A stretch of DNA of 64,000 nt from Parabacteroides gordonii MS-1 = DSM 23371 (GTDB lineage Bacteria; Bacteroidota; Bacteroidia; Bacteroidales; Tannerellaceae), in NCBI RefSeq assembly GCF_000969825.1, contig NZ_KQ033920.1, positions 1 to 64,000 on the forward strand, read 5' to 3'. The notes under the pieces are model-generated. The model saw only the letters and a list, made by a program, of their open reading frames with translations, was not told the origin of the DNA and searched no databases. The translations under genes were made by a program, and so were the position numbers. Position 1 is the stretch's first letter, and every line of letters begins with the position of its first letter. Shown here one piece after another: positions 1 to 64,000 of the stretch.

Positions 1-9
1 GCGGATATA

Positions 10-35
10 AAATGTACAGAGTTCTTTTAGAACTA
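10..35. repeat. Palindromic 26-bp motif upstream of the first SusC gene
   Basis: The core AGTTCTTTTAGAACT is a 6-bp inverted repeat around TTT. The whole 26 bp recurs without mismatch at 6619-6644, also upstream of a SusC gene and in the same orientation. Its reverse complement matches the outer inverted repeat of the invertible promoter at 55549-55566 (TAGTTCTAAA-GAACTC core). It could be a recombinase site or a regulator-binding site; the sequence upstream lies outside the window. Confidence 0.6.
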
Positions 36-119
36 GGGAGACGAAAAAAGAGAAAGAAACACAATTTCACACAGACGTTAAATTACAAGACTTATACATT
101 ATATATCATTTTAAACAAA

Positions 120-148
120 GAAGTGCTTATTCGCCAAAATAACACTTC
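120..148 (+). promoter_or_regulatory. 5'-leader stem-loop with CGCC loop, SusC 1
   Basis: GAAGTG-c-TTATT pairs with AATAACACTTC, an 11-bp stem with one bulged C, around the loop CGCCAA. It ends 22 nt before the SusC start codon. Hairpins with different stem sequence but the same CGCC loop precede SusC 2 and SusC 3 at similar distance. Possible RNA element or operator; function is inferred only. Confidence 0.5.
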
Positions 149-170
149 GGTAATCTAAAAACTATCAATT

Positions 171-3100
171 ATGTTGAAAAACTTAAAGCCTGTTAGCTTA
201 GTTCTGATCGCAGGAGCACTCAGTTTCTCCGGAAATGTGTACGCCGATCTGACGCCAAGTAAGCAAAGTACCGGGATTTCCCAGCAAAGCGGGAGACTCA
301 CCGGGGTAGTAGAGGATGACTTCGGTCCCGTTGCCGGAGCCTCTATCGTAGTGAAAGGAACCACAAATGGTACAATTACCGACATGGAAGGTAATTTTAC
401 TTTGGAAGGTGTACAAAACGGAACAACCATCCAAATTTCATTTATTGGGTATGCCACACAGGAGATCAGGTATACCGGTCAGTCTTCTCTTCGTATAAAA
501 TTGAAAGAAGATTCACAAGCTCTCGACGAAGTGGTTGTTACCGCTTTAGGTATGAAACGCGAAACGAAAGCATTGGGATATGCTGTTACCGAATTAAAAG
601 GTGAAGAACTGCTGAACAACGCGATCAACCCGGTTTCTGCTTTACAAGGTAAAGTGGCAGGGGTTGAAATTGCAGGTTCCGACGGTGGTATGTTCGGTGC
701 TACCAAGATCCAGATCCGTGGTGCTTCTACTCTGGGTAAGAACAACCAGCCTATCTATGTAGTGGATGGCGTTATCCTGGACAATGCCATCAGAGATGGT
801 GATGCAGACTGGACAGCCCACAACTACGACTACGGTAACGAGTTGAAGAACCTGAACCCGGATGATTTTGAAACGGTATCTGTACTGAAAGGTGCGGCCG
901 CTACAGCTCTTTACGGTTCACGCGGTTTGAATGGTGCAGTCGTTATCACTACTAAATCTGGTAAGGGTAAACAAGGTATCGGTGTGAATGTTTCGCAGAC
1001 TTTCGGTATCGACCACATGTTCAAACAACCTAAATTGCAAAACAAGTATGGTCGCGGACAGTACACCGGTAATGTCGGTTATGGAGAAACCGATGCAAAC
1101 GGGAATTACTATCTGTATGACAACATCGGACAGTTCAATCTGAACTCTGCAGGAGATCCAACGCTTCGTGATGGAACAGGTCGTCACTGGGGGCCGGCAT
1201 TCGACGGACGCAATATCGAAAATTATGATTATTCGACTATTGCATACAGCCCGGTTGAGAACAACTTTAAGGATGCGTACAACTTAGGTTTCAACAGCAA
1301 TACGAATGTTTCAGTAAGTGGTAGTAGCGAGAAAACATCTTTCTACACCTCTCTGTCTTATAAGTATGCCAGCGGTACATTGCCTAACAACAGTTTCGAC
1401 CGTACGTCATTCCTGGCTAAAGCATCTCATAAGATAACCGACAAAGTAGAAGTAGAAGCATCTATTTCTTTCGCTAACTCGAACCCTAAAAATGCCCAGC
1501 CTAATATTGGTGAGTTATTTGTAGACGGAACGTGGGGACGTACTTATGATACGAATTACTTCCGCAAACGTTATAAAGGGTCTCACGGAGGATTGGCCAG
1601 TTCTAACTACAGTGACGAGTATGGTAGTAACCCGGGAAGGGATACTTGGTGGAACATCTATGAAAATGATTATTCACAGAAAGAGACATCCGTTCGTCCG
1701 ACATTAGTGTTGAACGTGGAACTAACCGACTGGATGAAATTTCGCGCCGAAGGTAACTATAACTATTACTACAGACGTTACGAAAGTAAACAACCCGGTA
1801 CCGGTTATGCGAACACTAATAGCGGATATTATGGAATGGGATTATATTCTAAGGAACAAACCAACCTGAATGCCGCATTCACTTTCAACAAAAGTGTAGG
1901 CGATTTTACATTCGGCGGTTTTATCCGTGGTGAATATTTCAATAATATTCAACAGACGATGGCTGAAAATACGAATGGCGGTCTGGTTGTACCTAACCAA
2001 TATTTTATAGCTAACTCCATCAATACACCTTCTTACAGTGGTGCAATTGAAGGAGAAAAGAGAATGTTATCATTATCCTTCCAGGCTAGTGCCAGCTGGA
2101 AAGATCAGTTATTCCTGGATGTAACCGGACGTAACGACTGGTCTTCTGCCCTGGTTTATTCTGATGCTCATGGTAACTACTCCTATTTCTATCCGTCTGT
2201 TTCCGCATCCTGGCTGGCTCACGAAACGTTCCGTGATCAACTTCCTGAATGGATATCTTTTGCCAAACTACGTGGTTCATGGGCACAGGTTGGTAATGAT
2301 ACGGATGCCTATACAATCAACTCGGCTTATTCATTGTTGACTGCCCAATTACAAGGTGGAACTAATGTGTATGCATTAAGTATTCCGACTACGGCCTATT
2401 CAACAAACCTGAAACCGGAACGTAAGAACGCTTGGGAAATCGGTTTGGACTGGCGATTCCTTTCAAACAGAATCGGCATCGATGCTACTTATTATAAGGA
2501 AAATACAAAAAACCAGATTATGTCTATCAGTGTTCCAAGTATTTCAGGTATCAGCAGCCAGTATATCAATGCCGGTAATATCGAGAACAAGGGTCTTGAA
2601 ATAGCATTGAATACAATTCCGTTCAAAAACAAAGATTGGGAATGGGGGTTGAACTTTACCTACACCAAAAACAACAACAAGATCATAGAGTTGCATCCTA
2701 ACGTAGCCGATTATATCACTTTGAGTGGTGAGGTTGCTTATGGTAACTACCGCGTTGGTTCGGTTGCCAAAGTTGGAGAATCTTATGGTGTATTGATGAG
2801 TGACTCTAAACCCAAAATCGATGAAAAAACAGGTCTGCCTGTATTGAATGCGACATCTTATTACGGTGGCGATAGAGGTATGCATGCCATGTATTACCAG
2901 CGTAGCGGCGAAGCGGAAGTGATCGGCTCGATGGTTCCTGACTTCCTGGGTTCTGTAAGTACTTCGCTTACTTATAAGAACTGGAGCCTGCGTGCTTTGT
3001 TAGATATGCGCTTCGGAGGTTATGTAGCTTCTTACGCAAACCGTTACGGTTTGGCATACGGTTTCACTGAAAGTTCTTTGAAATGGCGTGATTCTGAAAA

Positions 3101-3596
3101 TGGTGGTATGACTTATACCTCTATCTGGGATGGTCAGACTTACCATGATGGTTTAATCCCTGTCGGATTAATTGAAGGCGGAACGTCTATTCCTCTGCCG
3201 AACGGAACTTCTTATATCGTAGCCGATGGCGGCGAAACGTATCAGGCTTTACATGATAAAGGACTTGTTGACCCGCAACACGCTTCCGCATGGCATTACT
3301 GGAATAATGCATGGAGTACGGGTACTGTAAATGACGACTGGGTGAAAAAGTTGAATTATATCGCTTTACGTGAAATCACCGTATCATACAGAATGCCGAA
3401 CAAGATTGCACACAAACTGGGAGCCCAGCACTTGAATTTATCAGTATCCGGACGTAACTTGGGTTATCTGCTGAATACAATGCCGAATAAGATCAACCCG
3501 GAATCTGTCCGCGGTACATCTGCTTCCGAGTTCCGTATCCGTTCTTTCAACGGTCTGACTGCTAATTACACATTTACTATTAATGTTGGATTCTAA
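171..3596 (+). CDS. SusC-family TonB-linked outer-membrane transporter (SusC 1)
   Basis: Predicted TonB-dependent outer-membrane channel for oligosaccharide or other nutrient import, 1141 residues. A signal peptide spans about residues 1-25 (ends NVYA). A carboxypeptidase-regulatory-like beta-sandwich follows at about 41-123, then the conserved LDEVVVTALGMKR segment leading into the plug (ALQGKVAGVEI, IRGAST, VYVVDG-type motifs). The beta-barrel ends in the aromatic terminus NVGF. The ATG at 171 follows a conserved leader and starts the signal peptide. The SusD partner begins 32 bp downstream. No glycosidase is nearby, so the substrate cannot be named. Its closest relative in the window is SusC 2 at 6772-10200, similar along its whole length but with different codon choice. 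It is a paralog of SusC 3 mainly in the N-terminal region. Confidence 0.95.
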   Translation: MLKNLKPVSLVLIAGALSFSGNVYADLTPSKQSTGISQQSGRLTGVVEDDFGPVAGASIVVKGTTNGTITDMEGNFTLEGVQNGTTIQISFIGYATQEIRYTGQSSLRIKLKEDSQALDEVVVTALGMKRETKALGYAVTELKGEELLNNAINPVSALQGKVAGVEIAGSDGGMFGATKIQIRGASTLGKNNQPIYVVDGVILDNAIRDGDADWTAHNYDYGNELKNLNPDDFETVSVLKGAAATALYGSRGLNGAVVITTKSGKGKQGIGVNVSQTFGIDHMFKQPKLQNKYGRGQYTGNVGYGETDANGNYYLYDNIGQFNLNSAGDPTLRDGTGRHWGPAFDGRNIENYDYSTIAYSPVENNFKDAYNLGFNSNTNVSVSGSSEKTSFYTSLSYKYASGTLPNNSFDRTSFLAKASHKITDKVEVEASISFANSNPKNAQPNIGELFVDGTWGRTYDTNYFRKRYKGSHGGLASSNYSDEYGSNPGRDTWWNIYENDYSQKETSVRPTLVLNVELTDWMKFRAEGNYNYYYRRYESKQPGTGYANTNSGYYGMGLYSKEQTNLNAAFTFNKSVGDFTFGGFIRGEYFNNIQQTMAENTNGGLVVPNQYFIANSINTPSYSGAIEGEKRMLSLSFQASASWKDQLFLDVTGRNDWSSALVYSDAHGNYSYFYPSVSASWLAHETFRDQLPEWISFAKLRGSWAQVGNDTDAYTINSAYSLLTAQLQGGTNVYALSIPTTAYSTNLKPERKNAWEIGLDWRFLSNRIGIDATYYKENTKNQIMSISVPSISGISSQYINAGNIENKGLEIALNTIPFKNKDWEWGLNFTYTKNNNKIIELHPNVADYITLSGEVAYGNYRVGSVAKVGESYGVLMSDSKPKIDEKTGLPVLNATSYYGGDRGMHAMYYQRSGEAEVIGSMVPDFLGSVSTSLTYKNWSLRALLDMRFGGYVASYANRYGLAYGFTESSLKWRDSENGGMTYTSIWDGQTYHDGLIPVGLIEGGTSIPLPNGTSYIVADGGETYQALHDKGLVDPQHASAWHYWNNAWSTGTVNDDWVKKLNYIALREITVSYRMPNKIAHKLGAQHLNLSVSGRNLGYLLNTMPNKINPESVRGTSASEFRIRSFNGLTANYTFTINVGF

Positions 3597-3628
3597 ACCT
3601 GAAAAAGAAACTTTTAATTAATTAAGAC

Positions 3629-5530
3629 ATGAACAATTATCATAATATATTAATGGGATTCGGATTGGGTGTAGCCTTGCTTTGCACCACCGGATGCCGT
3701 GACGATTTCGCGGATATCAACTCCAGCCCTTCGCAGGTAACGAAGGCCGAGCCATCCTATTTGTTTGCAAAAGCTGTTATGGATTTCGATCCTTTCGATT
3801 ATACATTTTGGTTCTACGATGCCCCTATGTTGACGGCATGGAGCCAGATGGCTGTACCTACCGGTAGTTTTGTTGAAAGTACCGCACTGACAACTGTTAC
3901 AGGTGGTGTAAACTATGTGAATACATTAAAACTGGCACACGAAATTACCTATCTGCGCTCGAACATGAGTGAAGAAGAATCAGCCAAACATGCTGCAACT
4001 GCTACTTGTGTGGATGTTCTCACAGCTTATCTTGCTATTTCAAGCAGCGATATCAATGGTGATATCCAGTTTACGGAAGCCGGTAATGCTCTGCATGGTG
4101 GTACGTTGACTCCGGCTTACGACAGAATTGCCGATTTGTATGACCTGTGGTTAAGTCAGTTGAATGCAGCTATCACGACATTTACAACGGCTACGGATCA
4201 GATTTTCACAAGCAATCAGGATATCGTTTACAGAGGCGATCTGACAAAGTGGGCTAAAATGGCTAACTCTTTGAAACTAAGAATTGCCGCCCGCCTGATA
4301 CATCAAGATAAAGCGAAAGCGCTGACAATCGCTTCGGAAGTAGCAAATGCCTCCTGTGGCTATATCGATTCACTGGAAGATGCCATGTTGTTTAATAAAA
4401 GTGTTGTAAACTCAAGCAGTGATGATTATATCTATCACTGGAGCAATGGCTTTATGGATGGAAGAGCATCCAGCCAGCGTGTAGTAGACTTCATGCTTAA
4501 AAACAAGGACCCGCGCGTTCGTTTCTGTTACCGGAAAAACGATTGGAACTCGACAATCATTCAGGAATTCTACAATCAGGGGAAAGCTATCCCTTCTTAT
4601 ATTGAAGAAAACGTTGAATACACTACAGATGCCAGCGGAAAGAAAACATTTGTAAGATGGAAAGGATTAGGCGAACCTTGGGTACGTTATGAAGGTCTTC
4701 CGGTTGAATATAATGCTGCCAATAATTCGGCTGTCTACGGTGAATGGTTTGATTATAGTAACCGTTATCAAATTACCGATGCAAACGGTCAAAGTGCAAA
4801 ATCATATCGTCCATACTCTTTGTATCAACATATGATGGTGATCGGACGTTATTACACCTTTACCCTGCCGACAGTTCCGGGAGGTCCGGTAATCACCAGA
4901 ACAGAAAACCGTCCCTGGTACGGAATGTATCTGGGTGGTAGTGAAGTAAACCTGTATCTGGCAGAGTTCAAGTTGTTAGGAGCTAATTTACCTGGTACAG
5001 CAGAAGATTATTTCAAAAAAGGTATCAGACTGTCTGTTCAGGAATATGACAAAACAGCCGGACTAAATCAGATACCTTATTACGGAACAACTTACGATTA
5101 TGATCCGAACGAAGTTTCTATCGAACTGAAAGACGGTGAAATCGACGCCATGTTGGCTTCTCCCGATTACAACCTGACCGGTTCTACCAGCGACCAATTG
5201 GAAAAAGTCTATTTACAGCAAATGATACATTTCATCATGTATCCTTACGATCAGTTTGTAACTGCCCGTCGTTCCGGTTTACCTAAATTCAACTCACAAT
5301 TGATCAGCCGTGAGAATTACAGTGCTATTCCTGTTACTAACTTCCCGCGTCGTTTCCAGACAGGTGTACCTAATGAAACGAGCCAGTTGTATCAGATTCA
5401 AAGGGATGCTTATGCAGCACAAGGTTATACCATTACCGGTGCCGGAGATGCAAATACATCTATTTTGAACACTGAACGCACATGGCAGGATCAGGGAGCT
5501 CCGCAATGGGGAGAAGGTCCGAAAAATTAA
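3629..5530 (+). CDS. SusD-like surface lipoprotein (SusD 1)
   Basis: Predicted substrate-capturing lid of the SusC 1 transporter, 633 residues, anchored on the cell surface. The N-terminus has a lipoprotein signal with the lipid-modified cysteine at about Cys23 (LLCTTGC), followed by acidic RDD residues typical of surface lipoproteins in this phylum. The body (DDFADINSSPSQVTKAEPSYLF, then WAKMANSLKLRIAARL) fits the SusD-like_2 family, whose helical TPR scaffold binds ligand. It is 32 bp downstream of SusC 1, and the pair presumably forms one operon closed by the hairpin at 5551-5583. It is highly similar to SusD 2 (10241-12112). Substrate unknown. Confidence 0.93.
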   Translation: MNNYHNILMGFGLGVALLCTTGCRDDFADINSSPSQVTKAEPSYLFAKAVMDFDPFDYTFWFYDAPMLTAWSQMAVPTGSFVESTALTTVTGGVNYVNTLKLAHEITYLRSNMSEEESAKHAATATCVDVLTAYLAISSSDINGDIQFTEAGNALHGGTLTPAYDRIADLYDLWLSQLNAAITTFTTATDQIFTSNQDIVYRGDLTKWAKMANSLKLRIAARLIHQDKAKALTIASEVANASCGYIDSLEDAMLFNKSVVNSSSDDYIYHWSNGFMDGRASSQRVVDFMLKNKDPRVRFCYRKNDWNSTIIQEFYNQGKAIPSYIEENVEYTTDASGKKTFVRWKGLGEPWVRYEGLPVEYNAANNSAVYGEWFDYSNRYQITDANGQSAKSYRPYSLYQHMMVIGRYYTFTLPTVPGGPVITRTENRPWYGMYLGGSEVNLYLAEFKLLGANLPGTAEDYFKKGIRLSVQEYDKTAGLNQIPYYGTTYDYDPNEVSIELKDGEIDAMLASPDYNLTGSTSDQLEKVYLQQMIHFIMYPYDQFVTARRSGLPKFNSQLISRENYSAIPVTNFPRRFQTGVPNETSQLYQIQRDAYAAQGYTITGAGDANTSILNTERTWQDQGAPQWGEGPKN

Positions 5531-5550
5531 TTTGATTTATTAATAACCAC

Positions 5551-5583
5551 AAAGAGTAGTTGCTTAAGAAGCAACTACTCTTT
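5551..5583. terminator. Hairpin terminator after SusD 1
   Basis: A perfect 15-bp stem (AAAGAGTAGTTGCTT and its complement) with a 3-nt loop lies 20 bp after the SusD 1 stop. The downstream T tract is short, so termination may be incomplete and allow read-through into the next gene. Confidence 0.75.
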
Positions 5584-5599
5584 CACACATTCTACCACA

Positions 5600-6238
5600 A
5601 TGAGAACATACCTGCTAATCACCATCCTGTGCTGTATAGCAACTGTAGGCAGTGCTAATGCACAAAAGAAACGTCAGATGCTTTTCGAAGACTACTCGAA
5701 AGGTGTGGTGTTAATGAAGAACAACTCCAAGACTCCTGCAGAGCTCAATTATGATGCCGGCAATCAGAAGATGATGTTCAAAAACGGCTCGGAAGAAATG
5801 CTCCTGACCAACATTGCCCAGATTGATACGGTTTATATTGGAAATTCCAAATTCATTCCGACCGGATCGAGTTATTATGAGATTATACAGATCCCGAATG
5901 GTCTTATCGGTGTAAACTGGTTGTTGAAGAATGCTTCCCAGGGATATAAAAATGCTTTCGGCGTAACTCAGCAGGCTAAAGTGGAAAGTTTAAACACTAA
6001 CCAGTTGAATTACGGGGTTTACGAAAATCAATATACAGAAGTAAACAAACTCGCCAATCAAAATGAATATTGTATATTTCGTGATGGTACCCCTCTCAAA
6101 TTTAAGAATAAAAAATCGTTACTAAAGCTCTTTCCCGGCAAAGAGAACCTCATCGAAACTTATATCAAAGAAAAGAAGACAGACATGAAGAATCCGAAAG
6201 ATGTCATCACATTAGTCAATTATTGCCTGGGATTATAA
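5600..6238 (+). CDS. Exported protein of unknown function
   Basis: A 212-residue protein with a clear signal peptide (about residues 1-21, ending ANA before QKKRQ). I do not recognise a named domain. The mature part is mixed alpha/beta in appearance with no further membrane segment. It begins 16 bp after the SusD 1 terminator hairpin and could be expressed by read-through from the SusC/SusD operon. The corresponding position after SusD 2 holds a different small exported protein (12210-12596), so each SusC/SusD pair seems to carry its own accessory gene. Periplasmic or secreted location is inferred from the signal peptide. Confidence 0.75.
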   Translation: MRTYLLITILCCIATVGSANAQKKRQMLFEDYSKGVVLMKNNSKTPAELNYDAGNQKMMFKNGSEEMLLTNIAQIDTVYIGNSKFIPTGSSYYEIIQIPNGLIGVNWLLKNASQGYKNAFGVTQQAKVESLNTNQLNYGVYENQYTEVNKLANQNEYCIFRDGTPLKFKNKKSLLKLFPGKENLIETYIKEKKTDMKNPKDVITLVNYCLGL

Positions 6239-6240
6239 AT

Positions 6241-6335
6241 GAGAAGGTGGTGTGTCAAAAATAAGTCTACAATATTTTGCGTATTCTGCATCATCGGCAT
6301 TCAGTAATAAGATTTGGCACACCACTTTTTCTCTA
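6241..6335. repeat. Long-hairpin dispersed repeat, copy A
   Basis: GGTGGTGTGTCAAA near 6246 pairs with TTTGGCACACCAC near 6325, with about 53 nt between, followed by TTTTT. The right part (TTCTGCATCATCGGCATTC...GTAAT...TTTGGCACA) is clearly related to the reverse complement of the element at 12621-12726. It sits directly after a stop codon and may act as a terminator. Confidence 0.65.
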
Positions 6336-6618
6336 AATATTTCTTCTTTACCAACCTAACTCTATATATAAGTAAATCAAGTCGGCAACATTCCTTCCCT
6401 TTTAAGTCGGCTAATCAATAGTAGTATGTGTTTACTTAAATTCACATAAATGGAATTAAATCACTCAATTCTTCAATAAAATCGAAGCCATTAATTAATA
6501 TTTCCTAATAATTTGACTGATTGAATCGTCATATAATGCCTTTTCTTGCCTGATAAAATAGTTAATTATCGTATTGCAAAAACTGTAATAATCAATATAT
6601 CAGCATATTGCATTTGTT
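6336..6618. other. AT-rich intergenic stretch, nothing recognised
   Basis: No credible open reading frame, RNA gene or inverted-repeat partner for the motif at 6619 was found. The sequence is strongly AT-rich. A weak -7-like TGCATTTG lies at its end, next to the 26-bp motif. Confidence 0.5.
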
Positions 6619-6644
6619 AAATGTACAGAGTTCTTTTAGAACTA
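6619..6644. repeat. Palindromic 26-bp motif upstream of SusC 2
   Basis: Identical over 26 bp to 10-35 and in the same orientation relative to the following SusC gene. It contains the inverted repeat AGTTCT-TTT-AGAACT. The flanking sequences are not conserved, so the motif itself is under selection or is a recombination site. Confidence 0.65.
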
Positions 6645-6717
6645 AGTAATAACGCCAACTGAAAATACGCCAAGTTCTAAATAATTCTTATGAATTATAT
6701 CCAAAGCTAGTATTAAA

Positions 6718-6743
6718 GACTCTTGTTTCGCCAAAACAGTGTC
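6718..6743 (+). promoter_or_regulatory. 5'-leader stem-loop with CGCC loop, SusC 2
   Basis: TGTTT pairs with AAACA around the loop CGCCA, extended after a small internal loop by GAC/GTC. It ends 28 nt before the ATG at 6772. The stem sequence differs from that at 120-148 while pairing is kept. Confidence 0.5.
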
Positions 6744-6771
6744 TATTTATGTTCTAATAAAACCATCAATT

Positions 6772-9700
6772 ATGTTGAAAAACTTTAAGCCTGTAAGCTT
6801 AGTTCTGATCGCTGGTGCATTAAGTTTCCCTATGGGTGTTTATGCAGACCTGCTACCAGCTAGGCCTGGTACCGCTATTTCCCAACAAGACGGGAAAGTC
6901 ACAGGTACAGTTGAAGATGATTTCGGCCCTGTAGCTGGAGCATCAGTAGTTGTTAAAGGAACAACCAATGGTAATATTACCGATATGGACGGTAATTTTA
7001 CATTGGAAGGTGTAAAGAACGGAGATGTTATTCAAATTTCTTTTATTGGTTACACTACTCAGGAAATTAAGTACACCGGTCAAGCTTCTCTCTCTGTTAA
7101 ATTATCGGAAGATACTCAAAAGCTGGACGAGGTAGTTGTAACGGCTTTGGGTATGAAACGTTCGGAAAAGTCCCTGGGGTATGCGATGAAAGAGATGAAA
7201 GGGGATGAATTGAATGCCAATCTGATTAATCCTGTAGCTGCTTTGCAGGGTAAGGTTGCTGGTGTTGAAATCTCTGGGTCAGACGGTGGAATGTTTGGTT
7301 CTACAAAGATTTTGATTCGTGGTGTGTCTACATTAGGTAAGAACAATCAGCCTATCTATGTTGTAGACGGTGTTATTATGGATAACTCTATTAAAGAAGG
7401 TAATCCGGACTGGGATGGAAATAGTAATGACTATGGTAATGAACTGAAGAATTTGAATCCTGATGATTTCGAATCTGTTTCTGTGTTGAAAGGTGCAGCA
7501 GCAACAGCTTTGTATGGTTCTCGGGGGTTAAATGGTGCCGTTGTTATAACTACGAAATCCGGGAAATCCGGGAAAGGTTTGGGAATAGAAGTCTCTCAGA
7601 CATTTGGTGTTGATGCGGTAACTTCTACTCCTAATCTTCAGAATGAATTCGGTAACGGTACAATTTCCGGTTTTGTGGGTTATGGAGATAAAGATGCTAA
7701 CGGCAACTATTATATTTATGATAACCATAATCAGTTCCCAACAAATAACGGAATCCATAGTTTGATTCCTGATGAGGGGATGAGTTTCGGGCCGGCTTTT
7801 GATGGAAGTGATATTGAATATTACGATGGATCTATCCGTCCTTACAGTCCGGTAAAGAATAATTTTAAAAAGGCTTATAAGAAAGGTTTCAATTCAAATA
7901 CGAATGTGGCTATTAGCGGTGGAAACGATAAAACGACATTCTATACATCTCTTTCTTATAAATATGCAGACGGTACTGTACCTAATAATAGTTTCCAACG
8001 TATATCCTTTTTGGGAAAAGCATCTCATAAAATTACTGAGAAAATAAAGTTAGATGCCAGCATGGCGTTTGCTAATTCCACTCCGAAGAATAGCCCGATC
8101 AATATCGGTGAAAATTTCGTGAACGGAACATGGGGAAGAATGTATGATCCTACAACTGCAAAAGATAAATATAAAGGATCTCATGGTGGACAAGCTGATT
8201 CTAAATATGGTGATCCTTACGGTGTTTATCCTGGTTTAGGAACTTGGTGGAATATTTACGAAAATGATTATACTAAGAAAGAAACATCAGTTCGTCCGAC
8301 TATCAAATTGAATATCGATATTCTTGACTGGTTAAAGTTTAATACGGAAGCAAATTATAATTATTACTACACTCGTTTTGAAAATAAACAACCAGGTGCC
8401 GGGTATGCAAATGAAGGTGGTAAGTATGAAATGGGCTTATACACAAAAGAACAGACAAATCTTAATGCCAATTTTTTAGTTAACAAAACAGTAGGCGATT
8501 GGTCTTTCAATGGTTTTTTACGTGGTGAGTATTACCATAATTTTGTTCAGGAACAAACAATGAATACAGAGGGTGGTTTGATTGTTCCTAACCAATTCTT
8601 TATTGCAAATTCAAAACAAACTCCGAATTATACAGCAAAAATATCAGGGACAAAGACCATGTTATCAGTTGCTTTTCAAGCTGGTGTTAGTTGGAGAGAT
8701 CAGGTCTTTTTGGATGTAACCGGGCGTAATGACTGGTCTTCTGCTCTGGTTTACAGCGATACTCACGGGACATATTCTTATTTTTACCCTTCTGTAAATG
8801 GTTCATGGTTGATCAGTTCGACTTATAGAGATCAGTTACCAGATTGGGTTTCATTTGCAAAAATCCGTGGTTCATGGGCGCAAGTAGGTAACGATACGAG
8901 TCCTTATACTATTAATACTGCTTATTCATTGAATACTTCAACTACTGCAAATGGTAATTATTATGGATTATCTGTTCCTTCTTCTACTTATGATCAGAAT
9001 TTGAAACCTGAACGTAAGAATGCTTGGGAAATCGGTATTGATTGGCGTTTTATAGATAATCGGATTGGAATCGATGCTACTTATTATAAAGAAAATACAA
9101 AGAACCAGATCATGAGTATTGCTGTACCTTCTGTATCAGGTATCAGTAATCAATTGATCAATGCAGGTAACATTCAGAACCAAGGTATTGAATTAGCATT
9201 AAATACAGTACCTTTTAGAAACAAAGACTGGGAGTGGACTTTGGATTTCACTTGGACAAAGAATATGAACAAGATCATTTCTTTACATGAAAATGTTGCA
9301 GACTATATTTCATTAAATGGAGATATAGGCTATGGTAATTATCGTGTAGGTTCTGTGGCAAAAGTAGGTTCTGCTTATGGTTTGTTGCTTACTGATAGTG
9401 GATTAAAGTATGATGAAGAATCTGGTTTACCGGTATTGGCTTGGAGAGATTCAAATAGAGGTTCTCACTACTTACGTAATGAGGCTGAAATACAAGAAGT
9501 AGGGTCTATGTTGCCGGACTTTTTAGGTTCTGTATCAACAGGTTTGAAATATAAGAATTGGGCCTTGAGTGTGTCTTTGGATATGCGTTTCGGTGGTTAT
9601 GTAGCTTCTTATAATTCACGCTATGGTACTGCATATGGTTTTACTGAAAATTCTTTGAAAAATGCTCCGGGGCATGGTGGTGTTTCATGGACTTCTAAAT

Positions 9701-10200
9701 TTGATGGTAAAACGTATCATGATGGTATAATTCCCGAAGGTATTCTTCCTTCAGGAACAGCAATTACACAACCTGATGGTAGCGTTTATACTGTTGGAGG
9801 CAGTGGCCTTTCTTCTGCAGGTGAATCTTATCAGGACCTGGTTAATAAAGGAGTTATCGAACCAACTCACGCTTCAGCCTGGTTATATAGAAATAATGCC
9901 TGGACAATGGCTGGACGTAACTATGGCGTAGTTAACGACGACTGGATAAAGAAATTGAATTATATTGCATTACGTGATATCTCTTTAAGCTATCGTATGC
10001 CCTCAAATATCTGTGATAAACTTAAAGCTAAACATGTGAATTTGATTCTAAGTGGCCATAACTTGGGGTATTTACTGAACACAATGCCTAGTGGTGAGAA
10101 TCCGGAATCTATATCTGGTACAGCAGCAGCAGAGTTTCGCGTACGTTCATATACAGGTGTAACCTCCAGCTTTACATTTACTGTAAATGTAGGTTTCTAA
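6772..10200 (+). CDS. SusC-family TonB-linked outer-membrane transporter (SusC 2)
   Basis: Predicted TonB-dependent channel of 1142 residues, a close paralog of SusC 1. The start is the ATG at 6772 (MLKNFKPVS), which matches the SusC 1 and SusC 3 N-termini; an upstream in-frame ATG would add an unrelated dozen residues. Signal peptide to about residue 25, regulatory-like beta-sandwich, plug with LDEVVVTALGMKR and IYVVDGVI, barrel ending NVGF. Codon use is visibly more AT-rich than in SusC 1 and far more than in SusC 3, although the proteins remain very similar. This suggests separate histories rather than a fresh duplication. Partner SusD 2 lies 40 bp downstream. Substrate unknown. Confidence 0.95.
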   Translation: MLKNFKPVSLVLIAGALSFPMGVYADLLPARPGTAISQQDGKVTGTVEDDFGPVAGASVVVKGTTNGNITDMDGNFTLEGVKNGDVIQISFIGYTTQEIKYTGQASLSVKLSEDTQKLDEVVVTALGMKRSEKSLGYAMKEMKGDELNANLINPVAALQGKVAGVEISGSDGGMFGSTKILIRGVSTLGKNNQPIYVVDGVIMDNSIKEGNPDWDGNSNDYGNELKNLNPDDFESVSVLKGAAATALYGSRGLNGAVVITTKSGKSGKGLGIEVSQTFGVDAVTSTPNLQNEFGNGTISGFVGYGDKDANGNYYIYDNHNQFPTNNGIHSLIPDEGMSFGPAFDGSDIEYYDGSIRPYSPVKNNFKKAYKKGFNSNTNVAISGGNDKTTFYTSLSYKYADGTVPNNSFQRISFLGKASHKITEKIKLDASMAFANSTPKNSPINIGENFVNGTWGRMYDPTTAKDKYKGSHGGQADSKYGDPYGVYPGLGTWWNIYENDYTKKETSVRPTIKLNIDILDWLKFNTEANYNYYYTRFENKQPGAGYANEGGKYEMGLYTKEQTNLNANFLVNKTVGDWSFNGFLRGEYYHNFVQEQTMNTEGGLIVPNQFFIANSKQTPNYTAKISGTKTMLSVAFQAGVSWRDQVFLDVTGRNDWSSALVYSDTHGTYSYFYPSVNGSWLISSTYRDQLPDWVSFAKIRGSWAQVGNDTSPYTINTAYSLNTSTTANGNYYGLSVPSSTYDQNLKPERKNAWEIGIDWRFIDNRIGIDATYYKENTKNQIMSIAVPSVSGISNQLINAGNIQNQGIELALNTVPFRNKDWEWTLDFTWTKNMNKIISLHENVADYISLNGDIGYGNYRVGSVAKVGSAYGLLLTDSGLKYDEESGLPVLAWRDSNRGSHYLRNEAEIQEVGSMLPDFLGSVSTGLKYKNWALSVSLDMRFGGYVASYNSRYGTAYGFTENSLKNAPGHGGVSWTSKFDGKTYHDGIIPEGILPSGTAITQPDGSVYTVGGSGLSSAGESYQDLVNKGVIEPTHASAWLYRNNAWTMAGRNYGVVNDDWIKKLNYIALRDISLSYRMPSNICDKLKAKHVNLILSGHNLGYLLNTMPSGENPESISGTAAAEFRVRSYTGVTSSFTFTVNVGF

Positions 10201-10240
10201 GTATAAATATAAGTAATAACTATTTTTAATTGATTACAAC

Positions 10241-12112
10241 ATGAAAAAATATAAAGCATTATTAGCTGCAACATTAGCGGGTATCTCTTTGCTATGTACA
10301 AGTTGTAGGGATGATTTTGCAGATGTAAATCAAGATCCCTCTTCCATTACAGAAGGTAATCCTGGCTATTTGTTTGCACAAGGAGTTCTGGATTTTGAAC
10401 CCTCGGATTATACTTATTGGTTCTACAATGCCTCTGAAATTTATCAGTGGATACAAACTGCTGTTTCTACAGGTGGGGTTACATCTAGTATTGCAGATGG
10501 AGCCTCTTTCCAGGGTTTCAAAAGTATTAAGGTTTTGAAATATGTAAATGAGGTGAAATATGTTCGTTCAACAATGAGTCCTGAAGAAAGTGCTCAGTAT
10601 GAACAATACGCTGCAGCATTGGATGTGTTATGTATCTATATGGGCATTTACGACTCAGACTTTATTGGAAATATACCTTATACGGAAGCCGCACAAGCTG
10701 CACACGGTGGTACATTGACTCCTAAATATGACTCCATTCAGGAACTGTATGATCTTTGGTTGACAACATTAGACAATGCTATAAAAAGTTTTACAACTTC
10801 ATCTGATCAAATTTTTGTCTCATCACAAGATGTGGTTTACAATGGAAAGATGGATAAATGGGCGAAGCTCGCAAACTCAGTGAAGTTAAAAATAGCAGCT
10901 CGACTGATCTCTAAAGATAAGACGAGAGCATTAAAAATAGCAGAAGAGGTGGTAAATGCTTCTTGTGGCGTTCTTGATGGAGCTGAAGATGATTTCTTAT
11001 TCAATAAGGCTACTCATAACAGTTCCAGCAATGATTATGCGTATCACTGGAGTAATGGTGTATTGCAGTCGGTGGGTGCTTCTCAATCTGTTATTGATTT
11101 CATGATTGATAATCGTGATCCTCGTGTTCGTTTTGTTTTCACGAAGAACTCATGGAATTCAAAAGTCGTTCAGTTGTTCTTTGATGCTAAACGAGAAAAA
11201 GATGTTCCTAAATATATTATGGATAATGTTGATTATGAAGTAGGAACAGATGGCATTTACAAATTTAAAGCATGGAAAGGTGCCGGTGAACCTTGGGTAC
11301 GTTATTATGGTTTGCCGTTGGCATTTAATGCAGGGCAGCAAGCCGGAACTTATGGAGATTGGTTCAATTATGATATTAATTGTAAATATGATGAAACTCA
11401 TACTTACAGACCATATTCAATGTATAATCAGGAAATGATCTATGGCCGTGTTGATTTTACATATCCTACTTGTCCGAATGATCCGGTTATTCAGGATGTC
11501 GAAGACCAGCCTTGGTATGGTATGTATATGACAACAGCTGAAGTTAATTTATATTTGGCAGAATTTAAACTGTTAGGTGCTGCGCTACCTCAGGAAGCTA
11601 ATCATTATTTCTCTAAGGCTGTTCGTGCTTCTGTTGAAGAATATGATTATTTAGCAAGTAAGAATAAAATTCCTTATTATGGAACAACTTATGGTTATGA
11701 CTCAAATGAAAAAACTATCGATTTGAAAGATGGTGAAATTGACACAATGATGTCAAAAGATGCATGTAAGTTGACTGGAGATAAAGCAACGGATTTGGAG
11801 AAAGTTTATATTCAGCAGATTCTGCACTTCTTTATGTCACCGATCGATCAGTATACAACCGCCCGTCGTTCTGGTGTTCCTAAAATTGGGTCTAATATAT
11901 TCAATCGTGTAGATTATAGTCAGGTTCCTGTATCCTCCATTCCTCGTCGTATGGCTTTGAGTGCTCCATCACCCACAGATTTGATGTATGATGTTCTGAT
12001 ACAGTCATATAAAGACCAGGGATATACTGTAGGTTCTGGTACTATTTTGAATTCTGAACGTGTATGGCAAGATCAAGGAGCTCCTCAGTGGGGTGCTGGT
12101 CCAGCTCTTTAA
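10241..12112 (+). CDS. SusD-like surface lipoprotein (SusD 2)
   Basis: A 623-residue predicted surface glycan- or nutrient-binding lipoprotein that pairs with SusC 2. The lipoprotein signal ends at about Cys22 (SLLCTSC) and is followed by RDDFADVNQDPSS, the usual opening of the SusD-like_2 family. It keeps the same landmarks as SusD 1 (WAKLANSVKLKIAARL, AEVNLYLAEFKLLGA, TARRSGVPK), and the C-termini are almost the same (WQDQGAPQWGAGPAL here). The AT-rich codon use matches SusC 2, so the pair appears to have moved as a unit. Confidence 0.93.
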   Translation: MKKYKALLAATLAGISLLCTSCRDDFADVNQDPSSITEGNPGYLFAQGVLDFEPSDYTYWFYNASEIYQWIQTAVSTGGVTSSIADGASFQGFKSIKVLKYVNEVKYVRSTMSPEESAQYEQYAAALDVLCIYMGIYDSDFIGNIPYTEAAQAAHGGTLTPKYDSIQELYDLWLTTLDNAIKSFTTSSDQIFVSSQDVVYNGKMDKWAKLANSVKLKIAARLISKDKTRALKIAEEVVNASCGVLDGAEDDFLFNKATHNSSSNDYAYHWSNGVLQSVGASQSVIDFMIDNRDPRVRFVFTKNSWNSKVVQLFFDAKREKDVPKYIMDNVDYEVGTDGIYKFKAWKGAGEPWVRYYGLPLAFNAGQQAGTYGDWFNYDINCKYDETHTYRPYSMYNQEMIYGRVDFTYPTCPNDPVIQDVEDQPWYGMYMTTAEVNLYLAEFKLLGAALPQEANHYFSKAVRASVEEYDYLASKNKIPYYGTTYGYDSNEKTIDLKDGEIDTMMSKDACKLTGDKATDLEKVYIQQILHFFMSPIDQYTTARRSGVPKIGSNIFNRVDYSQVPVSSIPRRMALSAPSPTDLMYDVLIQSYKDQGYTVGSGTILNSERVWQDQGAPQWGAGPAL

Positions 12113-12127
12113 TAGCTAACTAAATAA

Positions 12128-12176
12128 GAAAAAGGATAGGATCATGAGTTTTTCGACAATGGTCTTGTCCTTTTTT
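12128..12176 (+). terminator. Terminator after SusD 2
   Basis: A stem of about 17 pairs including wobbles (AAAAAGGATAGGATCAT and partner), followed by TTTTTT, lies just after the SusD 2 stop and before the small gene at 12210. Confidence 0.75.
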
Positions 12177-12209
12177 CTATATTAATATTGTCTTTTAATA
12201 ACTCGCAAC

Positions 12210-12596
12210 ATGAAAAATATATTTTTATTAGTAGTCTTTTTATTCAGCTCTTCTTGTTTTGATGTGAATTCAGTATCGGCTGAAAATGATTTTTCGCCTA
12301 TTGCGGTAGAAGTAGTTAGTGGTGGTTACGTCAATTTAGGTGTATTGACAACTGTTTATGCGGATGCAAAGATTAATTCATTTACTGTAACTGTTCCAAA
12401 ACCCAATGAACAAGTGTTGTCCTGTGCTCCTAATTTCGCTTGGACAGATTTAGGTAGCACATTAGTAATTACGGGTAATTTGGATGATATTGGTCTATTA
12501 AACAGGCCCTCAGGTACGGTTGTTCATTTTGAAATAGGTGTAAGAATGAATAATGGACAAATAGGCGTTTACCAAGTAAAGGTAATAGCTCGATAA
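12210..12596 (+). CDS. Small exported (lipo)protein of unknown function
   Basis: A 128-residue protein with an N-terminal hydrophobic signal and a possible lipidation cysteine at Cys16 (LFSSSC), although the lipobox is weak and ordinary secretion is possible. The mature part is predicted mostly beta (VEVVSGGYVNLGVLTTVY, SFTVTVP, LVITGNL) and resembles a small immunoglobulin-like sandwich, but I do not recognise the family. It is strongly AT-rich like SusC 2/SusD 2, which it follows after a terminator, and unlike SusC 3 downstream. It may be an accessory of the SusC 2/SusD 2 unit. Confidence 0.6.
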   Translation: MKNIFLLVVFLFSSSCFDVNSVSAENDFSPIAVEVVSGGYVNLGVLTTVYADAKINSFTVTVPKPNEQVLSCAPNFAWTDLGSTLVITGNLDDIGLLNRPSGTVVHFEIGVRMNNGQIGVYQVKVIAR

Positions 12597-12620
12597 TCTT
12601 TTCTAAGAAACTTATAAAGA

Positions 12621-12726
12621 AAATGTGTCAAAAAGTCATTACGGATGTCGATGACGCAGAAAATTTTGAATTATTATATCATAATCAAGATAGTCTGCGT
12701 TTTCTAAAATGGGTTTTGACACATTT
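12621..12726. repeat. Long-hairpin dispersed repeat, copy B
   Basis: Perfect 13-bp terminal inverted repeats (AAATGTGTCAAAA and TTTTGACACATTT) enclose about 80 nt, with an inner pairing ACGCAGA/TCTGCGT. In reverse complement the element matches copy A at 6241-6335, so two related hairpin repeats lie in opposite orientation. Confidence 0.7.
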
Positions 12727-13028
12727 ATATTAATACAGATGATTATATATTCGATGAATAAGTTATAATGGAATCTAATCGATTTTCGTCTGAATAACTT
12801 TTTCTAGTTGTTCTGCTTTACCTTTTCTATTTTATAATATGTGACTAAAAAGAAAAAAAAGTTATTATCGGATTATGATGAATCCTAAATTGCTATCACT
12901 GATCTTTTATGATTTACTGGGAATGTCTGCTTTTCAAGTGTTATTTTGTTATGCCTAATTTCTTGTTTCATTAATGTTAATCTTGCAACAACTCCTGTTT
13001 TTTTCTGTTTCAATTACCAAATGACGTT
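12727..13028. other. AT-rich leader region of SusC 3, no gene seen
   Basis: No open reading frame or strong hairpin was recognised. The TTATTTTG near 12950 is only an imperfect match to the -7 consensus TAnnTTTG, so no promoter is called with confidence. Confidence 0.4.
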
Positions 13029-13029
13029 G

Positions 13030-13042
13030 GTTTGCGCCAAAC
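13030..13042 (+). promoter_or_regulatory. 5'-leader stem-loop with CGC(C) loop, SusC 3
   Basis: GTTTG pairs with CAAAC around CGC (or GTTT/AAAC around GCGCC), ending 36 nt before the SusC 3 ATG. It is the third example of a differing stem around a CGCC loop upstream of a SusC gene in this window. Confidence 0.45.
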
Positions 13043-13078
13043 ACATTTAGTCTAATAAATTAAACAAAAAACATCAGT

Positions 13079-16000
13079 ATGTTGAAAAGATTCAAATCTG
13101 TCAGCATGATTCTCCTGGCGGGCGCGTTGGGCTTTACCGGAAACGCTTATGCCGATCCGAATACCGGGAATCCTGCTATTGACATTTCCCAACAGGATAC
13201 GAAAGTTACGGGAGTGGTTGAAGATGAGTTCGGACCCGTTGCAGGGGCTTCTGTTGTAATAAAAGGAACCACTAACGGTACGATGACCGATATGGACGGT
13301 CACTTCACACTAGAAGGCGTAAAGAAAGGAGACATTATCCAAATCTCTTTCATTGGTTTTGCCACACAAGATATTCCTTACACCGGACAGACGACCCTGA
13401 ATGTAAAAATGCAGGAAGATACGCAGAAACTCGATGAAGTCGTTGTTACGGCATTGGGTATGAAGCGTGACAAGAAAGCATTAGGTTACGCTATGCAGGA
13501 GTTAAAAGGGGATGAATTATTGTCCTCCCGTGAACCTAACCTTGCCAACTCCTTATCAGGTAAGGTCTCCGGTTTGCAGATCGTCCGTTCCAGTAACGGG
13601 GTAGGAGGATCGTCGAAGATCGTGCTCCGTGGTAACAGCTCGCTGACCGGTAGCAATCAGCCGTTGATTGTGGTCGATGGGACGCCGATGGATAACTTCA
13701 CCGGTGGGGTAGATGATGTATGGGGTAACTCCGGTGCCGATATGGGTAACGGGCTTTCCGATATCAACCCCGAAGATATCGAGTCGATGACGGTATTGAA
13801 AGGAGCTTCGGCGGCCGCTCTGTACGGGTCACGTGCCGGTAACGGGGTAATACTTATCACGACCAAGTCGGGGAAGAAGAACGAGGGGATAGGGATTACG
13901 GTGAATGCCGGCATCACTACCGAGTCGATCTTCCTGAAACCGGATATGCAGAATAGCTTCGGACAAGGTTCGGTCGGCGCTTATGACAACCAGTCGCGCC
14001 TGAGCTGGGGGCCGAAAGCCGAAGGACAAATGGTTACCGACTGGCTGGGCCGTCAGGTGCCTTTGCAGACATACGATAATATCGATGCTTTCTTCCGTAC
14101 CGGGACTTCTTTCAATGAAGGAGTCAGTTTCCAGCAGAACATAAAGGGTACCTCTGTGTTTACCTCTATCAACCGTTCGGACGATGCAGGTATCACTCCC
14201 GAGTCGAAGCTGAACAAGACGAATATCACCTTGCGTGCCACTACTTTCCTGGATGAAGCGGAAAAGTGGAAGATCGACGCTAAAGTGAACTATATCAATA
14301 TGAATGCCCACAACCGTCCGATCCAGGGTGTCAACCCTTCGAATGCATTCAACACTATTTATAACCTGCCACGTTCGCTGAATGTGAAGGAGTTTAAGAA
14401 CAGTGTCGACGAAGAGGGCAACATGATCTGGTGGGACGCTTCCAAGAATCCGCAGGAGAACCCTTACTGGGTAACCAAGTACCGTCAGAATAACGATACC
14501 CGTAACCGTCTGTTAGGTAACGTCGCTTTGAAATATGCGCCTACTAACTGGTTCGACATCGAACTGAGAGGCGGTACCGACTATTATACAACTACCAAAA
14601 ACGAAAAAGTATACGCCGGCGGTAACACATCGCCCCGCGGCCTGTACAACGAAGGTTCGGAAACATTCTACGAAAATAACTACAGCTTCCTGGCCACAGC
14701 CCGTAAAGATAACCTGATCGACCGTCTGGGTGGTTTCGTTACTTTCGGGGGTAACCTGATGATGCAGAAAAGAACCAAGATGAACGCTTCGGCAGGCGAA
14801 TTGCTGGTGCCGAACCTTTTCTCCCTGAACAACGGTGTTAACAAACCGACCGTCACTTCCGAACTGATCCGCCGTAAGATGAATTCACTCTACGGATCCT
14901 TGCAGTTGAACTGGGACGGCTATCTGTTCCTGGATGTTACGGCACGTAATGACTGGTCGTCCACCATGTCGAAAGCGAACCGTTCTTATTTCTATCCTTC
15001 CGTTAGTTTATCCGCAGTAATCTCCGATATGCTTCCGAAGATTGGCGGTTCAATGCCCGAATGGTTCACCTTTGCCAAGGTAAGAGCTTCTTTTGCAGAG
15101 GTTGGTAACGACCTCGACCCTTATCAACTGTACAATAATTTTACGGTGGGCAAGGATGAGAATGGCAACACGACCGCCGCACCGGGCAATGTCCTTTTCG
15201 ACTCGACTGTACGCAGTGAGCTGATCAAATCATGGGAAGCCGGTTTCGACGTCCGCTTCTTCAACAACCGCTTGGGATTGGATGCGGCCTGGTATAAAAC
15301 CAACGCTACCCGCCAGTTGCTGAACCTGCCGATGGATCCCTTCTCCGGCTATAGTTCGCGCAAGGTGAATGCCGGTAATATCCAGAACGAAGGGGTTGAA
15401 GTCTCCCTGAACGGTGCGATCCTCGACAACCCGAAAGGCTTGAATTGGAACGCCACGGCACAGTTCTCCCTGAACCGCAACAAGATCATCGACCTCTATC
15501 CGGGTGTCACCCTCTATGATATCAAGACCCTCGATGCGATCCAGATCGTAGCCGTGCAGGGCAGTTACTATGGCGACATCTACGGCCAGACTTTCCAAAG
15601 GGTAGAGGATAAGAACAGTCCTTATTACGGACAGCAGATCGTTGGCGAGGACGGGCTTCCGCTCATCACGACCAATAAGTCGAAAGTAGGTAACCAGAGT
15701 CCCGACTGGATGCTGGGTCTTACCAACAACTTCGCTTACAAAGGTTTCAACCTGAGCTTCCTGATCGACTTCCGCATCGGCGGTGATCTTTATTCGGCCA
15801 CTGCTTCCAATCTTTATTCACGCGGTAATGCCGCAGGAACGGTGGTAAACGGCGGACGCGAAAGCTTTGTCGTTCCGAACTCTGTCGTGCAGACTCCCGA
15901 CGGGTATAAGGAAAACACCGTTGCCGTGACTCCGCAGAACTACTGGGAACGTATCGGTTCGACCGGTAATTACGGTCTGCCGGAAATGTACACCTACGAC

Positions 16001-16246
16001 GCCACGAATATCCGTTTGCGTAACATCACTCTCGGTTACGATTTCAACCGGGCGATGCTGAAAAAGACACCATTCCAGCGTTTGCGTCTGTCTGCAACCT
16101 GTAATAATGTTTGGATGATCCATTACAACCTGCCGGGTATCGACCCTGAATCGGTTTCGGCAACGAATACGAATGCGACAGGGTTCGAGAATGGAGCTGC
16201 ACCGACCAGCCGTTCATTTACGTTTAATGTAACGGTAGGTTTCTAA
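13079..16246 (+). CDS. SusC-family TonB-linked outer-membrane transporter (SusC 3)
   Basis: Predicted TonB-dependent channel, 1055 residues. The signal peptide (MLKRFKSVSMILLAGALGF...AYA), beta-sandwich domain and LDEVVVTALGMKRDKKALGY segment closely follow SusC 1 and SusC 2. From the plug onward (LSGKVSGLQIVRSSNGVGGSS, VVDGTPMDNF) the protein belongs to a different SusC subgroup, and its barrel is shorter. It ends FNVTVGF. The gene is the most GC-rich of the three. The shared front end on different barrels suggests domain exchange or a common signalling and secretion module. The SusD 3 gene follows after 26 bp. Substrate unknown. Confidence 0.95.
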   Translation: MLKRFKSVSMILLAGALGFTGNAYADPNTGNPAIDISQQDTKVTGVVEDEFGPVAGASVVIKGTTNGTMTDMDGHFTLEGVKKGDIIQISFIGFATQDIPYTGQTTLNVKMQEDTQKLDEVVVTALGMKRDKKALGYAMQELKGDELLSSREPNLANSLSGKVSGLQIVRSSNGVGGSSKIVLRGNSSLTGSNQPLIVVDGTPMDNFTGGVDDVWGNSGADMGNGLSDINPEDIESMTVLKGASAAALYGSRAGNGVILITTKSGKKNEGIGITVNAGITTESIFLKPDMQNSFGQGSVGAYDNQSRLSWGPKAEGQMVTDWLGRQVPLQTYDNIDAFFRTGTSFNEGVSFQQNIKGTSVFTSINRSDDAGITPESKLNKTNITLRATTFLDEAEKWKIDAKVNYINMNAHNRPIQGVNPSNAFNTIYNLPRSLNVKEFKNSVDEEGNMIWWDASKNPQENPYWVTKYRQNNDTRNRLLGNVALKYAPTNWFDIELRGGTDYYTTTKNEKVYAGGNTSPRGLYNEGSETFYENNYSFLATARKDNLIDRLGGFVTFGGNLMMQKRTKMNASAGELLVPNLFSLNNGVNKPTVTSELIRRKMNSLYGSLQLNWDGYLFLDVTARNDWSSTMSKANRSYFYPSVSLSAVISDMLPKIGGSMPEWFTFAKVRASFAEVGNDLDPYQLYNNFTVGKDENGNTTAAPGNVLFDSTVRSELIKSWEAGFDVRFFNNRLGLDAAWYKTNATRQLLNLPMDPFSGYSSRKVNAGNIQNEGVEVSLNGAILDNPKGLNWNATAQFSLNRNKIIDLYPGVTLYDIKTLDAIQIVAVQGSYYGDIYGQTFQRVEDKNSPYYGQQIVGEDGLPLITTNKSKVGNQSPDWMLGLTNNFAYKGFNLSFLIDFRIGGDLYSATASNLYSRGNAAGTVVNGGRESFVVPNSVVQTPDGYKENTVAVTPQNYWERIGSTGNYGLPEMYTYDATNIRLRNITLGYDFNRAMLKKTPFQRLRLSATCNNVWMIHYNLPGIDPESVSATNTNATGFENGAAPTSRSFTFNVTVGF

Positions 16247-16272
16247 TTATCAACAATTAAGAACAAATAAAG

Positions 16273-18192
16273 ATGAATACAAAGAATATATTACTGGCAG
16301 GCTTGTTCTCATTAACTGCTTTGTTTTCCTCCTGTAACGATTTTACGGAGATAAATGAAGACCCTAACCAGGTGGGCGAAAGCAAAGTGAAGCCTGAATG
16401 GTTCCTCAATGGCTCCATCATCGGGGCACAGATGAACCCGGAGATTGCCGAACGTATCTTCATTGCCGAATGGAACCGTGCCGCCCGCTTCAACCGGGGT
16501 AGTGGTTTCACCATCGGAACGGACAACAATGACTACATCACCCTCTATCTCAGTAACTCTTATGCGGTAGGTTGGCTCAACAAGGCCACCAAAGCCATCG
16601 AGCTCGGAGAAAAGAAGGTGGCCGAAGGGGAAGCCGAACAATATCCTTATTATAAGAATGTGATACAGATGGCCCGTATCTGGCGTGCTTACCTGAATGC
16701 AGAGGTCAGCGACGGTTTCGGCCCGATCCCGGCTCTGTCCGCCTTCACCGGTGTTCCGGCCGAATACGACAGTGTCGAAGCGATCTACGGATTTATACTT
16801 AGTGAACTGAAAGAAGCCGAAGCGGCTCTCGATCCCTCGATCGATATGTCGGATATGGCCGGAGAAGATGCTTTCTATGCCGGAAATATCAATGCCTGGA
16901 AGAAATATGCCAACTCCCTGCGTATGCGTTATGCCATGCGTATCTCCGACGTCTCGCCCGCACTGGCAAAGACCGAGTTTGAAGATGCAGCCGGCAAGAC
17001 CTTTATTGCTACCCTGGACGATATGGCTGCCGTACAGGAAAAAGACGGGTGGGGCGACCTGACCGGCGTTATGTCGCGTACCTGGAATGCACAGCCGATG
17101 TCGGTGACGTTCAAGAACCTCGTTGTCGGTCTGGGAAGTACGGAATTTCCCGTGCCCGACTCCCTGAAGAGCCATCTGAAGAATCCGCACGATTATATGG
17201 GATTGTATCTCTCGAAACATTTCCCGCTGAATACGAATGATCCGTGTGCCGGATTCTATTTCGACGGTATTCCCCAGTATGTCGATCCGCGTGCACCGAA
17301 ACTGTTCAGTGTAGTAGGCTGGAACGACGGTATTGTCTATCCCGATTACATCGGTTCGGCCAGCAGCGTAACGACTGTCAACCTGATGGATCCTTCCGAT
17401 AATTCGAAACCGATGCTTTCCATCGACCCTAAATATACCTGGGGAACATGGGTGGCCGGTGAATGGAACGACCTGGCCGGTCTGGTCAGCGAACTGACCG
17501 GGAAGAACTACAACTATCCTTCCATTGCCAAGCAGTATCGTATGAATACGATGAAACGCGTATTCTTCGGCCCGTGGGAAAGCTACTTCCTGATGGCGGA
17601 AGCCGCTGTCAAAGGATGGACTGTACCGGGTACGGCCAAGTCGAATTATGAGAACGGTATCACCGTCAGCTTCCAGTATCATGGTGTGGAAAGTGAAGTC
17701 GCCCAATATCTGGCTTCAACGGATTACAACCGGGTAGGTACTTCCGTCAGCTTCGATCATACAACGGAAGCGCAACCCTATACTGTCAATTATGTAGATC
17801 CTTACACGAAGGAGAATAAGACGATGACGTATACTTATCCGAAGAATTCAATCTACCGGGGTGGTTCTTACAACAACGATGCATTGACAAAGATCATCAC
17901 CCAGAAATACATCGCACAGGTACCCTGGTTACCCGAAGAAGCATGGAGCGACCACCGTCGTCTCGGCTTGCCTTTCTTTGAAAACCAGGCAGTAGAGAAA
18001 GACTACAACCCCTTGAACCAGGTTCCGCTGACAATGGCAACCGCCAAGGAATGCCGTCTCGAGTTCTATCCGAAACGCTACCGCTATCCGGCCAATATCC
18101 AGACCAATAACCTGGAAGGCTACCAGAAAGCATTAGAGCTTCTGGGCGGAGCCGACCTGACGACTACACCTTTATGGTGGAATTTGAAATAA
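16273..18192 (+). CDS. SusD-like surface lipoprotein (SusD 3)
   Basis: A 639-residue predicted surface lipoprotein partner of SusC 3. The lipoprotein signal ends at Cys21 (TALFSSC), followed by NDFTEINEDPNQV, the typical SusD-like_2 opening. Later landmarks such as WKKYANSLRMRYAMRI and YFLMAEAAVKGW fit the helical scaffold of the family. The C-terminus ends with an aromatic-rich GGADLTTTPLWWNLK. It lies 26 bp after SusC 3 and is closed by the terminator at 18204-18230, so the operon probably contains only these two genes. Confidence 0.92.
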   Translation: MNTKNILLAGLFSLTALFSSCNDFTEINEDPNQVGESKVKPEWFLNGSIIGAQMNPEIAERIFIAEWNRAARFNRGSGFTIGTDNNDYITLYLSNSYAVGWLNKATKAIELGEKKVAEGEAEQYPYYKNVIQMARIWRAYLNAEVSDGFGPIPALSAFTGVPAEYDSVEAIYGFILSELKEAEAALDPSIDMSDMAGEDAFYAGNINAWKKYANSLRMRYAMRISDVSPALAKTEFEDAAGKTFIATLDDMAAVQEKDGWGDLTGVMSRTWNAQPMSVTFKNLVVGLGSTEFPVPDSLKSHLKNPHDYMGLYLSKHFPLNTNDPCAGFYFDGIPQYVDPRAPKLFSVVGWNDGIVYPDYIGSASSVTTVNLMDPSDNSKPMLSIDPKYTWGTWVAGEWNDLAGLVSELTGKNYNYPSIAKQYRMNTMKRVFFGPWESYFLMAEAAVKGWTVPGTAKSNYENGITVSFQYHGVESEVAQYLASTDYNRVGTSVSFDHTTEAQPYTVNYVDPYTKENKTMTYTYPKNSIYRGGSYNNDALTKIITQKYIAQVPWLPEEAWSDHRRLGLPFFENQAVEKDYNPLNQVPLTMATAKECRLEFYPKRYRYPANIQTNNLEGYQKALELLGGADLTTTPLWWNLK

Positions 18193-18203
18193 GAACGCCT
18201 TCT

Positions 18204-18230
18204 GAAAGGGCGGCTGTGTACCGCCCTTTC
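18204..18230 (+). terminator. Terminator after SusD 3
   Basis: A 10-bp GC-rich stem, GAAAGGGCGG with CCGCCCTTTC, and a 7-nt loop lie 11 bp after the stop and are followed by TTAT. Confidence 0.85.
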
Positions 18231-18313
18231 TTATATCCCCTCCCTTATAAACCAAATCTTAAACGCCTCTGTTTTATATATAAAGTATGACAACCAACTA
18301 AACAAAAAGAAGT

Positions 18314-19891
18314 ATGGCACATAAACTATCTATCCGCGACGTCACCCTTCGTGACGGTCAGCAATCCTCTTTTGCAACACGAATGTCTCAGCAACAGATC
18401 GACCGGGTTCTCCCTTTCTATCGAAACGTTGGTTTCTATGCAATGGAAGTATGGGGTGGAGCTGTTCCCGATATCTCCATGCGGTATCTGAATGAAGATC
18501 CCTGGATGCGTCTCGAGAAGATCAGGGCTGCGATAGGCAACGACACCAAACTTGCCGCCCTCTGCCGGGGACGCGACCTGTTCGGTTACAATCCCTATCC
18601 CGATGCCGTTGTAAAGAGTCTTTGCCGTAATACGATCGAGTCGGGCATCAATATCATGCGCATTTTCGATGCCATGAACGATGTCGATAATATGAAGTCA
18701 GCTATCAAATATACGGATCGTTATGGTGCTATGGTGGACTGTGCCGTCTGTTATGCCATCGATCCCCATCATTCCGCACTGGAACGTATCGAAGCCGCTT
18801 TGCACGGTCACTCCCTGCATAAACCGGTCTTTACCAACGACTATTTCCTGACGAAAGCACAGCAGATGGAGCATATCACTGCCGATATCATCACCCTCGA
18901 AGATGCCAACGGACTGATCACACCGAAGCGTACAGCCGAGCTCGTCCGCCTCTTCAAGAAGGAGCTGAAGGCACCGATCGACTTCCACACCCGCTGTACG
19001 GCCGGTTACGGTCTGGCTTCCATGCTTTCCGCCATCGTCAACGGGGTAGATATTGTAGACACCAACATCTGGTATTTCGCCGGCGGTTGTTCCGCTCCCG
19101 CCATCGAACTGATTTATGTATTCTGTAAGAAGATGGGTATCGAACTGGAGATCGATATGGAAGCCGTCGCCCGCATCAACGCCGAGCTATTCAAGATCCG
19201 CAAGGAACTGAAAGGCTACGACTCCGCCACCTGCCTTCCCAACCCCTTCGACCCGTTGACCGATAAACTGCCTACCGAGATCGACCGCTTCTTCAACGAT
19301 GCTATCGAAGCCGCCCGCAAGGACAAGGAAGAAGACCTGCTCCTCTTTTGCCATGCCATCGAAGAATATTTCAACTTCCCCGATCCCAACGAACTGGTAC
19401 AGAAATCGCAGATCCCGCTGGGAATGTACAACCAAATCGTATCGCAGTTGAAGCAGCAAGGCCATCCCGAGCTTCTGGAGAAAGCCATGCTCCTGATCCC
19501 CCGGATACGTATGGATGCCGGCCTACCGCCATTGGTTACTCCGATAAGCAAGGTGATCGCTTCACAGGTAGTTGCCAGTGCCTTGAGTGAAATGAACGGA
19601 GAGCCGTTATACCGGAAGCCTGTCTATCCATTTGTCGCCCTGGTCAGGGGTGAATATGGAAAGACCCCTTTGCCCATCGACCCGGAATTCCGTCTTCAGA
19701 TAACCGGCGACCGGGAAGAGTGTTTCTACGATCCCACCGATTACGAGATGGAAGAGAATCCTATGATCGAGGAATTAGGTGTCCTGGTTGCCGAAAATGA
19801 GAAGGAAGTATTGTTGCTCGAACTGTTCCCGATGGTAGCCCGCAACTTCCTGACGAAACGTAAGAAAGAAAAGCATCAGGCTATGATGTAA
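18314..19891 (+). CDS. Divergent carboxyltransferase-like protein (OadA/PycB family, no biotin domain)
   Basis: A 525-residue protein of the HMG-CoA-lyase-like plus conserved carboxylase family (oxaloacetate decarboxylase alpha, pyruvate carboxylase B). Seen: RDVTLRDGQQS at residues 8-18 with the expected metal-ligand Asp9, RGRDLFGY at 85-92 and RIFDAMND at 116-123. Two active-site positions differ from the family: the carbamylated lysine (KD.AG in relatives) is Glu196 in LEDANG, and the His-x-His metal pair is His225-Thr-Arg227. The C-terminus stops at KKEKHQAMM with no biotinyl (AMKM) domain. By position it is a single-gene unit closed by a strong terminator. Biotin-dependent decarboxylation is therefore doubtful; the real substrate is unknown. 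Confidence 0.8.
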   Translation: MAHKLSIRDVTLRDGQQSSFATRMSQQQIDRVLPFYRNVGFYAMEVWGGAVPDISMRYLNEDPWMRLEKIRAAIGNDTKLAALCRGRDLFGYNPYPDAVVKSLCRNTIESGINIMRIFDAMNDVDNMKSAIKYTDRYGAMVDCAVCYAIDPHHSALERIEAALHGHSLHKPVFTNDYFLTKAQQMEHITADIITLEDANGLITPKRTAELVRLFKKELKAPIDFHTRCTAGYGLASMLSAIVNGVDIVDTNIWYFAGGCSAPAIELIYVFCKKMGIELEIDMEAVARINAELFKIRKELKGYDSATCLPNPFDPLTDKLPTEIDRFFNDAIEAARKDKEEDLLLFCHAIEEYFNFPDPNELVQKSQIPLGMYNQIVSQLKQQGHPELLEKAMLLIPRIRMDAGLPPLVTPISKVIASQVVASALSEMNGEPLYRKPVYPFVALVRGEYGKTPLPIDPEFRLQITGDREECFYDPTDYEMEENPMIEELGVLVAENEKEVLLLELFPMVARNFLTKRKKEKHQAMM

Positions 19892-19896
19892 AGATA

Positions 19897-19944
19897 AAAC
19901 AAAAGCCCCGCAGATGATGAATGTTATCTGCGGGGCTTTTGTTT
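19897..19944. terminator. Strong terminator after the carboxyltransferase-like gene
   Basis: A 19-bp perfect stem (AAACAAAAGCCCCGCAGAT) with a 10-nt loop ends in TTTTGTTT. It would also shield this gene from the leftward-facing invertible promoter immediately downstream. Confidence 0.92.
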
Positions 19945-19973
19945 GTAGTGGATTTGAGCTGCTTTTATAGACA

Positions 19974-20245
19974 TAGTCCATGAAGAACTATGTTATTGTG
20001 GATGCAAATATAGTAATTATGAGCAGATTCCAACTGTTGATGCGATTAATTATCAGGGGTTCTATGTATATTTTTGCTTCACAGAGCCCTTTTGGGTTCT
20101 TTTGTGTGTTCTCCTGTGATACCAATACGGGATTCCGGGCTCTTGCCTTATAGTCGTTTTAGAGGAAAAAACATATATATAACAACACTTTTTTCGGCTT
20201 AATACCCTGAATAAACAAGGGATAGACATAGTTCTTCATGGACTA
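19974..20245. repeat. Invertible promoter segment 1 with 19-bp inverted repeats
   Basis: TAGTCCATGAAGAACTATG at 19974-19992 is the exact reverse complement of CATAGTTCTTCATGGACTA at 20227-20245, enclosing 234 bp with no gene. The segment carries an outward promoter near its left end. This is the classic layout of invertible promoters in Bacteroides and Parabacteroides. The second element at 55300-55566 has the same design and related repeats (CATAGTTCT..A.G.ACT). In the orientation given here the promoter faces away from the downstream HU/DUF4469 gene, so that operon should be OFF. Confidence 0.88.
20005..20012 (-). promoter_or_regulatory. -7 element TATATTTG inside invertible segment 1
   Basis: TATATTTG reads on the minus strand, 12 bp from the left inverted repeat, with GTTG about 18 bp upstream as a weak -33. 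After inversion the same promoter would sit next to the right repeat and read into the gene at 20514. Confidence 0.75.
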
Positions 20246-20513
20246 ATCAATAATAGAATAATATGCGAAACATAATACTGGTAACATCTGCTATTGCAGG
20301 CATCGTTATAACAGAAAGGCTGAAACATATAATGCAGAAGCAACAAACGACATCAAGGCAGATTCATTATCGAATATCTCTCCCCCTACCGTCACGGCGG
20401 TGTACCATATTGAATCCAAGAAAAAAACAGCCAATTAGCTACTCTTTTTCTACTAAATGAACAACAGGATTATCTCCGTCTAACCAGCGGACTAAACTTT
20501 TAAATATAATATC
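20246..20513 (+). other. Leader between invertible promoter 1 and HU/DUF4469 gene
   Basis: This 268-bp stretch holds only a 65-codon open frame (20263-20460) of low-complexity, protein-unlike composition. A second frame across the same bases is also open in its later part. I see no conserved domain and do not call a gene. It would be the 5' leader of the operon in the ON state and may carry regulatory RNA. Confidence 0.4.
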
Positions 20514-21269
20514 ATGGCAGAAAAAACTATTCTAACCGTCGACCTGTACGATAACGTACTGACAGAAAAAGCCGGCGATTACTCCGGCAAGGTATCCATC
20601 ACCGGAACTGTTCGTAACGCCGATATTGCCAGACGCATCATTAAGGAGCGTACTGAATATCGCTTTGAAACTATTCTTAATATCCTTGAACTGGCCGATC
20701 AGAAAAAGATTGAAGCTATCGCGGAAGGTAAAAGTCTGATTGATGGTGTAGGGCAATTCCTACTCAACATTATCGGCTCGTTTGAAGAAGCGGCAGTATT
20801 TAATGCCGATAAGAATAAATTCGGTATCACTTTTACCCCTGGTAAGGCTCTGCTGGATGCCCTCAAATTATTGGTACCCAATTTTAGAATTGCTAAAACC
20901 GGCCCGGTTATCAATAATATCACCGACTCGACTACACAGTCTGTCAGCCAGACGCTTACACCGAATGCTCCGGCTATTATTTCTGGTTCCGGCTTATTGC
21001 TGAAAGGTGATGACTCTTCGGTAGGTGTTTATTTTACTCCTGATGGAGATAACCAAACACCTGTCAAGGCCAGTTTGATCGTATCGAATACCACTTCGCA
21101 GATCATTATCCAGATCCCGGCATTGGCCGACGGACAATATCTGTTGAGTATCACTACCCAGGCTGGTGCGGGCTATTCTGTGGTGAAGGAACCGCGTACT
21201 TATCAGCTGCCTATCTTGCTGACCGTAGGAAGTGATCCGGGTGACGACGACCGTCCGGTTATTGAGTAA
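20514..21269 (+). CDS. HU-like DNA-binding / DUF4469 protein (phase-variable module 1)
   Basis: A 251-residue cytoplasmic protein. The N-terminal about 110 residues fit the HU-like DNA-binding domain of Bacteroidetes (TEYRFETILNILELAD, EGKSLIDGVGQF). The C-terminal about 90 residues (LTPNAPAIISGSGLLLKGDD to PILLTVG) fit DUF4469, an immunoglobulin/TIG-like sandwich. No signal peptide or membrane segment. It is the first gene behind invertible promoter 1 and a close paralog of the gene at 54381-55145, with the same ATATC-ATG start context. It ends VIE-TAA, and the reading frame behind the stop holds a degenerate 12-nt repeat array. Role unknown; first-gene position suggests a regulator or leader-acting factor for the operon. 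Confidence 0.85.
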   Translation: MAEKTILTVDLYDNVLTEKAGDYSGKVSITGTVRNADIARRIIKERTEYRFETILNILELADQKKIEAIAEGKSLIDGVGQFLLNIIGSFEEAAVFNADKNKFGITFTPGKALLDALKLLVPNFRIAKTGPVINNITDSTTQSVSQTLTPNAPAIISGSGLLLKGDDSSVGVYFTPDGDNQTPVKASLIVSNTTSQIIIQIPALADGQYLLSITTQAGAGYSVVKEPRTYQLPILLTVGSDPGDDDRPVIE

Positions 21270-21449
21270 CCGGTTATTGAGTAGGATGGGAAAACCGTTG
21301 TTGAGACTATGCCCGGCACCGGTATTCCCACTTGCCTCAACACCCTTGTTGGCACTAGTCTCAACACCGTTGTTCCCACCCTACTCAACAGAGGTGTCGA
21401 TATCGACCTCGACACTGTTGTTGATATACCCCTTATGAATAAATGTTAA
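21270..21449 (+). repeat. 12-nt-period repeat tail behind the DUF4469 stop, module 1
   Basis: Degenerate units such as CTCAACACCGTT, CTCAACACCCTT and GTCGATATCGAC follow each other at 12-nt spacing. In the frame of the DUF4469 gene the stretch is open for 54 codons after the stops TAA (21267) and TAG (21282), until TAA at 21447. Its translation ends DTVVDIP, as in module 2. It could be a read-through or decayed C-terminal extension, or a DNA/RNA element. Confidence 0.65.
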
Positions 21450-21505
21450 ATAGAGCCGATCCGTGGACGACTTATAATTTGCTAATCCTATAAAGTTGAA
21501 AATAG

Positions 21506-22249
21506 ATGATAATAGATAAGAGCCGCAAGGTAATTTACTTGCACAACCCGAAATGCGGGGGTACTTTTTTGAGAGATATCTATCAGGAGAAATATGGTGA
21601 CACAGAGGCGATACGATGGTGGAAACTTTATTCGCGTGAACATGGTACCGATCTTGGGCATATCTCTTATGACGATTTACCACGTTTCGTACCAGACTTT
21701 GAAGAATATCGTTTGCTGATGATGGTACGTAACCCTTATAACCGTTTTATTTCCGGCTATAAAGAAACAAAAAGCCAGTTTAGTACACCTGTCAGGCTTG
21801 GGGGATTGATTAATTATCCCAGGGCATATTACGGAAGTGGAGAGGAATATAATAGGTTGAGCAAAGTAGAGAAAGTTTATGAACAAATGAAATCCGCCTT
21901 GCCTTTTACATTTTTACATGAGTTACGGAAAATACAACTTCTCTCTGCTCCGGATTTTTGTAAATGGCTTGGTTCTTCTAATAGAAAGAGACAAGACTTA
22001 TTCCTGCGTAATAAACGGATACCTTGGCTAAATCCCCAAAGTGATTTCATCGGTTCGGGTGTTACTGTTCTGCACTATGAGTCGGTATCAGACTGGTCTG
22101 TTTTGTTTGAAGCCTTTGGTTTGATGGAATACTCCGGTCGTTTGTCTATCGCGAAGGATTATACTATGGATGAATCCTTTTACCGGATACTCGAAAGACT
22201 CTATCCCGACGATAAACAGTTATTTGATTGGTACAAGAAGATTACCTGA
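21506..22249 (+). CDS. PAPS-dependent sulfotransferase-like protein (cargo of module 1)
   Basis: A 247-residue protein with the two hallmark PAPS-binding motifs of sulfotransferase family 2. HNPKCGGTFLR at residues 13-23 is the 5'-phosphosulfate loop, and MMVRNPYNRFISGYKE at about 72-87 is the 3'-phosphate motif. No signal peptide, so it would act in the cytoplasm on a glycan, lipid or small-molecule acceptor that cannot be named. It follows the HU/DUF4469 gene by 236 bp with no terminator between them, so it is expected to be transcribed from invertible promoter 1 when that faces right. It ends before the hairpin at 22292-22336. A weak promoter of its own cannot be excluded. Confidence 0.85.
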   Translation: MIIDKSRKVIYLHNPKCGGTFLRDIYQEKYGDTEAIRWWKLYSREHGTDLGHISYDDLPRFVPDFEEYRLLMMVRNPYNRFISGYKETKSQFSTPVRLGGLINYPRAYYGSGEEYNRLSKVEKVYEQMKSALPFTFLHELRKIQLLSAPDFCKWLGSSNRKRQDLFLRNKRIPWLNPQSDFIGSGVTVLHYESVSDWSVLFEAFGLMEYSGRLSIAKDYTMDESFYRILERLYPDDKQLFDWYKKIT

Positions 22250-22291
22250 CTTTATAGCTTAATATTCCTCTTGCCAGGACGCTAAAAACAA

Positions 22292-22336
22292 ACATACCAA
22301 TAAGTTCTCGTTTCAGACTTGAACCTATTGGTATGT
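22292..22336. terminator. Bidirectional terminator between convergent genes
   Basis: ACATACCAATA-GTTC pairs with GAAC-TATTGGTATGT, 15 pairs with one mismatch and a 13-nt loop. It lies between the sulfotransferase (plus) and the symporter (minus) and has A/T runs on both sides. Confidence 0.75.
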
Positions 22337-22359
22337 GCTATTGAAGTTTTTGCTATCTC

Positions 22360-24039
22360 TTACCAGAAATAAATATAGAACGCAGCCGTAATCATCAGGA
22401 TGATACAGGAATGTATCACATCCCATTTATTCCAGCTTGCACGGGTGGCAGCCCGTTGTTCCGAGGTAGAGGAGCCGAATGTGAGCCCTTGTATCTGTTC
22501 TGCCGGAGCTGCCGGGGTGAACTTACTGATGATGGCAATCGCAGCCAGACAGAATACCAGCATGCCACCGCAGAAGAACAACCAGTTCGTATCGAAGAAC
22601 AGCCCTTTAAACCAGCTGTCGCCGGCATCTACACCTGCTGTCGTATAATAAACCTTCGCGCCGAGACGGGTGATACCGATAAAGAAACCGATGATCAAAC
22701 CCCACATACCTCCCAGCGGAGTAGTCCGTTTGGAGAGGATACCCAGCAGGAACGCTGCGGCGATACCCGGAGCCAGTACAGACTGAACATCCTGCAGGTA
22801 GTTATATAATACCGAACCAACGCTCTTCATCACCGGAATCCAGAGGATACCTAGTACCACAACGACCACAGTAGCCAAACGTCCGACATAAAGCAGTGTC
22901 TTTTCACTCGCTTCCGGCTTGTATTTCTTATAGAAGTCGATCGTAAACAACATCGCCGACGAGTTGAACAGGGAAGCCAGCGAGCTCATCAAAGCCGCCA
23001 GGATACCGCAAACAACCAATCCCTTGAATCCGGCAGGCAACAATTGCGCAACCAGTGACGGGAAAGCGGCATCGGCCGTACTCATGGTGAAAGGAACGCC
23101 ATTGATCATCACCCCGTTCTTCTGCATCGCAAAAGCAATCATACCCGGGATCAGGAACAGGAATACAGGAGTCAGCTTCAGGTAAGCACCGAAGATGGTA
23201 CCGCGACGAGCCTGTTGCTCATTCTTTCCGGATAATACGCGCTGTACGATGAACTGGTCGGTACACCAGTACCAGAAACCGATGATGGAAGAACCGATCA
23301 GGGCACCCAGCCAGGGGAAGTCTGGATCGCGGTTGTCGCGGATCAGGTTCACCATTGTATCTCCGTATTCGTTGGCCGGAGTCAGGCTACAGGCAGCCAG
23401 TACCTGATCCCATCCGCCTACGGCTTTCAATCCCAGTACCAGGATCACCAGCGAACCCAGGAGTAGGATAGGGGTTTGCAGCACAGAAGTGTAAAGCACT
23501 GATTTCATACCGCCTACCACCGTATAAAGGGCAGTCAGTACCACCAGTCCGATGGCCGCGATCCAGAAGAAGTCGATGCCCCAGAGTTCCTGGATGCCGA
23601 ACACTTCCTTAAATACCAGACCTCCGGCATATACCGTAACGGCTACTTTGGTCAATACATAGCTGACCAGTGAGATAAGCGAGAGGATGGTGCGTGATTC
23701 TTTGTTATAACGTTTCTCAAGGAATTCGGGCATGGTCAGTACCATGCTTCGTTCGTAGAAAGGTACGAATACCCAACCGAGGATAAGGATCATCCACCCC
23801 TGGATTTCCCAGTGTGCCATTGCCATACCGCTGGAAGCTCCTGCTCCGGCAAGGCCGATAAGGTGTTCTGAACCGATGTTTGATGCGAAAATGGAAGCTC
23901 CGATTGCCAGCCAGGTGGCATCACGGCCTGCAAGGAAGTAGTCGCCGGAGCTGTCTTGTTTTTGTTTAAATACCCATACAATAATCCCAATTAGAGCTAT
24001 AGCGAATAGCCCTATTACAATATAATCTAATGTTGCCAT
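22360..24039 (-). CDS. Sodium:solute symporter (SSS/SGLT family), probable arabinose importer
   Basis: A 559-residue inner-membrane protein with about 14 hydrophobic segments. It starts MATLDYIVIGLFAIALIGIIV and has SGLT-family landmarks (GRDATWLAIGASIFASNIGSEHLIGLAG; GGMKSVLYTSVLQ; WYWCTDQFIVQR). It is the last gene of the minus-strand ara cluster, 31 bp after rpiB, which suggests Na+-driven import of arabinose or a related pentose. The family includes hexose and myo-inositol carriers, so substrate assignment rests on context. The gene is transcribed toward the terminator hairpin at 22292-22336. Confidence 0.88.
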   Translation of the reverse strand: MATLDYIVIGLFAIALIGIIVWVFKQKQDSSGDYFLAGRDATWLAIGASIFASNIGSEHLIGLAGAGASSGMAMAHWEIQGWMILILGWVFVPFYERSMVLTMPEFLEKRYNKESRTILSLISLVSYVLTKVAVTVYAGGLVFKEVFGIQELWGIDFFWIAAIGLVVLTALYTVVGGMKSVLYTSVLQTPILLLGSLVILVLGLKAVGGWDQVLAACSLTPANEYGDTMVNLIRDNRDPDFPWLGALIGSSIIGFWYWCTDQFIVQRVLSGKNEQQARRGTIFGAYLKLTPVFLFLIPGMIAFAMQKNGVMINGVPFTMSTADAAFPSLVAQLLPAGFKGLVVCGILAALMSSLASLFNSSAMLFTIDFYKKYKPEASEKTLLYVGRLATVVVVVLGILWIPVMKSVGSVLYNYLQDVQSVLAPGIAAAFLLGILSKRTTPLGGMWGLIIGFFIGITRLGAKVYYTTAGVDAGDSWFKGLFFDTNWLFFCGGMLVFCLAAIAIISKFTPAAPAEQIQGLTFGSSTSEQRAATRASWNKWDVIHSCIILMITAAFYIYFW

Positions 24040-24070
24040 AATAGTGTCTTACATGATATACCCGTTGTCT

Positions 24071-24502
24071 TTACAACGGGATTTTGTCAATTCGTCGTAT
24101 ATGCCGACCGCCTTCGAACGGGGTGTTCAGAAAGGCCTCGACAGTGCGAGTGGCTTCCTCTTGACTGATAAATCGACCGGGCATGACGAGTATGTTGGCA
24201 TCGTTATGTGCACGTGCTAATTGTGCAATATCTTCCTGCCAGCACAGTGCGGCCCTTATTCCCTGGTGTTTGTTCAGAGTCATTGCAATACCGTTTCCGG
24301 ATCCGCAGATAGCTATCCCGGGATATACTTCCCCGGCTTCTACCGCATGGGCCAATGGATGGGCGAAATCGGGATAATCGCAGCTCTCTGTCGAGCAGGT
24401 GCCGAAATCCTTATAGGCTAATCCTTTGGAGTCCAGTATTTGTTTTACATACTCTTTTAACTCGTAACCTGCGTGGTCACAACATAAACCTAGTGTTTTC
24501 AT
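24071..24502 (-). CDS. rpiB: Ribose-5-phosphate isomerase B
   Basis: A 143-residue cytoplasmic enzyme interconverting ribose 5-phosphate and ribulose 5-phosphate. It shows the RpiB/LacAB signature: CDHAGYELK near the start, YPDFAHPLA, the catalytic-cysteine loop AICGSGNGIAMTLNKHQG and RAHNDANIL. The length is typical. It lies between transketolase and the symporter in the ara operon, where it balances pentose phosphates made from arabinose. A long hairpin separates it from tkt, so its mRNA level may be tuned separately. Confidence 0.93.
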   Translation of the reverse strand: MKTLGLCCDHAGYELKEYVKQILDSKGLAYKDFGTCSTESCDYPDFAHPLAHAVEAGEVYPGIAICGSGNGIAMTLNKHQGIRAALCWQEDIAQLARAHNDANILVMPGRFISQEEATRTVEAFLNTPFEGGRHIRRIDKIPL

Positions 24503-24527
24503 CTTTATCTGTTAGAGGCAGACTGGT

Positions 24528-24585
24528 AGCCCTGTTGTTACGATCGTCGTAACCGAGGTGTTGCGGGTATCGTAACAACAGGGCT
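24528..24585. promoter_or_regulatory. 17-bp stem-loop between tkt and rpiB
   Basis: AGCCCTGTTGTTACGAT and its exact complement enclose 24 nt. The loop also holds TCGTAAC, which can pair with the adjacent GTTACGA to form an alternative 7-bp hairpin. No T tract follows on the minus strand, so this looks like an mRNA processing, attenuation or stability element rather than a simple terminator. Confidence 0.6.
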
Positions 24586-24603
24586 TCCTTTGTCTTATGT
24601 TTC

Positions 24604-26631
24604 TTATGCTAATAATTCTTTTACCTGATTGTATACATTCTTTCCTGTGAAGCCCAGTTTTTCGTCCAGCACCTTGTAAGGAGCGGAGAATCCGAATGAT
24701 TCCAGCCCCCAAACCTTACCGTTTGCTCCGACCAATCCTTCCAGATTGACAGGCAGACCGGCGGTCAGACCAAATACTTTACTTCCGGTAGGAATAACAG
24801 ATTCCTGGTATTCCTTGCTCTGGCTGCGGAACAACCCTTCGGAAGGAACGGATACGACACGAACCTTTACGCCATCGGCACGAAGCAAGGCTGCTCCTTC
24901 TTCCAGGGTAGATACTTCCGATCCGGAAGCTACCAGGATAACGTCTGGGTTTACGTCGCTTTCTACAATATAGGCACCCTTTTCAGCCTGCAAAGCTTCG
25001 TCGTAACGATTGCCTTTGCTGGGCAGGTCAGTGATGTTTTGACGGGAGAGAATCAAAGCAGTAGGAGTGGCGGTATTTTCCATGGCCATCTTCCATGCAA
25101 CTGTTGTTTCGATGACATCGGCCGGACGGAGAACCAGCATAGAGTTGTGTCCCTTATGGTTCTTTAGTTTCTCCATCAGACGGATCTGTGCTTCCTGTTC
25201 AACCGGTTCGTGGGTAGGCCCGTCTTCACCGACGCGGAAGGCGTCGTGCGACCAGATGAACTTAACCGGTTGCTCCATCAATGCAGCCATACGGATGGCA
25301 GGCTTCATATAATCGGAGAACACGAAGAAGGTACCGCAAGCTACGATCACACCACCGTGCAGCGACATACCGATACAAACACATGCCATTGTCAGCTCGG
25401 AAACACCGGCCTGGAAGAAGGCACCGCTGAAGTCGCCCTTCCGTAATGAATGTGTTTTCTTCAGGAAACCGTCTGTCTTGTCCGAGTTGGAAAGGTCGGC
25501 AGATGAACAGATCATGTTTTCAACCTTTGTGGCCAATATGCCCAGTACAGTGGCGGATGCGGCGCGGGTTGCCTGGTTTGCTTTCTGTTCGATAGCTGCC
25601 CAATCCAGTTGAGGAGCCTGGCCGGAGAACCAGAATGCCATCTTTTCAGCCAGTTCCGGGTTTGCTTTCGCCCATGCGTCTTTAGCGGCATAACGTTCGG
25701 CTACGATAGCTTCCAGTTCTTTGGCACGCTTTGCATATAGTTCGGCAACGTCGGGGAATACGCTGAAGGGATGCTGAGGATCACCTCCGAGGTTCTTGAT
25801 TGTTTCTTCGATAGATGCACCGGCAGCAGAGAGGGGTTGACCGTGAGTGGATACTTTGTTTTCGTAACAGCTCTGGTCGGCTCCCCGGGCTCCTTTACCC
25901 ATGATGGTATTACCGATGATCAGGGTAGGACGGTTGGCTTCGGCTTTCGCTTCGTCCAACGCCTTGCGGATCTCATTTACGTCGTTTCCGTTGATGGTGA
26001 TTACCTTCCAGCCCCATGCTTCGTATTTCATGGCAACGTTTTCAGACGTTACTTCTTCTACGGTTGTAGAGAGCTGGATGTTGTTGGCATCGTAGAACAT
26101 GATCAGGTTGTCGAGTCCCAGTGTTCCGGCAACGCGTCCGGCACCTTGTGAGATCTCTTCCTGGATACCACCATCGGATATATATGCGTAAATAGTTTGA
26201 TTCATTACGTCTCCCAGACGGGCTTTCAGGAACTTGGCAGCGATAGCGGCACCCACTGCGTAGGTGTGGCCTTGTCCCAGCGGGCCTGAGGTGTTTTCGA
26301 TACCCCGCTTGATGTCTACTTCAGGATGACCCGGAGTAGGGCTTCCCCACTGGCGGAACTGTGACAGTTCTTCCATCGTGAATTTGCCTGTCAGGGCGAG
26401 GGCTGAATAAAGCATGGGCGACATGTGTCCCGGATCCTGGAAGTAGCGATCCCTGCCTTCCCATTCCGGGTTCTTAGGATCATAGACCAAATACTCAGAG
26501 AATAGTACATTGATAAAATCTGCACCACCCATTGCACCACCCGGATGACCGGAGTTAGCCTTTTCTACCATTGACGCTGCCAGGACGCGGATATTGTCCG
26601 CTGCTCTGTTCATTACTTTAATATCGTTCAT
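24604..26631 (-). CDS. tkt: Transketolase
   Basis: A 675-residue thiamine-diphosphate enzyme of the non-oxidative pentose phosphate pathway. It shows N-terminal domain motifs (EKANSGHPGGAMGGADF, GPLGQGHTYAVGAAIA), a cofactor loop ISDGGIQEEISQGAG in place of the textbook GDGELQEG, and the pyrimidine domain with SHDAFRVGEDGPTHEPVEQ. The length is normal. It has its own -7 element TATCTTTG about 27 bp upstream and also lies 61 bp after araB. It is therefore probably expressed both constitutively and with the ara operon. It converts the xylulose 5-phosphate produced by AraD. Confidence 0.95.
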   Translation of the reverse strand: MNDIKVMNRAADNIRVLAASMVEKANSGHPGGAMGGADFINVLFSEYLVYDPKNPEWEGRDRYFQDPGHMSPMLYSALALTGKFTMEELSQFRQWGSPTPGHPEVDIKRGIENTSGPLGQGHTYAVGAAIAAKFLKARLGDVMNQTIYAYISDGGIQEEISQGAGRVAGTLGLDNLIMFYDANNIQLSTTVEEVTSENVAMKYEAWGWKVITINGNDVNEIRKALDEAKAEANRPTLIIGNTIMGKGARGADQSCYENKVSTHGQPLSAAGASIEETIKNLGGDPQHPFSVFPDVAELYAKRAKELEAIVAERYAAKDAWAKANPELAEKMAFWFSGQAPQLDWAAIEQKANQATRAASATVLGILATKVENMICSSADLSNSDKTDGFLKKTHSLRKGDFSGAFFQAGVSELTMACVCIGMSLHGGVIVACGTFFVFSDYMKPAIRMAALMEQPVKFIWSHDAFRVGEDGPTHEPVEQEAQIRLMEKLKNHKGHNSMLVLRPADVIETTVAWKMAMENTATPTALILSRQNITDLPSKGNRYDEALQAEKGAYIVESDVNPDVILVASGSEVSTLEEGAALLRADGVKVRVVSVPSEGLFRSQSKEYQESVIPTGSKVFGLTAGLPVNLEGLVGANGKVWGLESFGFSAPYKVLDEKLGFTGKNVYNQVKELLA

Positions 26632-26657
26632 TTTGATGAATTAGTTTAATTTTTGTA

Positions 26658-26665
26658 CAAAGATA
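26658..26665 (-). promoter_or_regulatory. -7 promoter element of tkt
   Basis: TATCTTTG on the minus strand lies 27 bp before the tkt ATG, in the 61-bp gap after araB. No good -33 was found. It suggests an internal promoter that separates housekeeping tkt-rpiB expression from araDAB. Confidence 0.55.
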
Positions 26666-26692
26666 GGGAATCTCTTCATATAGACCGCCATA

Positions 26693-28369
26693 TCATACAA
26701 ACAATTCATTTTCGGTAAAGTTTCCTAATTTGCGATATTTCTCATATAGAGCCAGATAGGCTTGGTGACTCTCGTGATTCGGATAGTATTCTTTCGCGAA
26801 TCCTTGTCCCATAGCTTGCTGTGCTTCTTCCACTTTAGTGTATACACCGGCAGCTACTGCGGCGAACATGGATGCACCGAAGGCACAGGCTTGTTCTGCT
26901 TTGGCTACTTTGATCGGCATATTGAGTACGTCGGCCAAGGTCTGCATGACGAACGGTGATTTCAGGGAGATACCTCCGATGCCGATCACGCTTTCTATCT
27001 TGATACCGTTTTCGAGGAAGCGGTCTACGATGGCTTTCGATCCGAAAGCGGTCGCTTCGACCAGTGCACGGAAGATAAGCGGGGCGGAGCTTGCCAGGTT
27101 CAGGCCGGTGATCGTTCCTTTTACCAGCTGGCTGGCATCCGGTGTGCGGCGTCCGTTCATCCAGTCTACTGCCAGGATGGTGCTTTCGCTTACCGGTACT
27201 TTGGCTGCTTCTTCGGAAAGGGCGGGGATGATCTTGCCGGCCGTTTCTTCGATCAGCTTCGCTTTGGTCTCCGCATCGATCAGGTTGCTCTTGGACAGGA
27301 TGTTTTCGAGCGGCCAGGCCAATACGTTCTTGAACCAGGCGTAGATGTCGCCGAATCCGGATTGTCCGGCTTCCAGTCCGACCATGCCGGGGATAACGGA
27401 GCCGTCTACCTGTCCGCAGATTCCGGGCACTAGCTTGTCGCCCATCTCTTCGTAAGAGGAAACCATGATATCGCAGGTGGAAGTACCGATCACGCGGACA
27501 AATGTACGCGGGGTGATCTCTGCACCGACGGCACCCATGTGGCAGTCGAAGGCTCCTACGGCAACGGCAACGTTGGTTGTCAGCCCCAGGCGTTCAGCCC
27601 ATTCTTCTGTCAGGTTACCTACTTGTGTGTCGCTGGTATATGTCTTTTCAAACAGGTGGCTACGGAAGCCGGCCAATAACGGTTCGAGCGTGGTCAGGAA
27701 CTCCTCTGAAGGAAGTCCGTCCCATTTCTCCAGCCACATGGCTTTGTGTCCGGCCGCACAACGGCTGCGGTACACTTCTTCCGGTTTGCTCTTTCCTGTG
27801 ATCAGGGCGGGCAACCAGTCGCAATGCTCGATCCAGGCATAGGCTGCCTGGCGGATGCTTTCGTCTTCACGGAGCACGTGTACCATCTTGGCCCATACCC
27901 ACTCGGAAGAGTAGATGCCACCTTCGTAGGCTGTGTAGTCGATTCCCCAGCGTTTAGCCAGTTCGTTGATCTCGGCAGCTTCTTTGATGGCTGTATGGTC
28001 TTTCCAAAGTACGAACATGGCGTTCGGGTTCTCGGCAAACTCAGGCAGCAGGGCGAGGGGAGTGCCTTCTTTGTCTGTCAGGACGGGGGTACTGCCGGTT
28101 GTATCGAAAGCGATGCCGACTACCTTTTCAGCAGTCCCTGCCGGACATTTGGCTAAGGATTCCTTTATTGTCGTTTCCAGTCCTTCGATATAATCCAACG
28201 GATGCTGGCGGTAGCGATTCTTTAGCGGATCGCAGTATTTACCTTCCATCCAGCGTGGATAATATTTAACGGCGGAAGCCAGTTCCTCCCCTGTCTCTGC
28301 GTTTACGATTACGGCGCGGCAAGAGTCGCTACCGTAATCCAAACCTATTACATATCTTTCGTTAGCCAT
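26693..28369 (-). CDS. araB: Ribulokinase
   Basis: A 558-residue FGGY-family kinase phosphorylating L-ribulose to L-ribulose 5-phosphate with ATP. It shows the N-terminal phosphate-binding segment VIGLDYGSDSCRAVIV, the WKDHTA substrate motif, GTSTCDIM in the second actin-like domain, and EATAFGSKAIVDRF near the C-terminus. The length equals that of known ribulokinases. It sits 3 bp after araA and is surely co-transcribed with araD-araA. Family members also use D-ribulose or xylulose, but its place between araA and tkt makes L-ribulose the expected substrate. Confidence 0.94.
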   Translation of the reverse strand: MANERYVIGLDYGSDSCRAVIVNAETGEELASAVKYYPRWMEGKYCDPLKNRYRQHPLDYIEGLETTIKESLAKCPAGTAEKVVGIAFDTTGSTPVLTDKEGTPLALLPEFAENPNAMFVLWKDHTAIKEAAEINELAKRWGIDYTAYEGGIYSSEWVWAKMVHVLREDESIRQAAYAWIEHCDWLPALITGKSKPEEVYRSRCAAGHKAMWLEKWDGLPSEEFLTTLEPLLAGFRSHLFEKTYTSDTQVGNLTEEWAERLGLTTNVAVAVGAFDCHMGAVGAEITPRTFVRVIGTSTCDIMVSSYEEMGDKLVPGICGQVDGSVIPGMVGLEAGQSGFGDIYAWFKNVLAWPLENILSKSNLIDAETKAKLIEETAGKIIPALSEEAAKVPVSESTILAVDWMNGRRTPDASQLVKGTITGLNLASSAPLIFRALVEATAFGSKAIVDRFLENGIKIESVIGIGGISLKSPFVMQTLADVLNMPIKVAKAEQACAFGASMFAAVAAGVYTKVEEAQQAMGQGFAKEYYPNHESHQAYLALYEKYRKLGNFTENELFV

Positions 28370-28372
28370 AGT

Positions 28373-29881
28373 TTAAGACTGTAATGCGCGGTTTAACATA
28401 TAATACAGGTCGTTGTACTGTAATTCCTTCTTGAAGGAAGAAATTGTTGTATCCTTGTCGATAACCACCATTTCGATACCGGCAATGTCGGCATAATCTT
28501 CCAGGTATTCTACTGTCAGGTCGTACGAGAAGCTGGTGTGGTGTGTTCCTCCGGCCAGTATCCAGGCAGCGGCACCGATTTCGAGATTGGGTTGCGGAAT
28601 CCACAAGGCGCTGGCAACAGGAAGTTTAGGAAGCGGCTTGCTCTTGATGCAGTCCACTTTGTTTACGATGAGACGGAAACGGTTACCCATGTCGACGATA
28701 GTGGCGGCAACCCCTTCACCCGGTTTGCTGGTGAAGACCAGGCGGGCTGTTTCGCTGTCGATACCGATGCTCAGGCGGTGTACTTCCAGTTTGGGCTTCT
28801 GTTCGGCGATAAGCGGACAGATTTCCAGCATGTGGGCTTGCAGGATGGCGCTTTGTTCGCCGTCGAAGTTCAAGGTGTAATCTTCAAGGAAAGAGCAGCC
28901 TTTCGGCATTCCCTGGCTCATGTACCACATGGTGCGGAACAATGCGGCGGTTTTCCAGTCGCCTTCTGCTCCGAAACCATACCCTTCTGCCATCAGGCGT
29001 TGTGAAGCCAGTCCGGGAATCTGGTCGAAATTACCCAGGTCGTTGAAGTTGGTGGTGAAAGCTTTTGCTCCTTTTTCTTTCAGGATACGGCGGATAGCGA
29101 TTTCTGCTTTAGCCGAGTTCCATACTTTTGTGTAGGCTTCTGTTGTCTCGTCTTCCAGCTCGGGAGCGTGGTCGTAGTCTGCAAAATATTGCTGAACAAG
29201 GGCGCGTGTGTCTTTGTCGTCGACAGCGTTGTAATATGCCATTACATCGTTTATCGGGCAATAGTCTACGTGATAACCCAACTTCAGTTCGGCTTCCACC
29301 TTGTCGCCATCTGTTACGGCCACATTGTTCATCTGGTCGCCGAAACGGATGATCAGCATATCCTGTGAATCAGCCCAGGCAGCGGCAACGCGCATCCATA
29401 CGGCAATACGGGCTTGTGCTTTTTCATCCTGCCAGTGGCCGACCACTACTTTGCGGTTCTTGCGCATACGGCTTACCATGTGGCCGAATTCGCGGTCGCC
29501 ATGTGCTGACTGGTTCAGGTTCATGAAATCCATATCCATTGTTTCCCAGGGGATTTCTTTGTTGAACTGGGTGTGGAAATGCAGTAACGGTTTCTTCAAT
29601 TCCTGCAATCCGTGGATCCACATTTTGGCAGGAGAGAAAGTATGCATCCAGGTGATAACACCGACACACTTTTCATCATTGTTAGCTGCTTTGAAAGCTG
29701 CGGTAACTTCTTTGGCAGAGTTAACAGTTCCTTTGTAGACAACCTTAATAGGTAGATTTCCTGATTCATTGAGACCTTTTACCATCTCGTTGGAATGTGC
29801 ATCTACTTGTACGACTGCGTCGCCTCCGTACAGAAGCTGGGCTCCTGTAACGAACCATACTTCTAAGTCTTTAAAATTCAT
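28373..29881 (-). CDS. araA: L-arabinose isomerase
   Basis: A 502-residue Mn2+-dependent isomerase converting L-arabinose to L-ribulose in the cytoplasm. Landmarks of the family are WFVTGAQLLYGGDAV at the N-terminus, TWMHTFSPAKMWI, GFGAEGDWKTAAL (metal glutamate), FLEDYTLNF (second glutamate) and LAGGTHHTSFS (metal histidine region). The length matches Escherichia coli AraA. It lies between araD (35 bp upstream) and araB (3 bp downstream) in the operon controlled at 30653-30725. Confidence 0.97.
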   Translation of the reverse strand: MNFKDLEVWFVTGAQLLYGGDAVVQVDAHSNEMVKGLNESGNLPIKVVYKGTVNSAKEVTAAFKAANNDEKCVGVITWMHTFSPAKMWIHGLQELKKPLLHFHTQFNKEIPWETMDMDFMNLNQSAHGDREFGHMVSRMRKNRKVVVGHWQDEKAQARIAVWMRVAAAWADSQDMLIIRFGDQMNNVAVTDGDKVEAELKLGYHVDYCPINDVMAYYNAVDDKDTRALVQQYFADYDHAPELEDETTEAYTKVWNSAKAEIAIRRILKEKGAKAFTTNFNDLGNFDQIPGLASQRLMAEGYGFGAEGDWKTAALFRTMWYMSQGMPKGCSFLEDYTLNFDGEQSAILQAHMLEICPLIAEQKPKLEVHRLSIGIDSETARLVFTSKPGEGVAATIVDMGNRFRLIVNKVDCIKSKPLPKLPVASALWIPQPNLEIGAAAWILAGGTHHTSFSYDLTVEYLEDYADIAGIEMVVIDKDTTISSFKKELQYNDLYYMLNRALQS

Positions 29882-29916
29882 GGCTTGTTGATTTAATAGT
29901 TATAATGATTGTTTTA

Positions 29917-30600
29917 TTATTGTCCGTAGTAAGCATTGGGGCCGTGTTTGCGGTAAAAATGCTTAGTTATCAGATGTTTGTTCATTGTCAGCTGTGGGTT
30001 GATACCATAAGAGATATAAGCCATTTTGGCAACTTGCTCCATTACGACTGCGTTATGTACGGCATCGTCGGCATTTTTACCCCATGAAAACGGCCCGTGA
30101 TTCTCTACCAGTACGCCGGGTATATGAACCGGATTCAGGTTCTTGAATCTTTCAACGATCACGTTTCCTGTTTCTTTCTCGTATTCACCTTCGATCTCTT
30201 GCCGGGTCATTTGCCGGGTACAGGGAATCGCGTCGCTGAAGTAGTCAGCATGCGTTGTCCCTATATTGGGTATATCCCGTCCGGCCTGTGCCCAGGATGT
30301 TGCGTAGGTGGAATGTGTATGTACGATGCCGCCGATTTCCGGAAAAGCATTATATAGTACCAGATGAGTAGGAGTGTCAGACGATGGCTTCAATGTTCCC
30401 TCCAGGATATTTCCCTGTAAGTCGAGAACAACCATATCGCTGGCTTTCATTGTTTCGTAAGAAACTCCGGATGGCTTGATCACAACCAAACCTTTTTCGC
30501 GGTCAATTGCGCTTACGTTTCCCCAGGTAAAAATGACTAATCCATGTTTTACCAGATCTAAGTTGGCTTTGAAAACCTTTTCTTTTAATTCTTCAACCAT
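29917..30600 (-). CDS. araD: L-ribulose-5-phosphate 4-epimerase
   Basis: A 227-residue class II aldolase-like zinc enzyme converting L-ribulose 5-phosphate to D-xylulose 5-phosphate. Zinc-binding histidines are visible in [12 protein letters not shown] and [10 protein letters not shown], and the substrate motif [11 protein letters not shown] is near the N-terminus. The C-terminal HGPNAYYGQ is typical. It is the first gene of the minus-strand ara operon, followed by araA after 35 bp. Its upstream region contains the AraR-type palindrome at the transcription start. Confidence 0.95.
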
Positions 30601-30652
30601 TACCGTATTGTTTTGTGGCTTGTTATATACTTAATATATAGTTTTATATATG

Positions 30653-30682
30653 ATAATAAGTATAGCGTAGTACACTTATTAT
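30653..30682. promoter_or_regulatory. Candidate AraR operator (30-bp palindrome)
   Basis: ATAATAAGTATAG...TACACTTATTAT is symmetric about 30667.5, with 12 of 15 arm positions paired except one plus the centre. It overlaps the expected start point of the araD-araA-araB transcript, just downstream of the -7 element, the usual place for a repressor. AraR is encoded nearby. The assignment is inferred from position and symmetry. Confidence 0.7.
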
Positions 30683-30691
30683 TCGATGGTG

Positions 30692-30725
30692 TAAAAGTAA
30701 CACCTTATTCGCATAATGGTACAAA
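30692..30725 (-). promoter_or_regulatory. Promoter of the ara operon
   Basis: On the minus strand TTTG (30725-30722) is followed after 22 bp by TACTTTTA (30699-30692), close to the Bacteroidetes consensus TTTG/TAnnTTTG. The predicted start falls at the palindrome 30653-30682. The -33 overlaps the T tract of the araR terminator. Confidence 0.55.
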
Positions 30726-30727
30726 AA

Positions 30728-30751
30728 AAGCTATGTTTTAAAACATAGCTT
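30728..30751 (-). terminator. Terminator of the galM-galK-araR operon
   Basis: A perfect 24-bp palindrome (AAGCTATGTTTT and complement) is followed on the minus strand by a run of seven T. It lies 57 bp after the araR stop and directly before the ara promoter. Confidence 0.88.
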
Positions 30752-30808
30752 GTAACTTTTTAAGAGTGTTGATAACAAGTAATAAGAGAAGTAGTCCTAT
30801 GTCCTTTA

Positions 30809-31501
30809 TTATAAGGAGAAATAGAATCCCTGATCGAGCAACCTGTCATACTTTTCTTTGTTGAACATATAATAGAACGCACCTCTTTTAGAACTCTTTT
30901 TATCCTTCTCGTCAAGCTTTTCAAGGATGTCCATCGAATTGAGTTTCTTGCGGAAATTACGTTTGTCCAGTGGAGTCTGGTAAATAGCTTCGTACAGACT
31001 TTGAAGCTGGGGAAGGGTGAATTTTTCCGGGAGAAGATTGAAGCCGACAGGACGGGTTGCTGCTTTTCTCTTCAAACGAGCTAACGTATCCGTGATCATT
31101 TGATTATGGTCGAAGATCAGGTCGGGCACTTCGCTTAGTTTAGTCCATTCGGCGTTATGCTCTTTCAGTAATTCCGGATTGAAGTCATTCATATTGACCA
31201 ATGAATAGTATGCTACGGAGATAACCCGTTCCCCTAAGTCGCGGGTAACATCTCCGTAAGCACCTACCTGTTCCATAAAAAGATTATCAATACCGGAGCA
31301 TTCGGTAAGTACGCGTGAAGCCGCTTCGCCGATGCTTTCGCCGGATTTGATAAAACCGCCCATCAGAGACCACTGTCCTTGTAGTGGCTCAAAATTCCGT
31401 TTGTAAAGTAAAACATTGAGTTCACTGTTGTTAAACCCCAGGATGATACAATCTACTGAAACAAAAAATTTGACTTCGTTCTGATAAAATGCGGCTGTCA
31501 T
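30809..31501 (-). CDS. araR: NrtR/AraR-type regulator with Nudix-like effector domain
   Basis: A 230-residue regulator. The N-terminal Nudix-like domain (to about residue 140) retains the overall box GGFIKSGESIGEAASRVLTECSGI, but the catalytic REUXEE core is replaced by RVLTEC. It should bind a ligand rather than hydrolyse nucleotides. The C-terminal winged-helix part (LPEKFTLPQLQSLYEAIY, DKRNFRKKL) is the DNA-binding domain of the NrtR family. AraR proteins of this type are known arabinose-responsive regulators in Bacteroides. It is encoded 26 bp after galK and beside the ara operon, and presumably controls it through the palindrome at 30653-30682. Confidence 0.9.
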   Translation of the reverse strand: MTAAFYQNEVKFFVSVDCIILGFNNSELNVLLYKRNFEPLQGQWSLMGGFIKSGESIGEAASRVLTECSGIDNLFMEQVGAYGDVTRDLGERVISVAYYSLVNMNDFNPELLKEHNAEWTKLSEVPDLIFDHNQMITDTLARLKRKAATRPVGFNLLPEKFTLPQLQSLYEAIYQTPLDKRNFRKKLNSMDILEKLDEKDKKSSKRGAFYYMFNKEKYDRLLDQGFYFSL

Positions 31502-31527
31502 GATTTTATGGATATTGAATTAATTTA

Positions 31528-32673
31528 TTAAGCGAGTTTGCGTGCGCCGTCGCTGATGACTACTTCGTATACTTTAGGTTCGTGTCCGAATTTCTTTGTA
31601 TAAGAATCGAATGCTTCCTTGATGAATGCATCATGCAGTTCGTCTTTTACAAGGTTGATTGTGCAACCACCGAAACCGCCACCCATTACACGTGAACCGG
31701 TTACGCCACATTTCTTGGCTACATCGTTCAGGAAGTCTAATTCTTCGCAACTTACTTCGTATAGTTTGCTCATGCCGTGGTGCGTTTCGTACATTTTCTG
31801 TCCTACGGTTTCGTAGTCGCCTTTTTCCAAAGCTTCGCAAACGTCGAGTACGCGTTGTACTTCTTCGATCACGTATTCGGCACGCATATAGTCTTCAGCG
31901 CTGATATCGCCTTTTACTTCATTTAGCATCTCCATAGTGGCATCACGCAGGAATTCTACTTCCGGATGATTGCGACGGATGGCTGCAGCTGCGTTTTCGC
32001 AAGACTGACGGCGTTTGTTATAAGCGGAAGAAGCCAGTTCGTGTTTAACCACAGAATCCAGCAAAACCAGTTTATAACCTACCGGGTTGAACGGGAAATA
32101 TTTATATTCCAAAGAACGACAATCCAAGCGGATCAGGCTTCCTTCTTTACCGAATACAGAAGCGAACTGATCCATGATACCACAGTTAACACCACAATAA
32201 TTATGTTCTGTTGACTGACCGATCTTTGCTAATTCGAATTTGTCGATACCCAGAGAGAAGAGGTCATTCAATGCAAATGCATAAGTACTTTCCAAAGCGG
32301 CAGATGAAGACATACCGGCACCTAGAGGTACATCACCGGCAAATACAGTATCAAATCCCTGGATCTGGCCACCACGTTTGATGATCTCACGGCATACACC
32401 GAAAATATATCTTGCCCAGCTAGCTTTTGGTGCATCTTCTTCATTCAAACCGAATTCTGCGTAATCGTTCAGGTCGATAGAGAAAGCACGAACTTTGCCT
32501 GTGCCGTTCGGTTTGATCTCAGCGATCATCCCTTTATCGATAGCCCCCGGAAATACGAAACCACCGTTGTAGTCTGTATGTTCACCGATCAGGTTAATAC
32601 GACCGGGAGAAGCATATACAGCACCTTCTGTATTGAATAACTCTTGAAATTTATTTCTGATTTTTTTCTGCAT
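31528..32673 (-). CDS. galK: Galactokinase
   Basis: A 381-residue GHMP-family kinase forming galactose 1-phosphate. The start is taken at 32673 (MQKKIRNKF). A longer in-frame start would reach into the promoter-like region and adds residues unlike the family. Motifs: GRINLIGEHTDYNGG (galactokinase signature), PLGAGMSSSAALE (ATP loop) and SRVMGGGFGGCTINLV near the C-terminus. It follows the permease gene with a 99-bp gap containing its own -7 element inside a palindrome, and precedes araR by 26 bp. Its presence with arabinose genes suggests joint use of galactose and arabinose from arabinogalactan-type pectin side chains. Confidence 0.94.
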   Translation of the reverse strand: MQKKIRNKFQELFNTEGAVYASPGRINLIGEHTDYNGGFVFPGAIDKGMIAEIKPNGTGKVRAFSIDLNDYAEFGLNEEDAPKASWARYIFGVCREIIKRGGQIQGFDTVFAGDVPLGAGMSSSAALESTYAFALNDLFSLGIDKFELAKIGQSTEHNYCGVNCGIMDQFASVFGKEGSLIRLDCRSLEYKYFPFNPVGYKLVLLDSVVKHELASSAYNKRRQSCENAAAAIRRNHPEVEFLRDATMEMLNEVKGDISAEDYMRAEYVIEEVQRVLDVCEALEKGDYETVGQKMYETHHGMSKLYEVSCEELDFLNDVAKKCGVTGSRVMGGGFGGCTINLVKDELHDAFIKEAFDSYTKKFGHEPKVYEVVISDGARKLA

Positions 32674-32705
32674 GATATTATTACTTTTAAAGGTTATATA
32701 AAAGA

Positions 32706-32749
32706 TGAAGAAATTATCCGACCACAAATATAGTTAGATAATTTCTTCA
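32706..32749. promoter_or_regulatory. Palindrome and promoter upstream of galK
   Basis: TGAAGAAATTATC and its exact complement (13-bp arms, 18-bp spacer) flank TATATTTG on the minus strand (32732-32725), a perfect -7 element. A start near 32718 would give a leader of about 45 nt. The arms straddle the core promoter, as expected for an operator. The hairpin could also partly terminate transcription from the upstream permease gene. Confidence 0.6.
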
Positions 32750-32772
32750 ATCATCAATTTTACACTTATTTT

Positions 32773-34056
32773 TTATTTAACAGGAATATCTGTATTAACA
32801 TTCTTACATCCGATCAGAGCGTAGAACAACAGGTAAGCCAAAGCGATAATGATTACGACGAAGCTAGCCATAAATCCAACAGAGTCGGAAACGGCACCCT
32901 GAAGTAATGGCAACAGACCACCACCGCAAACTAATACCATAAACAAACCGGAAGCAGCTTCTGTGTATTTACCCAGACCTTCAACAGCCAGATTGAAAAT
33001 ACCACCCCACATGATAGAAGTACAAAGTCCGCAAAGCGCAAAGAACATGATGCTAATGGGCACCTGTGCCATACCGAATGAGATATCGCTCATAAATACC
33101 GGCATACTTACATGAGTAGTGATCGGGCTGATAAATGCCAGCGCGATGAAGATAAGTCCTAAAGTAGAAGCAAAAGTAAGCATCTGTTTACTTGAGAACT
33201 TAGCACCCAGTGATGCACCCACCAAACGGCCGATCAACATCAGGAACCAGTAAGTACCAACTACTGATCCGGCAATTGTAGAGTCGATAGCCAGACCGCC
33301 ACCAGCTTCCGGAGTCATCATAAACAGACCTGCGAAGTGAGGAATACCAACTTCAATACCTACGTATACGAAGATAGCCAAAGCACCCAGTTTGAAGTGA
33401 CGGAATGACAATGGGCTGTGAGTATCTTTTACATCTTTCTTTGCTGTTGACAAGTTTGGTTCCGGGATATTCATGATGAACAACACTACAAATGCAATAG
33501 CGAAAATAGCCATAGCGATATACAATGCCGGCAGTGCTTTTGCTATTGTACGTTCTTCAACAACTGTACCCATCAGGTAACCAACCAATACAGGAACGAT
33601 TGTTGCAGACAAAGAGTTCAGAGAACCACCAGTTTGGATTAACTGGTTACCTTTCTTACCGCCGCCACCTAATGTGTTCAACATCGGGTTAACTACTGTA
33701 TTCAACATACACATAGAGAAACCTGATACGAAAGCACCGGTTACATAAACGGCAAATCCCATAGTTGAGGAAAGTGCCTGAATACCTACACCAACAAAAC
33801 CGACAACGATTGCGATCAATGCCGTTTTCTTATAACCGATCTTCTGCAATAACAGACCGGAAGGGATACCCATAAAGGCGTAAGCGATAAAGTTAGCAGC
33901 AAAACCTAAAGTTGCCTGCAGGTTGGTTGCACCGAATTCATTCTGAACGATGGCACCGAACGGTTGCGGCAGACCGGTAACGAAAGAGATCATTGCGAAT
34001 AATGCGAACATCATCGCAATGGGTAGCGCGTAATTCTTCTTTTTAGTAGATTCCAT
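32773..34056 (-). CDS. MFS sugar permease, fucose/glucose/galactose:H+ symporter family
   Basis: A 427-residue inner-membrane transporter with 12 predicted hydrophobic segments. It begins MESTKKKNYALPIAMMFALFA, with MCMLNTVVNPMLNTLGGGGKKGNQL and QTGGSLNSLSATIVPVLVGY typical of the FHS (FucP/GluP) group. It lies between galM and galK in one minus-strand operon, so glucose, galactose or arabinose are likely cargos. The gap to galM is 38 bp. A second FHS-type permease occurs at 60026-61237. Confidence 0.9.
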   Translation of the reverse strand: MESTKKKNYALPIAMMFALFAMISFVTGLPQPFGAIVQNEFGATNLQATLGFAANFIAYAFMGIPSGLLLQKIGYKKTALIAIVVGFVGVGIQALSSTMGFAVYVTGAFVSGFSMCMLNTVVNPMLNTLGGGGKKGNQLIQTGGSLNSLSATIVPVLVGYLMGTVVEERTIAKALPALYIAMAIFAIAFVVLFIMNIPEPNLSTAKKDVKDTHSPLSFRHFKLGALAIFVYVGIEVGIPHFAGLFMMTPEAGGGLAIDSTIAGSVVGTYWFLMLIGRLVGASLGAKFSSKQMLTFASTLGLIFIALAFISPITTHVSMPVFMSDISFGMAQVPISIMFFALCGLCTSIMWGGIFNLAVEGLGKYTEAASGLFMVLVCGGGLLPLLQGAVSDSVGFMASFVVIIIALAYLLFYALIGCKNVNTDIPVK

Positions 34057-34094
34057 TTCTTTTGATTATTTAGATTATTAATGAATCGAGTTTG

Positions 34095-35171
34095 TTATTC
34101 GGCAGAGAATTTATAAATAGTCTTGCTCTCGAAAACTTCTCCCGGACGAAGTACGGTCGATGGATATTCCGGTTTGTTCGGACTGTCGGGGAAATGTTGT
34201 GTTTCCAGGCATAAAGCTGCTCTTGCCGGATAGCGTTGGCCGTTCTTTCCTTCGAAATTACCGGTCATCCAGTTACCTGTATATAATTGTACACCCGGTT
34301 CAGTAGTATATGTTTCCATGATAATACCGGTTTTGGGGGATTGGCAACGGGCACAGAAACCCAGTTCTCCTTGTTCCTTATTTAATATATAGGTATGGTC
34401 GTAACCTCTTGCCCAGGTTAACTGGTCAGTCGGTTCGTCGATACGGGCACCTACCAGATAAGGAGTGCGGAAATCCATCGGCGTACCTTCCACTTTTTCA
34501 GGGGCACCGTAAGGAATAGCCGTCTCGTCCGTTGGAAGATATTGATCGGCATTGATTGTCAATGTATGATCTGCAACTGACGGATCACCGGCTCCCGACA
34601 GGTTGAAGTAGGAGTGGTTGGTCAGATTTAATACGGTAGGTTTGTCTGTTACGGCATGATACATGATCACGACTTCGTTGTCGTCGGTCAGATGATATGT
34701 AACGGTTGTTTGTAATGTGCCGGGGAAACCTTCTTCGCCATCGGCTGAAGTATATTTCAGTTCTACGGTCTGGTCATCCGTCTGGTTTGCATCCCAGACT
34801 ACAGAATTGAAACCTTTAAGTCCCCCGTGAAGGCTATTGGGACCGTTGTTGATTGCCAGCTTATCGTATTTGACACCATCCAGTGTAAATGATCCTTTGG
34901 CAATGCGGTTGCCGTAGCGGCCGCAGATGGCTCCGAAGTAAGGTTCTTCAGAAACCAGATAATCGTCGAGGGAATTATGTCCGGTAACTACATCGGTTAA
35001 CTTGCCGGACCGATCCGGTACCATAAGCGATACAATTTTTGCACCGTAGTTGGTAATGGTAAGTTCTGCACCTTTTTTATTGGTCAGGATACATAGCATC
35101 GTCTCCTTCCCGTCTATTTGCTTACTGAAGTTTGCTACAGTCAAGCCAGACAGTGTATTCTTGTTCTTCAT
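34095..35171 (-). CDS. galM: Aldose 1-epimerase (mutarotase)
   Basis: A 358-residue enzyme interconverting the alpha and beta anomers of galactose and other aldoses. Motifs: GRYGNRIAKGSFTLDG, TNHSYFNLSG with the catalytic histidine region, TTEPGVQLYTGNWM with the catalytic-glutamate neighbourhood, and LCLETQHFPDSPN. No signal peptide, so it is cytoplasmic. It is the first gene of the galM-permease-galK-araR operon. The divergent GH51 gene begins 190 bp away, with a small inverted repeat (35207-35226) and the GH51 operator between them. Confidence 0.93.
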   Translation of the reverse strand: MKNKNTLSGLTVANFSKQIDGKETMLCILTNKKGAELTITNYGAKIVSLMVPDRSGKLTDVVTGHNSLDDYLVSEEPYFGAICGRYGNRIAKGSFTLDGVKYDKLAINNGPNSLHGGLKGFNSVVWDANQTDDQTVELKYTSADGEEGFPGTLQTTVTYHLTDDNEVVIMYHAVTDKPTVLNLTNHSYFNLSGAGDPSVADHTLTINADQYLPTDETAIPYGAPEKVEGTPMDFRTPYLVGARIDEPTDQLTWARGYDHTYILNKEQGELGFCARCQSPKTGIIMETYTTEPGVQLYTGNWMTGNFEGKNGQRYPARAALCLETQHFPDSPNKPEYPSTVLRPGEVFESKTIYKFSAE

Positions 35172-35206
35172 GTATGTAATGTTATCAAAATTGCGTGTAA
35201 AATTAG

Positions 35207-35226
35207 CCTACTTCTTTGTAAGTAGG
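35207..35226. promoter_or_regulatory. Small inverted repeat in the galM/GH51 divergent region
   Basis: CCTACTT-cttTGT-AAGTAGG is a perfect 7-bp inverted repeat with a 6-bp spacer. It lies upstream of a possible galM -7 (TAATTTTA on the minus strand, 35198-35205) and could be an operator. Role inferred from position. Confidence 0.35.
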
Positions 35227-35266
35227 ATGCACGAAAAGATGTTATAGAGCATAAAGTGGCTTTTTG

Positions 35267-35321
35267 TCTACCAAAAGAGTGCATTTGTCCACCTAATGAA
35301 AGCTGTATTAGTGTACATTTG
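35267..35321 (+). promoter_or_regulatory. GH51-1 promoter with direct-repeat operator
   Basis: TCTACC (35267) and TCCACC (35288) are spaced by 21 bp, and 26 bp after the second begins the -7 element TACATTTG (35314-35321). The same three elements with exactly the same spacing precede the second GH51 gene (41055-41109). This strongly suggests a shared activator bound as a dimer on one DNA face, likely the hybrid two-component regulator at 55725-59939. Confidence 0.82.
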
Positions 35322-35361
35322 CAACTAAATAAATCTTTTATTTCACAGAAAAACACTTGAT

Positions 35362-37314
35362 ATGAGAAGAAGCATGAAAAAAGCTATCTCCCTGTTCCTC
35401 TTAAGTATGGGGGTAAGCGGCCTGATGGCACAGACCAATGAGTTTAAAATAGACGTGCAGCAAACGGGTGCACCTATTCAGTCCACCATGTACGGTATCT
35501 TTTTTGAAGATATAAATTTCGGTGCGGATGGCGGACTGTATGCGGAACTGATCAAAAACCGCTCGTTCGAGTTTGAGAATCCTTTCGGAGGCTGGACTCC
35601 TTTCGGTAATGTGACCATACAGACAAAGTCGCCCTGTTTTGATAAGAATCCCCATTATGCCCGCCTTTCCTTTAATAAGGAATTGACAGGAACCGGACTG
35701 GATAATGAAGGTTTTAAAGGCATAGGTATTAAGGCTGGAGAGAAGTACGATCTGTCCTTCTATGCCCGTACGGTAACTAACGGCCCTATTAAATTCCGTA
35801 TCAACCTCGTCAATGATAAGCATGATATATATGAAACCAAAGAGGTTGAGATAAACGGTAAAGACTGGAAAAAGTATTCCGTTGTCCTCACCCCTGAAGT
35901 AACAGAAGCCCATTCCCGCTTACGCATTACGATGCTGACCCAGGGAACAGCCGACTTGGAACATATCTCTTTATTCCCGCAGAATACATTCAATAACCGT
36001 CCGAACGGTATGCGTGCCGACCTGGCACAGGCGTTGAAAGACCTGAAACCCGGTGTGTTCCGTTTCCCCGGTGGTTGTATCGTGGAAGGAACCAATCTGG
36101 CAACCCGCTATCAGTGGAAGAATACAGTCGGCCCGGTGGAAAACCGTCCGATTAATATCAACCGTTGGAATTATACTTTCCCTCACAAGAAATTCCCGGA
36201 TTACTATCAATCCTATGGTTTAGGCTTCTTCGAATACTTCCAGTTGAGTGAAGATATAGGAGCAGAGCCGCTTCCGGTATTAAACTGCGGTCTTTCCTGC
36301 CAGTATGAAAACGATGATCCGAATGAAAACTGTCCGGTGGATAAGTTGCAGCCGTATATCGACGATGCACTCGACCTGATTGAATTTGCTAACGGCCCTG
36401 TCACTTCCAAATGGGGTAAATTGCGTGCCGATATGGGACATCCGGCTTCTTTCAACCTGAAATATCTGGCTATCGGTAACGAACAATGGGGATCGCTGTA
36501 TCCCGAACGTCTGGAGCCGTTTGTAAAACAGATCCGTGCCAAATACCCGGAAATCCAAGTGATCGGTAGCTCCGGCCCGCAGGCGGAAGGGGAAGACTTC
36601 GATTATCTATGGCCGGAAATGAAACGTATCAATGTCGATTTGGTAGACGAGCATTATTACCGTTCTCCGGAATGGTTTCTGAATGGAGCCAAACGGTATG
36701 ACTCATACGACCGTAACGGCCCTAAAGTATTTGCCGGCGAATATGCCTGTCACCCGAACAACCGCGAAAACAGTTTCCTGACGGCCCTTGCCGAAGCAGC
36801 CTTTATGACTGGTTTTGAACGGAATGCCGATGTGGTTCATATCTGTACCTATGCACCGTTGTTCGCCCATGTCGATGCCTGGCAGTGGCGTCCCGACCTG
36901 ATCTGGTTCGACAACCTTTCACTGGTAAAGACTCCTAATTATTATGTACAGCAACTTTACGGCCATAATGCAGGTACGAATGTTATTCCGTTGAGCATGC
37001 AGAATGAACCGGTTACCGGACAAAACGATTTGTATGCAACGGCAGCAGTCGATAAGAAGACAAACGAACTGATTATTAAAATAGCCAACACCGGCATTCA
37101 GCACAGAAAGATAAAACTCGACCTGAACGGCCTTTCCGGTGGAAAGCATAAAGGAACAGTAACCGTATTGCACGCATCCGACCTGGAAGCCAAGAATACA
37201 ATCTGCAAACCCGACCAAGTTGTCCCCGTTGTATCGGATGTAGAATTGGAAGCTCCGGCAGCAGAAGTAATACTTCGCCCGTTAAGTTTCTCTGTTTATC
37301 GCATAGCATTGTAA
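35362..37314 (+). CDS. GH51 alpha-L-arabinofuranosidase, exported, with CBM4-like insert
   Basis: A 650-residue secreted enzyme removing terminal alpha-L-arabinofuranosyl residues from arabinan or arabinoxylan. A signal peptide ends near residue 24-28 (SGLMAQ). The early catalytic strand is followed by a carbohydrate-binding-like beta-sandwich (about 70-210: WTPFGNVTIQTKSPCF through LRITMLTQGTADLEHISLF). The (beta/alpha)8 domain follows, with acid/base Glu374 in AIGNEQWGS and probable nucleophile Glu460 in FAGEYACH. The C-terminal beta-domain ends VILRPLSFSVYRIAL. It stands alone downstream of the shared operator/promoter, with a terminator at 37343-37377. A start at the second methionine (MKKAISL) is also possible. 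Confidence 0.92.
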   Translation: MRRSMKKAISLFLLSMGVSGLMAQTNEFKIDVQQTGAPIQSTMYGIFFEDINFGADGGLYAELIKNRSFEFENPFGGWTPFGNVTIQTKSPCFDKNPHYARLSFNKELTGTGLDNEGFKGIGIKAGEKYDLSFYARTVTNGPIKFRINLVNDKHDIYETKEVEINGKDWKKYSVVLTPEVTEAHSRLRITMLTQGTADLEHISLFPQNTFNNRPNGMRADLAQALKDLKPGVFRFPGGCIVEGTNLATRYQWKNTVGPVENRPININRWNYTFPHKKFPDYYQSYGLGFFEYFQLSEDIGAEPLPVLNCGLSCQYENDDPNENCPVDKLQPYIDDALDLIEFANGPVTSKWGKLRADMGHPASFNLKYLAIGNEQWGSLYPERLEPFVKQIRAKYPEIQVIGSSGPQAEGEDFDYLWPEMKRINVDLVDEHYYRSPEWFLNGAKRYDSYDRNGPKVFAGEYACHPNNRENSFLTALAEAAFMTGFERNADVVHICTYAPLFAHVDAWQWRPDLIWFDNLSLVKTPNYYVQQLYGHNAGTNVIPLSMQNEPVTGQNDLYATAAVDKKTNELIIKIANTGIQHRKIKLDLNGLSGGKHKGTVTVLHASDLEAKNTICKPDQVVPVVSDVELEAPAAEVILRPLSFSVYRIAL

Positions 37315-37342
37315 GTTTATAGATTTAGTATTTGAATTGTGG

Positions 37343-37377
37343 AATCCTCCCGGTCGCCTTGTCGTCGGGGGGATTTT
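37343..37377 (+). terminator. Terminator after GH51-1
   Basis: AATCCTCCCGG pairs with a G-rich partner over 11 positions including two G-U pairs, with an 11-nt loop, and is followed by TTTT. It is located 29 bp after the GH51 stop. Confidence 0.75.
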
Positions 37378-37494
37378 CTGCTTGAAAAGGAAATGTACAT
37401 AGTGTATTGTTACCTAGCTAATTACAGTTTCCTCGTAGTTTCTTGGTTTGGAAACTGGAGTTTCCTGCTTAGGAAATAGTGAAGGGGTTCGTTG

Positions 37495-39261
37495 TTATTT
37501 GAACTGCTCCTGGTTCAGAGAATAATACTTTCCTTTCAACGCCAGTAGCTCCTGATGGCTGCCCCGTTCAATGATCCGGCCGTGTTCCAGAACGATGATA
37601 AGGTCGGCGTTCCTTACAGTCGAGAGACGGTGGGCGATGATCAGGCTGGTGCGTCCCTGCATCAGTTGGTCGAGACCCTTCTGGATAAGGATTTCGCTAC
37701 GGGTGTCGATGTTGCTGGTCGCTTCATCCAGTAACAGGATAGGAGGATCGGCGATGGCGGCACGGGCGATGTTGAGCAACTGCCGTTGTCCCTGGCTCAG
37801 GTTGGCACCGTCGTTTTCCAATAAAGTATCGTATCCTTGCGGGAGACGTTTGATAAAGGAATGGGCGGCCGTGAGTCTGGCGGCTGCAATGACCTCCTCG
37901 TCGGTGGCATCGAGACGGCCGAAGCGGATATTTTCGCGTACGGTACCTGTGAACAGGTGTGTGTCCTGTAATACGATAGCCATCGATTGCCGTAAACTGT
38001 CCCGTTTGATCTGTTGGATAGAATGGCCGTCGATCGTGATCTCGCCCGACTGGATATCGAAGAAACGGGGGAGCATATTCAATATAGTGGTCTTTCCGGC
38101 ACCTGTGGCACCGACAAGGGCTATCTTGCATCCGGCGGAAGCATGCAGGGAGATCCCTTTCAGGATCGTTTTCTCCGGCTTGTAACCGAAATAAACGTCT
38201 TTCATGGCTACATCGCCCTGTACATTCTGTAAAGTGATGGCATCCGGCGTATCCGGCGCTTCGGGTGCTTCATCTATGACTTCGAAGATACGTTCGGCTC
38301 CGGCAATGGCCGCTTGTATGCTGTTGTACAGGCTGGCAAGCTCGTTGATCGGGCGTCCGAACTGGCGGGAATATTGCAGGAAAGCAGCCAGTCCGCCGAC
38401 ATCAAATCCACGGAAGATGGCGAGCAAGGCACCGACTATCGTAATGAATACATAGTTCAACGTATTCAGGTTCTGCATAACGGGCATCATCATACCGGAA
38501 TAGAACTGGGCTTTCTGCGATTTGCCTTTCAGGTCGTCGTTGAGTACGTTGAAGTCGGTTTCCACTTTCTTTTCGTGGCCGAATACCTTAACCACCTTCT
38601 GTCCGCTGATCATTTCTTCGATATATCCGTTCAGTGTGCCGATCGACTCCTGCTGCGCCTTGAAGTATTTGCGGCTTCGTCCGACAATCCCTTTGGCGAA
38701 AAGGAACATAAGCGGCACGGTGACCAGTGTCACCAGCGTAAGGATCGGACTGATATAGAGCATCAGGCAGAAGATACCGATCAGGGTGAGGGCGCTCGAA
38801 AGCATGTCCGACAGGCTGTCGGTCAGCGCATCACTGATACGGTCGATGTCGTTGGTGTAGCGGCTCATCAGGTCGCCGTGCTGGTGTGTATCGAAATATT
38901 TAACCGGCAGGTGCTCCATCTTCCTGAAAAGGTCGGAACGCATACGGGTGACGGTGCGCTGCCCGATCTTGTTCAGCAGGATATACTGGATATAGACTGC
39001 TGCAACCCCTGTAAGATAAACCCCTGCAAGGATGAGCAGTATGCGGATCAGTCCGTGAAAATCTCCGGGAATGATATAGTCGTTGATGATGGGACGCAGC
39101 ATATAAGAGCCCAGCAGGTTGGCAACAATGCTGACTATTATCAGGAATCCGATAACGAACAGCAGGCGTTTGTCGCACGACAGGTACGATACCAGCCGGA
39201 AGAAGGTTTTCTTTCCCTCTTTGGCCTTCGCGTTATATTTCAGGTGATCTCCGTGTGCCAT
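37495..39261 (-). CDS. ABC exporter half-transporter, consensus ATPase site subunit
   Basis: A 588-residue fused permease-ATPase. Six hydrophobic segments lie in the N-terminal about 330 residues. The ATPase domain has an intact Walker A GATGAGKTT, signature LSQGQRQLLNIARAA (LSQGQ variant) and Walker B LLLDEATSNID with the catalytic glutamate. It lies 3 bp after the partner gene at 39265-40989 and must form a heterodimer with it, like MdlA/MdlB or LmrC/LmrD multidrug and lipid exporters. Cargo cannot be inferred. The pair is inserted between two plus-strand arabinofuranosidase genes and is transcribed against them. Confidence 0.9.
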   Translation of the reverse strand: MAHGDHLKYNAKAKEGKKTFFRLVSYLSCDKRLLFVIGFLIIVSIVANLLGSYMLRPIINDYIIPGDFHGLIRILLILAGVYLTGVAAVYIQYILLNKIGQRTVTRMRSDLFRKMEHLPVKYFDTHQHGDLMSRYTNDIDRISDALTDSLSDMLSSALTLIGIFCLMLYISPILTLVTLVTVPLMFLFAKGIVGRSRKYFKAQQESIGTLNGYIEEMISGQKVVKVFGHEKKVETDFNVLNDDLKGKSQKAQFYSGMMMPVMQNLNTLNYVFITIVGALLAIFRGFDVGGLAAFLQYSRQFGRPINELASLYNSIQAAIAGAERIFEVIDEAPEAPDTPDAITLQNVQGDVAMKDVYFGYKPEKTILKGISLHASAGCKIALVGATGAGKTTILNMLPRFFDIQSGEITIDGHSIQQIKRDSLRQSMAIVLQDTHLFTGTVRENIRFGRLDATDEEVIAAARLTAAHSFIKRLPQGYDTLLENDGANLSQGQRQLLNIARAAIADPPILLLDEATSNIDTRSEILIQKGLDQLMQGRTSLIIAHRLSTVRNADLIIVLEHGRIIERGSHQELLALKGKYYSLNQEQFK

Positions 39262-39264
39262 AGC

Positions 39265-40989
39265 TTAAAAGAGTACTTGCTGTGAATGATAAATATCCTG
39301 GTAAACGTCCGAGCTTTTCATCAGTTCATCGGGTGTTCCTATTGCGTTGACTTCCCCATCTTCAAGCACGATTACCCGGTCGGCCGACTGCATGGTGTTG
39401 ATCCGTTGGGTAATGATGAATACAGTCGTGTCGTGTAGCAAGGCATTCAGGTTGTTCCTTATTTTCAACTCTGTTTCGGTGTCTACGGCACTGGTGCTGT
39501 CGTCGAGAATAAGGATCTTCGGCTTACGGAGCAGGGCACGGGCGATACAGATGCGTTGTTTTTGTCCGCCTGATAGATTGATGCCGCCACGTCCGAGCAA
39601 AGTCTCGTAACCATCGGTAAACGATTGGATAAAATCATGCGCTTCGGCAGCCCGGGTCGCTTCTTCGATCTCGGCAATGGAAGCGTCAGGCTTTCCCCAT
39701 CTCAGGTTGTCGATGATCGTACCGGTGAACAGCTCGTTCTTTTGCAGTACCATTCCGATACGGGCATGCAACTCGTCCAGATTGTAATCCTTTACCGGAA
39801 TATCGTCGATCCGTATTTCGCCGGAAGTCGCATCATATAACCGCCGTATTAACTGCACCAGTGAGCTCTTGGCCGAACCCGTAGCACCGACCAATGCGAT
39901 CGTTTCGCCCGGATGAGCCTGAAAGCTGATATGCTGCAAAACGTCATTCTCACCACCGATATACCGGAAGCTGACATTATCGAAAGTCACTTTCCCTTTC
40001 TCTATCTTATGCTTGTCTTGTAGCCCTTCTTTCGTATTTACCAGGGATGCTTCAGTATCGAGCACTTCCAGGATACGTTTGGAGGAGGCGGATGCGCGGG
40101 CGTACGACATAATGATCATGGAGAGCATCATCAACGACATCAATACCTGTGCCAGATAGTTCACAAATGAGATCAGTTCACCCACTTTCAGTTCCCCGTG
40201 AATCACTTTTTGTCCACCCAGCCATAGGATAGCGAGAGTGGATAAATTCATAACGAGCTGCATGACAGGGAATATGGATACAACGATGTTGGAGGCACTG
40301 ATTACCATATCACGCAGTTCTTCACTGCTCTTATCAAACTTCTTTGTCTCGAAATCCTCCCTGACAAACGATTTCACTACACGTATATTGATCAGGTTCT
40401 CCCTGACAACGCTGTTGAGCTGGTCTACTTTCTGCTGTACTTTCAGGAAAAAGGGAAATCCCTTGCTGAGTATCAGATAAACGCTTCCCCCTAGTATCGG
40501 GATGGCGATTATCAGCACCATTGCCAGTTCCCTGTTTATTCTGATAACAAAGAACACGGCCATAGCCAGCATCAGCGGTGAACGTAATAAGAGCCGGAGT
40601 GACATCAGGACAATCTGTTGTATACGGGAGATATCGCTTGTCAGCCGGGTAATAAGAGAAGCCGAACTGAATTTATCTATATCGAAGAAGGATAGTTGTT
40701 GGATTTTTCCGAAGAGGGTTTCCCGTAGGTCAGTGCCAAACCCGATACCGATGCGGGAAGATATATATACATTTATAATATTGACCACTAATCCGGCAAT
40801 CGAAACAAGTATCATATACGTTCCGATATGAGTAATAACCGACAGGTCGCGATTCATTACCCCATTATCGATGATTTCAGCCATAAACATCGGCTGAACA
40901 GTTTCGCACAGCACGGTGATTAGTACCAGAAGCGGACTGATCAACAATCCCCCTTTATATCGTTTAAGTATTTGCCAGTATTTTCCCAT
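39265..40989 (-). CDS. ABC exporter half-transporter, degenerate-site subunit
   Basis: A 574-residue fused permease-ATPase, first gene of the two-gene exporter operon. It has six N-terminal membrane segments (YKGGLLISPLLVLITVLCETV first). The ATPase domain shows an altered Walker A GATGSAKSS (Ala for the last Gly), signature LSGGQKQR, and Walker B ILILDDSTSAVD in which the catalytic Glu is Asp. This is the usual sign of the non-hydrolysing site in heterodimeric ABC exporters. Together with the 37495-39261 product it makes one consensus and one degenerate nucleotide site. Confidence 0.9.
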   Translation of the reverse strand: MGKYWQILKRYKGGLLISPLLVLITVLCETVQPMFMAEIIDNGVMNRDLSVITHIGTYMILVSIAGLVVNIINVYISSRIGIGFGTDLRETLFGKIQQLSFFDIDKFSSASLITRLTSDISRIQQIVLMSLRLLLRSPLMLAMAVFFVIRINRELAMVLIIAIPILGGSVYLILSKGFPFFLKVQQKVDQLNSVVRENLINIRVVKSFVREDFETKKFDKSSEELRDMVISASNIVVSIFPVMQLVMNLSTLAILWLGGQKVIHGELKVGELISFVNYLAQVLMSLMMLSMIIMSYARASASSKRILEVLDTEASLVNTKEGLQDKHKIEKGKVTFDNVSFRYIGGENDVLQHISFQAHPGETIALVGATGSAKSSLVQLIRRLYDATSGEIRIDDIPVKDYNLDELHARIGMVLQKNELFTGTIIDNLRWGKPDASIAEIEEATRAAEAHDFIQSFTDGYETLLGRGGINLSGGQKQRICIARALLRKPKILILDDSTSAVDTETELKIRNNLNALLHDTTVFIITQRINTMQSADRVIVLEDGEVNAIGTPDELMKSSDVYQDIYHSQQVLF

Positions 40990-41054
40990 ATCCTACCTAC
41001 AAAGATAGAACATAATTGCGAAATGATATGTTCAATGTGTTAAATACACTTTTA

Positions 41055-41109
41055 TCCACCACAAAAAGCAATATATCCACCCCGCTGTAAAGTGTTCATC
41101 CTACATTTG
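41055..41109 (+). promoter_or_regulatory. GH51-2 operon promoter with direct-repeat operator
   Basis: TCCACC at 41055 and 41076 (21 bp apart) and TACATTTG at 41102-41109 (26 bp after the second repeat) repeat the architecture at 35267-35321. A start near 41116 excludes the upstream in-frame start codon at 41092 and fixes the gene start at 41146. Confidence 0.83.
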
Positions 41110-41145
41110 CTTTCGTTAAACACGATAATCACAAATTTAATAGAC

Positions 41146-42699
41146 ATGAATACACAACGGAATTTGTTAGCCGGATTATTGCTTTTTGTGGCAATACCAT
41201 TTATATCCGCGCAAGAGAAAGCCCAGATGGTTGTTAATGCCGATTTGGGTACAGAAACGATCAACCGACACATTTACGGACAGTTTTCCGAGCATTTGGG
41301 AAGATGTATCTATGATGGTCTTTGGGTAGGGGAAGACTCTAAAATCCCTAATACGAATGGCGTGAGAAACGATATTATCGCCGCCCTTAAACATATTAAT
41401 ATACCCAACCTGCGTTGGCCGGGTGGTTGCTTTGCCGACGAATACCACTGGCGTGACGGTATCGGGCCACGCGATCAGCGCCCGAAAATGGTCAACACTC
41501 ACTGGGGAGGCGTTACGGAAGATAACAGCTTCGGTACACATGAGTTTCTGAACCTTTGTGAGGAGCTGGGAACGGAACCTTATATATGTGGAAACATGGG
41601 TAGCGGTTCTGTAGAAGAAATGTCGAAGTGGGTGGAATATATCACTTTCGACGGTGAGAGTCCGATGGCAAAATTGCGTAAGCAGAATGGCCGTGAGAAA
41701 CCCTGGAAGGTTCAGTTCTGGGGCGTTGGTAACGAAAACTGGGGCTGCGGTGGAAATATGTCCCCCGAAGGTTATGCCGAAAACTACCGTCGTTATGCAA
41801 CTTACTGCCGCAACTATGGTACGAACCACCTGTTTAAAATTGCCGGTGGCCCGAATGTGGATGACTATAACTGGACAAGCACTTTGATGAAGAATATCCC
41901 CGGCCACATGATGAACGGTATCTCCCTGCATTATTATACGTTTGCCGACAGCTGGACAAATAAAGGAAATGCAACCGGTTTTGATGATAACGAATACTTC
42001 CGTACCATCGAAAATGCCGCACATATCGAAGAGCTGATCGAACGTCATACCGCAATTATGGATCAGTACGATCCGGAAAAACGCCTGGGATTGATCATCG
42101 ACGAATGGGGTGCCTGGTATAATGTAGAACCGGGAACAAATCCGGGTTTCCTTTACCAGCAGAATACATTGCGTGATGCTTTGCTGGCCGGTGTTTCCCT
42201 GAATATCTTCCACAAACATTGCGACCGTGTGAAAATGGCCAACATTGCACAGATGGTTAACGTATTGCAGGCCATGATCCTGACCGAAGGCGAAAAAATG
42301 ATCCTGACACCGACCTATCACGTATTCGATATGTATAAAGTTCATCAGGATGCCACCCTGCTTCCGATCGAAGTGAAATGCAGTAACTATGAACGTCTGG
42401 GACGCAGCCTTCCGGCGGTTAGCGCTTCTGCATCGAAAGATAAGAACGGGGCGATACATATCTCACTCGTCAATATCGATCCGGCAAACGATATCGAGAT
42501 ATCCTGTGCCGTACGCGGAACGAATGCCGCCAATGTAAGTAACGCGCAGATCATTACCGGAGAGAATGTACGTGCATGTAATACATTTGATAAACCTGAA
42601 AACGTGCGCTTGGCAAACTTCAAGGGAGCAAAGTATAAAAACGGGGAACTGACCATGAAGATCCCGGCCAAATCACTGGTAACGATCGAGTTGAAATAA
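41146..42699 (+). CDS. GH51 alpha-L-arabinofuranosidase (exported)
   Basis: A 517-residue arabinofuranosidase of the AbfA-like branch. The signal peptide [22 protein letters not shown] is followed by the family opening [20 protein letters not shown]. Acid/base Glu197 lies in [11 protein letters not shown] and nucleophile Glu320 in [14 protein letters not shown]; the C-terminal domain ends [12 protein letters not shown]. It is the first gene of the arabinan operon (GH51-GH43-SusC-SusD-DUF3823), with GH43 18 bp downstream. Most enzymes of this branch are cytoplasmic, and the signal peptide here points to the periplasm, where it would trim imported arabino-oligosaccharides. The start is set by the promoter position. 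Confidence 0.94.
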
Positions 42700-42717
42700 T
42701 TTAAACACGTATCATTT

Positions 42718-44214
42718 ATGTGTAAGACAATCATTAAGGCAGCCATTCTGATGGCTGCTACCACCCTTGTTGTCTCCGGATGCAGCTTAGGCAGGCAGCC
42801 GGTAACACCGGAAAAGAACCCTAATCCGTGGAAAGACGATTATACATCTGTCTCCGCCATGAAGGATTATCGTTCGTGGGGAACTTATAATGTACACGAT
42901 CCGGCCTGTCGGAAGATAGGGGATACGTTCTATCTCTACTCGACCGATGCCATCTTCCGCGAAAACAAAGAGGAAGCGAAGGAAGCAGGCGTTCCGCTGG
43001 GATACATCCAGGTGCGTAAGTCGAAAGACCTCGTGAACTGGGAGTTTGCCGGTTGGGCATTTCCTGAAATTCCAGCAGAAGCCGTAGAACATGTCAGGAG
43101 TCATGCCGATGGGGAAGGAGCGACCAATATCTGGGCGCCTTACCTGGTACAGTATAAGGATAAATACCGCCTGTATTATTGTGTTTCGGCTTTTGCCAAA
43201 TCAATCTCTTATCTGGGGATGGCAGAGTCCGACTCACCGGAAGGGCCGTGGGAACTGAAAGGCTGTGTGGTAAAAACAGACTCTACTTCCGTCATGAATG
43301 CGATTGATCCGAGCGTTGTGATCACGGAGAACGGGGAACATTGGATGGTCTACGGCTCTTATTTCGGTGGCCTGTATGAAATGCAGCTGGATCCTGAAAC
43401 CGGGCTGGCTATGCGTATCGGCGACCAGGGACATTGTATCGCCCGCCGCGCCGATGGAAAGAAAGATAATATCGAAGCCCCGGAGATTGTTTACAACCCG
43501 GAACTAAAGAAATATTACCTGTTCGTCTCTTACGATCCTCTGATGACTACCTACAATATCCGTGTCGGTCGTTCGGAAAAGCCGGAAGGCCCTTTCTACG
43601 ACCTGTTCGGTAAAGACATGAGCGAGGAAACCAACAACTACCCGGTGCTGACACATCCTTACCGTTTCGACAACCATCCGGGATGGGCGGGTACGGCTCA
43701 CTGCGGTGTGGTAAACGACAACGGGCGTTATTTCCTGATGCACCAGGGACGGCTCAGTCCGGCTAACCATCTGATGGATCTGCATGTCCGTGAAATATTC
43801 TGGACGAAAGACGGATGGCCTGTTGTTTCGCCGGAAAGATATGCCGCTATTCCGCAACAGGAATTCATAAAGGATGATTTCGTGGGCGAGTGGGAAATGA
43901 TCCTCATCCGCGACAGTAAATACGAGCGTCAGCTTTGGGCCGGACAGATCTTGTGGGGTGAAGGAGAATTGCATGATAATGAGGTGAATGTCTCAATTCA
44001 TTATACCTTTACACCAGATGGAAAGATCACTGGTGAACAGGAAGGACGCTGGGCGTACTCTCCGGAAAAAGGATTGGCTATCCGTATAGGAGAAGAAGAA
44101 ATGCAAGGACTCATTCCGCATATGGGACAAGACTGGGAGAATGAAATGAAGACAATCCTGTTTACGGGATTAGACTCCCACGGTTTCTCAGTCTGGGGTA
44201 AACGAGTCAAATGA
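42718..44214 (+). CDS. GH43 lipoprotein, probable endo-arabinanase or arabinofuranosidase
   Basis: A 498-residue lipoprotein (lipobox VVSGC, Cys22) with a five-bladed propeller. The likely catalytic triad is visible: base Asp61 in YNVHDPACR, pKa-modulating Asp197 in NAIDPSVV, and acid Glu253 in NIEAPEIV. A C-terminal lipocalin-like domain (about 385-498, IHYTFTPDGKITGEQEGRW to SVWGKRVK) fits the GH43_C domain seen in arabinanases. It follows GH51-2 by 18 bp and precedes SusC 4. A surface or periplasmic endo-1,5-alpha-L-arabinanase role is the best guess; GH43 also contains xylosidases, so the exact activity is open. Confidence 0.88.
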   Translation: MCKTIIKAAILMAATTLVVSGCSLGRQPVTPEKNPNPWKDDYTSVSAMKDYRSWGTYNVHDPACRKIGDTFYLYSTDAIFRENKEEAKEAGVPLGYIQVRKSKDLVNWEFAGWAFPEIPAEAVEHVRSHADGEGATNIWAPYLVQYKDKYRLYYCVSAFAKSISYLGMAESDSPEGPWELKGCVVKTDSTSVMNAIDPSVVITENGEHWMVYGSYFGGLYEMQLDPETGLAMRIGDQGHCIARRADGKKDNIEAPEIVYNPELKKYYLFVSYDPLMTTYNIRVGRSEKPEGPFYDLFGKDMSEETNNYPVLTHPYRFDNHPGWAGTAHCGVVNDNGRYFLMHQGRLSPANHLMDLHVREIFWTKDGWPVVSPERYAAIPQQEFIKDDFVGEWEMILIRDSKYERQLWAGQILWGEGELHDNEVNVSIHYTFTPDGKITGEQEGRWAYSPEKGLAIRIGEEEMQGLIPHMGQDWENEMKTILFTGLDSHGFSVWGKRVK

Positions 44215-44337
44215 ACACAAAATATTCTTACAAATTAATTTAATGCCGTATGAGAAAAAGTATAGAACAAAACACAACCACCATCTTTCAGCAAGAAAGT
44301 AACGAGTATGAATTAAGTAACCTTAAAACAGTTTATT

Positions 44338-47300
44338 ATGAGTTATCAATTTATTAAGAGTAAACAGCTACTGAAGTTACCGGTAGTCCTCTTGTTTTTA
44401 TTAGTCAGCAGCCTGCAACTTATGGCGCAGACAAATGTCGTGACAGGAACTGTAACCGATCCCCTGGGCGAGCCCCTGATCGGTGTGAATGTAGTGCTGA
44501 AAGACAACCCGACCGTTGGAACCATTACCGATATGGATGGTAAATTCTCATTGGAAGCAGGGAATAGCAAAGTCTTTGTATTCTCATATATCGGTTATGC
44601 CCCGCAGGAAGTTTCCATTGTCGGAAAGAACAATATCCAGGTGCAGCTGAAAGAAGACAGCGAAACACTGGAAGAAGTGGTAGTAGTAGGTTATGGTACC
44701 CAGAAAAAAGGATCGTTGACCGGTGCTATCAGCAGTGTAAAATCGGAAGAGCTGACACGTACGACTACGCCGACAACAGCCGGTGCCCTGGTAGGTAAGA
44801 CTCCGGGTATCTCAGCCCGTCAGGCCGACGGTCGCCCGGGTGCAAGTGCCGCTATCCAGATCCGTAATATGGGTACTCCGTTATATGTAATCGACGGCAT
44901 ACAGTGTGAAGAAGGACAGTTCAATAATATCGACGTGAATGATGTCGAAAGTATCACTATCCTGAAGGATGCCTCTGCTGCTATTTACGGTTTACGTGCA
45001 GCCAACGGGGTTGTACTGGTAACGACCAAATCCGGTAAACGCGGTGAGAAGAACCAGATATCAGCCAATGCCTATTACGGTATCCAGAACTTCATGCGTT
45101 ATCCGGAGGTTGCCAACGCTTCCCAGTTCTACGAAGGACGTATGCAGGCCGACCTGAATACCTACGGTTCAACAGCCCGTACGATGGAAGAACTGAACCT
45201 GTGGCGTCAGGGCCAGGGCGAATATTCCAGCTTCGACTGGCAGAAGTTCATCACCAACAAGAATGCTCCTATCTGGTACGGTAACGTCAGTGCTACCGGA
45301 GGTTCGGAAAGAATTAACTACCACTTCGGTGTTTCCCATCTCGACCAGAAGGCCATGATCAACGGATTTAACTTTGCCCGTACAAACCTGCAAAGCAATA
45401 TTGAAGCCAATATCACCAAATCATTGAAGATCGGAGCCCGTTTGAGCGGTCGTATCGAAGAACGCCATAACGTAGGTGTTCCGGGTCTGGATGACTACTG
45501 GCAACCTTATTATGCCATGTTCCAGAACTGGCCGACCCAGCATGCCTATGCCAACGATAATCCGAACTATGTGAACGCCACCCGCAACAATGCGACCGGT
45601 GCAGCTATTTTCGACCGGGATATTACAGGTTATACCGATGATATCTGGAAATCGGCAACAGCCAACGTATATGCGGAATGGCAAAGCCCGATCGAAGGCC
45701 TGAAAGCCAGAGTGGCTTATAACTACTGGATTGCTCGTAACGACCAGGAACAGTTCGAGTATACCTATAAAGTATATACCTACGATAAAGCGAACGACAG
45801 TTACAACGAACAGTGGGGAAACCAGAACCCGTGGCGCCGTCGTCTTAAAGATGAAAAGGTGGAACAGACTTTCCAGGCTCAGTTGAACTACGATCATACC
45901 TTCAACCAGAAACATCATGTGTCAGGTGTATTAGGTATAGAAACTTTTGAAAAGACAAGAGACTGGTTGCAATATAATACCTTGCCGACCAATAACTATA
46001 TCCCTCTGACAAACGGTATAGCCGATATGCAGTCGATGGAAACAAAGATGACTACCGCCCGCCGTGCCGGTATGGTGTTCCGTGCCGCATACGACTACTC
46101 AAGTACTTATTTTGCAGAATTCAGCGGCCGTTACGATGGTTCCTATCTGTTTCAGGAAGGTAACCGCTGGGGCTTTTTCCCTGCTGTTTCTGCCGGTTGG
46201 AGACTTTCGGAAGAATCCTTTATGTCTGGTGTAAAAGAAGCAACCAAGCTGTCTAACCTGAAGATCCGTGCATCCTGGGGACAGATGGGAGATGACAAAC
46301 TGGATGTGGATGAGGATGGCGACGGTTATCTGGACGATATCGTTTCTCCTTACTCTTATCTGAACGGATATACTTACGGTTCGGGCAACGCCGTACTGAA
46401 CGGGAATGCCATGACAGGTGTCGTATACCGTGGTATCCCTATTACAACCTTATCCTGGATCAAGTCGACCCTGATCAATATCGGTGTGGATTATGGCTTC
46501 CTGGATGACCGTCTGAGTGGTACTTTTGAAGTCTTCCAACGTAAGCGTACCGGTCTGCCGGCTTTACGTTACGACGTATTGATCCCTACCGAAGTAGGTT
46601 TCTCACTGGCAAAGGAAAACCTGAACTCCGATTATCATAAAGGTTTGGAGTTAGGTATCACCTGGAGAGACAAGGTGAGAGATTTCTCTTACTCTATCGG
46701 TGGTAACTTCACGCTGGCCCGCAAAATGAACGGCGACTCCTATAAGCCGCGCTTCGGTTCGAGTTGGGACGAATACCGTAACTCAACGGAGAACCGCTGG
46801 ATAAACACCAATACCTGGGGATATCAGGTAGTAGGCCGTTTCCAGAGTTACGAAGATATCCAGAACTACCATGTCGACAATGACGGACAAGGTAATACCA
46901 CCATGTTGCCGGGCGACCTGATCTATAAGGATCAAAATGGCGACGGTATAATCAATAGCCTGGATGAACGTCCGATCGGTTACCAGCCGGAACAGTTACC
47001 GTACATTAGCTTCGGTATCAATACCTCTTTCGAATGGAAAGGTATCGACCTGAAAGCTGACTTTGCCGGCGCTGCCGGACAATCTTACCACATGTGCTGG
47101 GAAGTGGCTTATCCGTTCCAGGGCGACGGTAACTCTACCGCCTATTTGCTGACCGACTCATGGCATCGTGCCGATCCTACGGATGCGAACAGCGAATGGA
47201 TTGCCGGAAAGTTCCCTGCTACCCGTTATGCCGGAGCAAATGTAAGTTTCAACCGTTACTCCGATTTCTGGTTGCATAATACTTATTATATCAAGTTGCG

Positions 47301-47505
47301 TACATTGGAGCTTGGTTATACTTTGCCGAAGTCTATTTCCAGCAAGTTCTTCGTAGACCGTCTGCGTATCTATGCAAATGCCTACAACTTGTTCAGCATC
47401 GATAACCTGAGCAAATATCAGCTCGATCCGGAAATCCAATCTAACAGTGCCCTGGTTACTCCTAACCTGCGTACCTTCTCATTCGGTTTTAATCTTAACT
47501 TCTAA
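44338..47505 (+). CDS. SusC-family TonB-linked outer-membrane transporter (SusC 4)
   Basis: A 1055-residue predicted importer for arabinan-derived oligosaccharides. The signal peptide ends near LQLMAQ. The beta-sandwich domain (VVTGTVTDPLGEPLIGVNVVLK) and SusC motif LEEVVVVGYGTQKKGSLTGAIS are followed by the plug (IRNMGTPLYVIDGIQ) and a barrel ending FSFGFNLNF. The N-terminus is unlike SusC 1-3, and it lacks their leader stem-loop, so it has a separate history. It stands in an operon behind GH51-2 and GH43 (124-bp gap) and 13 bp before SusD 4. The operon context makes arabinan the expected ligand, although the GH76 downstream leaves room for mannan. Confidence 0.94.
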   Translation: MSYQFIKSKQLLKLPVVLLFLLVSSLQLMAQTNVVTGTVTDPLGEPLIGVNVVLKDNPTVGTITDMDGKFSLEAGNSKVFVFSYIGYAPQEVSIVGKNNIQVQLKEDSETLEEVVVVGYGTQKKGSLTGAISSVKSEELTRTTTPTTAGALVGKTPGISARQADGRPGASAAIQIRNMGTPLYVIDGIQCEEGQFNNIDVNDVESITILKDASAAIYGLRAANGVVLVTTKSGKRGEKNQISANAYYGIQNFMRYPEVANASQFYEGRMQADLNTYGSTARTMEELNLWRQGQGEYSSFDWQKFITNKNAPIWYGNVSATGGSERINYHFGVSHLDQKAMINGFNFARTNLQSNIEANITKSLKIGARLSGRIEERHNVGVPGLDDYWQPYYAMFQNWPTQHAYANDNPNYVNATRNNATGAAIFDRDITGYTDDIWKSATANVYAEWQSPIEGLKARVAYNYWIARNDQEQFEYTYKVYTYDKANDSYNEQWGNQNPWRRRLKDEKVEQTFQAQLNYDHTFNQKHHVSGVLGIETFEKTRDWLQYNTLPTNNYIPLTNGIADMQSMETKMTTARRAGMVFRAAYDYSSTYFAEFSGRYDGSYLFQEGNRWGFFPAVSAGWRLSEESFMSGVKEATKLSNLKIRASWGQMGDDKLDVDEDGDGYLDDIVSPYSYLNGYTYGSGNAVLNGNAMTGVVYRGIPITTLSWIKSTLINIGVDYGFLDDRLSGTFEVFQRKRTGLPALRYDVLIPTEVGFSLAKENLNSDYHKGLELGITWRDKVRDFSYSIGGNFTLARKMNGDSYKPRFGSSWDEYRNSTENRWINTNTWGYQVVGRFQSYEDIQNYHVDNDGQGNTTMLPGDLIYKDQNGDGIINSLDERPIGYQPEQLPYISFGINTSFEWKGIDLKADFAGAAGQSYHMCWEVAYPFQGDGNSTAYLLTDSWHRADPTDANSEWIAGKFPATRYAGANVSFNRYSDFWLHNTYYIKLRTLELGYTLPKSISSKFFVDRLRIYANAYNLFSIDNLSKYQLDPEIQSNSALVTPNLRTFSFGFNLNF

Positions 47506-47518
47506 TTAATTGAATAGT

Positions 47519-49399
47519 ATGAAAAAGAGTTTATTATATATCCTTGGATCCGCTGTTCTGACATGCTCGCTGTCCGGTTGCGACGAATGGCTGGGTAATA
47601 CGGATCCTTCCGACTTCCTGACGACCGATCAGGTATGGAATGACAATACAATGGTGCAAGGTGTTCTTGCAAACCTCTATAACGATGTTCCTAAAAACGG
47701 CTCACTCGACGACGATGTCAACTTCTCCCTGTACGACGATTTCATGTGGTGCGGACTGATGAACCAGGACGTGGAAACAGCCCGTAACCAGATGGTATCT
47801 TATGCGTACGATATATTCAGATATTATGATTATGAATATATCTATAAGATCAACCAGGGTATCGAGTCGCTGAAGACCTCCACTTTACCCGAAGCGGATG
47901 TAGCCGTTTATGATGCCGAGTTCCGTTTCCTGCGTGCTTATACTTATTTCCAGATGTGTATCCGCATGGGGGGTATTCCTCTGGTTACGGCTACACAAAG
48001 TTATACATCGGGTATGGATATATCCGAACTTCAGACACCGCGTTCTACCGAAGCTGAAGTATACGAATATGTATATAACGAATGTATGGCGGTCAAAGAA
48101 ACACTGGCAGCCAACAACAATGTGAAATATGTTTCACGGGCCAACAAATATACCGCCCTGGCACTGGCCGGCCGCTCTATGTTGTACGCCGGTTCCATCG
48201 CAAAATACAATGCAGCCATGAGCAACCCGGTTCATTCCGACCTGCAGAATGGTGTGGTAGGTATGACCGGAGCCGATGCGAACGGTTATTATGAAAAGGC
48301 GTTGGCTTGTTCCGAGGAGATCATCAATGGCGGCGTGTTCCGGTTGCAGGGTGTAGACGCACCTTCGGCCGATGCTTTCTATAACGCCGTTTCCATTAAA
48401 GATAATAATACGGAAGTGATCTGGAGCAAGGATTATTCGGCAAGCAAATTCCATAGCTTCTCCTTCGCCAATATCGCACAGTCGATGAATGAAGACAACG
48501 ATAACGGTTCCGACCTCTGTCCGACACTTCAGTTGGTCGAGTCTTTCAGCAGACTGGACGGTACTTCCGCTCGGCTGGCCGATAAGGATGCCAACGGTAA
48601 CTACATCGCTTACGACAACCGTGCCGATATCTTTACCGGTCGCGACTACCGCCTGCAAGGTACCTGCCTGCTTCCGGAACAGGAATTTAAAGGCGCCCAC
48701 CTGGATGTACAGGCCGGTGTAGCCGTTTATCAGAACGGTTCTTACCTCTTTGTCGACGGTTCCGAACCCAACTCCAAATATGAAGCAGCCGACAACCATC
48801 CGAATGCCGACGGCGGTACGTTCGTAGGTAAAGACGGCCCTCTGAACCGTGCTACTTATACGAATACAGGTTTCAACCTGCGCAAATATGTCGATGCTAC
48901 CGTTGGATCTTCCGCCCGTGGCCAGGGTTCTTATATCTGGTGGGCTTACTTCCGTATGGGAGAAGTTTATCTGAATGCGGCTGAAGCGGCTATGGAACTG
49001 GGACAGACAGGCAAAGCCCTGCAATATGTAAATGTCGTACGCCAGCGTGCCGGTTTCGGTGCCGACTCATGGACTGCGGCCGACCTGACCATCGACAATC
49101 TGCTGAAAGAACGTCGTTGCGAATTGGCACTCGAAGATCACCGTTGGTGGGATCTGAAACGTCTGCGTAAAGCGCATACACAATGGAATGGCGTTCAGTC
49201 TGAAAATACGATGTTGTATGCCCTCTATCCTTACCGCGTGATCGGTGGCCCGAACGACGGCAAGTATATCTTTGAACGTAAGATCGCCCCGCGTTTCAAA
49301 GCGCCCCGTAACTTCCGTGTAGGTAACTATTACACTTCATTCAACCAAGATGATCTGAATAAGAACCCGAAACTGGTACAGAACCCGAACTACAATTAA
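47519..49399 (+). CDS. SusD/RagB surface lipoprotein (SusD 4)
   Basis: A 626-residue surface lipoprotein, partner of SusC 4. The ATG at 47519 (MKKSLLYIL) is chosen over an upstream TTG. The lipobox is SLSGC (Cys21). The SusD/RagB layout is an N-terminal helical part (DEWLGNTDPSDFLTTDQVWND; FLRAYTYFQMCIRMGGIPL) and a C-terminal part (LNAAEAAMELGQTGKALQYVNVVRQRAG; RRCELALEDHRWWDLKRLR) typical of PF07980. It sits between SusC 4 and a DUF3823 lipoprotein, the usual order in Bacteroidales utilisation loci. Confidence 0.94.
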   Translation: MKKSLLYILGSAVLTCSLSGCDEWLGNTDPSDFLTTDQVWNDNTMVQGVLANLYNDVPKNGSLDDDVNFSLYDDFMWCGLMNQDVETARNQMVSYAYDIFRYYDYEYIYKINQGIESLKTSTLPEADVAVYDAEFRFLRAYTYFQMCIRMGGIPLVTATQSYTSGMDISELQTPRSTEAEVYEYVYNECMAVKETLAANNNVKYVSRANKYTALALAGRSMLYAGSIAKYNAAMSNPVHSDLQNGVVGMTGADANGYYEKALACSEEIINGGVFRLQGVDAPSADAFYNAVSIKDNNTEVIWSKDYSASKFHSFSFANIAQSMNEDNDNGSDLCPTLQLVESFSRLDGTSARLADKDANGNYIAYDNRADIFTGRDYRLQGTCLLPEQEFKGAHLDVQAGVAVYQNGSYLFVDGSEPNSKYEAADNHPNADGGTFVGKDGPLNRATYTNTGFNLRKYVDATVGSSARGQGSYIWWAYFRMGEVYLNAAEAAMELGQTGKALQYVNVVRQRAGFGADSWTAADLTIDNLLKERRCELALEDHRWWDLKRLRKAHTQWNGVQSENTMLYALYPYRVIGGPNDGKYIFERKIAPRFKAPRNFRVGNYYTSFNQDDLNKNPKLVQNPNYN

Positions 49400-49417
49400 T
49401 TAAAGATGAACATAGAT

Positions 49418-50134
49418 ATGAAAAAGATAGCTTTATTCCTATTCGTCGCATTAGCTGCCGTATTTACTTCCTGTGAATATGACAATTATGAAGAGCCTAA
49501 TACGACGCTGACCGGAAAGATGGTTTTCGATGGTCAGGCGATTAATGTAAAGAATAATCAGGTGAGTTTCCGTCTCTACGAACCGGGCTGGGAACTTTCG
49601 GCCAGCACGTATCTGACCGTACAGGTGGCACAGGACGGTACATTCAGTGCCAGCGTCTATACGGGCAAGACTTATAAGTTGATCCGCGTAGCAAACGTTG
49701 GCCCCTGGGTAAACCCGACGGCTGCCGATACGATCACTGTGGAAAATTGCAGAGGCGGACAGACTGTCGATATACCTGTAACTCCTTATTACCTGCTCGA
49801 CAATGCCTCCATCACTTGCAACAATAAGATTGTTTCCGGTACCTGCTCCGTACGTGAGATCACAGCCGGTCGCAACATCGAGTTTGTAGGCTTGTATGCC
49901 GGCCGTAACCTGATTGTCGACGACAGCTATAATTTCGGCGGCACAGCCGGATCGACTACAACAACCGCAACAGCCGGTAATCAGGTTTCCCTGCAACTGG
50001 ATTTAAGCAGCTTATCAGTCAATTCGACCTCCAATTCGCTTCCATCTACCGGATTCATCTACGCCCGTATGGGACTGAAGATCGAAGGTATCGATGCAAT
50101 GGTTTATACCGAACCGTTCAAAGTATCGATCTGA
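49418..50134 (+). CDS. DUF3823 surface lipoprotein (SusE-position glycan-binding candidate)
   Basis: A 238-residue lipoprotein (AVFTSC, Cys19) of the DUF3823 family, made of two beta-sandwich domains (TTLTGKMVFDGQAI... and DNASITCNNKIVSG...). Start at the second methionine (49418), which begins a proper lipoprotein signal. It lies 18 bp after SusD 4, where auxiliary surface glycan-binding proteins are encoded, and ends the operon before the terminator at 50160-50200. DUF3823 proteins are often found with mannan-type SusC/SusD loci containing GH76, as here, but binding specificity is unknown. Confidence 0.85.
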   Translation: MKKIALFLFVALAAVFTSCEYDNYEEPNTTLTGKMVFDGQAINVKNNQVSFRLYEPGWELSASTYLTVQVAQDGTFSASVYTGKTYKLIRVANVGPWVNPTAADTITVENCRGGQTVDIPVTPYYLLDNASITCNNKIVSGTCSVREITAGRNIEFVGLYAGRNLIVDDSYNFGGTAGSTTTTATAGNQVSLQLDLSSLSVNSTSNSLPSTGFIYARMGLKIEGIDAMVYTEPFKVSI

Positions 50135-50159
50135 TTATTCGATGATTAGCGAGAATATG

Positions 50160-50200
50160 CCCCGCAAGGCCTGTTATTTTAACAGCTTGCGGGGTTTTTT
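50160..50200 (+). terminator. Terminator of the arabinan operon
   Basis: CCCCGCAAG pairs with CTTGCGGGG, extended by CTGTT/AACAG inside, followed by six T. It is located 25 bp after the DUF3823 gene. Confidence 0.92.
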
Positions 50201-50202
50201 AT

Positions 50203-50210
50203 TATCTTTG
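50203..50210 (+). promoter_or_regulatory. -7 promoter element of the GH76-like gene
   Basis: TATCTTTG matches TAnnTTTG and lies immediately after the preceding terminator, 24 bp before the start codon. No clear -33 was found. It indicates separate expression of the GH76-like gene. Confidence 0.6.
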
Positions 50211-50233
50211 CCCTCGTTCTAATCTTAAATTTA

Positions 50234-51337
50234 ATGGATATGTGCAGACACTTTCTGGCAACTCTTGTAGTTGTACTATTTATGGTCTCCTGTGGCAGAC
50301 CTTCTCCTTTCCGGGATAAATTGTATGAAACTATGCAAACCTCCCTGAGTTGGAGAAACGATACGACCGGTATCTGGGAAACCGCCGGCTGGTGGAACTC
50401 CGCCAACGTATTAACCGCTACCATCCGCTACGCAGCCGTCACCGGCGACACCGATGTGCTTCCCGTCATTCAGGATGTATATGAGAAAGCCCGCCGTTAC
50501 CAGGTGGGAGTGGACTCGACGGGGACACCTCGCTATTGTACGAATTTCATCAATGACTATTACGACGATGAGGGTTGGTGGGCTTTGGCATGGATCGAAG
50601 CGTCTAAGCTGACAGGGGAGAAGAAGTACCTCGATATGGCGGAAGTAATCTTCGACGATATGACTACCGGATGGAGTGAAGAATGCGGTGGCGGTATTTT
50701 CTGGAAAAAGAATCCGCTGCACTATAAGAATTCCATCGCCAACAACCTTTTCTCGCTGACGGCTATCCGCTTGTACAAGGCTACTCAGAACCCGTCTTAT
50801 CTCGACTGGTTCAAGAAGAACGTGGCGTGGTATATGCAAACAGGCATGATCAATACGGATATTTACCAGATCGAAGACGGGACGGGCAAGGACTGTACCC
50901 CCAACCGGGATGCCCATTACACCTATAACCAGGGTGTGGCGATCGCTGTCCTGACTGAAATGTATCTGGTGACGAATGATAATTCTTATCTGGAACTGGC
51001 TGAAAAGATCGCCGATGCCACAATCACAACCCGGTTGGTGACAGACGAAGGTATCCTTCGTGAAATGAAACCGGCTATCGAACATAGCAACGACGGTGTA
51101 CAGTTCAAAGGCATTTTTATACGCCATCTGGCTTTCCTGTATGAGGTGACAAAGAACCCGGCCTACAAAGATTTCATCATAAAGAATGCCGAGTCGATCC
51201 TCTCGAAAGATTACGACCCGGCATCCAAAAGCTTCGGCTGTTACTGGTACGGCCCTTTCCATCGGGTTAGTTCAGCCGCCAATGCCTGTGCACTGGAATG
51301 TGTGATTGAAGCCTATTCTCTTACAAAACAATTTTAA
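50234..51337 (+). CDS. GH76-like lipoprotein, probable alpha-1,6-mannanase family
   Basis: A 367-residue lipoprotein (LFMVSC, Cys20) with the (alpha/alpha)6 pattern of GH76. The adjacent catalytic aspartates are seen as Asp111-Asp112 in NDYYDDEGWWALAWIEA. Other family landmarks are TAGWWNSANVL, GGGIFWKKN and HYTYNQGVAIAVLTEMY. Family members hydrolyse alpha-1,6-mannosidic bonds of fungal mannan backbones. Here it follows an arabinan operon after a terminator and its own -7 element. Its 3' end overlaps the oppositely transcribed GLUG gene by 17 bp. Either this locus also handles mannose-containing glycans or the enzyme has a different specificity. Confidence 0.85.
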   Translation: MDMCRHFLATLVVVLFMVSCGRPSPFRDKLYETMQTSLSWRNDTTGIWETAGWWNSANVLTATIRYAAVTGDTDVLPVIQDVYEKARRYQVGVDSTGTPRYCTNFINDYYDDEGWWALAWIEASKLTGEKKYLDMAEVIFDDMTTGWSEECGGGIFWKKNPLHYKNSIANNLFSLTAIRLYKATQNPSYLDWFKKNVAWYMQTGMINTDIYQIEDGTGKDCTPNRDAHYTYNQGVAIAVLTEMYLVTNDNSYLELAEKIADATITTRLVTDEGILREMKPAIEHSNDGVQFKGIFIRHLAFLYEVTKNPAYKDFIIKNAESILSKDYDPASKSFGCYWYGPFHRVSSAANACALECVIEAYSLTKQF

Positions 51338-54182
51338 ACCGTTCCTTACCGATCCGTACAAAATAGATACCATCGGGTAGTCGGACTGTCTCAACCTCTC
51401 CGACTATCAGGTGGCAAACAGTTTGCAGTTTGCCGTCGGCGGTATAGATATAACCCGGTTCGTCGGTAATGGCTTGTATATGTAGCTCGTTTCCGGTTTT
51501 CCAGACTTTCGGATGGTTGGCTTCTATCTTTTCGTTGGCTACCGGGGCGGGATTCTTCACAATGCCGTCGATAAATATATCGAGCGATTGACGAACATAT
51601 TTAATGATATATGCTCCGTCACTTGTACGGGGTGTGATGGTTTCCCCACGGCTGGTTGTTATTATCGGGGCTGACTGGTCATATTCCTTGTCGAGCGAGA
51701 GATAGAACCGGAAGCTACCCCATGACTCCACTTCATACGCTCCGGCAACCGGATCGGTTGCAGCTCCCTCGACGGCCGGAAGAGTTACTGTATAGTAAAC
51801 CGGAGTTGGTTCAGGTTCAGGAGTCGGTTCGGGAGTCGGATCGGGTTTACTTTCTTTTTTACTAAATATGACCTTGATGGCGACATCACTATTTACTGTA
51901 TAAGAAGAACCACTGCTGAATGTAGTACCGTTTACGGTGAGTGTATTCAACTCATAATCGGCATCCGGCATAGCAGTAATTGTCAGTACTGTATTATAAG
52001 GAAGCTGATCGTCGTTATTCACTGCTATTTCAGATCCGTTCAAGGGATCGGGGCGGGTTACCGATAATATCCCGTTGCTGCCCGGATCGATTTTGACGGT
52101 ATGCAGCAGGTAGGGAGCCATCAGCTTTTCAGGCTGTGAAGTAAACCCTTGCAGCTTCGGCAAAGTGCTGAAGCTATTCAAATCCCAGACAGACGTATTC
52201 CAACCATTGAAACAACCACCTGCATCACTATTCAGATTACTACTTGTAAGAGGGGTACCTTCCTGCGGATCATAAGTATCAGCCGATTTAGTAATCTGGC
52301 GTGGCATATCGAAGAAAGAGAAATTATTCACGTCGTCCGTATCTGCACCCGTACCGATTACACGGTGGGCATCAGCTGGGATTTTTGCATTAACAGCCAA
52401 GCAATGTCTAACAATACCCACATTTTCATGATCGTTAAAACCGACTATTCCGCCAGCCGTTTCGTCCATTCCATTTGTAAGGCTCGAAACAACTGCGTCG
52501 GCTGCTATTGAAACCTCTTCGGTGGCAAAACAATACTCGATTGTACCTGTATTATGTCCGGCTATTCCGCCGAGATAGGAATCAGAACTATCATTTACTT
52601 TCACGGGGATAAGATTATAGCAGTTGGAAATCGTACCGCTGTTATCGCCTGCAATACCTCCGGCATGTCTGTTTGTTCCGTCGGAAGACAAGACAAAACC
52701 TTCACCGGAGACGTAACATTGATCGATCGTTCCTTCATTAACGGCGGCGATGGCTCCGGCCCTGCTTTCTGCTCCGCTGGCGGTGGAAGTAATCCCGTCC
52801 GCAACGACATTTACCGCCACCTTTCGGACGGTTGCCCCTCCGTCGATCGTACCGAACAATCCGGCTTGCGCCTGTTTGAGATCAGCTTTGAGACTCAAAG
52901 AAACTGTGTGGTTATCGCCATCGAAGGTTCCTTTGAAGGGATGAGCAGTTGTTCCAATTGGTGTCCAGTCAGGGGGAAGGGCGATATCGTTTGTCAATTT
53001 AAAATGTTCGGTATTATTATAGCCAACACCGTCCTGATTGATTTGATAGACATAATAATTAAAAATAGTCGTAGAGTGAATCTCATATGGTGTTGCTTCA
53101 CTTCCATTTCCGATAACAAAAAATTGATCAAGAGGTAGACCTTCTGTGGTAGAATCGAGTGTAGGAAGTTGACCGTCATGGAGTGTCCATCCGGCATTTT
53201 CCCATCCTGCAAGTACCCCTCCTGAATTTCCATGGAAGTTATCCCTTGTTATATCAGCTCCATTTTTATCTGTAGGGTCATTTCCCGTAGGATTAGTGAT
53301 ATTTGTACCGTTGACTAAAAGAGTCAAACTGCTCGAATAACAGTCTTTTATCGTTGGATTGTGAGGTGAAGCTACCATACGTTGCACTGCTATCTCTCCT
53401 TCTGAACCGGGAGCAATAACAGCTTTTATCAAATTGGCAAAAGAGAAACAATGCTTGACTGTAGTTGCATTTCCTGCAATACCTCCTGCTCCTATACTAT
53501 TGCCACCACCCGTAAATATACTACTTATTTCGTTTACAGCCACATAACAGTATTCTATAGAAATGTTTCCAGAAGAATTAGCAGTACCAATTATTCCACC
53601 TGCATAGAAGGCTGATCCTTCTACTTTTATTGAACTGCCTGTAACAAAACAGTTCTTAATAGATAGCTCGCCTGATCTAGTGTATGATTCTCCGACTATT
53701 CCTCCTGCTGTCCTTGTACCTTTAATACCCTGTTCACTAATGATTACTCCGAGGTTCTGAATTGTTCCACCACTCGCATTACCAAATAAACCAGCAAACT
53801 GTACATTTTCTATTTTAAGATTTTTGATTGTATGTTTATTACCATCAAAAGAGCCCTTGAATATATTATAAAAAGAGTCCCCTATCGGTGTCCACTCTTG
53901 ATTATTCAGGTCTATATCATTCATCAGCTTGAAATATTTACCTGCATAATCAGAACCTCCTCCACTATTAACAAGATTCACCTGTTGCGCCAGATAGGCA
54001 AGTTCTGCTGCAGTTGCTATTTGATAAGGATTTAGTTCTTCACCATTTCCTCCGGCGAATTGGTTCGCGATATCTGTTCCATTCCATACAGATTCTTCTT
54101 CCGCCTGCATTCCGCAGGGAGCTATCCATAAAAAAACCGCCACATAGAAGAGGCGGATAATTAATTGTAACTTGTTTCTCAT
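51321..54182 (-). CDS. Large secreted GLUG-motif surface protein (cargo of module 2)
   Basis: A 953-residue exported protein. The signal peptide is residues 1-27 (ends CGMQA). A long region of GLUG-type repeats follows (NPYQIATAAELAYLAQQVN; GLFGNASGGTIQNLGV; AGGIVGESYTRSG; GGIAGHNTGTIEYCF), a beta-solenoid architecture seen in adhesins and surface proteins. An InlB-like B-repeat region comes next (LTITAMPDADYELNTLTVNG), then a Pro/Glu/Thr linker at about 778-793 and a C-terminal sandwich ending DGIYFVRIGKERFKIVL, reminiscent of a cell-surface sorting domain. It starts 48 bp after the repeat tail of the HU/DUF4469 gene, so it probably depends on invertible promoter 2. The 5' half is more AT-rich than the 3' half. 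Function as adhesin is inference. Confidence 0.85.
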   Translation of the reverse strand: MRNKLQLIIRLFYVAVFLWIAPCGMQAEEESVWNGTDIANQFAGGNGEELNPYQIATAAELAYLAQQVNLVNSGGGSDYAGKYFKLMNDIDLNNQEWTPIGDSFYNIFKGSFDGNKHTIKNLKIENVQFAGLFGNASGGTIQNLGVIISEQGIKGTRTAGGIVGESYTRSGELSIKNCFVTGSSIKVEGSAFYAGGIIGTANSSGNISIEYCYVAVNEISSIFTGGGNSIGAGGIAGNATTVKHCFSFANLIKAVIAPGSEGEIAVQRMVASPHNPTIKDCYSSSLTLLVNGTNITNPTGNDPTDKNGADITRDNFHGNSGGVLAGWENAGWTLHDGQLPTLDSTTEGLPLDQFFVIGNGSEATPYEIHSTTIFNYYVYQINQDGVGYNNTEHFKLTNDIALPPDWTPIGTTAHPFKGTFDGDNHTVSLSLKADLKQAQAGLFGTIDGGATVRKVAVNVVADGITSTASGAESRAGAIAAVNEGTIDQCYVSGEGFVLSSDGTNRHAGGIAGDNSGTISNCYNLIPVKVNDSSDSYLGGIAGHNTGTIEYCFATEEVSIAADAVVSSLTNGMDETAGGIVGFNDHENVGIVRHCLAVNAKIPADAHRVIGTGADTDDVNNFSFFDMPRQITKSADTYDPQEGTPLTSSNLNSDAGGCFNGWNTSVWDLNSFSTLPKLQGFTSQPEKLMAPYLLHTVKIDPGSNGILSVTRPDPLNGSEIAVNNDDQLPYNTVLTITAMPDADYELNTLTVNGTTFSSGSSYTVNSDVAIKVIFSKKESKPDPTPEPTPEPEPTPVYYTVTLPAVEGAATDPVAGAYEVESWGSFRFYLSLDKEYDQSAPIITTSRGETITPRTSDGAYIIKYVRQSLDIFIDGIVKNPAPVANEKIEANHPKVWKTGNELHIQAITDEPGYIYTADGKLQTVCHLIVGEVETVRLPDGIYFVRIGKERFKIVL

Positions 54183-54230
54183 ACTTATTCTGTTTTTATT
54201 ATATAGTTCTTCATACTCATTCTTTTAACA

Positions 54231-54383
54231 TTAATTAGTTGGGGGTATGTCGACAACGTTATCGACACGGATGTCGAAGCCTCTGTCGATACAGGTGTCG
54301 ATACCGTTATCGAGGTAGGTGTCGACAACGGTGTCGAGGGGGATGTCGATAACAGCTTCGATACTCCCCTCGACAGCCGGTTA
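54231..54383 (-). repeat. 12-nt-period repeat tail behind the DUF4469 stop, module 2
   Basis: Eleven units of exactly 12 nt, pattern NTCGAY plus six variable bases, follow the DUF4469 stop TAA (54383-54381). In the same frame 49 codons stay open until TAA at 54231. They encode tetrapeptides of the form hydrophobic-Asp-x-x (VDTY, LDNG, IDTC, IDRG, FDIR, VDNV, VDIP). The DNA is also rich in partial palindromes (GTCGACAACGTTATCGAC). It could be coding (read-through) or a protein-binding or RNA-structure array. Confidence 0.75.
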
Positions 54384-55145
54384 CTCGATAACCGGACGAT
54401 CATCTTCGCCGCCACCCGGCTGACTGCCTACACTTAACAAAATGGGGTACTGATACGTACGCGGTTCTTTAACGAGGGTATAGCTGGCACCTGCCTGCGT
54501 CGTGATACTCAACAGATATTGTCCGTCGGGCAATGCCGGGATCTGGATAATGATCTGCGAAGTGGTGTTCGATACGATCAGGTCGACTTTGACCGGTGTC
54601 TTGTCGGCCCCGTCGGGAGTGAAGTAAACGCCTACCGACGGATCGTCGCCTTTCAACAGCAGGCCTGCCCCGTTGATAACACCCGGAGCGTTCGGAGTCA
54701 GTATCTGGTTGACTGATTTTGTTTTAGAGTCGGTAAAGCCGTTGATAACCGGCCCCGTCTTAGCTACACGGAAGTTGGGAACCAATAATTTCAGTGCCTT
54801 CAACAATGCTTTTCCCGGCGTAAAGGTGACACCGAATTTATGCAGATCGGAGTTGAAGATGGGGCTTTCTCCACCGAGCGGCCCGCTGAAGTTAAGTAAC
54901 CACTGGCCTACGCCGTCTACCACGCTCTTGCCCTCTGCAATGGCTTCGACCTTGATATCGTCTGCCATACCGAGGATGTTCAGAATCGTTTCCTGGCGGT
55001 ACTCGGTACGCGCTTTAACGATACGGTCGGCGATATCCGTGTTGTGGATCGTTCCGGTGATGGATACTTTACCTGCAAAATCGTTTGCTTTTTCTGTCAG
55101 TACGTTATCGTACATGTCGACAGTGAGAATTGTTTTTTCTGCCAT
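54381..55145 (-). CDS. HU-like DNA-binding / DUF4469 protein (phase-variable module 2)
   Basis: A 254-residue paralog of the protein at 20514-21269. The start at 55145 (MAEKTILTVDMYDN) is preceded by ATATC-like sequence also found in module 1; a longer open frame upstream is not conserved. It has an HU-like N-terminal domain (RTEYRQETILNILGMADD, EGKSVVDGVGQWLLNF) and a DUF4469 C-terminal domain (LTPNAPGVINGAGLLLKGDD to YPILLSVGS). It ends GGEDDRPVIE-TAA followed by the in-frame tetrapeptide-repeat tail. It is the first gene after invertible promoter 2, with a large surface protein next. No export signal; nucleic-acid binding is inferred from the HU-like fold. Confidence 0.86.
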   Translation of the reverse strand: MAEKTILTVDMYDNVLTEKANDFAGKVSITGTIHNTDIADRIVKARTEYRQETILNILGMADDIKVEAIAEGKSVVDGVGQWLLNFSGPLGGESPIFNSDLHKFGVTFTPGKALLKALKLLVPNFRVAKTGPVINGFTDSKTKSVNQILTPNAPGVINGAGLLLKGDDPSVGVYFTPDGADKTPVKVDLIVSNTTSQIIIQIPALPDGQYLLSITTQAGASYTLVKEPRTYQYPILLSVGSQPGGGEDDRPVIE

Positions 55146-55299
55146 GATATTATTATTAAATGTTGTGTTCGTTGATGAGTTCGGATAAACCCTGATGTCT
55201 GGGTAGAAACAGAGGATGAAAATCGGTAGATTTTCCCTCTCTAATACATACATAATGCTTTGTTGATATCCTGTCTATCATATATTTAGAAAATAGATT

Positions 55300-55566
55300 A
55301 GTTCGTTTAGAACTATGGAAGATTGTAGATAATCAAGGTTTTTATGAGTTGAATGTGTTTGAAATGTAATGGAAATCGTAAAACAACTCATTTTATGAAA
55401 GAGATATGAATTCCCTTATGGTACCAGAGCAGGCTAAAAAAGGAGGTAAATAGTAGTTTTTTATTGTCTAAATTTCACGCATATTATGAATATTTGCTCC
55501 TTAAGGATGCTATATCATATATTTTATTACCTTTGCAAACATGAATAACATAGTTCTAAACGAACT
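55300..55566. repeat. Invertible promoter segment 2 with 18-bp inverted repeats
   Basis: AGTTCGTTTAGAACTATG at 55300-55317 is the exact reverse complement of CATAGTTCTAAACGAACT at 55549-55566, enclosing 231 bp without a gene. Size, promoter position and repeat sequence match element 1 at 19974-20245. In the present orientation the internal promoter reads right, away from the HU/DUF4469-GLUG operon (OFF) and toward the hybrid two-component gene. Confidence 0.87.
55528..55535 (+). promoter_or_regulatory. -7 element TACCTTTG inside invertible segment 2
   Basis: TACCTTTG lies 13 bp inside the right inverted repeat and reads right. Element 1 has its -7 at 12 bp from its distal repeat. No convincing -33 TTTG at 19-21 bp upstream was found. 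Confidence 0.65.
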
Positions 55567-55678
55567 CAGTCTATTTCCATTCAACATGATCCTTATTTTA
55601 CTTTGCTTCAAAAAATGTAATTACTGTTTTTCCCTTTCTGATATGTTTTTAAACTATCTTTTTTCCTATCCCAAGTCC

Positions 55679-55709
55679 CTTGTAATATCTTTTGTATAGT
55701 GTATATTTG
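55679..55709 (+). promoter_or_regulatory. Own promoter of the hybrid two-component gene
   Basis: CTTG (55679-55682), 19 bp, then TATATTTG (55702-55709) fits the Bacteroidetes consensus closely. The predicted start near 55716 makes the ATG at 55725 or 55734 the start codon and excludes an upstream TTG at 55692. Confidence 0.75.
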
Positions 55710-55724
55710 TCATTTAAAATAACT

Positions 55725-58700
55725 ATGACAGAGATGAACCACTTTAATATACAGAAAAACACCTGTTTACTCTTGTTTCTTTTCTCTATCCTGTCCCTGA
55801 CAGGGCATGCCGGATTAAACCCCGAATCATACAATTTTACTTATATAACTGCCGATGAGGGATTGGCTCAGAATACCGTCGATTATATCTACAAGGATAG
55901 CCGCGGCTATATGTGGTTTGCCACCTGGAACGGCTTGAACCGTTTCGATGGCTACGATTTTATCCGTTACGACGCGCAGTCCGGAAAGAATGCACTCAAT
56001 AGCCTTTTCGTACGTACTCTGGTGGAAGACAACCGTCAGCATCTTTGGGTAGGGACGGAAGAAGGCGTTAATATCATCGACCTGACTTCCGGGGAGGTTC
56101 GCAATTTCGATCATTCCCGCCAGGCTTCACACCCGATCTTTTCGGCTGTCATCAATGCTTTTCTGAAAGACAGGCAGGGACGTATCTGGGTCGGATTTAA
56201 TAAAGGACTCGCTATCGCTTCGCTGAACGAACGGAACGACCTGGCTGAAATTGAACTGATACAAGAGGGGGAAGATGCAAATGTGAATGCCCTTTGTATG
56301 GATGAGGAAGGGACGGTCTGGGTGGGATATGCCGACGGACAGGTCTGCACGGTCAAAAATCTGTCCGGCAATACCTTCAGCCTGACTCCGGTAATGCAAC
56401 CGTTCGGCGAGGTGTTATCCTTTTGTCCGGATGGCGACGAGCTCTGGATCGGGGGAGGGACAGGGCTGATGCGTTATAACCGCCGCTCTGGTGAAAGCCG
56501 GTTATACACCAACGACCCGAAAGACAATCATTCATTGATACAAAACTATGTAAAAGATATTGTGCTCGATGAGGAGGGTAACCTGATTGTGGCAACCTAT
56601 AAAGGCCTTTCCATCTACAACAAACAGACGGATAACTTCCTGCAGATAGCCAGTGCCCCGTCCAGCTCGGATCATCTGAACAGTAACTTTATCAATTCCC
56701 TTTATGTCGAACCGACGGGAATACTCTGGATCGGGACGGAAAAAGGAGGGGTGAACAAGATGATCCGCAAGGAGGTGATGTTTGATCTGTATCGCCATGA
56801 CACCAAACAACCGGCTTCACTTTCCGCCAATCCGGTGAATGCCATTTACGAAGATAGCCGGGGTGTCTTGTGGATCGGAACGGTTGAAGGGGGACTGAAC
56901 AAGCGGAATGCCGATAAGAAAACCTTTACCCATTTCGTGCACCAGCCGGGAAATCCGTCTACTTTATCGCATGATGCGGTTTGTTTTATCGCGGAGGGCG
57001 ACGGGTATCTTTGGGTAGCAACTTGGGGTGGTGGCATCAACCGGATGAAACTGGACAGGGAAGGGATGTTTGAACATAATACCTCTTTTGTCAAAGAAGG
57101 GACGTTCGCCAGCGACTTTATTTCCTGGATGGCTTACGATCGGGTGCAGAAAGGTATGTGGGTGGCAAGCTCGAAAGGGCTCGACTTCTATGACGAGGCC
57201 ACCGGATCGGTGAAGCATGTACTGAATACTTCGGAACAGGACGAACAAAACCGGCAGATCACATCTGTATCGGGTATCTACCTGGATAGCTCGCGCCGCC
57301 TGTGGGTAGGTACGGAACTTGGACTTCATTGCATCGACCTGAACCGTTCGGATGTCAGGCTGGGTAGGATCATTTCCGAACGCTGCCGGGTGTTGTCTCC
57401 GGAAAGGAAATTGTCACGCCGGGAGAAGATCAACTGTATCTTTGAGTCTGCCGACAAGACGATCTGGCTCGGTACTTACGGCAACGGACTTTTCCGGTTG
57501 ACCGGGCGGGAGGATAACCAGTATATGTTTAAAAACTACGGGACTGAATCGGGGCTTTCGGACAATGTCATTTATGCGATGGAGGAGGACGATACCGGCA
57601 ATTTGTGGTTAAGCACCAACCGGGGCGTTACCAGCTTCTGTCCGCAGACGGAACGGGCAACGGCTTATTATACGACCGATGGCCTGCCCAGCAATCAGTT
57701 CTATTGGGCTGCTTCCGAGCATACTTCCGACGGAAAGTTATTGTTCGGTAATGTGGAAGGGGCTGTTATGTTCGATCCGGTGATTCGCAAATCGGATACG
57801 ACCGAGCTGAAGGTGACAATCATCGGCGGCCGCCTGTATAACGAGCCGGTAAATCCGCGCGTCCTTTCCGGGAAATGGAACCTGCGGGAACAGGATAAGT
57901 CTATTTCGATCGAGTTTGCTACTTTATATTATGTGTCTCCTGAAAAGATCCGCTATGCATACCGGTTGGAAGGTTTTGATGCCGACTGGGTGGAAGTGGA
58001 GTCTAACCGTCGTTTTGCCAGTTATACGAACCTGCCGGCGGGAAATTATACCTTCAGGGTAAAATGTACGAACCCCGACGGAGAATGGTCTGACCATATT
58101 ACGGAGCTGAATATCCAGGTGACACCACCTTTCTATAAAGAGAAATGGTTCCTGGTTTCCGTACTGGTGATCGTCGTTCTGCTGATCTATTATTATAATG
58201 AAATGCGTATCACCAACCTGCGCCGGCAGAAAGAACTGCTGGAAAAGAAAGTGGAGGAACGGACGCGTAAGATCGAAGTGCAGAAAGACGAGATCCTGAC
58301 CCAGAAGAAGGAACTGGAAGAATCCGACCGACAGCTTCAACAGGCTACGCAGGATAAGATCAATTTCTTCACCAATATCACCCACGAGTTCCGTACGCCG
58401 CTGACGCTTATTCTGGGGCCGATCGAGCAGGCGCTGACACTTAGCCAGAACCCGAAAGTGATCGATCAGCTGACGTTGGTACGTAAGAATTCCAAATTCC
58501 TGCTTTCGCTTGTCAACCAGTTGATGGATTTCCGTAAGGCGGATGCCGGAAGCATGAAGGTGAACAAGGTGCCGGGTAACTTTATGGAGTTTATCGAGTC
58601 GATCATCCTGCCGTTTAAAGCCTTATCCCAGTCGCGGAATATACGGATCGATGAGGGGTACCGGATCACGCAGCCTTGTTTCAGTTTCGATCCTGATCTG

Positions 58701-59939
58701 ATCCGGAAGGTGTTGATTAACCTCTTGTCGAATGCCGTCAAGTTTACTCCTGACAACGGATACATCCGTTTATCGGCTGCTTTACTGTCGAGTAAAGCAG
58801 CCGATAAACGGCAAACGATATGTAAATATCTTTATATCTCGGTAGGTGATACCGGGATCGGTATTCCCGATGATGTAAAGGCACTGATCTTCGAGCGTTT
58901 TTATCAGGCGGACAATCAAACTACTTACCCTGTTTACGGGCAGAGTGGCACAGGTATCGGCCTATACCTTTGCAAGCAGATCGTGGAATTGCTGGGTGGC
59001 TCGATCTCGGTGAAGGATAATCCTTTGGGGGGAACGACCTTCCGGCTGTTACTACCGCTGACAGCCGAAGATATGGATGTGGAGATTAACAGCGAATATT
59101 ACGTTTCACCGGAAGTCTACGACCGTTCCACGGAGATCGAAGAAGAATATGAAGAAGTACATGAACCTGTGGATCAGGATAAACCGCTGTTGCTCATGGC
59201 CGAGGACAATCCCGATATGCGGGCCTTTATCAAGTCGATACTGGAAGACAAATTCACGATCGTCGAGGCTTCCAACGGCGAGTCGGCACTGAAAAAGACG
59301 TTGAAGTTTTTGCCCGACTTTATCATTTCCGATATCATGATGCCTGTGATGGACGGCCTGGAGTTTTGTAAGAAGGTGAAGAATAACTTTACGACTTCCC
59401 ATATCCCTGTCCTGTTGCTGACGGCCAAAACATCGACGGATGTCCGTATTGAAGGGTATAAGGTAGGAGCAGACGGTTATATCGCCAAACCGTTTGATGC
59501 CGAGCTGCTGGTAGCCCGTATCAATAACATGCTCGAAAGCAAGAACCGCCTGCACAAAGCTTTCGGAAGCAGTCTGGATGTAAAGACGCTCGATATCCGT
59601 GAAGAGTCGCAGGATCGGAAGTTCCTCGATAAGTTAATGGAAGTGATAGAGGAAAACTACCGGGATGCCACTTTCGACGTAGCAGAGTTGATCGAGAAGA
59701 TGCACATGAGCAAAAGCCTGCTTCATAAGAAACTGCAATCGCTGGTGGGGCAGTCGGCCGTGAAAGTGATCCGCTCTTACCGTCTCACGAAAGCGAAAGA
59801 GCTGATGGAGTCGGCGGAAAAGGCACCCGTTTCTGTCTCCGAAATAGCATACGAAGTCGGCTTCAACGACCCCAAATATTTCACCCGTTGCTTCACCAAA
59901 CATTATGGAATGAGCCCGAGTGAATTTTTAAGCAGTTGA
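55725..59939 (+). CDS. Hybrid two-component system regulator (HTCS)
   Basis: A 1404-residue one-protein sensor-regulator. An N-terminal signal or anchor is followed by a periplasmic double propeller of Reg_prop repeats (about 45-690; many DSRGYMWFATWNGL-like units) and a Y_Y_Y domain (about 700-790). A membrane helix lies at about 807-825 (WFLVSVLVIVVLLIYYY). Then come HisKA with phospho-acceptor His887 in ITHEFRTPL, an ATPase domain (NLLSNAVKFTP, DTGIGIP, GTGIGLYL), a receiver with Asp1203 in ISDIMMPVMDG, and a C-terminal AraC-type helix-turn-helix. HTCS proteins sense oligosaccharides in the periplasm and activate glycan loci. It is the best candidate to act at the GH51 direct-repeat operators, although no binding evidence exists here. 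Start may also be 55734. Confidence 0.95.
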   Translation: MTEMNHFNIQKNTCLLLFLFSILSLTGHAGLNPESYNFTYITADEGLAQNTVDYIYKDSRGYMWFATWNGLNRFDGYDFIRYDAQSGKNALNSLFVRTLVEDNRQHLWVGTEEGVNIIDLTSGEVRNFDHSRQASHPIFSAVINAFLKDRQGRIWVGFNKGLAIASLNERNDLAEIELIQEGEDANVNALCMDEEGTVWVGYADGQVCTVKNLSGNTFSLTPVMQPFGEVLSFCPDGDELWIGGGTGLMRYNRRSGESRLYTNDPKDNHSLIQNYVKDIVLDEEGNLIVATYKGLSIYNKQTDNFLQIASAPSSSDHLNSNFINSLYVEPTGILWIGTEKGGVNKMIRKEVMFDLYRHDTKQPASLSANPVNAIYEDSRGVLWIGTVEGGLNKRNADKKTFTHFVHQPGNPSTLSHDAVCFIAEGDGYLWVATWGGGINRMKLDREGMFEHNTSFVKEGTFASDFISWMAYDRVQKGMWVASSKGLDFYDEATGSVKHVLNTSEQDEQNRQITSVSGIYLDSSRRLWVGTELGLHCIDLNRSDVRLGRIISERCRVLSPERKLSRREKINCIFESADKTIWLGTYGNGLFRLTGREDNQYMFKNYGTESGLSDNVIYAMEEDDTGNLWLSTNRGVTSFCPQTERATAYYTTDGLPSNQFYWAASEHTSDGKLLFGNVEGAVMFDPVIRKSDTTELKVTIIGGRLYNEPVNPRVLSGKWNLREQDKSISIEFATLYYVSPEKIRYAYRLEGFDADWVEVESNRRFASYTNLPAGNYTFRVKCTNPDGEWSDHITELNIQVTPPFYKEKWFLVSVLVIVVLLIYYYNEMRITNLRRQKELLEKKVEERTRKIEVQKDEILTQKKELEESDRQLQQATQDKINFFTNITHEFRTPLTLILGPIEQALTLSQNPKVIDQLTLVRKNSKFLLSLVNQLMDFRKADAGSMKVNKVPGNFMEFIESIILPFKALSQSRNIRIDEGYRITQPCFSFDPDLIRKVLINLLSNAVKFTPDNGYIRLSAALLSSKAADKRQTICKYLYISVGDTGIGIPDDVKALIFERFYQADNQTTYPVYGQSGTGIGLYLCKQIVELLGGSISVKDNPLGGTTFRLLLPLTAEDMDVEINSEYYVSPEVYDRSTEIEEEYEEVHEPVDQDKPLLLMAEDNPDMRAFIKSILEDKFTIVEASNGESALKKTLKFLPDFIISDIMMPVMDGLEFCKKVKNNFTTSHIPVLLLTAKTSTDVRIEGYKVGADGYIAKPFDAELLVARINNMLESKNRLHKAFGSSLDVKTLDIREESQDRKFLDKLMEVIEENYRDATFDVAELIEKMHMSKSLLHKKLQSLVGQSAVKVIRSYRLTKAKELMESAEKAPVSVSEIAYEVGFNDPKYFTRCFTKHYGMSPSEFLSS

Positions 59940-59955
59940 TTGCTTTCAAGCGGCT

Positions 59956-59990
59956 TTTGTATGGTAATAACGAAAATATCCTTACATTTG
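59956..59990 (+). promoter_or_regulatory. Promoter of the FHS permease gene
   Basis: TTTG (59956-59959) and TACATTTG (59983-59990) are separated by 23 bp, slightly longer than the 19-21 bp consensus. The permease start codon lies 35 bp after the -7. Confidence 0.6.
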
Positions 59991-60025
59991 TCTTCTAAAA
60001 TATTATGAACGTTAATTAAAATAGC

Positions 60026-61237
60026 ATGCAAAACACAAACTCTTCTTCAAAGGGGTATCTATTTCCCCTGGTGGTAATCGGCATCCTGTTCTTTATGATC
60101 GGATTTGCCCTCGGTATTAACGGATTGATTATTCCGTTCCTGCGTACAGCCTTGGATCTGACAACTGCTGAATCTTATCTGGTATTGGCTGCAACCTTCT
60201 CGACCTTTATTATATTCGGATATCCCAGCGGACTGGTGATCAAAGCGATCGGATATAAAAAGACGATGATCTTATCCTTCCTGTTCTTTGCGATAGGATT
60301 GTATTTATTTATTCCTTCTGCGGAAAATCAAAGCTTTGCCATGTTCTTGCTGGCTTCTTTCATTAGTGGTATCGGTAATACCATGTTGCAGGCAGCTGTG
60401 AATCCGTACATCACGATCTTAGGCCCGCTGGAAAGTGCGGCTACCCGTATGAGTATGATGGGTATTGCCAACAAGGCGGCCTGGGCGATCGCTCCGATCT
60501 TCCTGGGTATCTTCCTGAACCTGGGGGATGTAAAGCTGGAAGATATCAAGCTTCCGTTCTACTTCATCTCCGGTATCTTTGTGTTGCTGGGTATTTTAGT
60601 TGCTTTCGTTCCGCTGCCTGAAGTAAAAGCCGAAGGTGAGGACGAAAACGATGAGGCGGCTGCTTCCTCGTATGCGGCGAATAAGACAAGCATCTGGCAG
60701 TTCCCGCACTTGCTTCTTGGTTTGGTATCACTACTGTTCTACGTGGGTGTCGAAACGTTGGCAATGGCCAGTATCGTAGACTACGCCACCTCTTTAAACC
60801 TGCCTGATCCGCAGGTGTATACCTCTTATACGGTGATCGGTATGGTGATCGGTTATCTGGTTGGTGTATTCTTCATTCCCAAGTATATTTCACAGGAACG
60901 GGCGATGTTTGTTTGTGCGATTATCGGTCTGATCAGCTCTTTGTTGATCGTCCTGACTCCGATGAACATCTCTATCTGGTTCGTCGCAGTATTAGGTTTG
61001 GCTAACTCACTGATGTGGCCGGCTCTGTGGCCGATGGCTATGAAAGACCTGGGTAAGTTCACCAAGACAGGTTCTTCCTTGCTGGTAATGGCTATCGTGG
61101 GTGGTGCTGTATTCCCTTTACTGTTCGGTTGGTTAGCCGACGTATCCGGAAATATGCAGCAGGCATACTGGATCTGTTTCCCGGCATACCTGATGATTTT
61201 CTACTACGCTTTGAGCGGACATAAGATCCGTATCTAA
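60026..61237 (+). CDS. MFS sugar permease (fucose:H+ symporter family)
   Basis: A 403-residue inner-membrane protein with 12 predicted segments (first: LFPLVVIGILFFMIGFALGI). FHS-family landmarks are GIGNTMLQAAVNPYITILGP, MSMMGIANKAAWAIAPIF and SLMWPALWPMAMKDLGKFTK. It is distinct from the permease at 32773-34056, whose motif at the same place is NTVVNPMLNTLGGGG. It is a single-gene unit with its own promoter and terminator, 86 bp after the HTCS gene, so it may import a monosaccharide released by the regulated enzymes. Exact sugar unknown. Confidence 0.9.
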   Translation: MQNTNSSSKGYLFPLVVIGILFFMIGFALGINGLIIPFLRTALDLTTAESYLVLAATFSTFIIFGYPSGLVIKAIGYKKTMILSFLFFAIGLYLFIPSAENQSFAMFLLASFISGIGNTMLQAAVNPYITILGPLESAATRMSMMGIANKAAWAIAPIFLGIFLNLGDVKLEDIKLPFYFISGIFVLLGILVAFVPLPEVKAEGEDENDEAAASSYAANKTSIWQFPHLLLGLVSLLFYVGVETLAMASIVDYATSLNLPDPQVYTSYTVIGMVIGYLVGVFFIPKYISQERAMFVCAIIGLISSLLIVLTPMNISIWFVAVLGLANSLMWPALWPMAMKDLGKFTKTGSSLLVMAIVGGAVFPLLFGWLADVSGNMQQAYWICFPAYLMIFYYALSGHKIRI

Positions 61238-61260
61238 GTTATTTGGATAATAACTTCCTC

Positions 61261-61304
61261 AAAAGGGGATAAAGGGCGTTTTTAGAGCCCCTTTATCCCC
61301 TTTT
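61261..61304. terminator. Terminator after the FHS permease
   Basis: AAAAGGGGATAAAGGG pairs perfectly with CCCTTTATCCCCTTTT (16 bp, 12-nt loop) and is followed by T residues. Confidence 0.92.
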
Positions 61305-61339
61305 TATTCTATAATGCCAGAAATGTCGGGAAAAAGCTT

Positions 61340-61347
61340 TACTTTTG
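61340..61347 (+). promoter_or_regulatory. -7 element upstream of the gene at 61398
   Basis: TACTTTTG matches TAnnTTTG and lies 50 bp before the start codon, just after a terminator. It likely drives the three-gene operon 61398-63449. Confidence 0.6.
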
Positions 61348-61397
61348 TCTTAGTTTCTTGTTTATTGGGTATAGTATATAACTAAACAAACAGGTCT

Positions 61398-62153
61398 ATG
61401 AAAGAAGAAGGTGATGTATTTAAGAAGTTCCGGGAGTCTTTTAGCAAGATGGACGGACATTTTCATATATTGGAACAGCGGGTGCCGGTTGAACTTCAGA
61501 TGGAGTATTTCAAATACTCCGAACAGGTTCGCAAAGGTAAGGTAAAGCAGGATTTAGATGATATGGATTATACAGCCTTCCGCGAAAGTCTGTCTGATCC
61601 CGGGTCGACTACAGATCATAAGAGATATGTATTATCCATGCTGGCAACTTCCCGCCAGGTAAAAGCATACCGAATGCTGGAAGATTATGTACAGCATCCG
61701 GATGAAGATGTGAGTAACTGGGCTTATATGGCTTTAATGGAAAGCCGCATTTCGCTGGAGTCGGAACTGTCGGACGAGAAACAGATATATATTTCGACCG
61801 GTTTAGGTGGAAAAGGCGAGAAATTGCGTTTTTATGTATTGATGTTATCGAAGGATAGAAGTCCTTTCCTCGACTATCAGCGTAAAGTGATTGATCGCGA
61901 GTTCGCTTATTTCTTACCTAAAGAAGACTGTGAGATCGAACGTCTTACAATCGGTGAACAATATGTTGAACTGGTATTTTTAATACCGGTGCGTGCAGAC
62001 ATCAAGTTAACCCTCGACAGGGTTATCAATGAATGTAACCAGTATGGTGATTTCCTTTCGGATATATTTACGATAACGAACGTAAAAGAACTGACGCAAC
62101 AGGAAGTTACTGATATTATAAATAAGAATGGAAACAATAAAACAAGCCATTAA
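61398..62153 (+). CDS. Conserved cytoplasmic protein of unknown function
   Basis: A 251-residue protein with no signal peptide or membrane segment. The central part (KRYVLSMLATSRQVKAYRMLEDYVQHPDEDVSNWAYMALMESRISLES) looks like short HEAT-type helical repeats. The C-terminal part is mixed alpha/beta with VELVFLIPVRADIKLTLDRVINEC. I do not recognise the family. Its last 26 bases overlap the start of the GtrA-like gene, which suggests translational coupling and a related role in membrane or envelope glycan metabolism. Confidence 0.75.
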   Translation: MKEEGDVFKKFRESFSKMDGHFHILEQRVPVELQMEYFKYSEQVRKGKVKQDLDDMDYTAFRESLSDPGSTTDHKRYVLSMLATSRQVKAYRMLEDYVQHPDEDVSNWAYMALMESRISLESELSDEKQIYISTGLGGKGEKLRFYVLMLSKDRSPFLDYQRKVIDREFAYFLPKEDCEIERLTIGEQYVELVFLIPVRADIKLTLDRVINECNQYGDFLSDIFTITNVKELTQQEVTDIINKNGNNKTSH

Positions 62154-62508
62154 ATATGGAGTGGTAGGAGTGAGCAACACCCTGATAACGATGGCCGTTA
62201 TCTGGGTGATGATGAAACTCTTCGGGTGTCGGGAAGGTCTGTCGAATTTGACGGGATATGTAGCGGGGTTACTAAATAGTTTTATCTGGAACAAACAATG
62301 GACTTTCAAGGGAAGTTCTACCGGATGGACAAAAGGGGCGATCCGTTTCGGTGTCGCGTTTGCGGTGTGTTACATCCTGCAGTACGGGCTGGTGCTTGTC
62401 TTAAATTCCCAGTTGACGATCGATCATTATTACAATCATTTGATAGGAATGGTTTTCTATACAATGATCAATTTTATAATAAACAAGTTTTATACCTTTA
62501 AAGCTTAA
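62128..62508 (+). CDS. GtrA-like membrane protein
   Basis: A 126-residue protein with four hydrophobic segments, of the GtrA/DPMS family (IKYGVVGVSNTLITMAVIWVM; GYVAGLLNSFIWNKQWTF; MINFIINKFYTFKA, all typical). GtrA proteins are thought to assist movement of polyprenyl-linked sugars across the inner membrane. It overlaps the preceding gene by 26 bp and the following glycosyltransferase gene by one base (TAATG), the common gtrA-gtrB arrangement. Confidence 0.9.
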   Translation: METIKQAIKYGVVGVSNTLITMAVIWVMMKLFGCREGLSNLTGYVAGLLNSFIWNKQWTFKGSSTGWTKGAIRFGVAFAVCYILQYGLVLVLNSQLTIDHYYNHLIGMVFYTMINFIINKFYTFKA

Positions 62509-63449
62509 TGGAAATGAAGAAGCTCTCAGTCATAGTTCCTTGCTACAACGAAGAGTTAGTTATCGGCGAGTCATACCGCCGCACGAGAGAGGCTTTACAG
62601 TCGCTCCCTATTGCTACTGAGATTATATATATTAACGATGGAAGCCGGGATAAGACCCGTGAACTGCTGGATGAAATAGCCGCCGCCGATCCACAGGTAA
62701 AAGTGATCCACTTCTCCCGGAACTTTGGCCATCAGCCTGCCGTAACCGCCGGGATCAATCACTGTGATGCCGATCTGGCCGTGATTCTGGATGCCGATAT
62801 GCAGGATCCACCCGAGTTGATAGCCGGCATGCTTGAGTTGCAGGAAAAGGAAAATGCGAACGTTGTCTATTGTGTCCGCAAGTCGCGTGAAGGCGAGAGC
62901 TTTTTCAAGAAGATAACTTCAAAGGCCTTTTACCGTCTCCTCAATTATATGAGTGACGTTAGTTTCCCGCTGGATACAGGCGACTTCCGTATGATCGACC
63001 GTAAGATCATGGATCAGTTCGACCGCTTCCAGGAAAGAGGTAAATATATCCGCGGGTTGATCAGCTGGCTGGGATACAAACAGGTTCCTTTCTACTACGA
63101 ACGGGAAGCCCGCATTGCCGGCGAGACCAAATACCCTTTCAGCAAGATGTGGAAGTTTGCATCGACCGCCATGCTCTATTTCTCCAAGAAGCCGTTGCGT
63201 CTGGCAACCAGCCTCGGATTTATAGCCGTTGTAGTCGGAATTGTCCTGGCAGCCTGGTTCACCTTAGGCAAACTATATGGCTTCAGTAATGCAGAAAGCG
63301 GATGGACTTCCATCATGACTTCCGTTATATTCTTTGGCGGTGTGCAATTGCTGACGGTAGGCGTATTGGGTCAATATGTCGGTATCCTGTTCGATGAGAT
63401 CAAGGCGCGTCCTGAGTATATTATCGACGAAAAGAAAAACTTCAGATAA
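62508..63449 (+). CDS. GT2 glycosyltransferase (polyprenyl-phosphate sugar synthase type)
   Basis: A 313-residue family 2 glycosyltransferase. The nucleotide-sugar domain shows SVIVPCYNEELVI, INDGSRDKT, SRNFGHQPAVTAGI and the metal-binding LDADMQDPPE, and two C-terminal membrane helices follow (LGFIAVVVGIVLAAWF; SVIFFGGVQLLTVGVLG). This fits GtrB/DPM1-like enzymes that charge undecaprenyl phosphate with a sugar, such as glucose or mannose. The start codon overlaps the stop of the GtrA-like gene. A second ATG six bases later is a possible start. The operon ends at the hairpin 63463-63498. Confidence 0.92.
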   Translation: MEMKKLSVIVPCYNEELVIGESYRRTREALQSLPIATEIIYINDGSRDKTRELLDEIAAADPQVKVIHFSRNFGHQPAVTAGINHCDADLAVILDADMQDPPELIAGMLELQEKENANVVYCVRKSREGESFFKKITSKAFYRLLNYMSDVSFPLDTGDFRMIDRKIMDQFDRFQERGKYIRGLISWLGYKQVPFYYEREARIAGETKYPFSKMWKFASTAMLYFSKKPLRLATSLGFIAVVVGIVLAAWFTLGKLYGFSNAESGWTSIMTSVIFFGGVQLLTVGVLGQYVGILFDEIKARPEYIIDEKKNFR

Positions 63450-63462
63450 AGGTGTTTCAGGT

Positions 63463-63498
63463 TTCCTTCGGATGTAATTTTGTTTTCATCCGAAGGAA
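63463..63498. terminator. Bidirectional terminator between GT2 and msrA
   Basis: TTCCTTCGGATG and CATCCGAAGGAA form a 12-bp stem with a 12-nt loop between convergent genes. Confidence 0.85.
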
Positions 63499-63526
63499 CT
63501 CTTATTTTCTCCCGGAAGGAATACAA

Positions 63527-64000
63527 TCAGTCCGTAAATATCTTTCTATAAATATGACAATAAGGAGTCTCCCCTTTCTTGTCGTAATAATGTTGATGGT
63601 AATCCTCTCCAATCCAGAATTTCTCGGCAGGTTCCAGTGCTGTGGCAACCTTGTAACCCATGCCGAATAACTTCCCGATATAATTCTCCGCCATTTCTTT
63701 TTGCTCCTCACTGCAATAGAAGATAACGGAGCGGTACTGGCTTCCTATGTCCGGCCCTTGTCCGCCTACCTGCGTAAAATCATGCGTCTCGAAATAGAGG
63801 CGGAGCAACTGCTCGAAACTGACCTGTGTCGGATCGAAGACCACTTCGACTGTCTCTACATGGCCGGTCGTCCCGGTTTTCACTTCCGGATAGGAAGGAT
63901 TGTTCAAGTTTCCACCCATATAACCGACATGCGTGCTGTCTACTCCTTTAACTTTTCCCAGATGATATTGCGTCCCCCAGAAGCAGCCGGAAGCAAAATA
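63527..64000 (-). CDS. msrA: Peptide methionine-S-sulfoxide reductase, 5' end beyond window
   Basis: The gene runs off the right edge; at least 157 codons are visible. Reading from the edge in frame gives YFASGCFWGTQYHLGKVKG, which contains the MsrA active-site cysteine motif GCFWG. Further family landmarks are GYMGGNLNNPSY, HVETVEVVFDP, FFETHD-like YFETHDFTQ, GSQYRSVIFY and FWIGEDYHQHYYDK. It reduces S-epimers of oxidised methionine in proteins. A shorter start at 63919 would remove the catalytic cysteine and is rejected. The start codon and any export signal lie outside the window. Confidence 0.95.
   Translation of the reverse strand, partial: YFASGCFWGTQYHLGKVKGVDSTHVGYMGGNLNNPSYPEVKTGTTGHVETVEVVFDPTQVSFEQLLRLYFETHDFTQVGGQGPDIGSQYRSVIFYCSEEQKEMAENYIGKLFGMGYKVATALEPAEKFWIGEDYHQHYYDKKGETPYCHIYRKIFTD

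Follow-up and report, generated by a model that had tools for sequence, protein, structure and literature searches.

In Bacteroides, the leader regulators UpxY and UpxZ are encoded by the first genes of parallel phase-variable capsule operons, and a repeat class of the form AGTTC-N5-GAACT has reportedly been published for the invertible promoters of Bacteroides fragilis. Two reports on the latter species describe its invertible promoters, of the Mpi and Tsr19 systems, as flanked by inverted repeats and placed upstream of a surface operon (PMC4747536, PMC3090145), and a like arrangement of a putative promoter segment is met at loci described here. Intergenic tandem units of 23 nt with dyad symmetry, another feature of the present loci, are likewise found in the BrickBuilt elements of Porphyromonas gingivalis, for which one consensus over 19 places is described together with leader and tail segments (PMC4596501); unlike BrickBuilt, the arrays reported below are locus-specific in their unit and are placed behind DUF4469 genes. 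A solved member of both PF14734 (DUF4469) and PF14848 (HU-DNA_bdg) is 4fmr, BVU_2165 of Bacteroides vulgatus, which is titled putative DNA-binding protein. In the literature searched we found no report of an array, a loop specificity or a function for the 4fmr family. A full-text search of the open-licence literature returned no paper on DUF4469, and among the matches listed there for invertible promoters, Tsr19, the HU superfamily, HU-HIG, 23-bp repeats, palindromic leaders and operator arrays none reported the pairing of HU/DUF4469 with an array.

Like UpxY and UpxZ, the HU/DUF4469 gene stands first in many parallel surface operons. Unlike them, its product is an HU plus IPT/TIG-like protein, which is proposed to act on DNA via a private operator array. 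The comparison with UpxY drawn in an earlier note on this DNA thus holds for position only, as a Pfam scan (E <= 0.01) of the protein gave just HU-DNA_bdg and DUF4469 and no match to a NusG-type N-terminal domain. The DUF4469 domain looks IPT/TIG-like, comparable with domains of the transcription factors NFAT and EBF1. A common fold proves no function.

Two loci in the window and their relatives in the genome

The window, that is the whole stretch of 64 kb of Parabacteroides gordonii DNA that was analysed, contains 2 of the 21 HU/DUF4469 genes of this genome, and a third close copy of the module (L011, C2:71115) lies just beyond its edge. What the earlier note had presented as a module seen twice is real at both places, but the genome holds 21 copies and not 2. 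Both window loci have the claimed order of inverted repeats, HU/DUF4469 gene, array behind the stop codon and unrelated cargo gene. At locus 1 a HU-DNA_bdg plus DUF4469 protein of 251 aa (20514..21269, + strand), ending in the tag DDDRPVIE, is followed by a sulfotransferase-family protein of 247 aa (Sulfotransfer_2; 21506..22249, + strand). The corresponding protein of locus 2 has 254 aa and the tag EDDRPVIE (54381..55145, - strand), and the cargo is a GLUG-motif protein of 953 aa (51321..54182, - strand) whose N-terminus looks, by eye, like an export signal. These assignments are from Pfam, where the HU-DNA_bdg and DUF4469 domains of both window proteins matched with E values of 7.6e-26 to 3.6e-24, with scores above the curated cut-offs and in family order (DUF4469 90.4 bits and HU-DNA_bdg 85.7 bits at locus 1; 85.1 and 89.7 bits, respectively, at locus 2). 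The two cargo genes, sulfotransferase and GLUG protein, are indeed unrelated, and the similarity between the loci, as judged by eye, stops where it had been said to stop, at ATACCCC...AATGTTAA.

Across the genome, the downstream genes include those for a TonB-dependent receptor, a fimbrillin-like protein, FimA, GLUG/DUF6383, NVEALA, a histidine kinase and a sulfotransferase. At 17 of the 21 own loci the next gene, judged by eye, seems to encode an exported product, the exceptions being L002, L007, L009 and L021, the last of which has no fitting co-directional gene near by. An exchangeable cargo is consistent with these 20 downstream genes, which come from several unrelated families. The relative with most DUF4469 matches has 43 of them in one genome.

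A C-terminal tag, [DE]DDRPVIE, written in varying codons, ends 20 of the 21 own DUF4469 proteins (in the window at 21243-21266, + strand, and 54384-54407, - strand) and was also found on 16 of the 30 own proteins scanned of a second HU family, HU-HIG, which is described below. Other genomes have other tags, namely EDDRPGEL on four HU-HIG proteins of genome G049, DGPxVQ in G052 and EGGDDIL in G003, and the distribution of the DUF4469 tags over the tree crosses the borders of old paralog clades. A species-specific C-terminal tag of this kind suggests a shared partner that may differ between species. Among the first 12 loci of G052 (L092-L103) an array accompanied all 9 DGPxVQ-tagged DUF4469 proteins and none of the 3 untagged ones, while five later loci (L313-L317) fit less well, with L317 having an array and no tag and L315 being tagged with an array score of only 17.2.

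Inverted repeats upstream of the HU/DUF4469 gene

Upstream of both HU/DUF4469 genes, as claimed, a segment of about 270 bp lies between perfect inverted repeats. The putative invertible promoter segment of locus 1 extends over 19974..20245, with repeats of 20 bp at 19974-19993 and 20226-20245, and that of locus 2 over 55300..55566, with repeats of 18 bp at 55300-55317 and 55549-55566. Both promoters had been said to face away from their operons; this is so at locus 1, where a full -33/-7 motif near the left arm faces away, while the segment of locus 2 holds only a -7-like TACCTTTG in that orientation and no full motif.

In contrast to the Mpi and Tsr19 systems of B. fragilis, inverted repeats (score of at least 15) are present upstream of just 13 of the 21 own loci, 10 of these 13 with AGTTC/GAACT. 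Eleven other genomes of the family contributed 40 loci, and 1 of these has such repeats upstream. Over the 83 loci with enough upstream sequence there are 21 with such repeats, of which 12, ten of them own, carry GAACT/AGTTC. The putative invertible promoter, which had been counted into the shared design, is therefore present at a part of the own loci and does not belong to the core; in the tabulated DUF4469 genes of other genomes arrays behind the stop codon are common whereas upstream inverted repeats are rare. The array is the constant part of the module, and the invertible segment is an optional add-on. At some of the loci with repeats other than GAACT/AGTTC (e.g. L006, L044) they resemble dispersed repeats rather than inversion sites.

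With one genome per species compared, no whole segment was found inverted between loci of the first set, in which a few short inverted upstream matches (34-55 bp) were seen that are at least partly repeat arms; upstream matches of at least 70 bp between fresh and own loci, again with one genome per species, were three in number and all direct. A second type of inverted repeat (TGACTAGAAAAAACG...) flanks promoter segments upstream of L009, L019, L058 and L059, the promoter orientation being on at L019 and L058 and off at L009 and L059. Inversion between the relatives at these four loci was considered and set aside, as the segments align too poorly to call one. The genome contains 66 matches to the Phage_integrase family, 0 of them inside the window and 0 assigned to the inverted repeats described here.

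A dyad array behind the stop codon

In the arrays the half-sites alternate in orientation, so that the unit is a dyad of 24 bp in the window and of 23 bp at most loci. At locus 1 the array (21263..21433, + strand, lag 24) is made of alternating 12-nt half-sites directly 3' of the stop codon, and at locus 2 (54245..54361, - strand, lag 24) it lies between stop and cargo gene with half-sites on GTCGAC. The earlier description of an array with a 12-nt period behind the stop is borne out at both loci in so far as the array exists, but 12 nt is half of a dyad unit; this period was noticed because the window arrays belong to the 24-bp minority. The idea of the array as coding sequence, 12 nt being four codons, was dropped, as the unit at most loci is 23 nt and not a multiple of 3.

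At 18 of the 21 own loci an array with a score of at least 20 stands behind the stop codon. The other three, L003, L006 and L008, score 17.0, 16.2 and 11.4 and are palindromic by eye and by fold (z -6.7, -5.2 and -3.8). In the 20 own loci with a cargo gene the best array segment begins between -8 and +79 nt from the stop, so that the candidate operator adjoins the gene of its putative regulator. Altogether 148 of 198 DUF4469 loci reached a score of 20 and 50 stayed under this threshold, the unit length of the 148 arrays being 23 bp in 132, 24 bp in 12 and 22 bp in 4. To these numbers the first 133 loci, 23 of which were chosen by their C-terminal tag, contributed 97 arrays (23 bp in 86, 24 bp in 7, 22 bp in 4), and the 65 fresh loci 51 (23 bp in 46, 24 bp in 5). 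Included in the 133 are 10 DUF4469 genes from other families of the order, 6 of which are followed by 23-bp arrays. When direct 5-mer matches were pooled over 84 loci, 1115 were counted at lag 23 and 918 at lag 46, with 113 and 79 at lags 24 and 48 and at most 55 at every other lag from 4 to 60. At 47 loci with strong 23-bp arrays conservation within a locus amounts to 0.89-0.93 in the half-site cores, which lie at 4.5-7.5 bp from the dyad, and both spacers vary.

The units of the DUF4469 arrays differ from locus to locus. The L010 array, which is that of locus 2 and the one array tested in this respect, has no close copy in the genome and gave weak matches only, the L011 array among them. That the array serves as a guide to another site in its locus was rejected, as 8-mers of the own array in the flanks barely exceed the expectation from swapped loci (7 vs 4.4, 11 vs 6.7 and 16 vs 14.8).

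As a measure of chance, 400 kb of the own genome gave, at a score of at least 19, 8 arrays with lag 22, 2 with lag 23 and 1 with lag 24, the last sitting inside a coding gene, and 0 to 2 arrays at each other lag from 15 to 40; at the same score 200 kb of E. coli gave no arrays at lag 22 or 23. Arrays of lag 22 or 23 were likewise absent from 100 kb of G003 background and from 60 kb of G073. Intergenic dyad arrays whose unit is 22 bp long form a wider class (L137, L139, L141, L144-L150, L157-L176), and 22-bp arrays also occur in two genomes without DUF4469 hits, at 7 and 5 per 200 kb. A weak 24-bp periodicity at 47658-47744 of the window (score 18), inside the coding region 47510-49399, is probably a protein repeat.

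A hairpin loop of DUF4469 co-varies with the array unit

The proposed recognition loop is GAGYSVV in the protein of locus 1 (residues 218-224; codons 21165..21185, + strand) and GASYTLV in that of locus 2 (residues 219-225; codons 54471..54491, - strand), the latter being, in the predicted structure, the turn that joins strands 208-218 and 224-232. That the HU domain as a whole does the recognising was rejected, because units are unrelated in some pairs with 93-97% identity in this domain. A comparison of close pairs, six sharing the unit and six with different units, pointed to the last DUF4469 hairpin loop as a hotspot; residue 237 (L018 numbering) differs in all six pairs with different units and in one of the six that share it. 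These 12 pairs were hand-picked from 22 close pairs, and one of the 'same' pairs, L115/L116, has a unit similarity of 0.69, under the later cut-off of 0.71; the pairs left out were L015/L055, L015/L018, L020/L063, L044/L045, L097/L313, L013/L055, L320/L330, L049/L050, L013/L015 and L005/L048.

When all 8-residue windows of the protein were scanned over 3896 pairs less than 55% identical, the loop ranked top, and its value was reached anywhere in the protein in 0, 2 and 1 of 2000 label permutations for the 30, 15 and 60 top pairs, respectively. The scan at less than 40% identity was weaker (90, 29 and 508 of 2000 permutations for the same numbers of top pairs). Rank correlation over all pairs was very weak in every window and failed to single out the loop (rho 0.083), the best value being 0.117 at HU residues 26-33; the loop stands out solely among the most similar pairs and not in the all-pairs correlation.

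The loop rule was fixed before it was tested on a fresh set of 65 unused loci. The test comprised 55 pairs with an HU identity of at least 0.75 and at least one fresh member, and a unit was taken as shared at a similarity of at least 0.71, the 99th percentile in the 133-locus set. The unit was shared by 14 of 14 pairs whose loops differ by at most one residue, by 3 of 3 pairs in between and by 4 of 38 pairs with at least three differences (Fisher 1.7e-9, calculated over pairs that are not independent). When the same pairs were ranked by HU identity 8 of the top 14 share the unit, and when ranked by the rest of DUF4469, 6. A window scan of the fresh set peaked at residue 234 with a rho of 0.64, vs a mean over windows of 0.12, and in 19 pairs in which each protein was used once the loop gave a Spearman coefficient of 0.71, compared with 0.21 in HU and 0.15 in the remainder of DUF4469.

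Of the 19 pairs with identical loops 18 have a shared unit, and five loci with the loop GGNTKQLL account for 10 of these pairs; L360/L440 have an identical loop and do not share the unit. L398 has the same loop as L018, L055, L344 and L402, to which it is 31-35% identical (33% to L018), with unit similarities of 0.82-0.84, and L108 and L116, which are 23% identical, have the same loop and a unit similarity of 0.73, all of these matches having different flanking residues. Similar units with different loops were found in L379/L409, L049/L404, L015/L344, L015/L402, L015/L018 and L015/L055. At a flank identity of up to 0.45 the loop effect was reached in 0 of 2000 permutations. By these comparisons the loop is a strong but insufficient predictor of the unit, since 0 of 8 remote pairs (less than 55% identical) with loops one residue apart and the same lag share it, and since the effect is gone at a flank identity of up to 0.35 (340 and 657 of 2000 permutations).

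Alternative explanations

Loop and array lie within about 100 bp, and the two could co-vary by linkage only, being exchanged as one recombination block while the array is not read by the protein, which we think unlikely. Such a block would account for the 12 different-unit pairs, where codons are identical at 65 of 116 positions from loop to stop vs 975 of 1333 in HU (a share of 0.56 vs 0.70-0.73 upstream), and for L377/L430, which breaks sharply just before the loop; in 10 same-unit pairs the figures are 85 of 113 and 930 of 1157, all 22 pairs having been hand-chosen with L115/L116 included. Block exchange of loop and array is likely to be common, because the loop-to-stop codons are more diverged in the different-unit pairs. 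Linkage by itself, however, does not fit the windows between loop and array, which follow the unit less than the loop does, nor L337/L338, L370/L441 and L013/L015, which changed loop and array and kept the DNA between them (nucleotide identity 0.92-0.94), such well-conserved DNA being found in only 3 of the 12 different-unit pairs. It is also at odds with L398 and L108/L116, which share loop and unit with relatives of different flanks at 23-35% identity, and it leaves the presence of arrays behind these genes unexplained.

Three further readings were considered. RNA pairing tolerates G·U and not A·C, whereas duplex DNA treats both alike. Over 199 loci, 171 of them with arms, the mismatches in the dyad arms were 314 G·U vs 320 A·C, a GU share of 0.495 (95% CI 0.456-0.535), and in a first round 149 vs 149 in 84 loci; no RNA-level selection on the arrays is visible in this comparison over 199 loci. 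Fold energies had suggested that the array acts in the transcript, as a hairpin or attenuator ahead of the cargo, its predicted RNA folds being far stabler than those of dinucleotide shuffles (z < -2.5 at 20 of 21 own loci, -1.3 at L004), and it would agree with the location of the array in a presumed leader and with the region from stop to cargo, where at 20 own loci 0 full promoter motifs and 0 -7 boxes were found, the latter a weak point as 0.66 are expected by chance. Folding alone says little, since good RNA folds are to be had from every dyad array. Two of the 22-bp arrays of the own genome (L137, L150) sit between divergent genes, and G·U does not outnumber A·C as it should under RNA pairing; after this test the RNA-structure reading was dropped, and we regard it as improbable. 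It is very improbable, too, that the arrays are a minisatellite-like or MITE-like by-product, mobile or self-homogenising and with no reader. BrickBuilt of P. gingivalis likewise consists of tandem repeats of 23 nt, for which dyad symmetry is mentioned (PMC4596501), arrays of 22 bp are found at other places too (8 per 400 kb of the own genome, and in two genomes without DUF4469 hits), and template switching could homogenise units; but the position of the arrays is fixed behind one gene family, the one array tested (L010) is without a close copy elsewhere, and the array co-varies with one protein loop. Processive antitermination of the UpxY kind, in which the product of the first gene would pass RNA polymerase through its own leader with the array as loading or pausing site, would suit the leader position, the single such gene per operon and, at part of the loci, the inverted repeats together with promoter motifs. 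It is hardly credible for a protein that has no match to a NusG-type domain, and symmetric dyads lacking a G·U bias would be unexpected for an RNA loading site.

A second HU family with arrays

The HU-HIG model has 54 matches in the own genome. The scan for arrays covered 50 HU-HIG loci of three genomes, 30 of them from among the own 54. Where the open frame has at least 200 aa, 17 of 23 are closely preceded by a dyad-type array (15 with lag 22 and 2 with lag 21); among the shorter ones 3 of 27 have an upstream array, and the stop of one, L237, is followed by a 23-bp array. At E < 0.01 the unit of the L240 array is found again at seven other places of the genome, the C1-peptidase loci L139 and L145 among them, with one further weak place within a coding region, and that of L224 recurs at two places. 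HU-HIG together with its recurring arrays looks like a candidate regulator with putative operators, in line with the reading of the DUF4469 loci. All five L240-type arrays viewed (L275, L276, L279, L280, L285) lie between convergent genes, a REP-like position.

Proposed mechanism and significance

We consider it probable that the HU/DUF4469 protein is a cis-encoded, sequence-specific DNA-binding regulator of its own operon, acting via a private array that its loop reads. The suggestion of a leader-encoded regulator of its own operon, made in the earlier note, is on this account still the best reading, supported by the private adjoining array and by the co-variation of array and loop. The position and geometry of the arrays, their private units, the lack of an RNA-pairing bias and the loop-unit co-variation are read directly from the DNA. 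Against DNA binding counts the HU part, which is acidic (median pI 5.4 and net charge -2.4 in 79 proteins), unlike ordinary HU.

In the mechanism that we propose, the HU/DUF4469 gene would be the leader gene of an operon which is usually for exported proteins. The HU-like domain would be a conserved scaffold, and the hairpin loop of the IPT/TIG-like DUF4469 domain would read half-sites some 6-8 bp long. Private alternating half-sites, with 23 or 24 bp per dyad unit, would make up the operator between the stop codon of the regulator and the cargo gene. As no promoter motif was found between stop and cargo at 20 own loci, co-transcription of the cargo is probable, and RNA polymerase would then meet a bound array in its path. 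Besides binding and co-transcription we infer regulation and its sign: a bound array would control the transcription that runs into the cargo, its likeliest role being that of a self-limiting roadblock or an operator, and the self-limiting roadblock would be the simplest reading of a bound array. An invertible promoter, where present, would set the whole cassette on or off. Since loop and operator are neighbours at the 3' end of the gene, both could be swapped in a single recombination event, which would yield a new matched specificity and keep the paralogs from cross-talk.

More tentatively, and with rather more doubt than confidence, we suggest that the DUF4469 loop of 6-8 residues, on an IPT/TIG-like domain fused to an HU fold, names the half-site and makes up, with the array, a portable specificity cassette whose protein-DNA code is readable, moved by one recombination and minting mutually silent surface-operon switches, and that HU-HIG follows the same grammar with 22-bp arrays and with operators spread to other genes. 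If this is true, a Pfam domain of unknown function would become a family of sequence-specific DNA readers whose target is largely predictable from one loop, and since genomes would supply matched protein-operator pairs side by side, the recognition code would be testable from sequence alone. It would also explain how about twenty paralogous switches coexist in one gut bacterium without cross-talk, and the inheritance of loop and operator as one block would be a mechanism for rapid rewiring.
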